Source of the DNA: Bradyrhizobium sp. STM 3809
GTDB lineage: Bacteria > Pseudomonadota > Alphaproteobacteria > Rhizobiales > Xanthobacteraceae
Assembly (NCBI RefSeq): GCF_000239795.1
Contig: NZ_CAFJ01000748.1
Location: 1-40,950, forward strand
Length of the DNA stretch: 40,950 bases
Reading direction: 5' to 3'
Part shown: positions 1-40,950 of the stretch, in pieces
How the letters are laid out: each line of letters opens with the position of its first letter
How positions within the stretch are numbered: position 1 is the stretch's first letter
Notes under the pieces: model-generated
What the model saw: only the letters and a program-made list of their open reading frames with translations
Told to the model about the DNA's origin: nothing
Databases searched by the model: none
Translations under genes and position numbers: made by a program

Positions 1-61
1 TTACACCGCCGCCACCGCCAGAACTGCAACTAGGAGGGCACACTGCGTCTCCACCCCCTGC

Positions 62-170
62 CGTCATTCCGGGGCGGCGCGCGCAGCGCGGCGAGCCCGG
101 AATCCATTGGGCCACGCGTGATGCCCCACGATGGATTCCGGGTTCGTGCTGCGCACGCCCCGGAATGACA
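62..170. repeat. Long intergenic palindrome, family A (copy 1)
   Basis: The left arm begins CGTCATTCCGGGG and the right arm ends CCCCGGAATGACA, so the ends are reverse complements over about 14 bp. The interior holds a second complementary pair around 'ggaatccat' and 'atggattcc'. The element fills most of the 295 bases ahead of mutS. No gene is visible in the remainder. The same outer arms recur at 3046, 14646 and 20871. There is no T tract, so it is not an obvious intrinsic terminator. Confidence 0.85.
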
Positions 171-295
171 CCGGTGGTCCTCTCCGGCGCTTTCGCTCCA
201 GCACGGGCGCGGGGCCAAAATTGCCATCGTGGAAAACCGGGACAGGCTCCGCAAAGCGGTAGGACCGTCCGGGCAAATTGGCTAGTTTCCGCGCC

Positions 296-3040
296 ATGAC
301 GATCCAGCAGCCCATCTCCGCCCCGGTTCCGCAAGAATCGTTGTCCTCGGCCGCGCCTGCCGAGGCGCCGGCCAAGCTCACGCCGATGATGGAGCAGTAT
401 CTCGACATCAAGGCCGCGCATCCCGGCCTGATGCTGTTCTACCGGATGGGCGATTTCTACGAGCTGTTCTTCGAGGACGCCGAGGTCGCCTCCAAGGCGC
501 TCGGTATCGTCCTGACCAAGCGCGGCAAGCATCAGGGCCAGGACATCCCGATGTGCGGCGTGCCGGTGGAGCGCTCCGAGGACTATCTGCACCGGCTGAT
601 CGCGCAGGGCATCCGCGTCGCCGTCTGCGAGCAGATGGAGGATCCGGCGGCGGCGCGGGCGCGCGGCAACAAGAGCGTGGTCAAGCGCGGCGTCGTGCGC
701 GTGGTGACGCCGGGCACGCTGACCGAAGACAATCTGCTCGACGCGCGCGCCAACAACTATCTGCTGTCGATCGCGCGCAGCCGCGGGTCGTCCGGCGGCG
801 ACCGGCTCGGACTCGCCTGGATCGACATCTCGACCTCGGACTTCATCGTCACCGAATGCGCCTTCGCCGAGCTGACGGCGACGCTCGCGCGCATCAATCC
901 GAACGAGGTGATCGTCTCCGACGCGCTGTATTCGGACGAGACGTTCGAACCGGTGCTGCGCGAGCTCGCCGCGGTGACGCCGCTGACGCGCGACGTCTTC
1001 GATGGCGCCACCGCCGAGCGGCGGCTGTGCGATTACTTCGCGGTCGCGACCATGGACGGCCTCGCGGTGCTGTCGCGGCTGGAGGCGACCGCGGCCGCCG
1101 CCTGCGTTACCTATGTCGAGCGCACCCAGGTCGGCCAGCGCCCGCCGCTGGCGCCGCCGGCGCGCGAGGCGACCGGCAGCACCATGGCCATCGATCCGGC
1201 GACCCGCGCCAATCTCGAACTGACGCGCACGCTCACCGGCGAGCGCCGCGGCTCGCTGCTCGACGCCATCGACTGCACGGTCACCTCGGCCGGCTCGCGG
1301 CTGCTGGCGCAGCGCCTCGCGGCGCCACTGACGGAGCCCGCGCAGATCGGACGCAGGCTCGACGCGGTCACCGTGTTCGTCGCCGACAGCGCCGCGCGCG
1401 AGGACATCCGCGCCATCCTGCGCGGCGCGCCGGACATGACCCGCGCGATGGCGCGGCTGTCGGTCGGGCGCGGCGGCCCGCGCGATCTCGCGGCCTTGCG
1501 CGACGGCATCCTCGCCGCCGACCAGGCGCTGGCGCGGCTCTCGGTGCTCGACCAGCCGCCGCAGGAGGTCGCGGCAATCATGTCTGCGCTGGCGCGGCCG
1601 GCGCGCGCGCTGGCGGACGAATTCGCCCGCGCGCTCGACGAGCAGCTGCCGTTGATCAAGCGCGACGGCGGCTTCGTCCGGTCGGGCTATGATGCGACGC
1701 TCGACGAGACGCGCAATCTGCGCGACGCCTCGCGGCTCGTCGTCGCCTCGATGCAGGCGCGCTACGCCGACCAGACCGGCGTGAAGGCGCTGAAGATCCG
1801 GCACAACAATGTGCTCGGCTATTTCGTCGAGGTCACCGCGCAGCACGGCGACAAGCTGATGTCGGCGCCATTGAACGCAACCTTCATCCATCGCCAGACG
1901 CTGGCGGGACAGGTGCGCTTCACCACGTCCGAGCTCGGCGAGATCGAGGCGAAGATCGCCAATGCCGGCGAGCGCGCGCTCAATCTCGAACTTGAGATCT
2001 TCGACCGTCTGTGCGCGCAGGCGCTCGCGATCGGCGACGATCTGCGCGCCGCGGCGCATGGCTTCGCCATGCTCGATGTCGCGACCGCATTGGCCAAGCT
2101 CGCGGTCGACGACAACTACGTCCGCCCCGAGGTCGACGGCTCGCTCGGCTTCGCCATCGAAGGCGGTCGCCATCCGGTGGTGGAACAGTCGCTGAAGCGC
2201 GAGGGCCAGCCGTTCATCGCCAATTCCTGCGACCTGTCGCCGACGCCGGGACACAAGAGCGGCCAGCTCTGGCTGCTCACCGGCCCGAACATGGCGGGCA
2301 AATCGACTTTCCTGCGCCAGAACGCGCTCATTGCCCTGCTCGCTCAGATCGGCTCGTTCGTGCCGGCGAGCCGCGCCCGCATCGGCATCGTCGACCGGCT
2401 GTTCTCGCGCGTCGGCGCCGCCGACGACCTCGCGCGCGGGCGCTCGACCTTCATGGTCGAGATGGTCGAGACTGCAGCGATCCTCAACCAGGCCGGCGAG
2501 CGCGCGCTGGTGATCCTCGACGAGATCGGGCGCGGCACAGCGACGTTCGACGGCCTCTCCATCGCCTGGGCCGCGATCGAGCATCTGCATGAGAGCAACC
2601 GCTGCCGCACGCTGTTCGCCACGCATTATCACGAGCTGACCGCACTCGCCGCCAAGCTGCCGCGGCTGTTCAACGCCACGGTGCGCGTCAAGGAATGGCA
2701 GGGCGACGTGGTGTTCCTGCACGAGGTGCTGCCCGGGTCGGCCGACCGCTCCTACGGCATCCAGGTGGCCAAGCTCGCCGGCCTGCCGCCGGCCGTGATC
2801 AGCCGCGCCAAATCGGTCTTGGCGAAACTGGAGGCCGCCGACCGCGGCCAGAACGCCCGCGCGCTGGTCGATGACCTCCCGCTATTCGCCGTGCCGTCGC
2901 GCGCGACGGTGGAGCCGACGATGTCGAAGGAAGCGGAGGAGCTGATCGCCGCGGTGAAGGACCTGCACCCGGACGAGATGACGCCGCGCGAAGCGCTGGA
3001 TGCGCTGTATCGGCTGAAGGCGAAGCTGCCGGCCAAATAG
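296..3040 (+). CDS. mutS: DNA mismatch repair ATPase MutS
   Basis: MutS recognises mispaired and unpaired bases and starts methyl-independent or MutL-directed repair. The 914-residue protein has the usual layout. The N-terminal mismatch-binding domain carries the Phe-x-Glu motif (F54-Y55-E56, in 'GDFYELF'), followed by connector, lever and clamp regions. The C-terminal ABC-type ATPase has Walker [10 protein letters not shown] at 663-671 and Walker B 'VILDE' with D742 and E743, followed by GRGT. A C-terminal helix resembling the MutS dimer/tetramer helix ends the protein. I start at ATG 296; an in-frame TTG lies six codons upstream at 278, but family proteins begin at the equivalent of MTIQQ. 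No clear Shine-Dalgarno is seen. It is an isolated plus-strand gene with no mutL nearby. Identity is certain; only the start is slightly uncertain. Confidence 0.97.
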
Positions 3041-3045
3041 TCGCT

Positions 3046-3114
3046 GTCATTCCGGGGCACTCTTGCGCCGAAGCAATCCAGGGTCCCACCCGAGCCCCTG
3101 GATTGCTTCGCTGC
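3046..3114. repeat. Left part of a family A palindrome broken by an insertion sequence
   Basis: The element starts GTCATTCCGGGGC just after the mutS stop and contains 'gaagcaatccaggg', then its complement 'cccctggattgcttcgctgc', where it stops abruptly at the IS end. The missing end of the right arm (ctgcgctcgcaatgacgg) is found at 4383-4400, on the far side of the insertion sequence. Joining 3114 to 4387 restores a continuous palindrome end. Confidence 0.85.
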
Positions 3115-3164
3115 TGTTCAGTCCGGAGACATAGCTTACACCTGTTCGGGGACATAGTTGACAC
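3115..3164. repeat. Left terminal inverted repeat of the IS481-family element
   Basis: This 50-bp end matches the reverse complement of 4333-4382 with about eight mismatches. It contains two successive copies of a TGTTC...GGRGACATRG-type unit, at 3115 and about 3143. The last codons and the TAA stop of the transposase (3136-3138) lie inside it. Confidence 0.88.
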
Positions 3165-4293
3165 TTTCCGGGTCGCGCAGATCGATCGCTGCGATCTGAT
3201 GCGCGGCAAAGAAAATTCCGAACTTTCCGTCGGCGCTGAGCGGCCGGATGGCGAGCCGCTCACCGCGAAAGGCTTGCGGGACTTTCCAGAGCCGCCCCTC
3301 GAAGCTGACGTAGGCCTTCGTGCTCGATACAGAGCGGACGATCTCACCCTCGTCGTATTCGACGATCGGCAGGCGGTCCGGCATGGTCCGCTGGCTAGGT
3401 CGATAGCGGCTCGCCGGCACATCGAAGTTCAAGGCCTCGTGCGGCCGGTCGAGATTGTAGACGGCTCGCCATTCGTCGAGCGCCCGCTGCACATCGAGAA
3501 GGTCCCTGTAACGCTTGAAGGCAAAGACCTCGGCCTTCAGGCTGCGGTGGAAGCGTTCGTTCTTGCCGCGGCTCTGGGGATGGTAGGGCCGGCTGTGGAT
3601 CGTTCGAATGCCGAGCTTCAGCAGCCAGACCGTCAACGCGGTCCAGGGGTCTTCGAGCGTGAAGCCCCAGGGGCCACCATTGTCGACGAACATCGCATCC
3701 GGCAATCCATAGCGGCGGAACGTCGTCTCCAGATGTCCTTTGACCGTAGAGCCGCGCTCGTTGTCGCATGCCGCCAGGCACAAGGAAAAGCGCGAGTGAT
3801 CGTCGAGTGCGGTCAGCGGATGACAGGACACGCCGTTCTCCAGCGCACTGTGCCCCTTGAAGTCCATCTGCCAAAGCTGATTGGGCGCATCCTTCTCGAA
3901 CCGCGTATAGGGCTGCCCGGGCGTGCCCGCAGGCTCGACCACGCGGCCGTAACGGCGCAGGATGCTGTGCACGGTGGAGACCGCCGGGATAGCTTGTCCA
4001 TCGCGCTCGAGACGGCGTGCGAGCTTGCGCGCGCCCCAGGCCGGGTGAGCATCGCGCAACGCGACAATCTGCTGCTCCGTCACAGCCGCGGTGCGCTCCG
4101 GACTTCTATGAGGCCGCCGCGACCGGTCCGCCAGCGTCGTATCGCCGGCATCAGACCGTTCGATCCACTTGTAGCCGGTCTGAGGGCTGATGCCGAACTG
4201 CCGGCACAGCTGCCGCCGGTTGGCTCCCTCCTGCTTGGCAAGCATCACAAACTCTCGTCGCTGGTCCATGACAGACACCTCTCGCCACGGCAT
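3136..4293 (-). CDS. IS481-family transposase
   Basis: This 385-residue DDE transposase moves its host element by cutting and rejoining DNA at the terminal repeats. Residues 1-60 form a helix-turn-helix region (around 'LCRQFGISPQTGYKWI'), followed by a second HTH-like segment to about 115. The integrase-core domain spans roughly 135-300 and carries the catalytic acids D144 ('WQMDFKG'), D204 ('FVDNGGPWG') and E246 ('GKNERFHR'). The C-terminal 80 residues form the small accessory domain usual in IS481 proteins. The frame is intact from ATG 4293 to the stop, which lies within the left inverted repeat. The start is the family's usual 'MPWREV'-type beginning. Family assignment is confident; current activity is inferred from completeness. 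Confidence 0.95.
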   Translation of the reverse strand: MPWREVSVMDQRREFVMLAKQEGANRRQLCRQFGISPQTGYKWIERSDAGDTTLADRSRRPHRSPERTAAVTEQQIVALRDAHPAWGARKLARRLERDGQAIPAVSTVHSILRRYGRVVEPAGTPGQPYTRFEKDAPNQLWQMDFKGHSALENGVSCHPLTALDDHSRFSLCLAACDNERGSTVKGHLETTFRRYGLPDAMFVDNGGPWGFTLEDPWTALTVWLLKLGIRTIHSRPYHPQSRGKNERFHRSLKAEVFAFKRYRDLLDVQRALDEWRAVYNLDRPHEALNFDVPASRYRPSQRTMPDRLPIVEYDEGEIVRSVSSTKAYVSFEGRLWKVPQAFRGERLAIRPLSADGKFGIFFAAHQIAAIDLRDPESVNYVPEQV

Positions 4294-4332
4294 CGCTCGC
4301 CCCTTTGCTTGACGAATCGAGCCGATTTTGAG

Positions 4333-4382
4333 GTGTCAACCATGTCCCCGAACACCCGTCAGCCATGTCCCCGGGCTGAACA
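4333..4382. repeat. Right terminal inverted repeat of the IS481-family element
   Basis: This end pairs with 3115-3164. It also holds two tandem copies of the GACATGG-containing unit. It ends TGAACA at 4382 and is followed directly by the CTGC target duplication. Confidence 0.88.
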
Positions 4383-4400
4383 CTGCGCTCGCAATGACGG
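4383..4400. repeat. Right-arm end of the family A palindrome interrupted by the IS
   Basis: The sequence reads ctgcgctcgcaatgacgg. Its first four bases are the target duplication. The rest is the expected end of the palindrome that starts at 3046. Confidence 0.8.
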
Positions 4401-4411
4401 AGGAGAGAGTC

Positions 4412-4499
4412 GTAGGGTGGGCAAAGACGCGAAGCGTCGTGCCCACCATCTGCAGCACGTGATGGAGTCGGTGGGCACGCTGCGCTTTGCCCACCCTAC
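4412..4499. repeat. Long intergenic palindrome, family D
   Basis: The arms begin GTAGGGTGGGCAAAG and end CTTTGCCCACCCTAC. A further inner pair is built on 'gtgcccacc' and 'ggtgggcac'. It lies between the IS target and the 3' end of the minus-strand gene that ends at 4510, within 11 bases of that stop codon. No T tract is seen. Confidence 0.88.
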
Positions 4500-4509
4500 G
4501 CGATCTCGC

Positions 4510-5019
4510 TCAATCGTTCGAGCCGACGGGGTGGCCGTCCTCGGACGCGACCTTGATGGAGCCGAGCTTCGGCAGGTCGACCGATTTCGGCCAGAAGTAG
4601 CCGACCAGCCGGGTCTTCGGCTCGAACTGCTCGCGGACGGCGTCGCTCTCATTGCCGCCGAGCGTCAGCACCTGGGTGCGGGTCTCGCCCATGTAGAAGC
4701 CGACATGGCCGAGGCCGGAGTTCGGCTTTCCGCGGGTGTAGACCGCGATCGCGCCGAGCGCGGGCTTGTCGAGCTTGACGAAATTCTTGCTGGTGCGGAA
4801 GGATTGCGACGAGGCGCTGCGCGTGCCGGGGACGCCGCTCTGCTCCAGCTTGGCGTTGGTCCAGATCGCGCACCACGGATCGCCCTCCGCGCCGCAATGC
4901 GCCTGGTCGATGAACTTCTGGATGCCGCGATTGTTGCCGGTCTCGTGGAAGCCGATGTCCTTCAACCCGTTCGCGATCCATTTCGGCTGACCATTGGCAG
5001 TCCCATTTGCGGTCGGCAT
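4510..5019 (-). CDS. TIGR02594-like / CHAP-NlpC-fold cysteine peptidase domain protein
   Basis: This 169-residue protein resembles the small cysteine-hydrolase proteins grouped as TIGR02594, which are related to CHAP/NlpC amidases that cleave peptidoglycan peptides. The likely nucleophile is C50 in 'DPWCAIWTN'. The partner histidine is H105 in 'GLGHVGFY', and N123 in 'LGGNESDAV' is the usual third polar residue. No signal peptide or membrane segment is visible, so export would need another route or the substrate is not the cell's own wall. The start ATG 5019 is preceded by AGGAGGTG at ideal spacing. It stands alone, with a palindrome beyond its stop. Relatives occur in phage and secretion-system contexts, but nothing of that kind is nearby, so the biological role is open. 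Confidence 0.75.
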   Translation of the reverse strand: MPTANGTANGQPKWIANGLKDIGFHETGNNRGIQKFIDQAHCGAEGDPWCAIWTNAKLEQSGVPGTRSASSQSFRTSKNFVKLDKPALGAIAVYTRGKPNSGLGHVGFYMGETRTQVLTLGGNESDAVREQFEPKTRLVGYFWPKSVDLPKLGSIKVASEDGHPVGSND

Positions 5020-5132
5020 ATTGCACCTCCTGCTGCGTTCGACCGATGACCCACCTATCAGTTGCGTTGTCGCGGGCGCCCTCGCGAAGGTTCAAGGCCG
5101 GGGAAATACAACCAGAGCTGATGCGGCCGGCG

Positions 5133-5924
5133 TCAGGCCGTCCGGCGCCGGCCGAGCGCCCACAGGCCGAGATTCCAGCCGACGCAGGTGGCCAGCGCAC
5201 CGCCGAGACCGTAGGCGGCGCCGAGATGCAGGCTGCCGAGATGCAGCACGACGACGGCCAGCGAGAAGCCGATCAGGCCCCAGGCGCCGTTGGCCATGAC
5301 CGCGGCGGTGGCGGGGCCGCCGATGCGCGGCTGCAGGATCAGCATCATCGAGGTGAAGACGATCGGAAACAGCGCGAGGATCCCGGACACGCTGGGGCCG
5401 GCCCAGCCGGAGACGGACGTCACGGTGGCGACGAGCGTGGCGACCAGCGAGGCCCGCAAGGGAACGTCGTACCAGCGTCGCGTGATCAGCGGCATCGTCG
5501 CATGGCGATAGCGCCGCAACAGCGGCAGGCAGATCGCGAAGGTGACGATGTTGGCGGCGATGCCCATCAGAAGCGTCCACTGTACGCTCTTGATGAGCGA
5601 CGCGAGACCGAGCCACACCGCGACCGCGGTGGCGCTGGCGACAAGCACGCTGTGGCGCTGCGCGAGCACGGCATAAGCGAGGCTGAGGAAGATGGTCGCG
5701 GCGTTGATCGGCAGGCTGGTGAGCGCGCCTTGCGCGATGAAGGCGGCGTCGTGATCGAGCGCCAGGAAGACGTAGGTCGGCCCGGCCGAGATCGGCAGGG
5801 TCGCAACCAGCGCGCCGATCACCGGTCCGGTGCGCTCGGCGATCATCGACGCCGACACCACGAACGATGCGGCGATCGCCATGCGCAAGCCGAGGACGAG
5901 CAGGAAGGACGGGTCGAGGGACAT
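5133..5924 (-). CDS. Uncharacterised multi-span inner-membrane protein
   Basis: I do not recognise this protein by name. It is 263 residues and almost wholly hydrophobic, with about eight predicted membrane helices and short polar loops. These include stretches such as 'LGLRMAIAASFVVSAS', 'ALVATLPISAGPTYVFLAL' and 'AANIVTFAICLPLL', and a Gly-rich C-terminal pair of helices. The longer open frame upstream to 6017 reads into an intergenic palindrome and has a cysteine- and arginine-rich sequence unlike the rest, so I start at ATG 5924. The Shine-Dalgarno is weak. Upstream on the same strand, 187 bases away across a palindrome, lies the OsmC-type gene, so they are probably separate units. A transport role is possible but not shown. 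Confidence 0.75.
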   Translation of the reverse strand: MSLDPSFLLVLGLRMAIAASFVVSASMIAERTGPVIGALVATLPISAGPTYVFLALDHDAAFIAQGALTSLPINAATIFLSLAYAVLAQRHSVLVASATAVAVWLGLASLIKSVQWTLLMGIAANIVTFAICLPLLRRYRHATMPLITRRWYDVPLRASLVATLVATVTSVSGWAGPSVSGILALFPIVFTSMMLILQPRIGGPATAAVMANGAWGLIGFSLAVVVLHLGSLHLGAAYGLGGALATCVGWNLGLWALGRRRTA

Positions 5925-5931
5925 GTTCAGC

Positions 5932-6099
5932 CGTCGTCCCGGACAAGCGGAGCACGGCGATGCGCAAGCATCGCCGTGGGGAGCGCCGATCCGGGACCCA
6001 TAACCACAGGCAGTCATGGGTCAGAGGAGATCGGAGTGACCAGCGGGGCCAGCCATCACCGACGGTGGTTATGGGTCCCCGCTTTCGCGGGGACGACAC
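5932..6099. repeat. Long intergenic palindrome, family B (copy 1)
   Basis: The outer arms are CGTCGTCCC and GGGGACGAC. The inner arms are 'gggacccataacca' and 'tggttatgggtccc'. It fills the gap between the membrane-protein gene and the OsmC-type gene. Confidence 0.88.
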
Positions 6100-6111
6100 C
6101 GATGTTCGTGG

Positions 6112-6627
6112 CTACGCCGCCACCCGCTTCAGACTGACCGACACCTTCGGCCCATTCTTGATGGTCTGATAGACCACGCAATAGCGCTCGGTGAGCTTGA
6201 GCAGGAGATCGAGCTTGTCCTGTGGCGCATCCGTGTCGACCTCGAAGCGCAGGCGGATTTCCTGGAAGCCGACCGGGGCCTCCTTGTCGACGCCGAGCGT
6301 GCCGCGGAAATCGAGATCGCCTTCGGCCAGCACCAGGCCGCTCCTGAGCGGCACCTCGACCGCGGTCGCGACCGATTTCAGCGTGACGCCGGCGCAGGCG
6401 ACCAGGGCTTCCAGCAGCATGTCGCCGGAGCAGAGCTCGAGGCCGGAGCCGCCGGTGGCGGGATGCAGGCCGGCGACCGCCATGGCGCGGCCGGTCTCGA
6501 GCTTGCAGGTCAGGCCTTCGCCGCCGACCTCGCCCTTGGCCTTGAGCGTGATCACCGCAGCGGACGGGTCAGCCTTGTAGCGTTCCTTGATCGGCGCCTG
6601 CATGGCGCGCAGCTCGGCAGCATCCAT
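6112..6627 (-). CDS. OsmC/Ohr-superfamily peroxidase-like protein
   Basis: OsmC-family proteins reduce organic hydroperoxides with a pair of cysteines. This 171-residue protein carries both expected cysteines: C78 in 'LEALVACAGVTL', at the start of the long central helix, and C150 in 'ERYCVVYQT'. The intervening region follows the usual beta-rich OsmC pattern, and the length is slightly above the family norm of about 140, with an N-terminal extension of about 20 residues. It is therefore likely to be catalytically competent and cytoplasmic. It lies 56 bases downstream of the SsuB-like ATPase stop on the same strand and could be co-transcribed with that importer. Whether it belongs to the OsmC, Ohr or YhfA branch cannot be settled here. 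Confidence 0.88.
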   Translation of the reverse strand: MDAAELRAMQAPIKERYKADPSAAVITLKAKGEVGGEGLTCKLETGRAMAVAGLHPATGGSGLELCSGDMLLEALVACAGVTLKSVATAVEVPLRSGLVLAEGDLDFRGTLGVDKEAPVGFQEIRLRFEVDTDAPQDKLDLLLKLTERYCVVYQTIKNGPKVSVSLKRVAA

Positions 6628-6683
6628 TGTCGTTCTCTCCCGGATTCATTTCGAAACAGATGTACCGGGCGATCGCTAAGATG

Positions 6684-7469
6684 TCACCACCACAGGCCGC
6701 CGCCGGGCTCACGCCTGCCCTGCGTATCCGGCACCGTCCGGTCGAGCGAGCGGTCGAGCGCCGTCAGCACGTGGCGCTTGAACTGCTCGAACAGCGGCGC
6801 ATTGCGGTCGCGCGGCCGCGACAAATTGATGGTGATCTCCTCGAACAGTCGGCCGGGATGCGGCCGCATCACCAGCACGCGGTCCGCCAGTACCACCGCC
6901 TCCTCGACATCGTGGGTGACCAGCACCAGCGTCGGGCGCGCGTCGGCCCAGAGATCGAGCAGATGGTCCTGCAGGTCTTTTCGCGTGAAGGCATCGAGCG
7001 CCGAGAACGGCTCGTCGAGCAGCAGCACCTCCGGCTGCGCCACCAGCGCGCGCGCGATCGCCACGCGCTGCGCCTGGCCGCCGGACAATTCGCGCGGCCA
7101 GACCTTGGCCTTGTCGGCCAGGCCGACACGGTCGAGCGCGCGCGCCACGCGCTCGCGCCGCTCGGCGGCCGGCAGCTCCGACAGGCCGAATCCGATATTG
7201 TCGGCGACGCTGAGCCAGGGCAGCAGCCGCGGCTCCTGGAAGATGATGCCGACCTTGGCATGCGGCGCCGTGATCGCCTCGCCGTCCAGCGTCACGGTGC
7301 CGGCGCTGGCGCGGTCGAGCCCGGCGATGGCGCGGAGAAGCGTCGACTTGCCGCAGCCGGAGCCGCCGATGATGGCGATGATCTCGCCGAGCTGGATCTC
7401 GGACGAGAACCGCTCCAGCGCGTGGACGCCGTTGGGATAGACCTTGGTGACGGAGGCGAGCTGCAGCAT
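6684..7469 (-). CDS. ssuB: ABC importer ATP-binding subunit, SsuB/TauB type
   Basis: This is the 261-residue cytoplasmic ATPase of a nitrate/sulfonate/taurine-type importer. Motifs are Walker A GGSGCGKST at 35-43, Q-loop Q78 ('IFQEPRLLPW'), signature LSGGQ at 128-132, Walker B LLLDEP at 149-154 with 'FSALDAFTR' after it, and H-loop H186. The 'EPRLLPWLSV' segment is typical of the SsuB/TauB/NrtD branch. The start ATG 7469 overlaps the permease stop by one base (TGATG), implying translational coupling. A longer frame reading upstream to 8588 is only an antisense-like extension through the permease in another frame. The exact substrate is unknown; aliphatic sulfonates are the leading guess. Confidence 0.92.
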   Translation of the reverse strand: MLQLASVTKVYPNGVHALERFSSEIQLGEIIAIIGGSGCGKSTLLRAIAGLDRASAGTVTLDGEAITAPHAKVGIIFQEPRLLPWLSVADNIGFGLSELPAAERRERVARALDRVGLADKAKVWPRELSGGQAQRVAIARALVAQPEVLLLDEPFSALDAFTRKDLQDHLLDLWADARPTLVLVTHDVEEAVVLADRVLVMRPHPGRLFEEITINLSRPRDRNAPLFEQFKRHVLTALDRSLDRTVPDTQGRREPGGGLWW

Positions 7470-8317
7470 CAGGCGGCTCCGCTCTGGCGCGCAAAACTGT
7501 CCTGCCAGCGCAGCAGCGGCGCGGTGGCGATCTCCAGCAGCCAGTCGGTGGCCTTGCCGATGATGGCGAAGATCACGATCGCGGCGACGATCTGCGCCGG
7601 CTTGCCGAGCTGCTGGCCGTCGATCAGGAGATAGCCGAGGCCTTCGGAGGCGCCCATGAACTCGGCGGCGACGACGAACATCCAGCCGAGGCCCAGGCCG
7701 ACGCGCAGCGCCACGACATAGGCCGGCAGCACGGCTGGCAGCAGGATGCGGCGGATCATCGCGGGCCCGGACAGCCGGAAGACGCGGCCGACCTCGACGA
7801 TCTTGCGATCGACCGACAGGATCGCGCCGGTCAGGCCGAGATAGACCGGAAAGAACACGCCGACCGCGATCAGCGCCACCTTCGAGGTCTCGAAGATGCC
7901 GAGCCAGAGGATGAACAGCGGCACCCAGGCGATCGACGGGATCGCGCGCAGCGCCTGGATCGTCGGATCGACCAGCCGGCGGGCGAAGCTCCAATAGCCG
8001 CAGATGCCGCCCAGGAGCGTGCCGGCGGCGACGCCCAGGCCGAAGCCGATGCCGACGCGCGACAGCGTCGCGGCGATGTGGCGGGTCAGCTCGCCGGAGC
8101 GGGCGAGCTCGGCGATGGTGGTGAAGACCTTTGACGGCGGCGGCACCAACCGGCCGTTCGACCAGCCGGCCCGGACCGCGAGCTCCCAGGCCAGCGCCAG
8201 CGACAACGGCAGCAGCAGGCCGAGCAGGGGCCGTGTCAGGCGGGCGAGCCGCGGGGGGCTGGCGTTTTGCTGTGGGGCCGCCGCGACGGGGGCCTGCAAT
8301 TCGACGGTCATGGCCAT
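7469..8317 (-). CDS. ssuC: ABC importer permease subunit, SsuC/TauC type
   Basis: This 282-residue inner-membrane permease has about six helices and a proline- and alanine-rich cytoplasmic N-terminus. The coupling-loop (EAA) region lies around 'VGRVFRLSGPAMIRRILLP', where it contacts the ATPase. 'LRAIPSIAWVPLFILWLGI' is a hallmark of the sulfonate/nitrate/taurine permease branch. The start is ATG 8317, with an alternative two codons later at 8311. Its stop overlaps the start of the ATPase gene by one base, so the two form a tight operon. The binding-protein gene lies upstream across a 318-base gap that holds only a long palindrome. Confidence 0.92.
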   Translation of the reverse strand: MAMTVELQAPVAAAPQQNASPPRLARLTRPLLGLLLPLSLALAWELAVRAGWSNGRLVPPPSKVFTTIAELARSGELTRHIAATLSRVGIGFGLGVAAGTLLGGICGYWSFARRLVDPTIQALRAIPSIAWVPLFILWLGIFETSKVALIAVGVFFPVYLGLTGAILSVDRKIVEVGRVFRLSGPAMIRRILLPAVLPAYVVALRVGLGLGWMFVVAAEFMGASEGLGYLLIDGQQLGKPAQIVAAIVIFAIIGKATDWLLEIATAPLLRWQDSFARQSGAA

Positions 8318-8430
8318 AGTGAGAACAGCGTCTCGCGTGGGAATGCAAGGCGGGGTGACAGCGCGATGTCATTTGCGGAGATGAGGGCGCGCCTGTCAGG
8401 GTTTGAGCCGACGGCGGCGCCACACATTCG

Positions 8431-8589
8431 GTGTCGTCCCGGCCTCGGCGCCGGGACCCATACTCCGCGGCGGGTGTGTTGAAGCGAGATGCCGCTCCAG
8501 CGTGTTCGACAACAGACTGCACGGAGTATGGGTCCCGGATCTGCGCCAGCCAACGCTGGCGCGTCGGCGGGCTTGTCCGGGACGACACC
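8431..8589. repeat. Long intergenic palindrome, family B (copy 2)
   Basis: The arms GTGTCGTCCCGGC and GGGACGACACC enclose inner complementary pairs around 'gggacccatactccg' and 'cggagtatgggtccc'. It lies in the 318-base gene-free gap (8318-8635) between the binding-protein gene and the permease gene, in which I see nothing else. Confidence 0.88.
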
Positions 8590-8635
8590 GGTGTTTTATT
8601 TGCCGCAGCGGTGACGGCCGCGGCGGCTGGCAGCC

Positions 8636-9610
8636 CTAGTTCGTCGGCAGCGGCACCTGGTCGTCGATCAGGGCGTCCAGCGTCGCCTTCACGTCGACCT
8701 TTGCATCCACCACGCCCGCCTGCTGCAGCGCCAGGCCCGCTGCGAGGATCGACTCCCGCTGCGGGGCGCCGATGCGGCTGTGGGTCAGCTCGGTGCGCTC
8801 CTTGAGCTGCTTGTCGACGACGGTCTCGGGCAGCTTGGTGACGGCGATGAAGGTCTTCTTCAGGTCGTCGTAATTGGCCAGCGCGTCCTTGCGCGCGACC
8901 TCATACGTCGCCAGCACGCGGCGGACGATCTCGGGATTGTCCTTCAGGAACTGCTCGCGCACGTTGAGGATGCCCCAGGTGTTGGCGTCGGCCTTGCGGT
9001 AGAACAGCTTGGCGCCCTCCTCGACCTCGGCCTGCGCCATCATCGGGTCGAGCCCGGCCCAGGCGTCGACGTCGCCGCGGATCAGCGCCGCCTTGCCGTC
9101 GGCATGCTGCAGCAGCACCGGGGTGATGTCCTTGTCGGTGAGGCCTGCGCCGAGCAGCGCGCGCACCAGGAAGATGTGCGGATCGGTCCCGCGCGTGACG
9201 GCGACGCGCTTGCCCTTGAGATCGGCCACCGAGGCGATCTTGGAGTCCTTGCCCGTCACCAGCGCGGTCCATTCGGGGCGCGAATAGACGTAGATCGACT
9301 TGATCGGGTTGCCGTTGATCCTGGCGACCAGCGCGGCGGAGCCGGCGGTCGAGCCGAAATCCAGCGAGCCGGCATTGAGGAACTCGAGCGCCTTGTTGGA
9401 GCCGGCCGACTGCACCCAGGTGATGCTGATGCCGTCCTTGGCGAACTCCTTTTCCAACAGCCCCTTCTGCTTCAGGACCAGCGACACCGGATTGTAGGTC
9501 GCCCAATCGATGCGGATCTCCTTCACCGGCTCCGCCGCTGTTGCAGCGCCGCATCCCAGTAGAACCACGGCAGCCGCCGCCGCAAATCCGCGCCTCGTCC
9601 ATCCACCCAT
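8636..9610 (-). CDS. ssuA: ABC importer periplasmic substrate-binding protein, SsuA type
   Basis: This 324-residue solute-binding protein would capture the importer's substrate, probably aliphatic sulfonates. The N-terminus has a twin-arginine-like motif (TRRGFA, residues 5-10), a hydrophobic stretch, and LLGC ending at C20. It could therefore be a Tat substrate, and C20 could even be a lipoprotein cysteine; a simple cleavage after 'ATAA' is the alternative. The mature part follows the SsuA/NMT1 pattern, including 'DWATYNPVSLVLKQKG', 'GSLDFGSTAG' and 'LKGKRVAVTRGT'. ATG 9610 is preceded by AGGAGG. A 14-codon upstream extension is rejected. No FMNH2-dependent desulfonase (SsuD) gene is present in the window, so the substrate is inferred from family only. 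Confidence 0.88.
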   Translation of the reverse strand: MGGWTRRGFAAAAAVVLLGCGAATAAEPVKEIRIDWATYNPVSLVLKQKGLLEKEFAKDGISITWVQSAGSNKALEFLNAGSLDFGSTAGSAALVARINGNPIKSIYVYSRPEWTALVTGKDSKIASVADLKGKRVAVTRGTDPHIFLVRALLGAGLTDKDITPVLLQHADGKAALIRGDVDAWAGLDPMMAQAEVEEGAKLFYRKADANTWGILNVREQFLKDNPEIVRRVLATYEVARKDALANYDDLKKTFIAVTKLPETVVDKQLKERTELTHSRIGAPQRESILAAGLALQQAGVVDAKVDVKATLDALIDDQVPLPTN

Positions 9611-9806
9611 CGTCAATCCTCCTGGTTCAAGAAAACATCGTTGTTGTTTCAAGGCGTTATGCCAGGGCTCAACGAGAATTGTTTTTCCTTTCGCAGCGAC
9701 CTGCCAGCACGATCATCATCCGTCCCGAGCCAGTCACAGCATGGATCGATTGCTGCATTGGAAGTTTCGTGACAGCACGGGCCTTGTTCGATATCCGGTT
9801 GCATCC

Positions 9807-12602
9807 ATGGACAGCGTCGCCACAGATTCCGAAGCCTTCACCTCAGCCGATTTCGACAGCGCCGGCATCGCGGCGGCTGTCGATACGCTGGCCAAGCAGC
9901 ACTCCGGCCGCGAGGACATGTTCCGCGCCGCGGTGGTGCAATTCCTGAAAGCCGAGCTGGTGAAGGCCCGGGCTGCGGCCCAGGCACAGCTTCTCAAGGA
10001 CCGCCATGGCCGGCGCTGCGCCGAGCGGCTCTGCTTCGTGCAGGACGAGATCATCCGCATTCTCTACGCGGCTGCCACCGAGCACCTCTACCGCTCGGAT
10101 GTGCCGAGCGGCGCCGAGCGGATGGCGGTCGTGGCGACCGGCGGCTATGGCCGCGGGCTGATGGCGCCGGAGTCGGACATCGATCTCCTGTTCATCCTGC
10201 CCTACAAGCAGACCGCCTGGGGCGAGCAGGTCGCCGAGGCCATCCTGTACTCGCTGTGGGACATGGGGCTGAAGGTCGGCCACGCCACCCGCTCGGTGGA
10301 TGAATCGATCCGCCAGGCGCGCGGCGACATGACCATCCGCACCGCGATCCTGGAGACGCGCTATCTCGCCGGCGACCGCCCGCTCTATGACGAGCTGGTG
10401 CACCGCTTCGACAGCGAGGTCGTGCAGGGCACGGCGGCCGAGTTCGTCGCCGCCAAGCTCGCCGAGCGCGAGGAGCGGCATCGCCGCGGCGGCCAGTCGC
10501 GCTACCTGGTCGAGCCCAACGTCAAGGACGGCAAGGGCGGGCTGCGCGACCTGCACACGCTGTTCTGGATCGCCAAATATGTCTACCGGGTGCGCGAGAC
10601 CGCCGAGCTGGTCGAGCGCGGCGTGTTCGACGCGCACGAGTACCGCACCTTCCGGCGCTGCTCGGACTTCCTGTGGTCGGTGCGCTGCAACCTGCATTTC
10701 GTCAGCGGCCGGCCCGAGGAGCGGCTGTCGTTCGACCTGCAGCGGGAGATCGCGGTCCGGCTCGGCTACACCAGCCACCCGGGCATGCAGGACGTCGAGC
10801 GCTTCATGAAGCACTACTTCCTGGTCGCCAAGCAGGTCGGCAACCTCACCGCCATCCTCTGCGCCAAGCTGGAGGATCAGCAGGCCAAGCCGGCGCCGGT
10901 GCTGAGCCGGATGATCTCGCGCCTGACCACCGGCTCGACCTGGCGGCGGGTGCCGGAGAGCGACGACTTCATCGTCGACAACAACCGCATCAACCTCGCC
11001 GCGCCTGACGTCTTCAAGCACGATCCGGTCAATCTGATCCGCATCTTCCGTCTCGCGCAGAAGAACAACCTCGCCTTTCATCCGGATGCGATGCGCGCGG
11101 TGACGCGCTCGCTCAACCTGATCAACACCGAGCTGCGCGACGATCCCGAGGCCAACCGGCTGTTCATGGAGATCCTGACCTCCAACGACGCCGAGACCGT
11201 GCTGCGGCGGATGAACGAGACCGGCGTGCTCGGCCACTTCATCAGCGCCTTCGGCCGCATCGTCTCGATGATGCAGTTCAACATGTATCATCACTACACG
11301 GTCGACGAGCACCTGATCCGCTGCATCGGCTTCCTGCAGGAGATCGAGCGCGGCGGCAACGACGAGTTCACGCTGGCCTCCGACCTGATGCGCAAGATCC
11401 GGCCCGAACACCGCGCCGTCATCTACATCACGGTGCTGCTGCACGACGTCGCCAAGGGCAGGCCGGAGGATCACTCCGTCGCGGGCGCAAAGATCGCGCG
11501 GCGGCTGTGCCCGCGGCTCGGCTTCAACAATGCCGACACGGAGCTGGTCGCCTGGCTGATCGAGGAGCATCTGACGATGTCGACGGTGGCGCAGTCGCGC
11601 GACCTGTCGGACCGCCGCACCATCGAGAAGTTCGCCGCCGTCGTGCAGTCGGTCGAGCAGATGAAGCTCCTGACCATCCTGACCACCGCCGACATCCGCG
11701 GCGTCGGCCCGGGCGTCTGGAACGGCTGGAAGGCGCAGCTCTTGCGCACGCTGTACTACGAGACCGAGCCGGTGCTGACCGGCGGCTTCTCCGAGGTCAA
11801 CCGCGCCAAGCGCATCACCGCCGCGCAGGCCGAGTTCCGAAACGCCTTCACCGACTGGTCCGTGGATGAGCTCGAGACCTATATCGGCCGGCACTATCCG
11901 GCCTACTGGCTCAAGGTCGAGCTGCCGCGCAAGATCCGCCACGCCCGATTCGTGCGGTCGAGCGAGGAGGCCGGCCACAAGCTCGCGATCAATGTCGGCT
12001 TCGATCCGGCGCGCGGCGTCACCGAGCTGACGATCTTCGCCATGGACCATCCCTGGCTGCTCTCGATCATCGCCGGCGCCTGCGCCTCGGCCGGCGCCAA
12101 CATCGTCGACGCCCAGATCTACACCACCACCGACGGCCGCGCGCTCGACACGATCGCGATCTCAAGGGAATATGAGCGCGACGAGGACGAGGGCCGGCGC
12201 GCGACGCGGATCGGCGAGACCATCGAGCAGGTGCTGGAAGGCAAACTGCGGCTGCCGGACGCGGTGGCGCGGCGGACGACGCGCGGCAAGCAGCACAAGG
12301 CGTTCTCGGTCGAGCCCGAGGTCAGCATCAACAATCAATGGTCGGAGCTCTACACCGTCATCGAGGTCTCCGGCCTCGACCGTCCCGGCCTGCTCTACGA
12401 GCTGACCACGGCGATCTCCAAGCTGAACCTCAACATCGCCTCCGCGCATGTGGCAACGTTCGGCGAGCGCGCCCGCGACGTGTTCTACGTGACCGACCTG
12501 TTGGGCGCCCAGATCAATGCGCCGACCCGGCAGGCCGCGATCAAGAGCGCACTGCTGCACCTGCTGGCGAGCGACGACGCGGCGGCGCAGCCGGCGGCCT
12601 AA
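9807..12602 (+). CDS. glnD: Bifunctional PII uridylyltransferase / uridylyl-removing enzyme GlnD
   Basis: GlnD senses glutamine and modifies or demodifies PII proteins, which controls nitrogen assimilation. This 931-residue protein has every expected domain. The nucleotidyltransferase domain has GGYGRG at 112-117 and the metal-binding D124 and D126 in 'DIDLLF'. A central linker follows. The HD hydrolase domain has H546-D547 ('LLHDVAKGRPEDHS'). Two C-terminal ACT domains start near residues 739 and 849 and should bind glutamine. I start at ATG 9807 (MDSVATDS), which fits the family length. In-frame ATG 9741 would give 953 residues, and the frame runs further back into the divergent binding-protein gene. 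It is divergent from the SsuA-like gene across about 200 bases. Confidence 0.95.
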   Translation: MDSVATDSEAFTSADFDSAGIAAAVDTLAKQHSGREDMFRAAVVQFLKAELVKARAAAQAQLLKDRHGRRCAERLCFVQDEIIRILYAAATEHLYRSDVPSGAERMAVVATGGYGRGLMAPESDIDLLFILPYKQTAWGEQVAEAILYSLWDMGLKVGHATRSVDESIRQARGDMTIRTAILETRYLAGDRPLYDELVHRFDSEVVQGTAAEFVAAKLAEREERHRRGGQSRYLVEPNVKDGKGGLRDLHTLFWIAKYVYRVRETAELVERGVFDAHEYRTFRRCSDFLWSVRCNLHFVSGRPEERLSFDLQREIAVRLGYTSHPGMQDVERFMKHYFLVAKQVGNLTAILCAKLEDQQAKPAPVLSRMISRLTTGSTWRRVPESDDFIVDNNRINLAAPDVFKHDPVNLIRIFRLAQKNNLAFHPDAMRAVTRSLNLINTELRDDPEANRLFMEILTSNDAETVLRRMNETGVLGHFISAFGRIVSMMQFNMYHHYTVDEHLIRCIGFLQEIERGGNDEFTLASDLMRKIRPEHRAVIYITVLLHDVAKGRPEDHSVAGAKIARRLCPRLGFNNADTELVAWLIEEHLTMSTVAQSRDLSDRRTIEKFAAVVQSVEQMKLLTILTTADIRGVGPGVWNGWKAQLLRTLYYETEPVLTGGFSEVNRAKRITAAQAEFRNAFTDWSVDELETYIGRHYPAYWLKVELPRKIRHARFVRSSEEAGHKLAINVGFDPARGVTELTIFAMDHPWLLSIIAGACASAGANIVDAQIYTTTDGRALDTIAISREYERDEDEGRRATRIGETIEQVLEGKLRLPDAVARRTTRGKQHKAFSVEPEVSINNQWSELYTVIEVSGLDRPGLLYELTTAISKLNLNIASAHVATFGERARDVFYVTDLLGAQINAPTRQAAIKSALLHLLASDDAAAQPAA

Positions 12603-12701
12603 AGGACGCGGTTGTCCGAGCGACGCTGCGGCCGCTCGGCACCGATACGATCGAGGAGATCGGCAACGCCGCCGGTCTCGAATGGCTTGGGGGAGCCGAA
12701 C

Positions 12702-13067
12702 ATGGGATTGATCGCAAACATCGTCGTCGGCCTGATCGGCCTGCTGCACGTCTACATTCTCGTGCTCGAGATGTTTCTCTGGACCAAGCCGGCGGGCTTG
12801 CGGGCCTTCAACAACACGCTGGAGCGCGCCGAAGCGACCAAGGTGCTCGGCGCCAATCAGGGCCTCTACAACGGCTTCCTCGCCGCCGGCCTGTTCTGGG
12901 GCCTCGCGCACCCGACGCCGGCCTTCGCCTTCCAGATCAAGATCTTCTTCCTGCTCTGCGTCCTCGTCGCCGGCCTCTACGGCGCCGCCACCGCCAGCCG
13001 CAAGATCCTGTTCATCCAGAGCGTGCCCGCCACGATCGGCCTGGTGCTGGTCTGGCTGGCGGGCTGA
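12702..13067 (+). CDS. DUF1304 family small membrane protein
   Basis: This 121-residue integral membrane protein has four predicted helices: 'IANIVVGLIGLLHVYILVLE', a segment near 'LYNGFLAAGLFWGL', one around 'IKIFFLLCVLVAGLYG', and a final one near 'ATIGLVLVWLAG'. The pattern, including 'ANQGLYNGFLA', is typical of DUF1304, whose function is not known. ATG 12702 is preceded by GGGGGAG at good spacing; an upstream extension of 30 codons is Arg- and Ser-rich and not credible. It follows glnD by 99 bases on the same strand and might be read through from it, but no functional link is known. Confidence 0.88.
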   Translation: MGLIANIVVGLIGLLHVYILVLEMFLWTKPAGLRAFNNTLERAEATKVLGANQGLYNGFLAAGLFWGLAHPTPAFAFQIKIFFLLCVLVAGLYGAATASRKILFIQSVPATIGLVLVWLAG

Positions 13068-13091
13068 GGCCGGGCCGCATCTCCACAGCCA

Positions 13092-13247
13092 GTGTCGTCC
13101 CGGCCTTGAGCCGGGACCCATCACCCCGGGCGGCGTTTGAGGCACGATCGTTACTCCGAGCCCTCGCCATACACCGGCCTGTGGCTATGGATCCCGGATC
13201 GGCGCCCGACAACGCTGGCGCGTTGCCGGGCTTGTCCGGGACGACAC
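13092..13247. repeat. Long intergenic palindrome, family B (copy 3)
   Basis: It runs from GTGTCGTCCCGGCC to CCGGGACGACAC, with inner blocks similar to copy 4 at 17779 ('gtttgaggcacgatcgtt' compares with 'gtttggggcacgaccgtt'). It occupies about half of the 348-base gap 13068-13415 between the DUF1304 gene and the first amino-acid-binding protein. The rest of that gap shows no gene and is presumably promoter and leader. Confidence 0.88.
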
Positions 13248-13415
13248 CGAACGTGTTGAACCAGCTGGGCCTGTCGGAGCGATACCGCCGGAACCACCGC
13301 ACCCGTGCTCCCCTCGCCTTGCGCCGGCCACCCCGTTCCTCCACACTGTGCGCAGCGATGGCACCCCACCCGGGCAGACCAGCCGCATAAAACATCAGGA
13401 GGAACGAGAGACCCC

Positions 13416-14639
13416 ATGCGACAGGGAATTTTCCGTCTTGCCGGCGCAGCCGCAGTGGCCGCCACCCTCTCCATCACGTCAGTTCAGGCCCAGAAGAAGT
13501 ACGATCCCGGCGCGTCCGACACCGAGATCAAGATCGGCCAGACCGTGCCGTTCTCGGGTCCCGCCTCGGCCTATGCCTCGATCGGCAAGACCCAGGCCGC
13601 CTATTTCAACATGATCAACGAGCAGGGCGGCATCAACGGCCGCAAGATCAAGCTGATCCAATATGACGACGCCTATTCGCCGCCCAAGGCCGTGGAACAG
13701 GTGCGCAAGCTGGTCGAGGACGACGAGGTGCTGCTGACGTTCCAGATCATCGGCACGCCGTCCAACGCAGCCGTCCAGAAATACCTCAACGCCAAGAAGG
13801 TCCCGCAGCTGTTCGCGGCCACCGGCGCGACCAAGTTCACCGATCCGAAGAACTTCCCCTGGACCATGGGGTACAATCCCAACTACTTCACCGAAGGCCG
13901 CATCTACGGCCAGTACATTCTGAAGGAGCACCCCAACGCCAAGATCGGCGTGCTCTATCAGAACGACGACCTCGGCAAGGACTATCTCAACGGCATCAAG
14001 GCCGGCCTCGGCGACAAGGCCTCGATGATCGTGGCCGAAGCCTCCTACGAAGTCTCCGATCCGACGATCGATTCCCAGCTGCTCAAGATCAAGTCGGCCG
14101 GCGCCGACCTGCTGTTCTCGGCGGCGACGCCGAAGCAGGCCGCGCAGGCGATCAAGAAGCTGCACGAGCTCGACTGGCACCCGGTGCACATCGTCGACAT
14201 CAATGCCACGTCGGTGGGCGCCGTGCTGCAGCCGGCAGGACTGGAAGCGTCCAAGGGCGTGATCTCGGTCAATTACGGCAAGGACCCGCTCGATCCGCAG
14301 TGGAAGGACGATCCGGGCATGAAGCGCTATTTCGAGTTCATGGCCAAGTACTATCCGGACGGCGACAAGAACTCGAACTTCAACACCTATGGCTACGGCA
14401 ATGCCGAGCTGCTCGTGACCATCTTGAAGATGTGCGGCGACAATCTCACGCGCGAGAACGTCATGAAGCAGGCGACCTCGCTCAAGGACGTCGTCGGCGA
14501 CCTGTCGCTGCCGGGCATGAAGATCAACACCTCGCCGACCGACTATCGCGTCAACAAGCAGCTGCAGATGATGAAGTTCAACGGCGAACGCTGGGAGCTA
14601 TTCGGCCCGATCCTGGAGGACAAGGGCCCGGCGGGTTAG
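13416..14639 (+). CDS. Branched-chain amino-acid-type ABC transporter substrate-binding protein (paralogue 1)
   Basis: This 407-residue periplasmic binding protein belongs to the Leu/Ile/Val (LivK-like, type I fold) family. Residues 1-25 form a Sec signal peptide ending 'ITSVQA'. The mature protein begins 'QKKYDPGASDTEIKIGQT', followed by 'PFSGPASAYASIGKTQAAY', typical of the bradyrhizobial subgroup. The start ATG 13416 has AGGAGG 13 bases upstream, which is a long spacing. A close paralogue follows 277 bases downstream on the same strand. No livHMGF-type permease or ATPase gene lies nearby, so the partner transporter must be encoded elsewhere. The ligand could be an aliphatic or aromatic acid rather than an amino acid, as this large family is diverse in Bradyrhizobium. 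Confidence 0.92.
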   Translation: MRQGIFRLAGAAAVAATLSITSVQAQKKYDPGASDTEIKIGQTVPFSGPASAYASIGKTQAAYFNMINEQGGINGRKIKLIQYDDAYSPPKAVEQVRKLVEDDEVLLTFQIIGTPSNAAVQKYLNAKKVPQLFAATGATKFTDPKNFPWTMGYNPNYFTEGRIYGQYILKEHPNAKIGVLYQNDDLGKDYLNGIKAGLGDKASMIVAEASYEVSDPTIDSQLLKIKSAGADLLFSAATPKQAAQAIKKLHELDWHPVHIVDINATSVGAVLQPAGLEASKGVISVNYGKDPLDPQWKDDPGMKRYFEFMAKYYPDGDKNSNFNTYGYGNAELLVTILKMCGDNLTRENVMKQATSLKDVVGDLSLPGMKINTSPTDYRVNKQLQMMKFNGERWELFGPILEDKGPAG

Positions 14640-14645
14640 TTCGGC

Positions 14646-14731
14646 TGACGGTCGCTCCGGGGTCGCGAAGCGACGAACCCGGAGCCTCGAGATTCCGGGT
14701 TCGCTGCTGCGCAGCGCCCCGGAATGACGGT
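14646..14731. repeat. Long intergenic palindrome, family A (copy 3, diverged)
   Basis: The right arm (GCGCCCCGGAATGACGGT) is the standard family A end. The left arm (ACGGTCGCTCCGGGGTCGC) has drifted. Inner complementary blocks are 'gaacccgga' and 'tccgggttc'. It sits between the first binding-protein stop and the intrinsic terminator at 14747. Confidence 0.75.
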
Positions 14732-14746
14732 CTCCACGTCGAAGGT

Positions 14747-14775
14747 AAAGGGCTGCGCGATCGCGCAGCCCTTTT
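14747..14775 (+). terminator. Rho-independent terminator after binding-protein paralogue 1
   Basis: A perfect 28-bp palindrome (14747-14774) of AAAGGGCTGCGCGA and its complement gives a very GC-rich stem that ends in a T run (14772-14775). It lies 108 bases after the stop of the first binding-protein gene, so the two paralogues probably have separate transcripts. The T run is short. Confidence 0.8.
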
Positions 14776-14916
14776 GCATTGCGGCACCGATTGCGCCCGT
14801 TCGTCGCTCCAACAAGCGTTGCCTTGTCGACTTGCTTCCTCCACACTCGCGTGCAGCGATGGCGACAAAACAACCAAGAAGAACCATCGACAGACATCAC
14901 CGAAGGGAGGACTCGC

Positions 14917-16167
14917 ATGAGAACGTCACTGTTCGGTCTCGTCGGCTTCAAGGCGTGGGCAATCGCGCTTGCTGCGTCGCTGACCGTCGCGCTGCCTGCA
15001 ACATCCGCCTACGCCCAGAAGAAATACGACACCGGCGCCACCGATACCGAGATCAAGATCGGCCAGACCGTGCCATTCTCGGGCCCGGCTTCCGCCTATG
15101 CCGGCATCGGCAAGACCCAGGCGGCCTATCTGCGCATGATCAACGAGAAGGGCGGCATCAATGGCCGCAAGCTCAATCTGATCCAGTATGACGACGCCTA
15201 CTCGCCGCCCAAGGCGGTGGAGCAGGTGCGCAAGCTGGTCGAAGGCGACGAGGTGCTGTTCACCTTCCAGATCATCGGCACGCCCTCGAACGCCGCCGTG
15301 CAGAAATATCTCAACGGCAAGAAGGTGCCGCAGCTCTTGGCCTCGACCGGCGCGTCGCGCTTCACCGACCCGCAGAATTTCCCGTGGACCATCGCCTACA
15401 ATCCGAACTACCAGTCGGAAGGGCGGATCTACGCGAAGTACATCCTCGCCAACCACCCCAACGCCAAGATCGGCATCCTCTACCAGAACGACGACCTCGG
15501 CCGCGACTACATCGCCGGCCTGCGTAGCGGTCTTGGTGCCAAGGCGGATTCGATGATCGTCTCGGAGGCGTCCTACGAACTGTCCGACCCGACGGTCGAT
15601 TCGCAGATCGTGAAGCTGAAATCCTCCGGCGCCGACCTGCTCTACAACGCCTCGACGCCGAAATTCGCCGCGCAGGCAATCAAGAAGCTCGCCGACCTCG
15701 CCTGGAAGCCGGTGCACATCCTCGACATCAACGCCAGCCCGGTGTCGGCGACCTTGAAGCCGGCCGGCCTCGACATCTCCAAGGACATCATCAGCACCAA
15801 CTACGGCAAGGACCCGGCCGATCCGCAGTGGAAGGACGATCCGGGCGTGAAGGCCTATTTCGAGTTCATGGACAAGTATTATCCGGAAGGCGACAAGCTC
15901 AACACGGTCAACACCTACGGCTACTCGACCGCGGAACTGCTGGTGCAGATCCTGCGCCAGTGCGGCGACGATTTGACGCGAGAAAACGTGATGCGGCAAG
16001 CGGCCAACATCAAGGGCTTCGTGCCGAGCCTTGCTTTGCCCGGCCTCTCCATCAACACCTCGCCGACCGACTTCCGCATCAACAAGCAGATGCAGATGAT
16101 GCGCTTCAACGGCGAGCGCTGGGAACTGTTCGGCCCGATCATCGAGGACACGGGAGCGGCGGGGTGA
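14917..16167 (+). CDS. Branched-chain amino-acid-type ABC transporter substrate-binding protein (paralogue 2)
   Basis: This 416-residue periplasmic binding protein is the same family and subgroup as the gene at 13416, and by eye most aligned residues are identical. It has a longer signal peptide (to about residue 34, ending 'ATSAYA') and then 'QKKYDTGATDTEIKIGQT'. Differences cluster at surface positions and around 'LYNASTPKFAAQAIKKLADL', and could alter ligand choice. ATG 14917 is preceded by GGGAGG at seven bases. The pair looks like a tandem duplication. Its 3' neighbour is a palindrome and then convergent clpP. No permease or ATPase genes accompany it. Confidence 0.92.
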   Translation: MRTSLFGLVGFKAWAIALAASLTVALPATSAYAQKKYDTGATDTEIKIGQTVPFSGPASAYAGIGKTQAAYLRMINEKGGINGRKLNLIQYDDAYSPPKAVEQVRKLVEGDEVLFTFQIIGTPSNAAVQKYLNGKKVPQLLASTGASRFTDPQNFPWTIAYNPNYQSEGRIYAKYILANHPNAKIGILYQNDDLGRDYIAGLRSGLGAKADSMIVSEASYELSDPTVDSQIVKLKSSGADLLYNASTPKFAAQAIKKLADLAWKPVHILDINASPVSATLKPAGLDISKDIISTNYGKDPADPQWKDDPGVKAYFEFMDKYYPEGDKLNTVNTYGYSTAELLVQILRQCGDDLTRENVMRQAANIKGFVPSLALPGLSINTSPTDFRINKQMQMMRFNGERWELFGPIIEDTGAAG

Positions 16168-16192
16168 GTCCGGACGCCTCCCTATCCACCGC

Positions 16193-16281
16193 CGTCATGC
16201 CCGGGCTTGACCCGGGCATCCACGCCCTTCTCAGCATGCCGAGCGACGTGGATGGCCGGGACAAGCCCGGCCATGACGACG
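16193..16281. repeat. Long intergenic palindrome, family C (copy 1)
   Basis: It begins CGTCATGCCCGGGCTTGACC and ends with its near complement GACAAGCCCGGCCATGACG. It lies in the 168-base convergent gap between the second binding-protein gene and clpP. The same family recurs at 36731. Confidence 0.88.
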
Positions 16282-16335
16282 TGGAGATGGGCGCGCGCAG
16301 AACTCCGATGATCGCATGCGGTGGTCGGCAACCGA

Positions 16336-16953
16336 TCACTCGCTGCCGACGCTGCCCAGATCCCGCTGCTTCACCACCCGGTCGATCAGCCCCCAGTCCT
16401 GCGCCTCGTCCGCCGTCATGAAGTGATCGCGATCGAGCGTGCGCTCGACGTCCTCGTAGCTGCGGCCGCAATGTTCGGCATAGAGCCGTATCACCCGCCG
16501 CTTGGTCTGCTCCATCTCCCTGGCATGGATCAGAATATCTGACGCCTGGCCCTGAAAGCCGCCGAGCGGCTGATGGACGTGGAGGCTGGCATTGGGCAGC
16601 GCCGTCCGCTCGCCGGGCTCGCCGGCCATCAGCAGGAACGAGCCCATCGATCGCGCCGTTCCCATGCACAGCGTGTGCACCGGCGCCTTGACGAACTGCA
16701 TCGTGTCGTACATCGCGAGCCCGCTGGTGATCACGCCGCCGGGCGAGTTGATGTAGAGATGGATCGGCCGCTTCGGGTTCTCCGCCTCGAGAAACAAGAG
16801 CTGCGCGCAGACCAGCGCGGACACGGTGTCGTTGACCTCGCCGTTGAGGAACACGATCCGCTCGCGCAGCAGCCGCGAATAGATGTCGAAGGAGCGTTCT
16901 CCCCGGCTGGACTGCTCGATGACCATGGGGACGAGTTGCATCGTGTCGCGCAT
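16336..16953 (-). CDS. clpP: ATP-dependent Clp protease proteolytic subunit, ClpP paralogue
   Basis: ClpP forms the barrel-shaped serine protease core that works with ClpA or ClpX unfoldases in the cytoplasm. This 205-residue protein keeps the full catalytic triad: S102 in 'GTARSMGSF', H127 in 'LHVHQPLGG' and D176 in 'LDRDHFM'. The handle and '[11 protein letters not shown]' regions are conserved. An arginine (R101) precedes the catalytic serine, where most ClpP proteins have Ala or Cys. ATG 16953 is preceded by GGGAG. No tig, clpX or lon gene is adjacent, unlike the main clpP of alphaproteobacteria, so this is probably an accessory copy. It starts 41 bases after the SRPBCC gene stop on the same strand and is likely part of the arsR transcript. 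Confidence 0.92.
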
Positions 16954-16994
16954 GCGCGAGCTCCCGTTCAGTGAGTTGGCGATGGAGTGAAGCG

Positions 16995-17354
16995 TCAGAC
17001 CGCGCGCATCAGGCCGCGCGCGTTGCTGTTCGCCGCCGGCGGCAACCGTAGCAGCAGCATCGTCGCGGGCAGTCCGTGGATGATCCGGAGCCGCGTGCCA
17101 CCGTCGTCCCTGGGCATGACCTGGAACGTCACGATGCTTTCGAGGAAAGGCGGCTCGTCGTCGCGCATGCGGTAGCGGACCTCTTCGCCTGGGGTCGAGG
17201 AGATCGGCGCGGCGTCGGCGAGGTCGCCCGCAGGCAGCCAATTGTCGCGCAGCGCCGGGATGCTCAGGGCGCGCCAGACCTTCTCCGGCGACGCATCGAG
17301 GTCGTAGTCGAGCACCAGTTCCTCGCCCTGCTGATCCGCCATTTGATCGGTCAT
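16995..17354 (-). CDS. SRPBCC / AHSA1-like (START-fold) protein
   Basis: This 119-residue protein has the hydrophobic-pocket fold of the Aha1/CalC-like group. Signs are '[19 protein letters not shown]' near the N-terminus, '[22 protein letters not shown]' in the middle, and a C-terminal helix. Such proteins are very often encoded next to an ArsR regulator, as here. The start ATG 17354 overlaps the arsR stop by four bases (ATGA), so translation is coupled. ClpP follows after 41 bases. The C-terminal helix is short and ends 'NARGLMRAV', so the protein is somewhat smaller than usual for the family. Its ligand and function are unknown. Confidence 0.82.
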
Positions 17355-17665
17355 TGGTCCATGTCCTTCAGCAGGGTTTTCAACGCATCGACGCGCGACG
17401 GCCAGTAGGCTCGGTACTTCGCCAGCCAGCGCGCGATCCGCGCCAGGCCATCGGGATCGACCTCGTAGTTGACGAAGCGGCCCTGCCGTTCCTCGCGCAC
17501 CAGCCCGGCATTGCGCAGCACCGCGAGGTGCTGCGACATCGCCGGCTGGCTGATCGTCAGCCCCTCGCGCAGCGCGCTGGCGTTCATCCGGCCCGCCGCC
17601 AGCTTCTCGAAGATCACGTAGCGCGTCGGATCGGCCAGGGCTTTGAAGATGTCGCTCTCGATCAT
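17351..17665 (-). CDS. ArsR-family winged-helix repressor
   Basis: This 104-residue regulator has the ArsR/SmtB winged helix: '[18 protein letters not shown]' at the start, the recognition helix region '[19 protein letters not shown]' and the wing '[13 protein letters not shown]'. No metal-binding Cys cluster (CxC) is present, so it is probably not a metal sensor. It fits the non-metal ArsR group that pairs with SRPBCC proteins. ATG 17665 is chosen because an upstream six-codon extension crosses the promoter palindrome. No Shine-Dalgarno is seen, and a putative -10 element lies within a few bases of the ATG, which suggests a leaderless mRNA. It heads the arsR-SRPBCC-clpP cluster and likely represses itself through the operator at 17672-17691. 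Confidence 0.9.
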
Positions 17666-17671
17666 GACAAT

Positions 17672-17691
17672 ACATAAGCACAAACTTATGT
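17672..17691 (-). promoter_or_regulatory. Palindromic operator at the arsR promoter
   Basis: ACATAAG (17672-17678) and CTTATGT (17685-17691) form a perfect 7-bp inverted repeat with a 6-bp spacer, only six bases upstream of the arsR ATG. On the minus strand it overlaps a plausible promoter: TTGCCC, 17 bases, then TTATGT. Its AT-rich composition stands out from the GC-rich surroundings. Autorepression by the ArsR protein is the natural reading and is inferred. Confidence 0.75.
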
Positions 17692-17778
17692 GTTGGGCAA
17701 GCGCGCATTACGACGCCGGCGTGAGCCGGCAACTGTCCCCTTGCTGCTTCCATCTGCCCCGATGCCGCCCCACAACCG

Positions 17779-17933
17779 GTGTCGTCCCTGCGAACGCAGG
17801 GACCCATAACCCCGGGCATCGTTTGGGGCACGACCGTTCAACATGCCGCCTGCCCCAAGATGCATCCCGCGGTATGGGTCCCGGATCTGCGCCCGCTGAC
17901 GCGTTGCGTCAGCGGTCTTGTCCGGGACGACAC
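17779..17933. repeat. Long intergenic palindrome, family B (copy 4)
   Basis: It runs from GTGTCGTCCCTG to GGGACGACAC, with inner blocks matching copy 3. It lies in the 350-base gap 17666-18015, between the arsR promoter and the stop of the DUF1330 gene. Apart from this element and the arsR operator, nothing is seen there. Confidence 0.88.
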
Positions 17934-18015
17934 CTTTGATGATCGGTGGCTGCACGGCCGGTCGATGAGACGGCCGTTGGTACCGAAGCGGCTCGTCACC
18001 TCATGTCGACGAGGA

Positions 18016-18441
18016 TCACTCCGGCACCTCGCCAAAGTTCTTCCCCACCGGCAACACCGCGTGGCGGATCAGGCGCGAATCCTCCACCGCCGCCTGGCGG
18101 TGCTTCACGGCCTCGCGATAGACGGGATCACGGATCATCTCGACGAAGGCGTGCACGCTCGGATACTCCGCGATGAAGCAGTGGTCCCAGCGCTCCTCCT
18201 GTGGGCCGATCAGCATCAGCTCGAAGCGGCCCTGCCAGACGATGCGGCCGCCGAGGCGTTCGAACACCGGGCCGCTCTCGCGGCCATAGGCGGCATAGGC
18301 TTCCGCGCCGCTGACCTTGGGGCCGTCGGGATAGGCCGCTTCCTTGCGCAGCCGCACCAGGTTCAGCATGTGGATCGGACCCGGCCGGTCATTGTCGCGG
18401 AACTGCGCGAACACCTCCTTGGTGGGATCGATATAGCCCAT
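18016..18441 (-). CDS. DUF1330 family protein
   Basis: This 141-residue soluble protein has a dimeric alpha-beta barrel (ferredoxin-like) fold typical of DUF1330. Recognisable parts are 'GPIHMLNLVRLRKEA', 'EAYAAYGRESGPVFERLGGRIVW' read in segments, and 'EYPSVHAFVEMIRDPVYREAV'. The function of the family is not established. ATG 18441 is preceded by GAGGAAG at good distance. It is divergent from the PBP1A gene, with 147 bases between their starts. The YTAA array in that gap could act on either gene. Confidence 0.85.
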   Translation of the reverse strand: MGYIDPTKEVFAQFRDNDRPGPIHMLNLVRLRKEAAYPDGPKVSGAEAYAAYGRESGPVFERLGGRIVWQGRFELMLIGPQEERWDHCFIAEYPSVHAFVEMIRDPVYREAVKHRQAAVEDSRLIRHAVLPVGKNFGEVPE

Positions 18442-18507
18442 CGGCTTCCTCGCTTCTCGTTGTTGACCTTGGCTTAACCATAACGCGGCGTTGACGGCGC
18501 GGAACTC

Positions 18508-18544
18508 CTAATCGCGCGTTAAGCTTTTCCTAACTGCCCCTTAA
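18508..18544 (+). promoter_or_regulatory. Four YTAA half-sites at 11-bp spacing, CtrA-box-like
   Basis: CTAA at 18508, TTAA at 18519, CTAA at 18530 and TTAA at 18541 are each separated by exactly seven bases. This gives three overlapping copies of the YTAA-N7-YTAA arrangement. The known CtrA binding site of alphaproteobacteria is TTAA-N7-TTAA, so each overlapping pair has one mismatch. The array ends 44 bases before the PBP1A ATG and lies between two divergent genes. CtrA control is inferred from the match only. Confidence 0.55.
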
Positions 18545-18588
18545 ACTCCACTCATTACCGTGGTCGGACGGCAGGGCTCGGGTTGCGT

Positions 18589-20814
18589 ATGGCGCGGGGA
18601 CGGAAACAGGGCGGCGGCGGACGCAAGGAGCCGCGATTCGGCCTTGCGGCGGCGATGGCCGACCTGCGCCTCGATCCCAAGGACCGCATTCCGGCCGGCG
18701 AGGACGCGCCGAAGAAATCAACCAAGAAGAAGCCGGTCGAGCCGGACGACGAGGACGATGTGCCGGCGCGCGAGCCCAAGGCCAACCAGCCGAAACCCAC
18801 CCCACCAAAAGCCAAGCCTGCCCGAGCCAAGTCGCGCTGGGGGATGTCGATCGGCCGCCTCGCCTATTGGGCTGTCGTCTGCGGCCTGTGGGGCGTGATC
18901 GCGCTGGTCGGCGTCGTGATCTGGGCCGGCGCGCATCTGCCGCCGATCCAGTCGCTGGAGATCCCGAAGCGCCCTCCGACCATCGAGATCGTCGGCTATG
19001 ACGGCAGCATGCTGGCACAGCGCGGCGAGATGGCCGGCGCCAATGTCGCGCTGAAGGATCTGCCGCCCTATCTGCCGAAGGCGTTCATCGCCATCGAGGA
19101 CCGCCGCTTCTATCAGCATTTCGGCATCGATCCCGTTGGCATCGCGCGTGCACTGGTCGCCAACATCCTGCATCGCGGCGTGTCACAGGGCGGCTCGACC
19201 CTGACGCAGCAGCTCGCCAAGAACCTGTTCCTGACCCAGGAGCGCACGCTCGCCCGCAAGCTGCAGGAGGCGGAGCTGGCGCTGTGGCTGGAGCGCAAAT
19301 ATTCCAAGCGCGAGATCCTCGAACTGTATCTCAACCGCGTCTATTTCGGCTCCGGCGCGTACGGCGTCGAGGCAGCGGCGCAGCGCTATTTCGGCAAGTC
19401 GGCGCGGCAGGTCACGGTCGCCGAGGCCGCGATGCTCGCCGGCCTCGTCAAATCGCCGTCGCGGCTGGCGCCGAACCGCAATCCGGAAGGCGCGGCCAAG
19501 CGTGCGCAGACCGTGCTCGCGGCGATGGCCGACGCCAAGTTCATCACCGACGCCCAGGCGCAGGCCCAGATCGCGCACCCCAGCGTGGCGGTGAAGCCGG
19601 CCGGCGCCGGCACCGTCAACTACGTCGCCGACTGGATCGGCGAGGTGCTCGACGATCTCGTCGGCCAGGTCGAGGACTCGATCGTGGTCGAGACCACGAT
19701 CGATCCGAAGCTGCAGAGCGTGGCGGAGGCCGCCGTGATCGACGAGCTCGCGGCCAAGAGCGTGAAGTTCAATGTCAGCCAGGGCGCGCTGGTGGCGATG
19801 ACGCCGGACGGTGCCGTGCGCGCCATGGTCGGCGGCCGCAACTATGCCGACAGCCAGTTCAACCGCGCGGTCACCGCCAAGCGCCAGCCCGGCTCGGCGT
19901 TCAAGCCGTTCGTCTATCTCACGGCAATCGAGCAGGGGCTGACGCCGGAGACGGTCCGCCAGGACGCGCCGCTCGATCTGAAGGGCTGGCGGCCGGAGAA
20001 CTACACCAAGGAGTATTTCGGCCCGGTCACGCTGACCCAGGCGCTGGCGATGTCACTCAACACGGTCGCCGTGCGCGTCGGCCTCGAGGTCGGCCCTAAG
20101 AACGTCGTGCGCACCGCGCATCGCCTCGGCATCGCCTCCAAGCTCGATCCCAACCCGTCGATCGCGCTGGGAACCTCGGAAGTATCGATGATCGAGCTGG
20201 TCGGCGCCTACGCGCCGTTCTCCAATGGCGGCCTCGCCGTGTCGCCGCATGTGGTGACGCGGATCAAGACGCTCGACGGCAAGCTGCTCTACATGCGCCA
20301 GGCCGAGCAGCCGGCGCAGGTGATCGAGCCGCGCAACGTCGCGATGATGAACCAGATGATGCAGGAGACGCTGATCTCGGGCACCGCCAAGAAGGCCGAG
20401 ATCCCCGGCTGGGTCGCCGCCGGCAAGACCGGCACCAGCCAGGATTTCCGCGACGCCTGGTTCATCGGCTACACCTCCCATCTCGTCACCGGCGTCTGGC
20501 TCGGCAATGACGACAACTCGCCGACCCGGAAGGCCACCGGCGGCGGCCTGCCGGTCGAGGTCTGGACCCGCTTCATGCGCGCGGCGCATCAGGGCGTGCC
20601 GGTCGCGGCGCTGCCGAACGCGCAGGGAGCGGGGCTGGTGCCGACGCTGGCGCAGATCGCCTCGCAGATTTCCGCGCCGACGGCCCCTGCCCCCAATGCA
20701 GCCTATTCCGCGCGCTCGGCGGCGCCGAGTCCGGGCCGCGGCAATACGCGGCCGGAGCCGGCCGCCGGGCTCGACGGCTGGCTGGTGGACCGCCTGTTCG
20801 GCGGCCAGCGCTGA
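18589..20814 (+). CDS. mrcA: Bifunctional penicillin-binding protein 1A (transglycosylase/transpeptidase)
   Basis: This class A PBP polymerises and cross-links peptidoglycan in the periplasm. The 741-residue protein begins with a basic, Lys/Pro-rich cytoplasmic tail of about 80 residues, followed by one membrane helix near residues 88-110. The GT51 transglycosylase domain has catalytic E170 in 'EDRRFYQHFG' and 'GGSTLTQQLAKNLF'. The transpeptidase domain has the SxxK nucleophile S436-K439 ('GSAFKPF'), SxN at S489 ('MSLNTVA') and KTGT at 613-616. A Pro/Ala-rich C-terminus follows. ATG 18589 is used; TTG two codons upstream is possible. Divergent from the DUF1330 gene, its promoter region carries the YTAA array. 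Some alphaproteobacterial relatives are annotated PBP1c-like, but the domain set fits 1A. Confidence 0.93.
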   Translation: MARGRKQGGGGRKEPRFGLAAAMADLRLDPKDRIPAGEDAPKKSTKKKPVEPDDEDDVPAREPKANQPKPTPPKAKPARAKSRWGMSIGRLAYWAVVCGLWGVIALVGVVIWAGAHLPPIQSLEIPKRPPTIEIVGYDGSMLAQRGEMAGANVALKDLPPYLPKAFIAIEDRRFYQHFGIDPVGIARALVANILHRGVSQGGSTLTQQLAKNLFLTQERTLARKLQEAELALWLERKYSKREILELYLNRVYFGSGAYGVEAAAQRYFGKSARQVTVAEAAMLAGLVKSPSRLAPNRNPEGAAKRAQTVLAAMADAKFITDAQAQAQIAHPSVAVKPAGAGTVNYVADWIGEVLDDLVGQVEDSIVVETTIDPKLQSVAEAAVIDELAAKSVKFNVSQGALVAMTPDGAVRAMVGGRNYADSQFNRAVTAKRQPGSAFKPFVYLTAIEQGLTPETVRQDAPLDLKGWRPENYTKEYFGPVTLTQALAMSLNTVAVRVGLEVGPKNVVRTAHRLGIASKLDPNPSIALGTSEVSMIELVGAYAPFSNGGLAVSPHVVTRIKTLDGKLLYMRQAEQPAQVIEPRNVAMMNQMMQETLISGTAKKAEIPGWVAAGKTGTSQDFRDAWFIGYTSHLVTGVWLGNDDNSPTRKATGGGLPVEVWTRFMRAAHQGVPVAALPNAQGAGLVPTLAQIASQISAPTAPAPNAAYSARSAAPSPGRGNTRPEPAAGLDGWLVDRLFGGQR

Positions 20815-20870
20815 GCCGGGTCGGACCTGAGCTGAGGTGAGCAGTTGAGCGAGCTGAGCACGCCACGCCG

Positions 20871-21007
20871 ACCGTCATTCCGGGGCAAGGCCGCAGGCCT
20901 TGAACGCGGAATCTCGAAATTGCCTGGCGTTGTTTTCCAACAAGCTCGGGATTCCGGGCTCAATCGCCAACGCGCTGACGCGCGTTGACGATTGCCCCGG
21001 AATGACG
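20871..21007. repeat. Long intergenic palindrome, family A (copy 4)
   Basis: It starts ACCGTCATTCCGGGGCAA and ends TTGCCCCGGAATGACGGT, a perfect 18-bp pair of arms. It separates the convergent PBP1A and GGDEF-EAL genes. The central part is unlike that of copies 1-3. Confidence 0.9.
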
Positions 21008-21089
21008 GTGGAGGCGGGAAAAAGGCCGCTCATCATCAGGTGACGAACCGGCCTGCATCCGCAACACGGAGAGTGAAGGCCCGGGCCGG

Positions 21090-23729
21090 TCAGCCCGCCG
21101 CCGCAGCCGGTCGCGGCGTCGTCCCGGCGGCAGGCGTCCCCGCCGCCTGCGCCAGCGCACGGCCGACCTGACGCAGCATCAGGCTCGCGCGGTACGCGCT
21201 GTAATCCAGCAGCCAGCGGCTGAAGGCGCCGGCGGCCATCGGACGCGCGAACAGGAAGCCCTGCATCGCATCGCAGCCGAGCTCGGCGAGCAGCCTGCGC
21301 TGCGGCTCGGTCTCGACACCCTCGGCGACCACCTTGACGTCGAGGCTCTGGCCGACGCGGACCACCGCGGTCACGATCGCCCGCGTGCCTTGGTCGTTCT
21401 CGATATTGCGCATGAAGCCACGATCGATCTTGAGCTCGTGGATCGGCAGCTGCGCCAGCCGGCTGAGGCTGGAATAGCCGGTGCCGAAATCGTCCAGCGA
21501 CAGGCCGACGCCCATGTTGCGCAGCTCGCTCATGGTGGCGATCACGGTGGCGCGCTCGTTGAGGATCACGCCCTCGGTGATCTCCAGCATCAGCATCTTC
21601 GCCGGCAGATCGTTGGCGGCCAGGATCTGCGCCACCACAGCGGCCAGGTTGACGTTCTGGAAGTTGATCGGCGACAGGTTCACCGAGATGCAGGGGATGT
21701 CGAGGCCGGCGCGGCGCCACGACGCCATCTGCTGGCAGGCCGTCTTGATCGACCACACGCCGATCTGCTCGATCAGGCCGCATTCCTCGGCGAGCGGGAT
21801 GAACTTGGCGGGCGACACGTCGCCGAGCACCGGATCGTGCCAGCGCGCCAGCGCCTCGACGCCGTGAATGGCGCCGTTCCTGGTGCAGATCTGGGGCTGG
21901 TAGTGCAGCGTCAGCGCCTCGCTGGCGATCGCCTCGCGCAGCGCGGTCGAGTGCATCAGCCGCTCCTCGGCGAGCTTGTCGATGTCGGCGCTGAAGAAGC
22001 GATAGGTGGCGCGGCCGGCGCGCTTGGCCTTGTACATCGCCCCGTCCGCCTGCTTAATCAGGGTCTCGATGTCGGTGGCATTGTCCGGATAGAGGCTGAG
22101 CCCCATGCTCGCGGACATCGGCACCTGGCGCTTGCCGATCGTCAGCGGCATCGCCAGCGCCGCGGTGATCCGTGCCGCGGCCAGCGAGGCCTCGAGCGCA
22201 TCGCGGTTCTGCAGCACGATCACGAATTCGTCGCCGCCGAGCCGGCCGAGCATATCGCCCGGACGGATCTGCGCCCGCAGGCGGTTGGCGAAGGCGACCA
22301 GGAACTCGTCGCCGGCGGCGTGGCCCAGCGTATCGTTGACGTCCTTGAAATTGTCGGCGTCCAGGAAGGCGACCGCGAGATGGCTGCCTTCCGGGCAGGC
22401 CTTGATCGCCTCGGCGATCATCGACGGAATGCGGGCGCGGTTCGGCAACCCCGTCAGCATGTCGTGATAGGCGACCTGCGAGATCGTGGAGCGGACCTCC
22501 TGGCGCTCGATCGCGAGCGAGCCGAGCTGAACGCACGCCGACACGATCTGTTCATGCCAGGGGCTGGGCCCGCGGCATTCGCGGAAGTAGAACGCGAAGG
22601 TGCCGATGACGCGGCCGTCCTTGCCCTTGATCGGGGTCGACCAGCAGGCACGCAGGCCAGCCTCAAGCGGTCCGGACTTGTAAGGCTGCCAGCGCGGATC
22701 GGTGTCGAGGTCGCGTGCCAGCACCGGCTCGCACAGATAGGCCGCGGTTCCGCAGGAGCCGACGTCGGGCCCGATCGCGACGCCGTCGAGGCCGGCGGAA
22801 TAGGCCGGCGGCAGGCTGGGTCCGCCGAGCGGATGAATCTTGCCGTCCGAGTCGACGTGCAGGATCGAGCAGACCACGTCCGGCGCCAGTTCTTCGACCC
22901 GGCGGCACAACTGATCGGCGATGGTCGTGATCGACACGTCGGACGCCAGCGAGGACATGATCAGCTGCTGCAGCGAGCGCAACTGCTTGGTCTCTCTGAT
23001 ATCGCTGAGCAGGCCGACCAGGTATTTGACCTTGCCCTGGCGGTTGCGGTGCGCCTTGACATGCGCCGTGGTCCAGATCTCGCGGCCGGCCTTGTCATAG
23101 ATCAGCAGATCTTCCTCGACCCCCTGGGCGTCGATGATGCACTGCTTCAACCGCTCGACCATCGCGGGGTCGGTGCACGGACCGACCAGCAGCTTTTCCA
23201 CCTGCTGTCCCAGCGCCTCCTCGGCGCTGTAGCCGTAGATGCTGGTGAAGGCGGCGTTGGTGTAGAGGATGTTCAGGTTGTGATCCGCCACCACGACGCC
23301 GCGGTTGCTGCGGTCGGCGACCGAGGTCATCAGCGCGTTGCGCTCGCGCAGCTGGACCTCGGAGGTGACGTCGCGCATCAGCAGCAGCGAGCGCACCGGC
23401 GTCAGCCCGTCGGGGAGTGGATACAGATTGACCTGAACGCGGCTGCGGGGGCCGCCGGCATGACGGAGCGTGAACTCGCAGGCGAACTCCGCCTGGTCGC
23501 TCGCCGCGTCGCCCATCGGCGCCGGCAGCACGCCGGCAGGCAGCCCGAGATCGACGAGATCCGCACCGATCAGGCCGGCGAGATCACGCTGCAACAATGT
23601 TGCAGCGGCCTGGTTGGCGTGATGGACACGGCCATCGCCGTCGAGAAAGAGGAACGCCTCGGTGGCGCGATCGATCGCGGCCGAGAGCAGTGGCGCAGAC
23701 GCGGCCGGTGGGAACTCGCTTGCAAGCAT
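21090..23729 (-). CDS. PAS-PAS-GAF-GGDEF-EAL cyclic-di-GMP signalling protein
   Basis: The 879-residue cytoplasmic protein combines sensory domains with both cyclic-di-GMP enzyme domains. Two PAS domains lie at about 15-125 and 135-250 ('VVVADHNLNILYTNAAFTSIYG' is in the second, read in parts). A GAF domain lies at about 270-420. The diguanylate cyclase domain has an intact GGDEF at 498-502, and the phosphodiesterase domain has EAL at 625-627 plus 'LEITE', 'DDFGTGYSSL', 'KIDRGF' and 'AEGVET'. Both active sites look complete. The layout resembles bacterial DGC/PDE-A and Dos-type proteins, though no heme ligand can be assigned. ATG 23729 is chosen over GTG 23753; neither has a good Shine-Dalgarno. 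No partner gene is adjacent. Confidence 0.93.
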   Translation of the reverse strand: MLASEFPPAASAPLLSAAIDRATEAFLFLDGDGRVHHANQAAATLLQRDLAGLIGADLVDLGLPAGVLPAPMGDAASDQAEFACEFTLRHAGGPRSRVQVNLYPLPDGLTPVRSLLLMRDVTSEVQLRERNALMTSVADRSNRGVVVADHNLNILYTNAAFTSIYGYSAEEALGQQVEKLLVGPCTDPAMVERLKQCIIDAQGVEEDLLIYDKAGREIWTTAHVKAHRNRQGKVKYLVGLLSDIRETKQLRSLQQLIMSSLASDVSITTIADQLCRRVEELAPDVVCSILHVDSDGKIHPLGGPSLPPAYSAGLDGVAIGPDVGSCGTAAYLCEPVLARDLDTDPRWQPYKSGPLEAGLRACWSTPIKGKDGRVIGTFAFYFRECRGPSPWHEQIVSACVQLGSLAIERQEVRSTISQVAYHDMLTGLPNRARIPSMIAEAIKACPEGSHLAVAFLDADNFKDVNDTLGHAAGDEFLVAFANRLRAQIRPGDMLGRLGGDEFVIVLQNRDALEASLAAARITAALAMPLTIGKRQVPMSASMGLSLYPDNATDIETLIKQADGAMYKAKRAGRATYRFFSADIDKLAEERLMHSTALREAIASEALTLHYQPQICTRNGAIHGVEALARWHDPVLGDVSPAKFIPLAEECGLIEQIGVWSIKTACQQMASWRRAGLDIPCISVNLSPINFQNVNLAAVVAQILAANDLPAKMLMLEITEGVILNERATVIATMSELRNMGVGLSLDDFGTGYSSLSRLAQLPIHELKIDRGFMRNIENDQGTRAIVTAVVRVGQSLDVKVVAEGVETEPQRRLLAELGCDAMQGFLFARPMAAGAFSRWLLDYSAYRASLMLRQVGRALAQAAGTPAAGTTPRPAAAAG

Positions 23730-23860
23730 CGTTCGATTCGAAGCGCGCTGCACGTTTCGAGAGCAACGTTCAGCGCTTGGGTTGCAGCGAACGGCCCGGC
23801 TGCTGCTGGGACGTCACCTTGGAGGGTTGATCGAACCCGAATTTGGCGAGGTCGTCGTTA

Positions 23861-23882
23861 CAGCGGCGTTAAGGCGCCGCTG
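23861..23882. repeat. Short perfect hairpin in the gene-free stretch upstream of the GGDEF-EAL gene
   Basis: CAGCGGCG and CGCCGCTG flank TTAAGG, giving an 8-bp stem with a 6-base loop. There is no T tract on either strand, so it is not a typical terminator. It lies in the 320-base gene-free stretch 23730-24049, which otherwise holds only the terminator at 23982-24018. Confidence 0.55.
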
Positions 23883-23981
23883 AAATGAGCAGACTCCCCT
23901 GGCTGCCGGCGAGAAAGCTTAAGAATTCGATAGCTGATCGGTGGCTTCTGCTCGGATGGCGGAACCCGGGGCTTCGGCCCG

Positions 23982-24018
23982 CAAAAACAAAATGGCCCGG
24001 CGAACAGGCCGGGCCATT
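23982..24018 (-). terminator. Rho-independent terminator of the M48/YgjP-type gene
   Basis: AATGGCCCGG (23991-24000) pairs with CCGGGCCATT (24009-24018) across an 8-base loop. On the minus strand it is followed by TTTTGTTTTTG. It lies 32 bases beyond the stop of the metallopeptidase gene at 24050. Confidence 0.88.
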
Positions 24019-24049
24019 GTCGTATGCGATCGCCGATCGTTTAAGTGTC

Positions 24050-24805
24050 TCAGTCCTCGACGCCGTAGCGGTGCAGGTCGTTGCCGCAGGTGTCGAGCCA
24101 CTTCTTGGCGCGCTCGACCGAGCCGCAGATCTTGCCGCAGACCTTCCAGAACCGCGGCGAGTGGTTCATCTCGATCAGATGCGCGACCTCATGCGCCGCG
24201 AGATAGTCGAGCACGAAGGGCGGCGCGAGGATCAGGCGCCAGGAGAACGACAGCGAGCCGGCCGAGGTGCACGAGCCCCAGCGGCTCGACTGGTCGCGGA
24301 TCGACAGCCGCTTGACCTTGACGCCGAGCTGCTCGGCATAGGCATCGGACGCCTTCTGCAGGTCGCGGCGCGCCTCGCGCTTGAGGAAGTCGAGCACGCG
24401 GCGCTCGGTGTGCTCGATGCCGCCGGCCACGCAGAGAATCTTCTCGCCGCTGTCGCGGGTCTCGGTCCACACCGTGCCGCGCTCGCCGGCGCGATGCACG
24501 ATCTTGTGCGGCACGCCCCGCAACGGCACCAAGGTGCCGGGCAGGAAGGGCGCGGCCTTCGGCAGACGGCCGAGACGGGCTGCAATCCACGCGCCATGAC
24601 GCTGCGCGAAGTCCTTCGCTTCGATGATCGTGCCGCGCGGAGGCATCGTGAGGATCGCTTCGCGATCCGACGGATGAATTCTCAGGGTATAACGTCGCGC
24701 ACGACGGTGACGCCGCAATCTAATCGAGTAGATTTGCGAGCCATGCTTGACGAGAAGACGCGAAGGTTCGGCGGGCCGCCGATAGAGTAGCGCGCGAGTG
24801 GCCAT
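24050..24805 (-). CDS. M48/YgjP-type zinc metallopeptidase domain protein (DUF45)
   Basis: This 251-residue protein belongs to the YgjP/DUF45 family, compact gluzincin-like peptidases with no firmly known substrate. Zinc ligands and the catalytic glutamate are in H205-E206-V207-A208-H209 within 'LAAHEVAHLIEMNHS'. A later histidine (H215, followed by 'SPRFWKVCG') is a conserved feature. Also typical are 'SIRDQSSRWGSCTSAGSLSFSW' (read in parts), 'LRRHRRARRYTLRI' near the N-terminus and the C-terminal 'AKKWLDTCG'. ATG 24805 is chosen; the 28 codons upstream are poor. A strong terminator follows the gene. The 292-base region before it contains no gene. Confidence 0.85.
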   Translation of the reverse strand: MATRALLYRRPAEPSRLLVKHGSQIYSIRLRRHRRARRYTLRIHPSDREAILTMPPRGTIIEAKDFAQRHGAWIAARLGRLPKAAPFLPGTLVPLRGVPHKIVHRAGERGTVWTETRDSGEKILCVAGGIEHTERRVLDFLKREARRDLQKASDAYAEQLGVKVKRLSIRDQSSRWGSCTSAGSLSFSWRLILAPPFVLDYLAAHEVAHLIEMNHSPRFWKVCGKICGSVERAKKWLDTCGNDLHRYGVED

Positions 24806-24981
24806 TTCTGTCAGTCCGGGGGGTAAGAACTCGCCCGGATTTTGCCATATCCGCCGCCAGGGAAAGCGCTCGGCGCAAAAACAAATCATTTGCCCAACAT
24901 ACAGGGGCTCGGAGGGTTCCGCACCCCAGAGATTGGGCCTTCACGACCGCTCATGAAGTGAGTTTAGATTCAAAAGCGTCG

Positions 24982-25013
24982 CTCAAGCAGCGACGCCACA
25001 TTCACTGCTTGAG
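24982..25013 (-). terminator. Possible weak terminator after phaZ
   Basis: CTCAAGCAG (24982-24990) and CTGCTTGAG (25005-25013) form a perfect 9-bp stem with a 14-base loop, 84 bases beyond the phaZ stop. On the minus strand TTTT follows six bases after the stem, so the fit to an intrinsic terminator is only partial. The rest of the gap 24806-25097 shows no gene. Confidence 0.4.
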
Positions 25014-25097
25014 TCACTCCGGAATTCAAGTTTTCGAAGCCTCTTCAAAGAGTTAACGCGAAGCCGGATTCGACTGCGCAGAACCCCTCCCTCGACG

Positions 25098-26426
25098 CTA
25101 TTCAGCAGCAATCGCGAGCAGCGACTTCGGATCGGCTGCCGACAACATGAAGTCGTTGATGCGCGGCACGATCTCCGACTTGAATCGCGAGCCGTTGAAC
25201 ACGCCGTAATGGCCGACACCAGGTTGCACGTAGTGAACCCGGCGATGATCCGGGATCGATGAGCACAAGCCATGCGTCGCTTCGGTCTGACCCAGACCGG
25301 AGATGTCGTCCTTCTCGCCTTCCACCGTCATCAACGCGACGCGCGTCACCTTCGACGGATCGACCAGCACCCCGCGATGGGTCATCTCGCCCTTCGGCAG
25401 CGCGTGGCGGATGAACACCGTCTCCACTGTCTGCAAATAATATTCCGCAGCCAGGTCCATGACGGCGAGATACTCGTCGTAGAAGTCGCGATGCTTGTCG
25501 ACCTGGTCGCCGTCGCCCTTCACCAGGTTGGCGAACAGCGCCTTGTGGGCGTCGACATGGCGGTCGAGGTTCATGCTGATGAACCCGTTGAGCTGCAGGA
25601 AGCCCGGATAGACGTCGCGCATCACGCCGGGATGCGGGAACGGCACCTTGGTGATGACGTGGTTGCGGAACCAGTCGATGCCGCGCTCCTGGGCGAGGTT
25701 GTTCACGCCGGTCGGATTGCGCCGCGTGTCGATCGGTCCGCCCATCAGCGTCATCGAGAGCGGCGCGAACGGGTCGCGCTCGGCTTCCATCACCGACACC
25801 GCGGCCAGCACCGGCACCGCCGGCTGGCACACCGCCATCACATGCATGTTGGTGCCGAGGAAGCGCAGCATCTCGATGACGTAGTCGATGTAGTCGTCGA
25901 GATCGAAGCGGCCCTCGGCCAGCGGCACCATCCGCGCGTCGGCCCAATCGGTAATATAGACCTCGTGAGTCGGCAGGAACGCTTCGACCGTGCCACGCAA
26001 CAGGGTGGCGTAGTGGCCGGACATCGGCGCCACGATCAACAGCCGCGGCTGCGGCGTGCGCAGCGGACGGGTCAGCTTGCGATCGAAATACAGCAGGCGG
26101 CAGAACGGCTTTTCCCAGATCGAGCGGACCTCGACCGCAGTCCGGATGCCGTTGACCTCGGTCTCGTCGAGCCCCCATTCGGGCTTGCCATAGCGGCGCG
26201 TGGTGCGCTCGAACAGCTCGCAGGCCGCCGCGATCGACTTGCCCATCTCGGTGTGCGCCCAGGGATTGAGCGGGTTCTGAAACAGGATCTTGGTGGCATC
26301 GGTGACAGCGCGCGCCGGATTGAGCGAGGCATGCGCCATTTCGTACATCCAGTACATCGGCGTCGTCAGGATCGGACTTCCTTCCGACGCCAGGGGCGGT
26401 GCACCGCCAAACTCACCTATCGGCAT
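25098..26426 (-). CDS. phaZ: Intracellular polyhydroxybutyrate depolymerase PhaZ
   Basis: PhaZ releases 3-hydroxybutyrate from PHB granules in the cytoplasm. The 442-residue protein aligns by eye along its length with the Ralstonia PhaZa1 type. It keeps the catalytic cysteine C200 ('VCQPAVPVLAA'), the aspartate region 'VEGEKDDISG' (D373/D374) and H406 ('GVGHYGVF'). Other shared blocks are 'SGHYATLLRGTVEAFLP', 'YITDWADARMVPL' and 'VYPGFLQLNGFISMN'. ATG 26426 has GAGAGGG upstream. The family usually starts at the equivalent of M24 (26357, 'MYWMYEMAH'), so the first 23 residues may be an extension or untranslated. It lies 124 bases downstream of the ABC exporter genes, possibly in the same transcript. 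Confidence 0.93.
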   Translation of the reverse strand: MPIGEFGGAPPLASEGSPILTTPMYWMYEMAHASLNPARAVTDATKILFQNPLNPWAHTEMGKSIAAACELFERTTRRYGKPEWGLDETEVNGIRTAVEVRSIWEKPFCRLLYFDRKLTRPLRTPQPRLLIVAPMSGHYATLLRGTVEAFLPTHEVYITDWADARMVPLAEGRFDLDDYIDYVIEMLRFLGTNMHVMAVCQPAVPVLAAVSVMEAERDPFAPLSMTLMGGPIDTRRNPTGVNNLAQERGIDWFRNHVITKVPFPHPGVMRDVYPGFLQLNGFISMNLDRHVDAHKALFANLVKGDGDQVDKHRDFYDEYLAVMDLAAEYYLQTVETVFIRHALPKGEMTHRGVLVDPSKVTRVALMTVEGEKDDISGLGQTEATHGLCSSIPDHRRVHYVQPGVGHYGVFNGSRFKSEIVPRINDFMLSAADPKSLLAIAAE

Positions 26427-26550
26427 TCTCGTTCAACCCTCTCTGCAACGCAGCATACTGCCGAATGCGTAATTAAGCGTCAATGCGGTGTGTTACGAGA
26501 TGGTGCCTCAAAGCAGCGAAATGAGCCCGAAAATCCACGGGAAAACGCAA

Positions 26551-27363
26551 TTATTCACCTGACGACAGCAGCGAGCCGGCGCGGCGTGCGCTGCGTAACA
26601 GGGCAATGAATGCCGCAAACGACGCCAGCAGCAGGGCGGCATTGAGCCCGAGCGCGGTCAGCATCAGGTCGGATCGGAAGACATGATCGGTCAGCAGCGC
26701 CCGCATGCCCTCGAACACGTAAGTCGGCGGCAGCGCCCAGGCGACCAGCTGCAGCCAGTGCGGCAGCACCTGCACCGGATAGTAGACGCAGGCGAGCGGC
26801 ATCAGCGCGAACATCAGGGTCCAGACGATGCTCTCGGCGCCGAGCCCGTTGCGCAGCACCAGGCCCGACACGAAGATGCCGACCGCCCAGGACGTGAAGA
26901 TGAGATTGCAGAAGAACGCGACCAGCGGCAGGCCGAGGCTGTAGAAGTTGAAATCGAAGAACCACACCGCGATCAGGGTCATCGGGATGATGCCGATCGC
27001 CAGCCGCACCAGGCTCATGGTCATCAGCGAAAGCAGGAATTCGATCGGCGTGAGCGGGCTCATCATCAGATTGCCGATGTTGCGCGCCCACATCTCCTCC
27101 AGGAACGAGATCGAGAAGCCGAGCTGGCCGCGGAACAGGATGTCCCACAGGATCACGGCGCCGATCAGCGTGCCGCCGGCGCGGGCGAAGAACCCGGCAT
27201 TGGCGGTGATATAGGTCTGCAGGAAGCCCCAGGTGATGATCTGCAGGGTCGGCCAGTACATCAGCTCCAGCAGCCGCGGCCAGGACGACAGCAAGAGATA
27301 CCAGTAGCGCAGGACCATCGCGCCGATGCGATGCGGGGCGATGCGCAAGCTGAGATCGTTCAT
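26551..27363 (-). CDS. ABC-2 type exporter permease
   Basis: This 270-residue inner-membrane protein has about six helices and belongs to the ABC-2 exporter permease family (NodJ/YadH-like shape). Features include 'LLELMYWPTLQIITWGFLQ' near the N-terminus, 'EEMWARNIGNLMMSPLTPIEF' in the cytoplasmic coupling region (read in parts), and 'YYPVQVLPHWLQLVAWALPPT', which is typical of the family's last third. Its ATG at 27363 overlaps the stop of the ATPase gene by four bases (ATGA), so the two are translationally coupled. The exported substrate is unknown. The genes are divergent from regS. Confidence 0.9.
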   Translation of the reverse strand: MNDLSLRIAPHRIGAMVLRYWYLLLSSWPRLLELMYWPTLQIITWGFLQTYITANAGFFARAGGTLIGAVILWDILFRGQLGFSISFLEEMWARNIGNLMMSPLTPIEFLLSLMTMSLVRLAIGIIPMTLIAVWFFDFNFYSLGLPLVAFFCNLIFTSWAVGIFVSGLVLRNGLGAESIVWTLMFALMPLACVYYPVQVLPHWLQLVAWALPPTYVFEGMRALLTDHVFRSDLMLTALGLNAALLLASFAAFIALLRSARRAGSLLSSGE

Positions 27364-28151
27364 TGCGCGGCCTCCCGGTCGCGGCCGCGGGCGACGTCGA
27401 GGAACACGTCCTCGAGCGTCGAGCGGTTGTAGCGCGCCATGATGCTGTCGGGGCTGTCATCGTCCTCGATCCGGCCGCGCTTCATGATGATGACGCGGTC
27501 GCACAGGCGCTCGACCTCCAGCATGTTGTGCGAGGCGAGCAGGATGGTGGCGCCGCGGCGCTTGCGATAGCGCTCGAGATGGCCGCGCACCCAGTCGGCG
27601 GTGTCGGGGTCGAGCGAGGCGGTGGGCTCGTCGAGCAGCAGCAGCTCGGGGTCGTTGATCAGCGCCTTGGCCAGCGCGACGCGCGTCTTCTGCCCGGCCG
27701 AGAGCTTGCCGCTGGCGCGGTCGATGAAATCGGTCAGGTCGAGCTGGTCAGCGAGCTCGGCGATCCGCTCCTTGAGACGGTCCACCGCATAGAGCCGGCC
27801 GAAGATGGTGAGGTTCTGCCGCACCGTGAGCCGCATCGGCATGTCGACATAGGGGCTTTCGAAATTCATCCGCCCGAGCACGGCGGCGGCCTCGTCCGGC
27901 ATGGTGTGACCGAGCACCTCGACCGCGCCGGAGGTCGGCTGCACGAGGCCCATGATCATCGCGATCGTGGTGGTCTTGCCGGCCCCGTTGCCGCCGAGCA
28001 GCCCGGTGATGCTGCCGCGGGGAATCGCGAAGGAGATGCTGTCGACGGCCGTCGCCGTCTTGTAGATCTTCGTCAGCCGCGACACCGCGATCGCTGGCGA
28101 AGCCGAACGGGAAGCCGACGACGGGGTCGGCGCTGCGTCATCTTGTGTCAT
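27360..28151 (-). CDS. ABC exporter ATP-binding subunit
   Basis: This 263-residue ATPase partners the ABC-2 permease that follows. Walker A is GGNGAGKTT at 53-61, the signature is LSAGQ at 150-154, Walker B is LLLDEP at 170-175 with 'TASLDPDTADW' after it, and the switch histidine is H208. At the Q-loop position the sequence reads 'MNFESPYVDMP', with Glu where Gln is usual, which is seen in some exporter ATPases. The first 20 residues are Ser/Ala-rich. ATG 28151 lies only 14 bases downstream of a RegR-box match at 28166-28180, so RegR may control this exporter. Confidence 0.92.
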   Translation of the reverse strand: MTQDDAAPTPSSASRSASPAIAVSRLTKIYKTATAVDSISFAIPRGSITGLLGGNGAGKTTTIAMIMGLVQPTSGAVEVLGHTMPDEAAAVLGRMNFESPYVDMPMRLTVRQNLTIFGRLYAVDRLKERIAELADQLDLTDFIDRASGKLSAGQKTRVALAKALINDPELLLLDEPTASLDPDTADWVRGHLERYRKRRGATILLASHNMLEVERLCDRVIIMKRGRIEDDDSPDSIMARYNRSTLEDVFLDVARGRDREAAQ

Positions 28152-28165
28152 GGCGAGAGTTCATT

Positions 28166-28180
28166 GGGGCATTGCGCCGC
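28166..28180 (+). promoter_or_regulatory. RegR-box match between regS and the divergent ABC exporter
   Basis: GGGGCATTGCGCCGC matches all fixed positions of the B. japonicum RegR-box consensus GNGRCRTTNNGNCGC as I recall it. It sits in the 99-base divergent intergenic region, 70 bases before the regS ATG and 14 bases before the exporter ATPase ATG. This suggests regS autoregulation, control of the exporter, or both. Binding itself is inferred. Confidence 0.65.
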
Positions 28181-28250
28181 AAACCGCAACAGGCCACCAA
28201 CGAGCCGGCCGATTTGTCGCCACGCCCCGACGGCATTAAGTTCCGATCCC

Positions 28251-29600
28251 ATGACCGACGCCCTGATCATCGACACGCCCGACATGGATTATCGCCATCC
28301 GCGCCAGCGTGTCCGGCTCGACACCATCCTGCGGCTGCGCTGGCTGGCGGCGCTGGGACAGCTCAGCGCGATCTTCATCGTGGTGCAGGGCTTGGAGTTC
28401 GACCTGCCGGTCGTGCCGTGCCTCGCGGTGATCAGCGTATCGGCGCTGCTCAATCTCGGCCTGCAGATCGCCTTCAATCCGATGCAGCTGCTGGAGCCGG
28501 CGCATGCCGGCGGCCTGCTCGCGCTCAACATCATCGAGCTCACGGTGCTGCTCTATCTCACCGGCGGGCTGGAGAACCCGTTCTCCTACATGTTCCTGGC
28601 CCCGGTGCTGATCTCGGCGACGGCGCTGCCCGTGCGCATGACGATCATGCTGGGCCTGCTCGCCGTGGCCTGCGCCACCGCGCTGTTCTTCATGCACCTG
28701 CCGCTGCCCTGGGAGGGCGAGGAGCCGCTGATCTTCCCGCCGATCTATCTGTTCGGCGTCTGGCTTTCGATCGCGCTGGCGATCGGCGTCACCAGCCTCT
28801 ACGCCTTCCAGGTCACCGAGGAGGCGCGCAAGCTGTCCAACGCGCTGGCGGCGACCGAGCTGGTGCTGGCGCGCGAGCAGCATCTCACCCAGCTCGACGG
28901 GCTCGCCGCCGCCGCGGCCCACGAGCTCGGCACGCCCTTGGCGACCATCGTGCTGATCTCGCGCGAGCTCGAGCGGGCGCTGCAGGACAACAGCCAGGTC
29001 ACGTCCGACATCAAGACCCTGCGCGAGCAGGCGCAGCGCTGCCGCGACATTCTCGGCAAGATCACCCAGCTGTCGTCGACCGGCTCGATGTTCGACCGGA
29101 TGAAGCTGTCGACCTTGATCGAGGAGACGGTGGCGCCGCACCGCGATTTCGGCGTCGACATCAAGGTGCGGGTCGCAGTGGCCGCGGCCAAGGAGCCGGT
29201 CGGCACGCGCAATCCGGCGATCCTCTACGGCGTCGGCAACATCCTGGAGAACGCGGTCGACTTCGCGCGCAATGCCGTCGAGGTGAACGCCTGGTGGAAC
29301 AACGACACGGTCGAGCTCGTGATCTCCGACGACGGGCCCGGCTTCGCGCCTGACATCCTGAAGCGCATCGGCGAGCCGTATCTGTCGCGCCGGCGCAGCG
29401 GCGAGGACGGCCAGGGCGGTCAACAGGGCGGCGGCCTGGGCTTGGGCGTGTTCATCGCCCGCACGCTGCTGGAGCGCACCGGCGCCAAGGTCTCGTTTAC
29501 CAACCGCACCTTCCCTGACCATGGCGCCGTGGTTCAGATCGTATGGCCAAGGCGGCGTTTCGAGGCGAGCGACGACGGCGTGGACGACGCCGCGGAGTGA
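28251..29600 (+). CDS. regS: Redox-responsive sensor histidine kinase RegS (RegB/PrrB/ActS family)
   Basis: RegS phosphorylates RegR in response to the redox state of the quinone pool. The 449-residue protein has about six N-terminal membrane helices with the quinone-associated heptapeptide GGLENPF at 105-111. The dimerisation/phosphoacceptor helix has H224 in 'AAAHELGTPLATI', and the HATPase domain has 'ILENAVDFA', 'SDDGPGFAP' and 'GLGLGVFIA'. C264 ('QAQRCRDILGKI') sits where R. capsulatus RegB has its redox-active Cys265. ATG 28251 fits the family length. A Gly/Gln-rich insert lies between the last two ATP-site motifs. The regR gene follows 102 bases downstream on the same strand. Confidence 0.95.
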   Translation: MTDALIIDTPDMDYRHPRQRVRLDTILRLRWLAALGQLSAIFIVVQGLEFDLPVVPCLAVISVSALLNLGLQIAFNPMQLLEPAHAGGLLALNIIELTVLLYLTGGLENPFSYMFLAPVLISATALPVRMTIMLGLLAVACATALFFMHLPLPWEGEEPLIFPPIYLFGVWLSIALAIGVTSLYAFQVTEEARKLSNALAATELVLAREQHLTQLDGLAAAAAHELGTPLATIVLISRELERALQDNSQVTSDIKTLREQAQRCRDILGKITQLSSTGSMFDRMKLSTLIEETVAPHRDFGVDIKVRVAVAAAKEPVGTRNPAILYGVGNILENAVDFARNAVEVNAWWNNDTVELVISDDGPGFAPDILKRIGEPYLSRRRSGEDGQGGQQGGGLGLGVFIARTLLERTGAKVSFTNRTFPDHGAVVQIVWPRRRFEASDDGVDDAAE

Positions 29601-29702
29601 TGGCGCGGCGCGCTGGTATACAGAGAGGGTGGTCAATGGCGCGGCGTCACGCCGCAGACTGCGGCGTCGCGCGATCTTGGCAGCCAGCCATGCAAGGGCC
29701 AT

Positions 29703-30314
29703 ATGACACCCATGACAGATCGTCTCGCAACATCGAGCCTTCTTCTCAAGGATATGACCGTGGGCGCCATCGCCGAACTGACGAACCACCCGGACCGCAC
29801 TCTTCTGATCGTCGAGGACGACAAGCCGTTCCTGGAGCGGCTGTCGCGCGCGATGGAGAGCCGCGGTTTTACCGTGACGTCCTGCGATAGCGTCGCCGAG
29901 GGCATCTCGCAGATCGGCAAGTCCGCACCCGCTTTCGCCGTGGTCGACCTGCGGCTGGGCGACGGCAACGGCCTCGACGTCGTCTCGGCGCTGAAGCGCA
30001 AGCGGCCCGAGGCGCGCGCCATCGTGCTCACCGGTTACGGCAACATCGCCACCGCCGTGACGGCGGTGAAGATGGGCGCGGTGGACTATCTGGCCAAGCC
30101 GGCCGACGCCGACGACGTCGTCGCGGCGCTGCTGTCGACCACCAGCGAGAAGTCCGAGCTGCCGTCAAACCCGATGTCGGCCGACCGCGTGCGCTGGGAG
30201 CACATCCAGCGCATCTACGAGATGTGCAACCGCAACGTCTCCGAGACCGCGCGCCGCCTCAACATGCACCGCCGCACCCTGCAGCGCATCCTGGCCAAGC
30301 GCGCGCCGAAGTAG
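29703..30314 (+). CDS. regR: Redox response regulator RegR (RegA/PrrA/ActR family)
   Basis: RegR is the DNA-binding partner of RegS and controls redox-dependent genes, in Bradyrhizobium including fixR-nifA. The receiver domain has the acidic pair in 'IVEDDKPFL', the phosphoacceptor D82 in 'VVDLRLGDG', and the conserved T/K in 'VLTGYGN' and 'LAKPAD'. The C-terminal Fis-type helix-turn-helix is the family signature, 'NVSETARRLNMHRRTLQRIL'. With ATG 29703 it is 203 residues and has AAGGG at good spacing. In-frame ATG 29754 would give 186 residues, closer to known RegR proteins, but its AAGGA lies almost against the codon. Identity is certain; the start is not. Confidence 0.94.
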   Translation: MTPMTDRLATSSLLLKDMTVGAIAELTNHPDRTLLIVEDDKPFLERLSRAMESRGFTVTSCDSVAEGISQIGKSAPAFAVVDLRLGDGNGLDVVSALKRKRPEARAIVLTGYGNIATAVTAVKMGAVDYLAKPADADDVVAALLSTTSEKSELPSNPMSADRVRWEHIQRIYEMCNRNVSETARRLNMHRRTLQRILAKRAPK

Positions 30315-30347
30315 CGCGCCCCACTCTGTTCTCCTCTCTCTGAGCGC

Positions 30348-30372
30348 GGCATGGACAAGCCCTGTCCATGCC
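30348..30372. terminator. Hairpin downstream of regR
   Basis: GGCATGGACA and TGTCCATGCC form a perfect 10-bp stem with a 5-base loop, 33 bases after the regR stop. No T tract follows on either strand, so it may act as an RNA 3'-end stabiliser or Rho-dependent signal rather than a standard intrinsic terminator. Confidence 0.5.
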
Positions 30373-30497
30373 GACATGATGGATGTCGCCCCGGTGACGG
30401 CCATTGGCGGGTGCCTGGCAGGCTGCTGTCGGGCCGCTGTCGTGGTCAAACGGGTCCCATTGGCTAGGTTTGGCTCGCTTTCAACGCGAGGTCGTCC

Positions 30498-30992
30498 ATG
30501 CTGATCCAGAAGCTCAGGCTGCAACGTGGCTGGTCGCAAGAGCAGTTGGCGGAGATCAGTGGCCTGAGCACCCGGACCATTCAGCGGCTCGAGCGGGGCG
30601 CAGCCCCCAGTCTCGAAACCCTGAAGGCCCTGGGGGCGGCATTCGAGGTCGACCTCTCAACCCTGAGGGAGCCCGACATGACCACAGCCAATATCACCGC
30701 CGCCCCCATGACCACCCAGCCCGGCGTCAGCGCCGACGAAGCCCTGGCGCTCGCCCGCGTCCGCAGGATCAAGGGGTTCTATCTCCACCTTGTCCAATAT
30801 GCCGGCGTGATTACGGTGCTGACGGTGATGAACCTCGCCACATCGCCGCGCTATCTCTGGGTGATCTGGGTCGCCGCAGCCTGGGGGCTGGGACTCGCCC
30901 TGCACGGATTGAAGGCATTCGATCGCTTGCCCTTCCTGAATGCCGAGTGGGAGCGGACCCAGGTCGAGAAGCAGCTCGGCCGCAAGCTCTGA
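30498..30992 (+). CDS. XRE-family HTH regulator fused to a two-helix membrane domain (2TM)
   Basis: This 164-residue protein has an N-terminal Cro/cI-type helix-turn-helix (about 1-60: 'KLRLQRGWSQEQLAEISGLS' and 'RTIQRLERG'). A Thr/Ala-rich linker follows, then a 2TM domain at about 85-145 ('IKGFYLHLVQYAGVITVL' and 'WVIWVAAAWGLGLALHGLKAF'). The end, 'FLNAEWERTQVEKQLGRKL', is the usual basic tail after 2TM domains. This would be a membrane-anchored DNA-binding protein. The family is known by domain content but its targets are not. The start ATG 30498 gives the normal HTH beginning. It stands alone, convergent with a small secreted protein 55 bases away. Confidence 0.85.
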   Translation: MLIQKLRLQRGWSQEQLAEISGLSTRTIQRLERGAAPSLETLKALGAAFEVDLSTLREPDMTTANITAAPMTTQPGVSADEALALARVRRIKGFYLHLVQYAGVITVLTVMNLATSPRYLWVIWVAAAWGLGLALHGLKAFDRLPFLNAEWERTQVEKQLGRKL

Positions 30993-31047
30993 TGTTGCGG
31001 GGATCCGGAGCGACAACGACCGCCTTCGAAGACGGCTACGTCAGTCC

Positions 31048-31413
31048 TCAATGCGACTTCACGAACGCCTGCAGCGCATGGAATACCGTGCGCCGCTGGT
31101 TGCGGCTGCACCAGTTGCGCATCCAGCTGTCCATCTCGGTGAGGTCGAGCTTGATCTGCATCCCCTCGTCGCCGCGCGCCGCGTTCACGGCCGAGACGTA
31201 GCCCATCATCCACTGCTGGTATTTCGAAATGGCGTTGACATAGGGACCATCGGGATTGCCGATCGCCTTGTAGGTGCCGGGCGGCTGCTCCTCGGCGGCG
31301 GAGATGAACTTCTCGCAGGAGTCGGCACCCACGCCCAGGACGTAGAACGCCATCTCCTCCGCGCGGACGTGAGTCGCGAAGAGCAGTGTCAATGCCAAGA
31401 CCACCCGTCGCAT
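31048..31413 (-). CDS. Small secreted protein of unknown function, two cysteines
   Basis: I do not recognise a named family with confidence. The 121-residue product has a clear Sec signal peptide (residues 1-18, basic start 'MRRVV', hydrophobic core, ending 'THVRA'). The mature part has two cysteines ('GADSCEKF' and 'RNWCSRNQ'), likely to form a disulfide in the periplasm. The pattern around 'YQQWMMGYVSAVNAA' is reminiscent of Rap1a/Tai-like small periplasmic proteins common in rhizobia. ATG 31413 has AAGGA upstream; the 14-codon longer frame lacks a sensible signal peptide. The 251 bases upstream hold no gene. Confidence 0.72.
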   Translation of the reverse strand: MRRVVLALTLLFATHVRAEEMAFYVLGVGADSCEKFISAAEEQPPGTYKAIGNPDGPYVNAISKYQQWMMGYVSAVNAARGDEGMQIKLDLTEMDSWMRNWCSRNQRRTVFHALQAFVKSH

Positions 31414-31664
31414 CTGCCGTCCTTGCCTGCACCCCTGGGCTGGAATACCGCTCAAGCCTTAAAATGTTGCGACATGGTGCGCCCTATGCGGGGCAATTGT
31501 CGGGCGGAGACAGGGACATCGGCCCGGTTTCGCGAACGGAGTCGCCCTACGGCAACAGTTAGACCCCGGTCACACGACGAAGTGATCGGCGAGGGCTGTC
31601 GAGCAGGTACCGGGACCCGGATCCGCCCCTCGGCAAGGTCGGTCGATGCGCAGCTTCGGCCGCG

Positions 31665-32147
31665 TCAGCCGTCGGCGTGGCCTTGCGGGTCGACCAGGCG
31701 GTTCATGCGCTGGGCGGCGGCGAGCGCGAAGCGGACCGTCATCAGCTTGCGCGTCGGCGCCGGCAGCTTGTGCTCGGGCGCCTCGCAATGCAGATGGGCG
31801 CCATAGGCATCGGCCACGATCAGGCCGGTGCTCTGCGGAAACAGCTCGCAGGGCAGGTCCTGCGTGAAGGCGAAGAACAGCCGGTCGCAATGGGCGCGGT
31901 AGTCCTCCCATTTGTGATCGGCGCGCAGATCCTCGAGCGACGACTTGATCTCGACGATCCAGATCTCGCCGCGCTCGTTCAGCGCCACCAGATCGGCACG
32001 GCGTCCGGACGGCAGCGGCAATTCACTGATCGTGGCAAAACCGAGCGAGCGTAGCAGGCGCGAGGTGCCGCGCGCGATCGCGAGCGCCGTCTCCGACTGG
32101 CGGCGGTCGACGGGCACGAGGCTGATCCGGGCAGCGGATGTATCCAT
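31665..32147 (-). CDS. mmcB: MmcB-family DNA repair protein (PD-(D/E)XK nuclease fold)
   Basis: This 160-residue protein matches the MmcB family, linked in Caulobacter to the response to DNA damage such as mitomycin C. The nuclease-like core has D52 in 'SGRRADLVALNERG' and the E66-x-K68 pair in 'IWIVEIKSSLEDLRADHKW' (read in parts), a typical PD-(D/E)XK arrangement. Family landmarks are 'DYRAHCDRLFFAF' and 'LIVADAYGAHLHCEAP'. ATG 32147 is chosen; the 49-codon extension crosses the intergenic region toward the divergent GH13 gene. There is no LexA site that I can recognise upstream. Confidence 0.85.
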   Translation of the reverse strand: MDTSAARISLVPVDRRQSETALAIARGTSRLLRSLGFATISELPLPSGRRADLVALNERGEIWIVEIKSSLEDLRADHKWEDYRAHCDRLFFAFTQDLPCELFPQSTGLIVADAYGAHLHCEAPEHKLPAPTRKLMTVRFALAAAQRMNRLVDPQGHADG

Positions 32148-32271
32148 TTCGCGAGCATAGCCGATTCTGGACGCCACCAAAGCCCGGCCTTGAGCGCGGA
32201 ACCGGAACCCCGCGGCGTGGCTTTCGCTTAACAAGCGGCCGCCAGCGGGGCGGCGCAACGGGGCGCCGTCC

Positions 32272-33981
32272 ATGATCGATGACCTCTGGTACAAGAACGC
32301 CGTGTTCTACTGCCTGTCGGTCGGCACCTACATGGATGCCGACGGCGACGGCATCGGCGATTTCAAGGGGCTGACGCGGCGGCTCGACTATCTGCACGGC
32401 CTCGGCATCACCGCGATCTGGCTGATGCCGTTCCAGCCCTCGCCGCAGCGCGACGACGGCTACGACGTCGCCGACTATTACGGCGTCGACCCGCGCTACG
32501 GCACGCTCGGCGACTTCGTTCAGTTCACCCATGGCTGCAAGCAGCGCGGCATACGGGTGATCATCGATCTCGTCGTCAACCACACCTCCGACCAGCATCC
32601 GTGGTTTCTCGACGCCCGCAGCGCCAAGGACTCGCGCTACCGCGACTGGTATGTCTGGTCCGACAGGAAGCCGGCCAATGCCGACAAGGGCATGGTGTTT
32701 CCCGGCGTGCAGAAGACGACCTGGACGCGCGACAAGCAGGCCGGCGCCTACTACTTCCACCGTTTCTACGATTTCCAGCCCGACCTCAACACCTCGAACC
32801 CGGAGGTGCAGGCCGAGATCCTCAAGATCATGGGGTTCTGGATCCAGCTCGGCGTCTCCGGCTTCCGCATGGACGCGGTGCCGTTCGTGATCGCGGCCAA
32901 GGGCGCCGACGTGAAGAAGCCGGTCGAGCAGTACGAGATGCTGCGCACGTTCAGGGAATTCCTGCAATGGCGGCAGGGCGAGGCGATCATCCTCGCCGAG
33001 GCCAACGTGCTGCCGGACAGCGATATGGAGTATTTCGGCGACGACGGCGACCGCATGCACATGATGTTCAACTTCCACGTCAACCAGCATCTGTTCTACG
33101 CGCTTGCCGCCTCCGACGTCAGGCCGCTGGCGAAGGCGTTGCAGGCGACCAAGCCGCGTCCGGCCGCGGCGCAATGGGGCCTGTTCCTGCGCAATCACGA
33201 CGAGCTCGACCTCGGGCGGCTCACCAAGCCGCAGCGCGACGCGGTGTTCGCGGCGTTCGGGCCGGACAAGAGCATGCAGCTCTACGATCGCGGCATCCGC
33301 CGCCGGCTCGCGCCGATGCTCGGCGGCGACCGGCGGCGGATCGAGCTGGCCTACAGCCTGATGTTCACCTTGCCCGGCACGCCGGTGATCCGCTACGGCG
33401 ACGAGCTCGCGATGGGCGACGACCTCAGCCTGCCCGAGCGCAACTGCGCGCGCACGCCGATGCAATGGTCGGCCGAGCCGCATGGCGGCTTCACCAAGAG
33501 CGCGACATCCGTTTCGCCGGTCATCGATCACGGCCCCTATGGCTACGAGCACGTCAACGCCGCCAGGCAGCGCCGCGATCCCAACGCGATGCTGAACTGG
33601 ACCGAGCGCATCATCCGCATGCGCAAGGAGGTGCCGGAGGTCGGCTGGGGCGACTTCGCCGTCATTGCGACGAAGGACCCGGCGGTGCTGATCATGCGCT
33701 ACGACTGGCGCAACAATTCGGTGCTGTTCGTGCACAATCTCGATGAGAAGCCGCGCGAGATCAACTTCGACGCCGGGCTGCCCGACGACACGGGCAAGCT
33801 GCTGATCAACCTGCTGTCGGAGGATCACAGCCACGCCGACGACCGCGGCCGCCACACTTTGGTGCTCGAGCCCTACGGCTACCGCTGGTACCGCGTCGGC
33901 GGCCTGGACTATCTGCTGCGCCGGAGCGACATCGAGACGCAGAGCCCGGCGAAGCGGACGAGGAAGGGGCGAAAGCGGTGA
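32272..33981 (+). CDS. treS: GH13 enzyme, trehalose-synthase-like (TreS)
   Basis: TreS-type GH13 enzymes interconvert maltose and trehalose. The 569-residue protein starts 'DLWYKNAVFYCLSVGTYMD' and has 'LMPFQPSPQRDDGYDVADYY', both very close to TreS. Catalytic residues are D201 (nucleophile, 'GFRMDAVPF'), E243 (acid/base, 'ILAEANV') and D310 ('RNHDEL'). The C-terminal beta domain is present and ends with a basic tail. There is no maltokinase fusion, and no treZ, treY or glgE gene in the window. The 'AEAN' motif supports TreS over plain alpha-amylase, but related glucosyltransferases cannot be excluded. ATG 32272 is 125 bases from the divergent mmcB start. It converges with a second GH13 gene. 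Confidence 0.82.
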   Translation: MIDDLWYKNAVFYCLSVGTYMDADGDGIGDFKGLTRRLDYLHGLGITAIWLMPFQPSPQRDDGYDVADYYGVDPRYGTLGDFVQFTHGCKQRGIRVIIDLVVNHTSDQHPWFLDARSAKDSRYRDWYVWSDRKPANADKGMVFPGVQKTTWTRDKQAGAYYFHRFYDFQPDLNTSNPEVQAEILKIMGFWIQLGVSGFRMDAVPFVIAAKGADVKKPVEQYEMLRTFREFLQWRQGEAIILAEANVLPDSDMEYFGDDGDRMHMMFNFHVNQHLFYALAASDVRPLAKALQATKPRPAAAQWGLFLRNHDELDLGRLTKPQRDAVFAAFGPDKSMQLYDRGIRRRLAPMLGGDRRRIELAYSLMFTLPGTPVIRYGDELAMGDDLSLPERNCARTPMQWSAEPHGGFTKSATSVSPVIDHGPYGYEHVNAARQRRDPNAMLNWTERIIRMRKEVPEVGWGDFAVIATKDPAVLIMRYDWRNNSVLFVHNLDEKPREINFDAGLPDDTGKLLINLLSEDHSHADDRGRHTLVLEPYGYRWYRVGGLDYLLRRSDIETQSPAKRTRKGRKR

Positions 33982-34035
33982 GGCCTTGCCTGTCCAGGCG
34001 GACGATGAGTTGGCCACACCGCCTCGACAACCTCG

Positions 34036-34161
34036 GTGTCGTCCCAGGCTCGACCCGGGACCCATAGCCACCGGCTGTCGTGTGGCGACGACTCGGAGTT
34101 GCCATCCTGCCTCAAATGTTCCCCTGTGGTTATGGGTCCCGGGTCAAGCCCGGGACGACAT
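34036..34161. repeat. Long intergenic palindrome, family B (copy 5)
   Basis: It runs from GTGTCGTCCCAGGCTCGACC to its near complement GGTCAAGCCCGGGACGACA, with inner arms 'gggacccatagccac' and 'gtggttatgggtccc'. It lies in the 233-base gap between the convergent GH13 genes. Confidence 0.88.
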
Positions 34162-34214
34162 CGAATGTGGGGCGCCGCCGTCGCACAACAACCAGGGGCA
34201 GCCACGACCGGCAA

Positions 34215-35813
34215 CTACGCCCTCCGCCCGATCACCACGCCCTCGTTGCCGCGCAGATCCAGCGTGCCGTCGATCCGCTCGCGGTCGCGGTCGAGCCAGG
34301 TGGACAGCAGGATGGCGCCGTCGAGGCCGTTGCCGTCGGCCGCGATCGAGACCGGCTCGTCGCCGAGATTGAGCGCGACGGTCAGCACCTCGCCACAGCC
34401 CTCGCGGCGGTAGAGCAGCAGATCGCCCTGGGCTGCGACCGGCCTGTACACGCCGGTGACCAGCACGCGGTGCTGCCTGCGCAGGCGGATCAGCGCGCGG
34501 TAGAGGTTGAGGATCGAGCGCCGGTCGGCGGTCAGATTGACGACGTTCTCATGCGTGAAATCGTCGGCGACCGGCAGCCATGGCGAGGCTTGCGTGAAGC
34601 CGGCGCCTGGCAGCGCGCTCCATTGCATCGGGGTGCGGCAGCCGTCGCGGCCGACGCCGATGCCGGGCACGTTCTTTTCGAACGGATCGCGCACCTGCTC
34701 CGGGCCGATCGCGACCTGATGCATGCCGATCTCGTCGCCGTAATACAGCGTCGGCGTGCCGCGCAGGGTCAGGAGCAGCATCGCCGCGACCCGCGCCTGT
34801 TCGGCGCCGACGCGGCTCGCCACCCGCGGCCGGTCGTGATTGCCGAGCACCCAGTTCGGCCAGGCGCCGGCCGGCAGCGCCGCCTCGTAATCGGCGATGA
34901 TGACCTCGATCTCGCGCGCATGCCACGGCGCCGACAGCAGCGCGAAATTGAACGGCAGATGCGCGCCGCCGAGATCCTTGCCGTAATAGGTCATCAGCCG
35001 CTCGAGCGGCAGATAGATCTCGCCGATCAGCACGCGATCGTCGAACTCGTCGACGACGGCGCGCATTTCCGCGACCACCTCATGCACCTCCGGCTGGTCG
35101 GCGGAATAGCGCGAGATGATCTGCTCATGCGGCGGCCGGCCGCCGTGATAGTCGGGATTGGCGGGGTTGTCGCGAAAATCGGCGTCCTTGATCAGGTGCC
35201 AGATCACGTCGACCCGAAAGCCGTCGACGCCCTTGCGCAGCCAGAACCGCATCACATTGTAGATCGCCGCGCGGACCGCCGGATTGCGCCAATTGAGATC
35301 CGGCTGCTGCGCCAGGAAGGCGTGGTAGTAGTACTGCCCGGTCGCCTTGTCGAACTGCCAGGCGCTGCCGCCGAACTCCGACAGCCAGTTGTTCGGCGGA
35401 CCGCCGTCGGGAGCCGGATCGCGCCAGATGTACCAGTCGCGATGCGGATCGCCGCGCGCGCTGCGGGCCTGCAGAAACCAGGGATGCTGATCGGAGGTGT
35501 GGTTCGGCACGAGGTCGAGGATCAGCTTCAGCCCGCCCTCATGCGCGGCCTTCACCAGCGCGTCGAAATCCTCCATCGTGCCGAACAGGGGGGCGATGCC
35601 GGTGTAGTCGGCGATATCGTAGCCGAAATCGGCCATCGGCGAGGTGAAGATCGGCGACAGCCAGATCGCGTCGACGCCGAGCGTCATCAGATAGGGCAGC
35701 CGATGGATGATGCCGGTGAGATCACCGACCCCGTCGCCGTCGCTGTCCTGGAACGAGCGCGGATAGATCTGGTAGAAAATCCCCTCGCGCCACCAGGCGC
35801 CCTGCTCCGCCAT
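34215..35813 (-). CDS. GH13 alpha-glucosidase (oligo-1,6-glucosidase-like)
   Basis: This 532-residue cytoplasmic enzyme would hydrolyse alpha-glucosides to glucose. The core starts 'WWREGIFYQIYPRSFQDSD' and has 'LILDLVPNHTSDQHPWF'. The catalytic triad is D202 ('GFRVDVIW'), E265 ('LIGEIYL') and D327 ('GNHDRPR'). 'PNHTSDQHPWF' and 'QPDLNWRNP' point to the GH13 alpha-glucosidase / oligo-1,6-glucosidase branch rather than alpha-amylase. No signal peptide is seen. ATG 35813 is preferred; the longer frame would need GTG 35873. It converges with the TreS-like gene and is divergent from the MBL-fold gene, 147 bases apart. A role alongside TreS in maltose or trehalose turnover is plausible but inferred. 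Confidence 0.9.
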   Translation of the reverse strand: MAEQGAWWREGIFYQIYPRSFQDSDGDGVGDLTGIIHRLPYLMTLGVDAIWLSPIFTSPMADFGYDIADYTGIAPLFGTMEDFDALVKAAHEGGLKLILDLVPNHTSDQHPWFLQARSARGDPHRDWYIWRDPAPDGGPPNNWLSEFGGSAWQFDKATGQYYYHAFLAQQPDLNWRNPAVRAAIYNVMRFWLRKGVDGFRVDVIWHLIKDADFRDNPANPDYHGGRPPHEQIISRYSADQPEVHEVVAEMRAVVDEFDDRVLIGEIYLPLERLMTYYGKDLGGAHLPFNFALLSAPWHAREIEVIIADYEAALPAGAWPNWVLGNHDRPRVASRVGAEQARVAAMLLLTLRGTPTLYYGDEIGMHQVAIGPEQVRDPFEKNVPGIGVGRDGCRTPMQWSALPGAGFTQASPWLPVADDFTHENVVNLTADRRSILNLYRALIRLRRQHRVLVTGVYRPVAAQGDLLLYRREGCGEVLTVALNLGDEPVSIAADGNGLDGAILLSTWLDRDRERIDGTLDLRGNEGVVIGRRA

Positions 35814-35960
35814 CTCGAACCGCTTTCTGCTCGCAACCGTGCGGCCCAACGCCGGAACAGCCGGCAGGTTCACAACGCGGCTCTGGGCCGCGGCTCGTCA
35901 AGCCGTCGCGAGCCGATGTTTTTCGCTTGGCGCATTGCGAAAAATCGGCATGCTGGCGGC

Positions 35961-36629
35961 ATGAGCGAACAGAACCAGACCAAGGCGAAGGCCGGCGCGA
36001 TGATCGTGCCCGTCACGCCATTCGAGCAGAACTGCACCATCCTGTGGTGCGAGGCCACGAAGAAGGCGATCGTGATCGATCCCGGCGGCGACGTGCCGAA
36101 CATCCAGGCGGCGATCGCGCAGGCCAAGGTCACGGTGGAGAAGATCTGGCTGACCCATGGCCATATCGATCACGTCGGCGGCGCCGCCGATCTGCGCGAT
36201 CAGCTGAAGGTGCCGATCGAGGGCCCTCACATCGCCGACAAGTTCCTGCTCGACAACGTGGTCGAGAGTGGCAAGCGCTTCGGCATCACGGGCGTGCGCG
36301 ACGTCACGCCGGACCGCTGGCTCGCGGAAGGCGACACTGTCGAGATCGGCGAGCTCGTGTTCGACATCCTGCATTGCCCTGGCCATTCGCCCGGCAGCGT
36401 CGTGTTCTTCAACAAGGCGATGCGCTTCGCGCATGTCGGCGACGTCCTGTTCAACGGCTCGGTCGGCCGCACCGACCTGCCCGGCGGCAGCCATGAGACC
36501 TTGATCAGCTCGATCAAGGACAAGCTGCTGCCGCTCGGCGACGACGTCGGCTTCATCTGCGGCCACGGCGCGGGCTCGAGCTTCGGCCAGGAGCGCATGA
36601 CCAACCCGTTCCTGACCGGCCTGGCCTGA
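35961..36629 (+). CDS. Metallo-beta-lactamase-fold hydrolase, glyoxalase II-like (YcbL type)
   Basis: This 222-residue protein has the di-metal site of the glyoxalase II group: H66-x-H68-x-D70-H71 in 'THGHIDHVGG', then H142 in 'CPGHSPGS', D161 in 'HVGDVLF' and H202 in 'ICGHGAGSSFGQE'. It lacks the C-terminal glutathione-binding domain of classical glyoxalase II, which fits the shorter YcbL type. It probably hydrolyses a thioester in the cytoplasm. ATG 35961 has no strong Shine-Dalgarno, but a start just after it is not available without losing the N-terminal strand. It stands alone, followed by a family C palindrome. Confidence 0.9.
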   Translation: MSEQNQTKAKAGAMIVPVTPFEQNCTILWCEATKKAIVIDPGGDVPNIQAAIAQAKVTVEKIWLTHGHIDHVGGAADLRDQLKVPIEGPHIADKFLLDNVVESGKRFGITGVRDVTPDRWLAEGDTVEIGELVFDILHCPGHSPGSVVFFNKAMRFAHVGDVLFNGSVGRTDLPGGSHETLISSIKDKLLPLGDDVGFICGHGAGSSFGQERMTNPFLTGLA

Positions 36630-36730
36630 GGTCGATCGCGCAGAAGCCAGCAGGCGCTGCCCTGTTCGTGCCTCGCTGGACTGACAGGGCGAACGCTTTC
36701 AGAATTGCCGTTTGGGCTCGTCGCTCTCAA

Positions 36731-36855
36731 CGTCGTCATGGCCGGGCTTGACCCGGCCATCCACGAGCCAGGGCGACGCACGACGTGGATGCCCGGGCCT
36801 TCGCCGCGCCGAAGCGGCTTCGGCCGCGCAGGCGGGACAAGCCCCGGCATGACGG
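36731..36855. repeat. Long intergenic palindrome, family C (copy 2)
   Basis: It runs from CGTCGTCATGGCCGGGCTTG to AAGCCCCGGCATGACGG, related to the element at 16193. It occupies the 294-base gap 36630-36923 between the convergent MBL-fold and esterase genes, in which I see no other feature. Confidence 0.85.
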
Positions 36856-36923
36856 AGCAAACCAACTCGCAGGATTGTTCGTCGTGACCGCGCCGGATGT
36901 AACAATCCGCCGCCGACCTCAAT

Positions 36924-38468
36924 CTATTTCAGCCCGGCGGCCTTCAGCGCGCGGTCGATCACGGCGGCGACGTCGATGACACGGCGCGGCTTCGCCTGCG
37001 GAGGCGGCGTGGGCGGAATCGGCGGCGCCTTCACCGCGATGACCGGCGGCGGATCGGCCGGCGTCATGTCGACAGCCTTGGCCACCGGTGGTTTGGCAAC
37101 GGCCGGCTTCACCTCGGCCGGCGCGTCCGCCGGTGTTGCGCTGAGCGCCTTGATCTCGCCTGGTGCTGCGGTGGAAGCCTCTACCTTGCGCTTCGGCGGC
37201 CTCGCCGCGCGGTTCGACTTCGCGCGCGCCGGCTTGGCTGCTTTGACTGCCTCTGGCGAAGCCTTGGCCTCCAACGGCTCGGCCGCATCCGCCGGCCGCC
37301 GCAGGATCTTGGCGACCACCGGCAGCGCCGAGATCGGCGACACCTCGGGAATCAGCCTGGTGCTCGGCGAGGTCACGGCGGGCTTCGGCTGGCGGATCCA
37401 GTCGGTCACGCCGAAGAATTTCGCGATCAGATAGGACGAGGAGATGCCGGCCTCGAGCAGGAACGGTCCCGCCTTGCCGTAGCGCTTGTCGTTGGCGGCG
37501 ACGCCGATCGGCGTGCCATGCGCCATGTTGGTGATGGTGAAGGATTCCACGATGGTCTCGCCATCGGCGTTCCACCACTGCTCGTGCGGATAGCCGTTGA
37601 CATCGTTGGCGGCCATCGGCGCCAGCGGCAGATGATGCAGGTCGAGCCATTGCTTGACGATCTCGCCGGCATTGTCCGGATGCACGGTGTAGTCGGCCGT
37701 GCCGTGCCAGACCGACAGTTTCGGCCATTTGCCGCGATGGTTGGAGGCGCGGCGCACGAGGTCGCCGAGCTCGCCGGCCGGCCGCGCCGGCGGCATCCGC
37801 ATCTGCAGGATCGCGTCGCGCATGTTGCGCGCGGTCCCGAACGGCAGGCCGGCGATGACCGCGCCGGCGGCGAACAGCTCCGGATGCGCCGACAGCATCG
37901 CCATGGTCATGGCGCCGCCGGCCGACAGGCCGGTGACGAAGATGCGCCCGGAATCGATGGCGCAGTCGGCGACCATGCGCGCGATCATCTCGCGGATCGA
38001 GGCCACCTCGCCCTGGTCGCGCGTGATGTCCTCGGACTGAAACCAGTTGAAGCAGCGCTGCGGATTGTTGATGCGCTGCTGCTCCGGCATCAGCAGCGCG
38101 AAACCGAAGTGCTTCGCGAGCGTCGACCAGCCGGCGCCGAGATCATACTCCGCCGCGCCCTGGCCGCAGCCATGCAGCACCACGACGAGCGGCAGCAGTG
38201 GCTGGCGCTGCGCCGGCACATAGGCGAACATCTTCAGCCGGCCGGGATTGCCGCCGAAGCCTTCGACCTCGACCAGCGGGCACTCCGGCGCCGGGCGCGC
38301 CTGACGATGGAAATCGCCGAAGCCGGTGATGCCGTTCAGCTCCCGCAGCCGCCGCAAATACTCAACATTTTCAGCGAGGGACAAATGCGGCTCCTTGGCA
38401 GTCACGTCTTCGGCAGTCGGGTCTTCGGCAGTCGGGTCTTCAGTCCAGCGCGGATCAAACTCCACCAT
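36924..38468 (-). CDS. PHB-depolymerase-family esterase with long disordered C-terminal tail
   Basis: This 514-residue protein has the alpha/beta-hydrolase core of the 'esterase, PHB depolymerase' family (TIGR01840). The oxyanion region is 'LHGCGQ' at 99-103, the nucleophile is S182 in 'TGLSAGGAM', with D259 in 'GTADYTVHP' and H317 in 'NMAHGTP'. No signal peptide is visible, so it may act inside the cell. The N-terminus carries three TAED-type repeats encoded by 15-bp tandem copies, and from about residue 360 the chain becomes a Pro/Ala/Lys-rich tail of about 150 residues, ending with a short helix 'IDRALKAAGLK'. Substrate (PHB, polyesters or other esters) is not decided. ATG 38468 is used. 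Confidence 0.85.
   Translation of the reverse strand: MVEFDPRWTEDPTAEDPTAEDVTAKEPHLSLAENVEYLRRLRELNGITGFGDFHRQARPAPECPLVEVEGFGGNPGRLKMFAYVPAQRQPLLPLVVVLHGCGQGAAEYDLGAGWSTLAKHFGFALLMPEQQRINNPQRCFNWFQSEDITRDQGEVASIREMIARMVADCAIDSGRIFVTGLSAGGAMTMAMLSAHPELFAAGAVIAGLPFGTARNMRDAILQMRMPPARPAGELGDLVRRASNHRGKWPKLSVWHGTADYTVHPDNAGEIVKQWLDLHHLPLAPMAANDVNGYPHEQWWNADGETIVESFTITNMAHGTPIGVAANDKRYGKAGPFLLEAGISSSYLIAKFFGVTDWIRQPKPAVTSPSTRLIPEVSPISALPVVAKILRRPADAAEPLEAKASPEAVKAAKPARAKSNRAARPPKRKVEASTAAPGEIKALSATPADAPAEVKPAVAKPPVAKAVDMTPADPPPVIAVKAPPIPPTPPPQAKPRRVIDVAAVIDRALKAAGLK
38397..38441 (-). repeat. Three 15-bp tandem repeats within the esterase N-terminus
   Basis: Units of the form ggcagtcgggtcttc occur at 38397, 38412 and 38427. 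The last two are identical and the first differs at two positions. They encode acidic TAED-type pentapeptides, so the number of copies can change without a frameshift. Confidence 0.9.
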
Positions 38469-38471
38469 CAC

Positions 38472-38869
38472 CCAGATGGTTGCTGCAGCGCAAAAGAAAA
38501 AGTCCGCGTGAACGCGGACGTCAGCAATTTGATTGCGAATTTCGGTCTTGCTGCGATCAAAATGCCACGCCGACGCGGCGCTTCACGTGATCGTCACCGA
38601 AATGCGAACCTCACACGACCAAAATCGCGGAGAGGATGAGCACGGCCGACGACGCAACTGCCCTTGCTGTGACGACAAGCCGGACGCCGTCATCGCCCCT
38701 TCGCGAATCGCGATCCCGCATCGAAGTGTGCGGAGGGATTGCCGATCAGTAAACAACAAATGGCAGGCATGCACCGCTCTCGAATGTGCAGCAAGATGAT
38801 TGCCCGCGCATGCGGGGCCAACTAGCCTGAGCGCCAAGCAACAACGATATTCCATTCGGGAGAAAACAA
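38472..38869. other. Gene-free 398-base divergent region with orphan terminator
   Basis: The region lies between divergent starts of the esterase and the flavin monooxygenase. It is less GC-rich than its surroundings in places, for example around 38740-38780. A 90-codon open frame at 38583-38855 on the minus strand has a Cys/Ser/Arg-rich composition and no recognisable domain, so I do not call it a gene. The notable feature is the strong terminator at 38491-38519 on the minus strand. Confidence 0.6.
38491..38519 (-). terminator. Intrinsic terminator upstream of the esterase gene
   Basis: GTCCGCG (38502-38508) and CGCGGAC (38513-38519) form a 7-bp stem with a TGAA/TTCA tetraloop. On the minus strand the stem is followed directly by TTTTTCTTTTG. 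It ends 22 bases before the esterase ATG on the same strand and no gene upstream needs it. It would therefore end a short leader or small RNA. Confidence 0.8.
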
Positions 38870-40108
38870 ATGGCGCGGCTCAAGTTCGGCGCATTCCTCG
38901 CTCCGCATCATCCGATCGGCGAGCATCCGATGCTGCAATTCCGTCGCGACCTCGACCTCGTGTCGCAGCTCGACGAACTCGGCTATGACGAGTTCTGGTG
39001 CGGCGAGCACCATTCGAGCGGTTGGGAGATGATCGCTTCGCCGGAAATGTTTCTTGCGGCGGCCGGCGAGCGCACCAAGCGCATCAGGCTCGGCACCGGC
39101 GTGATCTCATTGCCGTACCATCATCCGTTCAACGTCGCGCAGCGCATGGTGCAGCTCGATCACATGACCGGCGGCCGTGCCATCTTCGGCTCCGGCCCCG
39201 GCGCGCTCGCCTCCGACGCCCACACGCTCGGCATCGATCCGATGACCCAGCGCGACCGTCAGGACGAGGCGATCGCCATCATCCGTCGCCTGTTCAACGG
39301 CGAGCGCGTCACCGCCAAGAGCGACTGGTTCACCATGAACGACGCGGCGCTGCAGATCCTGCCGCTGCAGGAAGAGATGCCGTTCGTCGTCGCGTCCCAG
39401 ATCTCTCCGTCCGGCATGACGCTCGCCGGCAAATACGGCATCGGCATCATCTCGCTGGGCTCGATGTCGACGCAGGGCCTGATGGCGCTGCCGCAGCAAT
39501 GGGAATTCGCCGAGGACGCGGCGAAGAAGCACGGCACCACGGTGAGCCGCGCCAACTGGCGCGTGCTCTTGTCCTGGCACATCGCCGAGACCCGCGAGCA
39601 GGCGCGCCGCGAGGCCGGACCCGGCCTCATGCGCTGGCACAATGAGTATACCGTGGGCACCCTGATGCGGCCCGGCCTGAAGCCGTTCGCCTCGCCGGAC
39701 GAGGCCGTCGACAAGACCGCCTTCGTCGAGGGCGCGGCCTCGACGATCGGCACGCCCGACGATCTCGTCAAGACGATCAAGAACCTGATTCAGGTGTCCG
39801 GCGGCGTCGGCGCCATCATCGGCTTCGTGCACGACTGGGCCAATCCGGAAAATACGCGGCGCAGCTGGGACATGGTGGCGCGCTACGTCGTGCCGGAGAT
39901 CAACGGCTACATCGACGGCCTGCGCCGCTCGCAGAAATTCGTCATCGAGAACCGCGACATCTTCGAACGCGCGGGCCAGGCCGTCATGGCCAAGATCATG
40001 GACAACGACAAGGCCGCCGCGGCGCTGTCGCAGACGGGCCCGGGCCGCATCGCGATTCCCGCGGTCAATGCGCCGGACCTGCAGGAGGCGGCGCAGCGCA
40101 GAGGATGA
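38870..40108 (+). CDS. Luciferase-like flavin-dependent monooxygenase (LLM class)
   Basis: This 412-residue TIM-barrel enzyme uses reduced flavin and oxygen to oxidise an organic substrate. The N-terminal half, with 'KFGAFLAPHHPIGEHP', 'DEFWCGEHHSSGWEMI' and 'GTGVISLPYHHPFNVAQRM', closely follows the limonene 1,2-monooxygenase-like group. The C-terminal part is longer than in simple LLM enzymes. The start ATG 38870 is preceded by GGGAGA at seven bases. No flavin reductase gene lies nearby, so reduced flavin must come from elsewhere. The natural substrate is unknown. It is divergent from the esterase gene and followed by a nested palindrome. Confidence 0.9.
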   Translation: MARLKFGAFLAPHHPIGEHPMLQFRRDLDLVSQLDELGYDEFWCGEHHSSGWEMIASPEMFLAAAGERTKRIRLGTGVISLPYHHPFNVAQRMVQLDHMTGGRAIFGSGPGALASDAHTLGIDPMTQRDRQDEAIAIIRRLFNGERVTAKSDWFTMNDAALQILPLQEEMPFVVASQISPSGMTLAGKYGIGIISLGSMSTQGLMALPQQWEFAEDAAKKHGTTVSRANWRVLLSWHIAETREQARREAGPGLMRWHNEYTVGTLMRPGLKPFASPDEAVDKTAFVEGAASTIGTPDDLVKTIKNLIQVSGGVGAIIGFVHDWANPENTRRSWDMVARYVVPEINGYIDGLRRSQKFVIENRDIFERAGQAVMAKIMDNDKAAAALSQTGPGRIAIPAVNAPDLQEAAQRRG

Positions 40109-40117
40109 AGGAAGAAC

Positions 40118-40267
40118 GTAGGGCGGATTAGCGCAGCGTAATCCGCCACATCTCCGCAAACGAGATCCGGTTGTCTTGGCAACAAGGCCGGGACCGCATG
40201 AGCCAATCATGCGATGTCACTCTGCCACTCGAGCGACGGCGGATTACGCTGCGCTAATCCGCCCTAC
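40118..40267. repeat. Long intergenic palindrome, family E, with perfect 30-bp arms
   Basis: The left arm (40118-40147) and right arm (40238-40267) are exact reverse complements over 30 bases. Each arm contains its own smaller palindrome (GGCGGATTA, short core, TAATCCGCC), so the element is nested. It fills most of the 167-base convergent gap between the monooxygenase and receiver-protein genes. Confidence 0.93.
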
Positions 40268-40275
40268 GCGCCCGA

Positions 40276-40686
40276 TTACCTCACCGCGGCGACCAGCCGC
40301 TCGCAGTCGGCGAGCGTCGCGATCTGCTTCAGCGTCTCGCGCAGCGCCGGCAGGTCGACCGGCTTCTGGAATTGCGGGTAGACGACGAGGCCGAGCACGG
40401 TGGCGAGCCGGACGTGCTCCTCGCGGGTGCCGTCCTCGGCGCCGCTGATGAAGATCACCGGCGTGCGTGATTTCAATTCGTTGAGCAGCAGCAGGACGTC
40501 GGCGCCACAGCGATCGCCGAGCGACAGGTCCAGCGTGATGCAGTCGTATTTGTTTTCGCGCAGGAGCCGCGCGGCCGCCTCGACCGACGTCACGCAAGTT
40601 GCCTCATAGCCGCATTGAACGGCGATCTTGCGTAGAATCGACAGATGCACCTCCGCATCCTCGATCACCAGCAGCTGATTGCTCAT
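40276..40686 (-). CDS. Stand-alone response-regulator receiver protein
   Basis: This 136-residue single-domain receiver has the acidic pair in 'LVIEDAEVH' (E9 and D10), the phosphoacceptor D53 in 'ITLDLSLGD', S80 in 'IFISGAED' at the Ser/Thr position, and K108 in 'QFQKPVDL'. All residues needed for phosphotransfer are present and no output domain is attached. Such proteins act as CheY-like or phosphate-shuttling elements. No kinase or chemotaxis gene lies in the window, so its partner is unknown. ATG 40686 follows a GGCAGGG sequence. The final 264 bases of the window upstream of it hold no gene that I can support. Confidence 0.9.
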   Translation of the reverse strand: MSNQLLVIEDAEVHLSILRKIAVQCGYEATCVTSVEAAARLLRENKYDCITLDLSLGDRCGADVLLLLNELKSRTPVIFISGAEDGTREEHVRLATVLGLVVYPQFQKPVDLPALRETLKQIATLADCERLVAAVR

Positions 40687-40950
40687 GGCCCTGCCTCGTT
40701 GCCTGTTGGCCAGACGTCCCGACCCGGCCGTTCCTAGACGTCGTCGATGGCTGCGAGGTAAAGATTCCGGTCCGTAGATCTACGGAATTCGGACGCGTCG
40801 GAGGTCGGCAACGGTCTCTCGGCCCGCAGGCGGCAGCGTCCCGCCTCGAGCGGCACTCATCAGCAGGGGGCTGAGCATGGTGGCATGGCGATCGAACCTC
40901 GTGAGACACCAGCGTCGCGCGTTTGCTCACCAACAGCCGCTCCGCTCCAT

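Follow-up and report, generated by a model that had tools for sequence, protein, structure and literature searches.

Four TTAA-like half-sites in a single 11-bp register stand upstream of a class A penicillin-binding protein (PBP) gene in Bradyrhizobium sp. STM 3809. Judging from the sequence, we consider it highly probable that this array is a CtrA-activated promoter of a peptidoglycan synthase gene, with CtrA as the putative binder and activation as its predicted effect. Control by CtrA had been proposed in a sequence-only reading of the window (the whole stretch of 40,950 nucleotides that was analysed), and it is well supported by the seven-base (N7) spacing of the half-sites, their placement over the -35 region, conservation across the order, the close match of the encoded CtrA to that of Caulobacter and a genome-wide preference for the N7 spacing.

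Half-site array and promoter layout

Four YTAA half-sites at exact 11-bp steps had been described in the sequence-only reading, and we find every one of them where it was placed: CTAA at 18508-18511, TTAA at 18519-18522, CTAA at 18530-18533 and TTAA at 18541-18544, with seven bases between each neighbouring pair. Two TTAA-like half-sites with 7 bp between them make a full CtrA site, and the array holds this arrangement twice, each time as CTAA-N7-TTAA. It sits in a 147-bp intergenic region (18442-18588) between a divergent DUF1330 gene and the class A PBP gene. The features are listed in Table 1.

Table 1. Positions in the window of the array, the predicted promoter elements and the flanking genes.
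Feature	Position	Strand	Remarks
Divergent DUF1330 gene	18016-18441	-	PF07045; bounds the 147-bp intergenic region on the far side
TTAACCAT, atypical CtrA motif	18474-18481	+	About 33 bp ahead of the DUF1330 gene
Distal CtrA-like box, half-sites 1-2, CTAA-N7-TTAA	18508-18522	+	Spans roughly -60 to -46, counted from the predicted start
Proximal CtrA-like box, half-sites 3-4, CTAA-N7-TTAA	18530-18544	+	Roughly -38 to -24, over the -35 region
-10 element TACCGT (TAnnnT)	18556-18561	+	T, A and final T each in 55/55 distinct arrays
Predicted transcription start	18567-18569	+	Expected 6-8 nt past the -10 element
Class A PBP gene (transglycosylase and transpeptidase), PBP1b1/1b2 type by elimination	18589-20814	+	ATG at 18589; PF00912, PF00905

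The proximal pair begins 26 bp upstream of a TAnnnT -10 element and therefore covers the -35 region, the usual spot for an activating CtrA site. Given this -10 element, transcription would be expected to start near 18568, which would put half-site 3 at -38. By this analysis, the position matches both the published placement of CtrA activation sites and the Hyphomonas ChIP-seq consensus: according to excerpts of the Caulobacter study, predivisional activation is marked by a full CtrA motif whose 5' base lies close to -35 (PMC4287350), and those of the Hyphomonas study give TTAA-N7-TTAAC as the CtrA consensus (PMC7200025). We found no consensus sigma-70 promoter at the PBP promoter, which fits an activator-dependent promoter. 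Conservation reaches beyond the half-sites, with the conserved block extending to the -10 element.

How unusual is the array? In the window, the three-site YTAA-N7 pattern has two overlapping matches, both of which are the four-site array, and it is absent from each of 100 dinucleotide-preserving shuffles. Across the whole 7.31 Mb genome (803 contigs) there are three matches, the two overlapping ones in the array and an isolated one, compared with two for a reversed control pattern, so that three-site arrays by themselves are not clearly above control level. No second four-site array was found in these 803 contigs. If half-sites are assumed to be independent and to occur at the YTAA density of the window, 5e-7 four-site arrays would be expected genome-wide, a figure that is too low for AT-richer promoters, as the intergenic stretch has 57% GC and the window 66%. 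The outcomes that had been put forward as refuting the reading did not come about, although triples stay near their control in the genome-wide count. We dropped the three-site counts as sole proof, and conservation is stronger evidence than rarity. The only further three-site array of the genome lies on another contig (C632:4678-4703) and reads TTAACGGATGGTTAAATCGACGCTAA.

Conservation among close relatives

For comparison, we took the best 80 of 526 confirmed relatives of the PBP gene, a choice that biases these 80 loci to close kin. They come from named genomes, mostly of Bradyrhizobium, and also of Afipia, Tardiphaga, Rhodopseudomonas, Nitrobacter and others. The block stands about 60-120 bp upstream of the gene start in these relatives, and 70 of the 80 have at least one YTAA-N7-YTAA pair in the upstream stretch searched. 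Alignment across relatives had been named as a test, with loss of conservation as the outcome that would refute the reading; instead, 73/80 loci keep the proximal box together with its -10 element, scored as NTAA-N7-YTAA with TAnnnT at +26/27. The seven without it are L063, L068, L076, L079, L080, L082 and L083. Six of these belong to Rhodopseudomonas or Nitrobacter, genera in which several loci have a lost or degraded box and fellow members retain it.

All four half-sites are strictly YTAA at only 6/80 loci, because half-site 3 is mostly GTAA. Column counts were made on arrays preselected for at least three NTAA sites (71/81 including the window, 55 of them distinct), which means that the conservation of the half-sites in the 55 is partly by construction. 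CTAA fills half-site 1 in 45, and TTAA fills half-site 2 in 54 and half-site 4 in 55; half-site 3 is GTAA in 41, TTAA in 8 and CTAA in 6. For this reason we discarded "four YTAA" as a description of what is conserved; relatives have NTAA at half-site 3. The -10 columns took no part in this selection, and a TAnnnT separated from half-site 4 by eleven bases has its T, A and T each in 55/55.

A distal YTAA-N7-YTAA pair accompanies the proximal box at 63 of the 73 loci, at a distal-proximal spacing of 11 bp in 60 and of 12 bp in three. Among the ten loci without it, nine retain one lone TTAA, 11 bp ahead of the proximal pair, L077 being the exception. At L008, L014 and L037, a 1-bp insertion lies between the two pairs and the spacing within each pair is still seven, which suggests two dimers rather than one rigid four-site complex.

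Conservation across the order

The order-wide sample consists of the best hits of the 59 top-ranked of 80 other genomes of the order with matches; one upstream stretch (G013) is shortened by a contig end. YTAA-N7-YTAA is present in 30 of these 59 orthologue promoters, and in 32 on the reverse complement. Other spacings (3-6 and 8-15) are found in 0-6 on the same strand and in 0-18 on the reverse complement (18 at spacing 10). When the 59 promoters were resampled 200 times under a first-order Markov model, the N7 pair appeared in 0.57 on average and in 3 at most.

The exact pair with TAnnnT at +26/27 occurs in 29/59 orthologues, compared with 0-1 at ten other offsets; one mismatch raises the count to 38/59 (0-2 at ten other offsets) and two mismatches to 43/59 (2-6 at other offsets). 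One example is TTAACCACCCCTTAAATCGCCGCATTTAGCGT in genome G045. The -35 placement of a CtrA-activated promoter, reckoned from a predicted start, is therefore found at 29/59 loci as well as at the 73/80 above. The 59 orthologues represent 33 families, the 29 positive ones being spread over 19 of these, and 21/59 lack the box and -10 element even when one mismatch is allowed. In the 30 order-wide boxes, one of which (G032) was entered by hand through a GTAA proximal pair, the offset of TAnnnT is +26 for 26 and +27 for the other 4. The box is mostly TTAA-N7-TTAA. At 11 or 22 bp upstream of the pair, every tetramer is found in at most 2/30. We take this to mean that what is widely shared is the proximal box, to which Bradyrhizobium and its near kin have added further half-sites; the distal pair is thus a lineage-limited addition.

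Promoters of a second PBP paralogue served as a control. Among 20 second-rank matches from the order, chosen among the matches listed, none (0/20) has the box and -10 element, exact or with one mismatch, and around the STM 3809 paralogues on contigs C99 and C718 the stretches examined hold no YTAA-N7-YTAA on either strand. Outside the order, we used best hits from 40 of 74 genomes of the class, a sample of uncertain orthology that excludes weak matches, matches near a contig start and some others. The exact box with its -10 element occurs in 1/40. With one mismatch it occurs in 4/40, which is inside the sample's own offset controls (0-5), so that faint boxes outside the order are uninformative. 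As far as sampled, the link to a CtrA box thus appears specific to one PBP paralogue and to the order.

Identity of the synthase gene

The sequence-only reading had called the gene a major PBP1A, and this is not supported. The gene passes the cut-off of TIGR02074, the general PBP1A family, but scores 346 bits against a cut-off of 1263 with the MrcA model NF008643. PBP matches elsewhere in the genome lie on C99, C13, C718 (two pieces in one frame), C171 (short) and C706 (weak). We take a canonical PBP1a locus to be one that adjoins an N-acetylmuramoyl-L-alanine amidase gene and holds a long frame whose two catalytic regions are set apart. This arrangement is found not at the window gene but on C718, where an 876-aa frame with two separate matches adjoins an Amidase_3/AMIN gene, which fits the C718 gene being the canonical PBP1a of the genome. 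We therefore rejected the window gene for that role. With C718 so assigned, comparison with the Agrobacterium set as excerpted from PMC8546619 leaves the window gene and the C99 gene as the PBP1b1/1b2 pair, and by elimination the window gene is probably a secondary class A synthase of PBP1b1 or PBP1b2 type.

In Agrobacterium, according to the same excerpts, deletion of pbp1b1 and pbp1b2 leaves cell length and viability unchanged, and loss of PBP1b2 alters peptidoglycan composition (PMC8546619). Excerpts of a further study report that PBP1b1 and PBP1b2 are synthetically essential in a mutant without the order-specific LD-transpeptidases (PMC11527210).

Divergent gene and neighbours

The intergenic region also holds TTAACCAT, reported as an atypical CtrA motif in excerpts of PMC11527210, which could serve either divergent gene. 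The two nearest relatives (L004 and L005) carry it too, inside the upstream 200 bp, and no other of the 80 loci has TTAACC at this place.

Two adjoining ORFs of the window (13305-14639 and 14779-16167) have very similar products, ABC-transporter substrate-binding proteins by eye, and look like a tandem duplication. A ClpP-type protease subunit gene (16336-17022, minus strand) lies upstream of the PBP locus; ClpP takes part in CtrA turnover in other systems, and its proximity here may be coincidental. The gene of a large PAS-GGDEF-EAL (cyclic-di-GMP) protein (21090-23753, minus strand) is convergent to the PBP gene.

The proposed regulator and other N7 sites in the genome

Both CtrA and its phosphorelay are represented in the genome, by a CtrA 91% identical to that of Caulobacter and by a ChpT-family protein. 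SciP-family (DUF1153) and MucR-family proteins are also encoded. CtrA has many paralogues in this genome, of which the closest is 39% identical. In a genome-wide search for TTAA-Nk-TTAAC with k from 2 to 16, 42 of 100 matches fall at k=7, many of them one site counted on both strands, and the next highest count is 13 at k=6. The total for the reversed control is not lower (128 compared with 100), which leaves the k=7 peak as the sole informative signal.

YTAA-N7-TTAAC has 48 matches; we examined 30 loci, located the site at 25 of these and scanned 16 flanking ORFs for domains. Some N7 boxes stand where a CtrA site would be expected, one between flgB and a fliO-like gene, another between chpT and a gene whose product starts like CheA (by eye) and one before a lytic transglycosylase gene; several others precede genes of no evident cell-cycle role. 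Two loci tried as positive controls were negative: a 3.5-kb stretch at eipA, a reported CtrA target, has no NTAA-N7-NTAA, and the ctrA locus (L084) has no such pair. The last of these, TTAA-N7-TTAAC at site 1501 of L152, is flanked on its other side by an ORF with a GalU-like start (by eye) and possibly marks another cell-wall target of CtrA in this genome.

Proposed mechanism and alternatives

From the layout and its conservation, we infer CtrA binding, activation, cooperativity and timing at the PBP promoter as follows. A CtrA~P dimer on half-sites 3-4 would replace the -35 contact and recruit sigma-70 polymerase to the TACCGT -10 element. In Bradyrhizobium and near kin, a second CtrA dimer would occupy half-sites 1-2, two helical turns upstream, where it would most likely stabilise the first or sharpen threshold and timing. 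Cooperative binding of all four half-sites, as the sequence-only reading had suggested, is plausible, but fewer loci keep the distal pair than the proximal one, and the step from pair to pair differs by 1 bp in 3/63. The outcome would be a pulse of synthase at high CtrA~P, in predivisional or new-born cells.

A variant within CtrA control, and not exclusive of it, has CtrA bound at the array with a distal pair that would act to delay or dampen expression. We regard this as a real possibility, if not the one we would choose. Excerpts of PMC11264516 describe such behaviour at Caulobacter pilA, where the -35 site drives expression and upstream sites reduce and delay it, and a lineage-limited distal pair is what would be expected of a tuning element. 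However, the pairs keep an 11-bp helical register in 60/63 loci, which is more regular than pilA and favours contact between neighbouring dimers. It seems unlikely to us that the array is bound by another OmpR-family response regulator, of CenR, ChvI or PhoB type. Direct repeats about one helical turn apart are common in this family, the genome is rich in CtrA paralogues (nearest 39%), and Rhodobacter CenR governs envelope genes through TGA-N8-TGA according to excerpts of PMC9275681; yet the half-site and spacing here are those of CtrA (TTAA-N7-TTAA), and neither strand of the intergenic region contains the CenR consensus taken from these excerpts.

Half-site 3 could also be read as the -35 element (GTAAC/CTAAC) of an alternative sigma factor promoter, with the TTAA spacing incidental. 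ECF -35 elements typically have an AAC core, and the -10 element, half-site 3 and the C that follows it are among the most conserved columns. This would leave unexplained a half-site 4 that is TTAA in 55/55 distinct arrays (partly selected for) and too near the -10 for a -35 element, and the N7 spacing is also favoured genome-wide, so that we find this reading very improbable. Most improbable of all is chance or an AT-rich promoter composition, possibly with MucR-like binding, despite an intergenic region A+T-richer than the window, an encoded MucR-family protein, three-site arrays near control and, in excerpts of PMC4287350, a CtrA motif in 76% of the Caulobacter cell-cycle promoters under MucR peaks. 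A single spacing and a single -10 distance are kept order-wide while second-paralogue promoters are negative, which argues against chance, and MucR binding could add to CtrA control rather than replace it.

Returning to the CtrA-activated promoter, a broader and more speculative proposal, which we put forward tentatively and would not yet favour, is that an ancient, order-specific connection runs from CtrA to a single class A PBP paralogue, so that in polar-growing Hyphomicrobiales the CtrA~P phase brings a burst of bifunctional peptidoglycan synthesis, and that Bradyrhizobium later doubled the box in helical register to give a cooperative, switch-like promoter. A CtrA-type promoter at one class A PBP paralogue, in 19/33 families and at 0/20 second-paralogue promoters, would offer a direct, testable link between the cell-cycle master regulator and a wall synthase, and so bears on how polar-growing bacteria without the usual elongation machinery time wall synthesis. 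It would also offer a reason to retain PBP1b-type synthases whose deletion gives no growth phenotype in Agrobacterium (excerpts of PMC8546619).

Comparison with known CtrA systems

This kind of CtrA promoter is already known, and in the literature searched we found no report of the PBP target or of a four-half-site array in register. In the S. meliloti CtrA ChIP-seq study, neither "penicillin" nor "peptidoglycan" occurs in the main text, which counts against the reading, and no paper in our search, which covered parts of articles outside their supplements, names this PBP gene as a CtrA target.

The predicted promoter resembles the full-motif promoters of Caulobacter (PMC4287350) and Hyphomonas (PMC7200025), as these appear in excerpts, in its half-site, its N7 spacing, the absence of a sigma-70 consensus and a 5' base that lies some 38 bp upstream of the predicted start. 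It differs from them in having a class A PBP gene as its target and a second box in register with the first. Like Caulobacter pilA and hemE, it would have more than one CtrA site per gene with one at -35, and hemE shows cooperative binding and a TTAA-N7-CTAA site (excerpts of PMC11264516). In that account, the pilA sites are irregularly spaced and the second hemE site lies over the -10, whereas here four half-sites share one 11-bp register upstream of the -10 element (PMC11264516). CtrA or its motif has been linked to wall and envelope genes through Motif 1 in Methylosinus (PMC12403871), in silico for LD-transpeptidases in Agrobacterium (PMC11527210) and by ChIP-seq in Brucella as reviewed in PMC10787603. 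Unlike these accounts, whose excerpted text does not mention this class A PBP gene, ours concerns that gene and compares the box together with its -10 element across the order.
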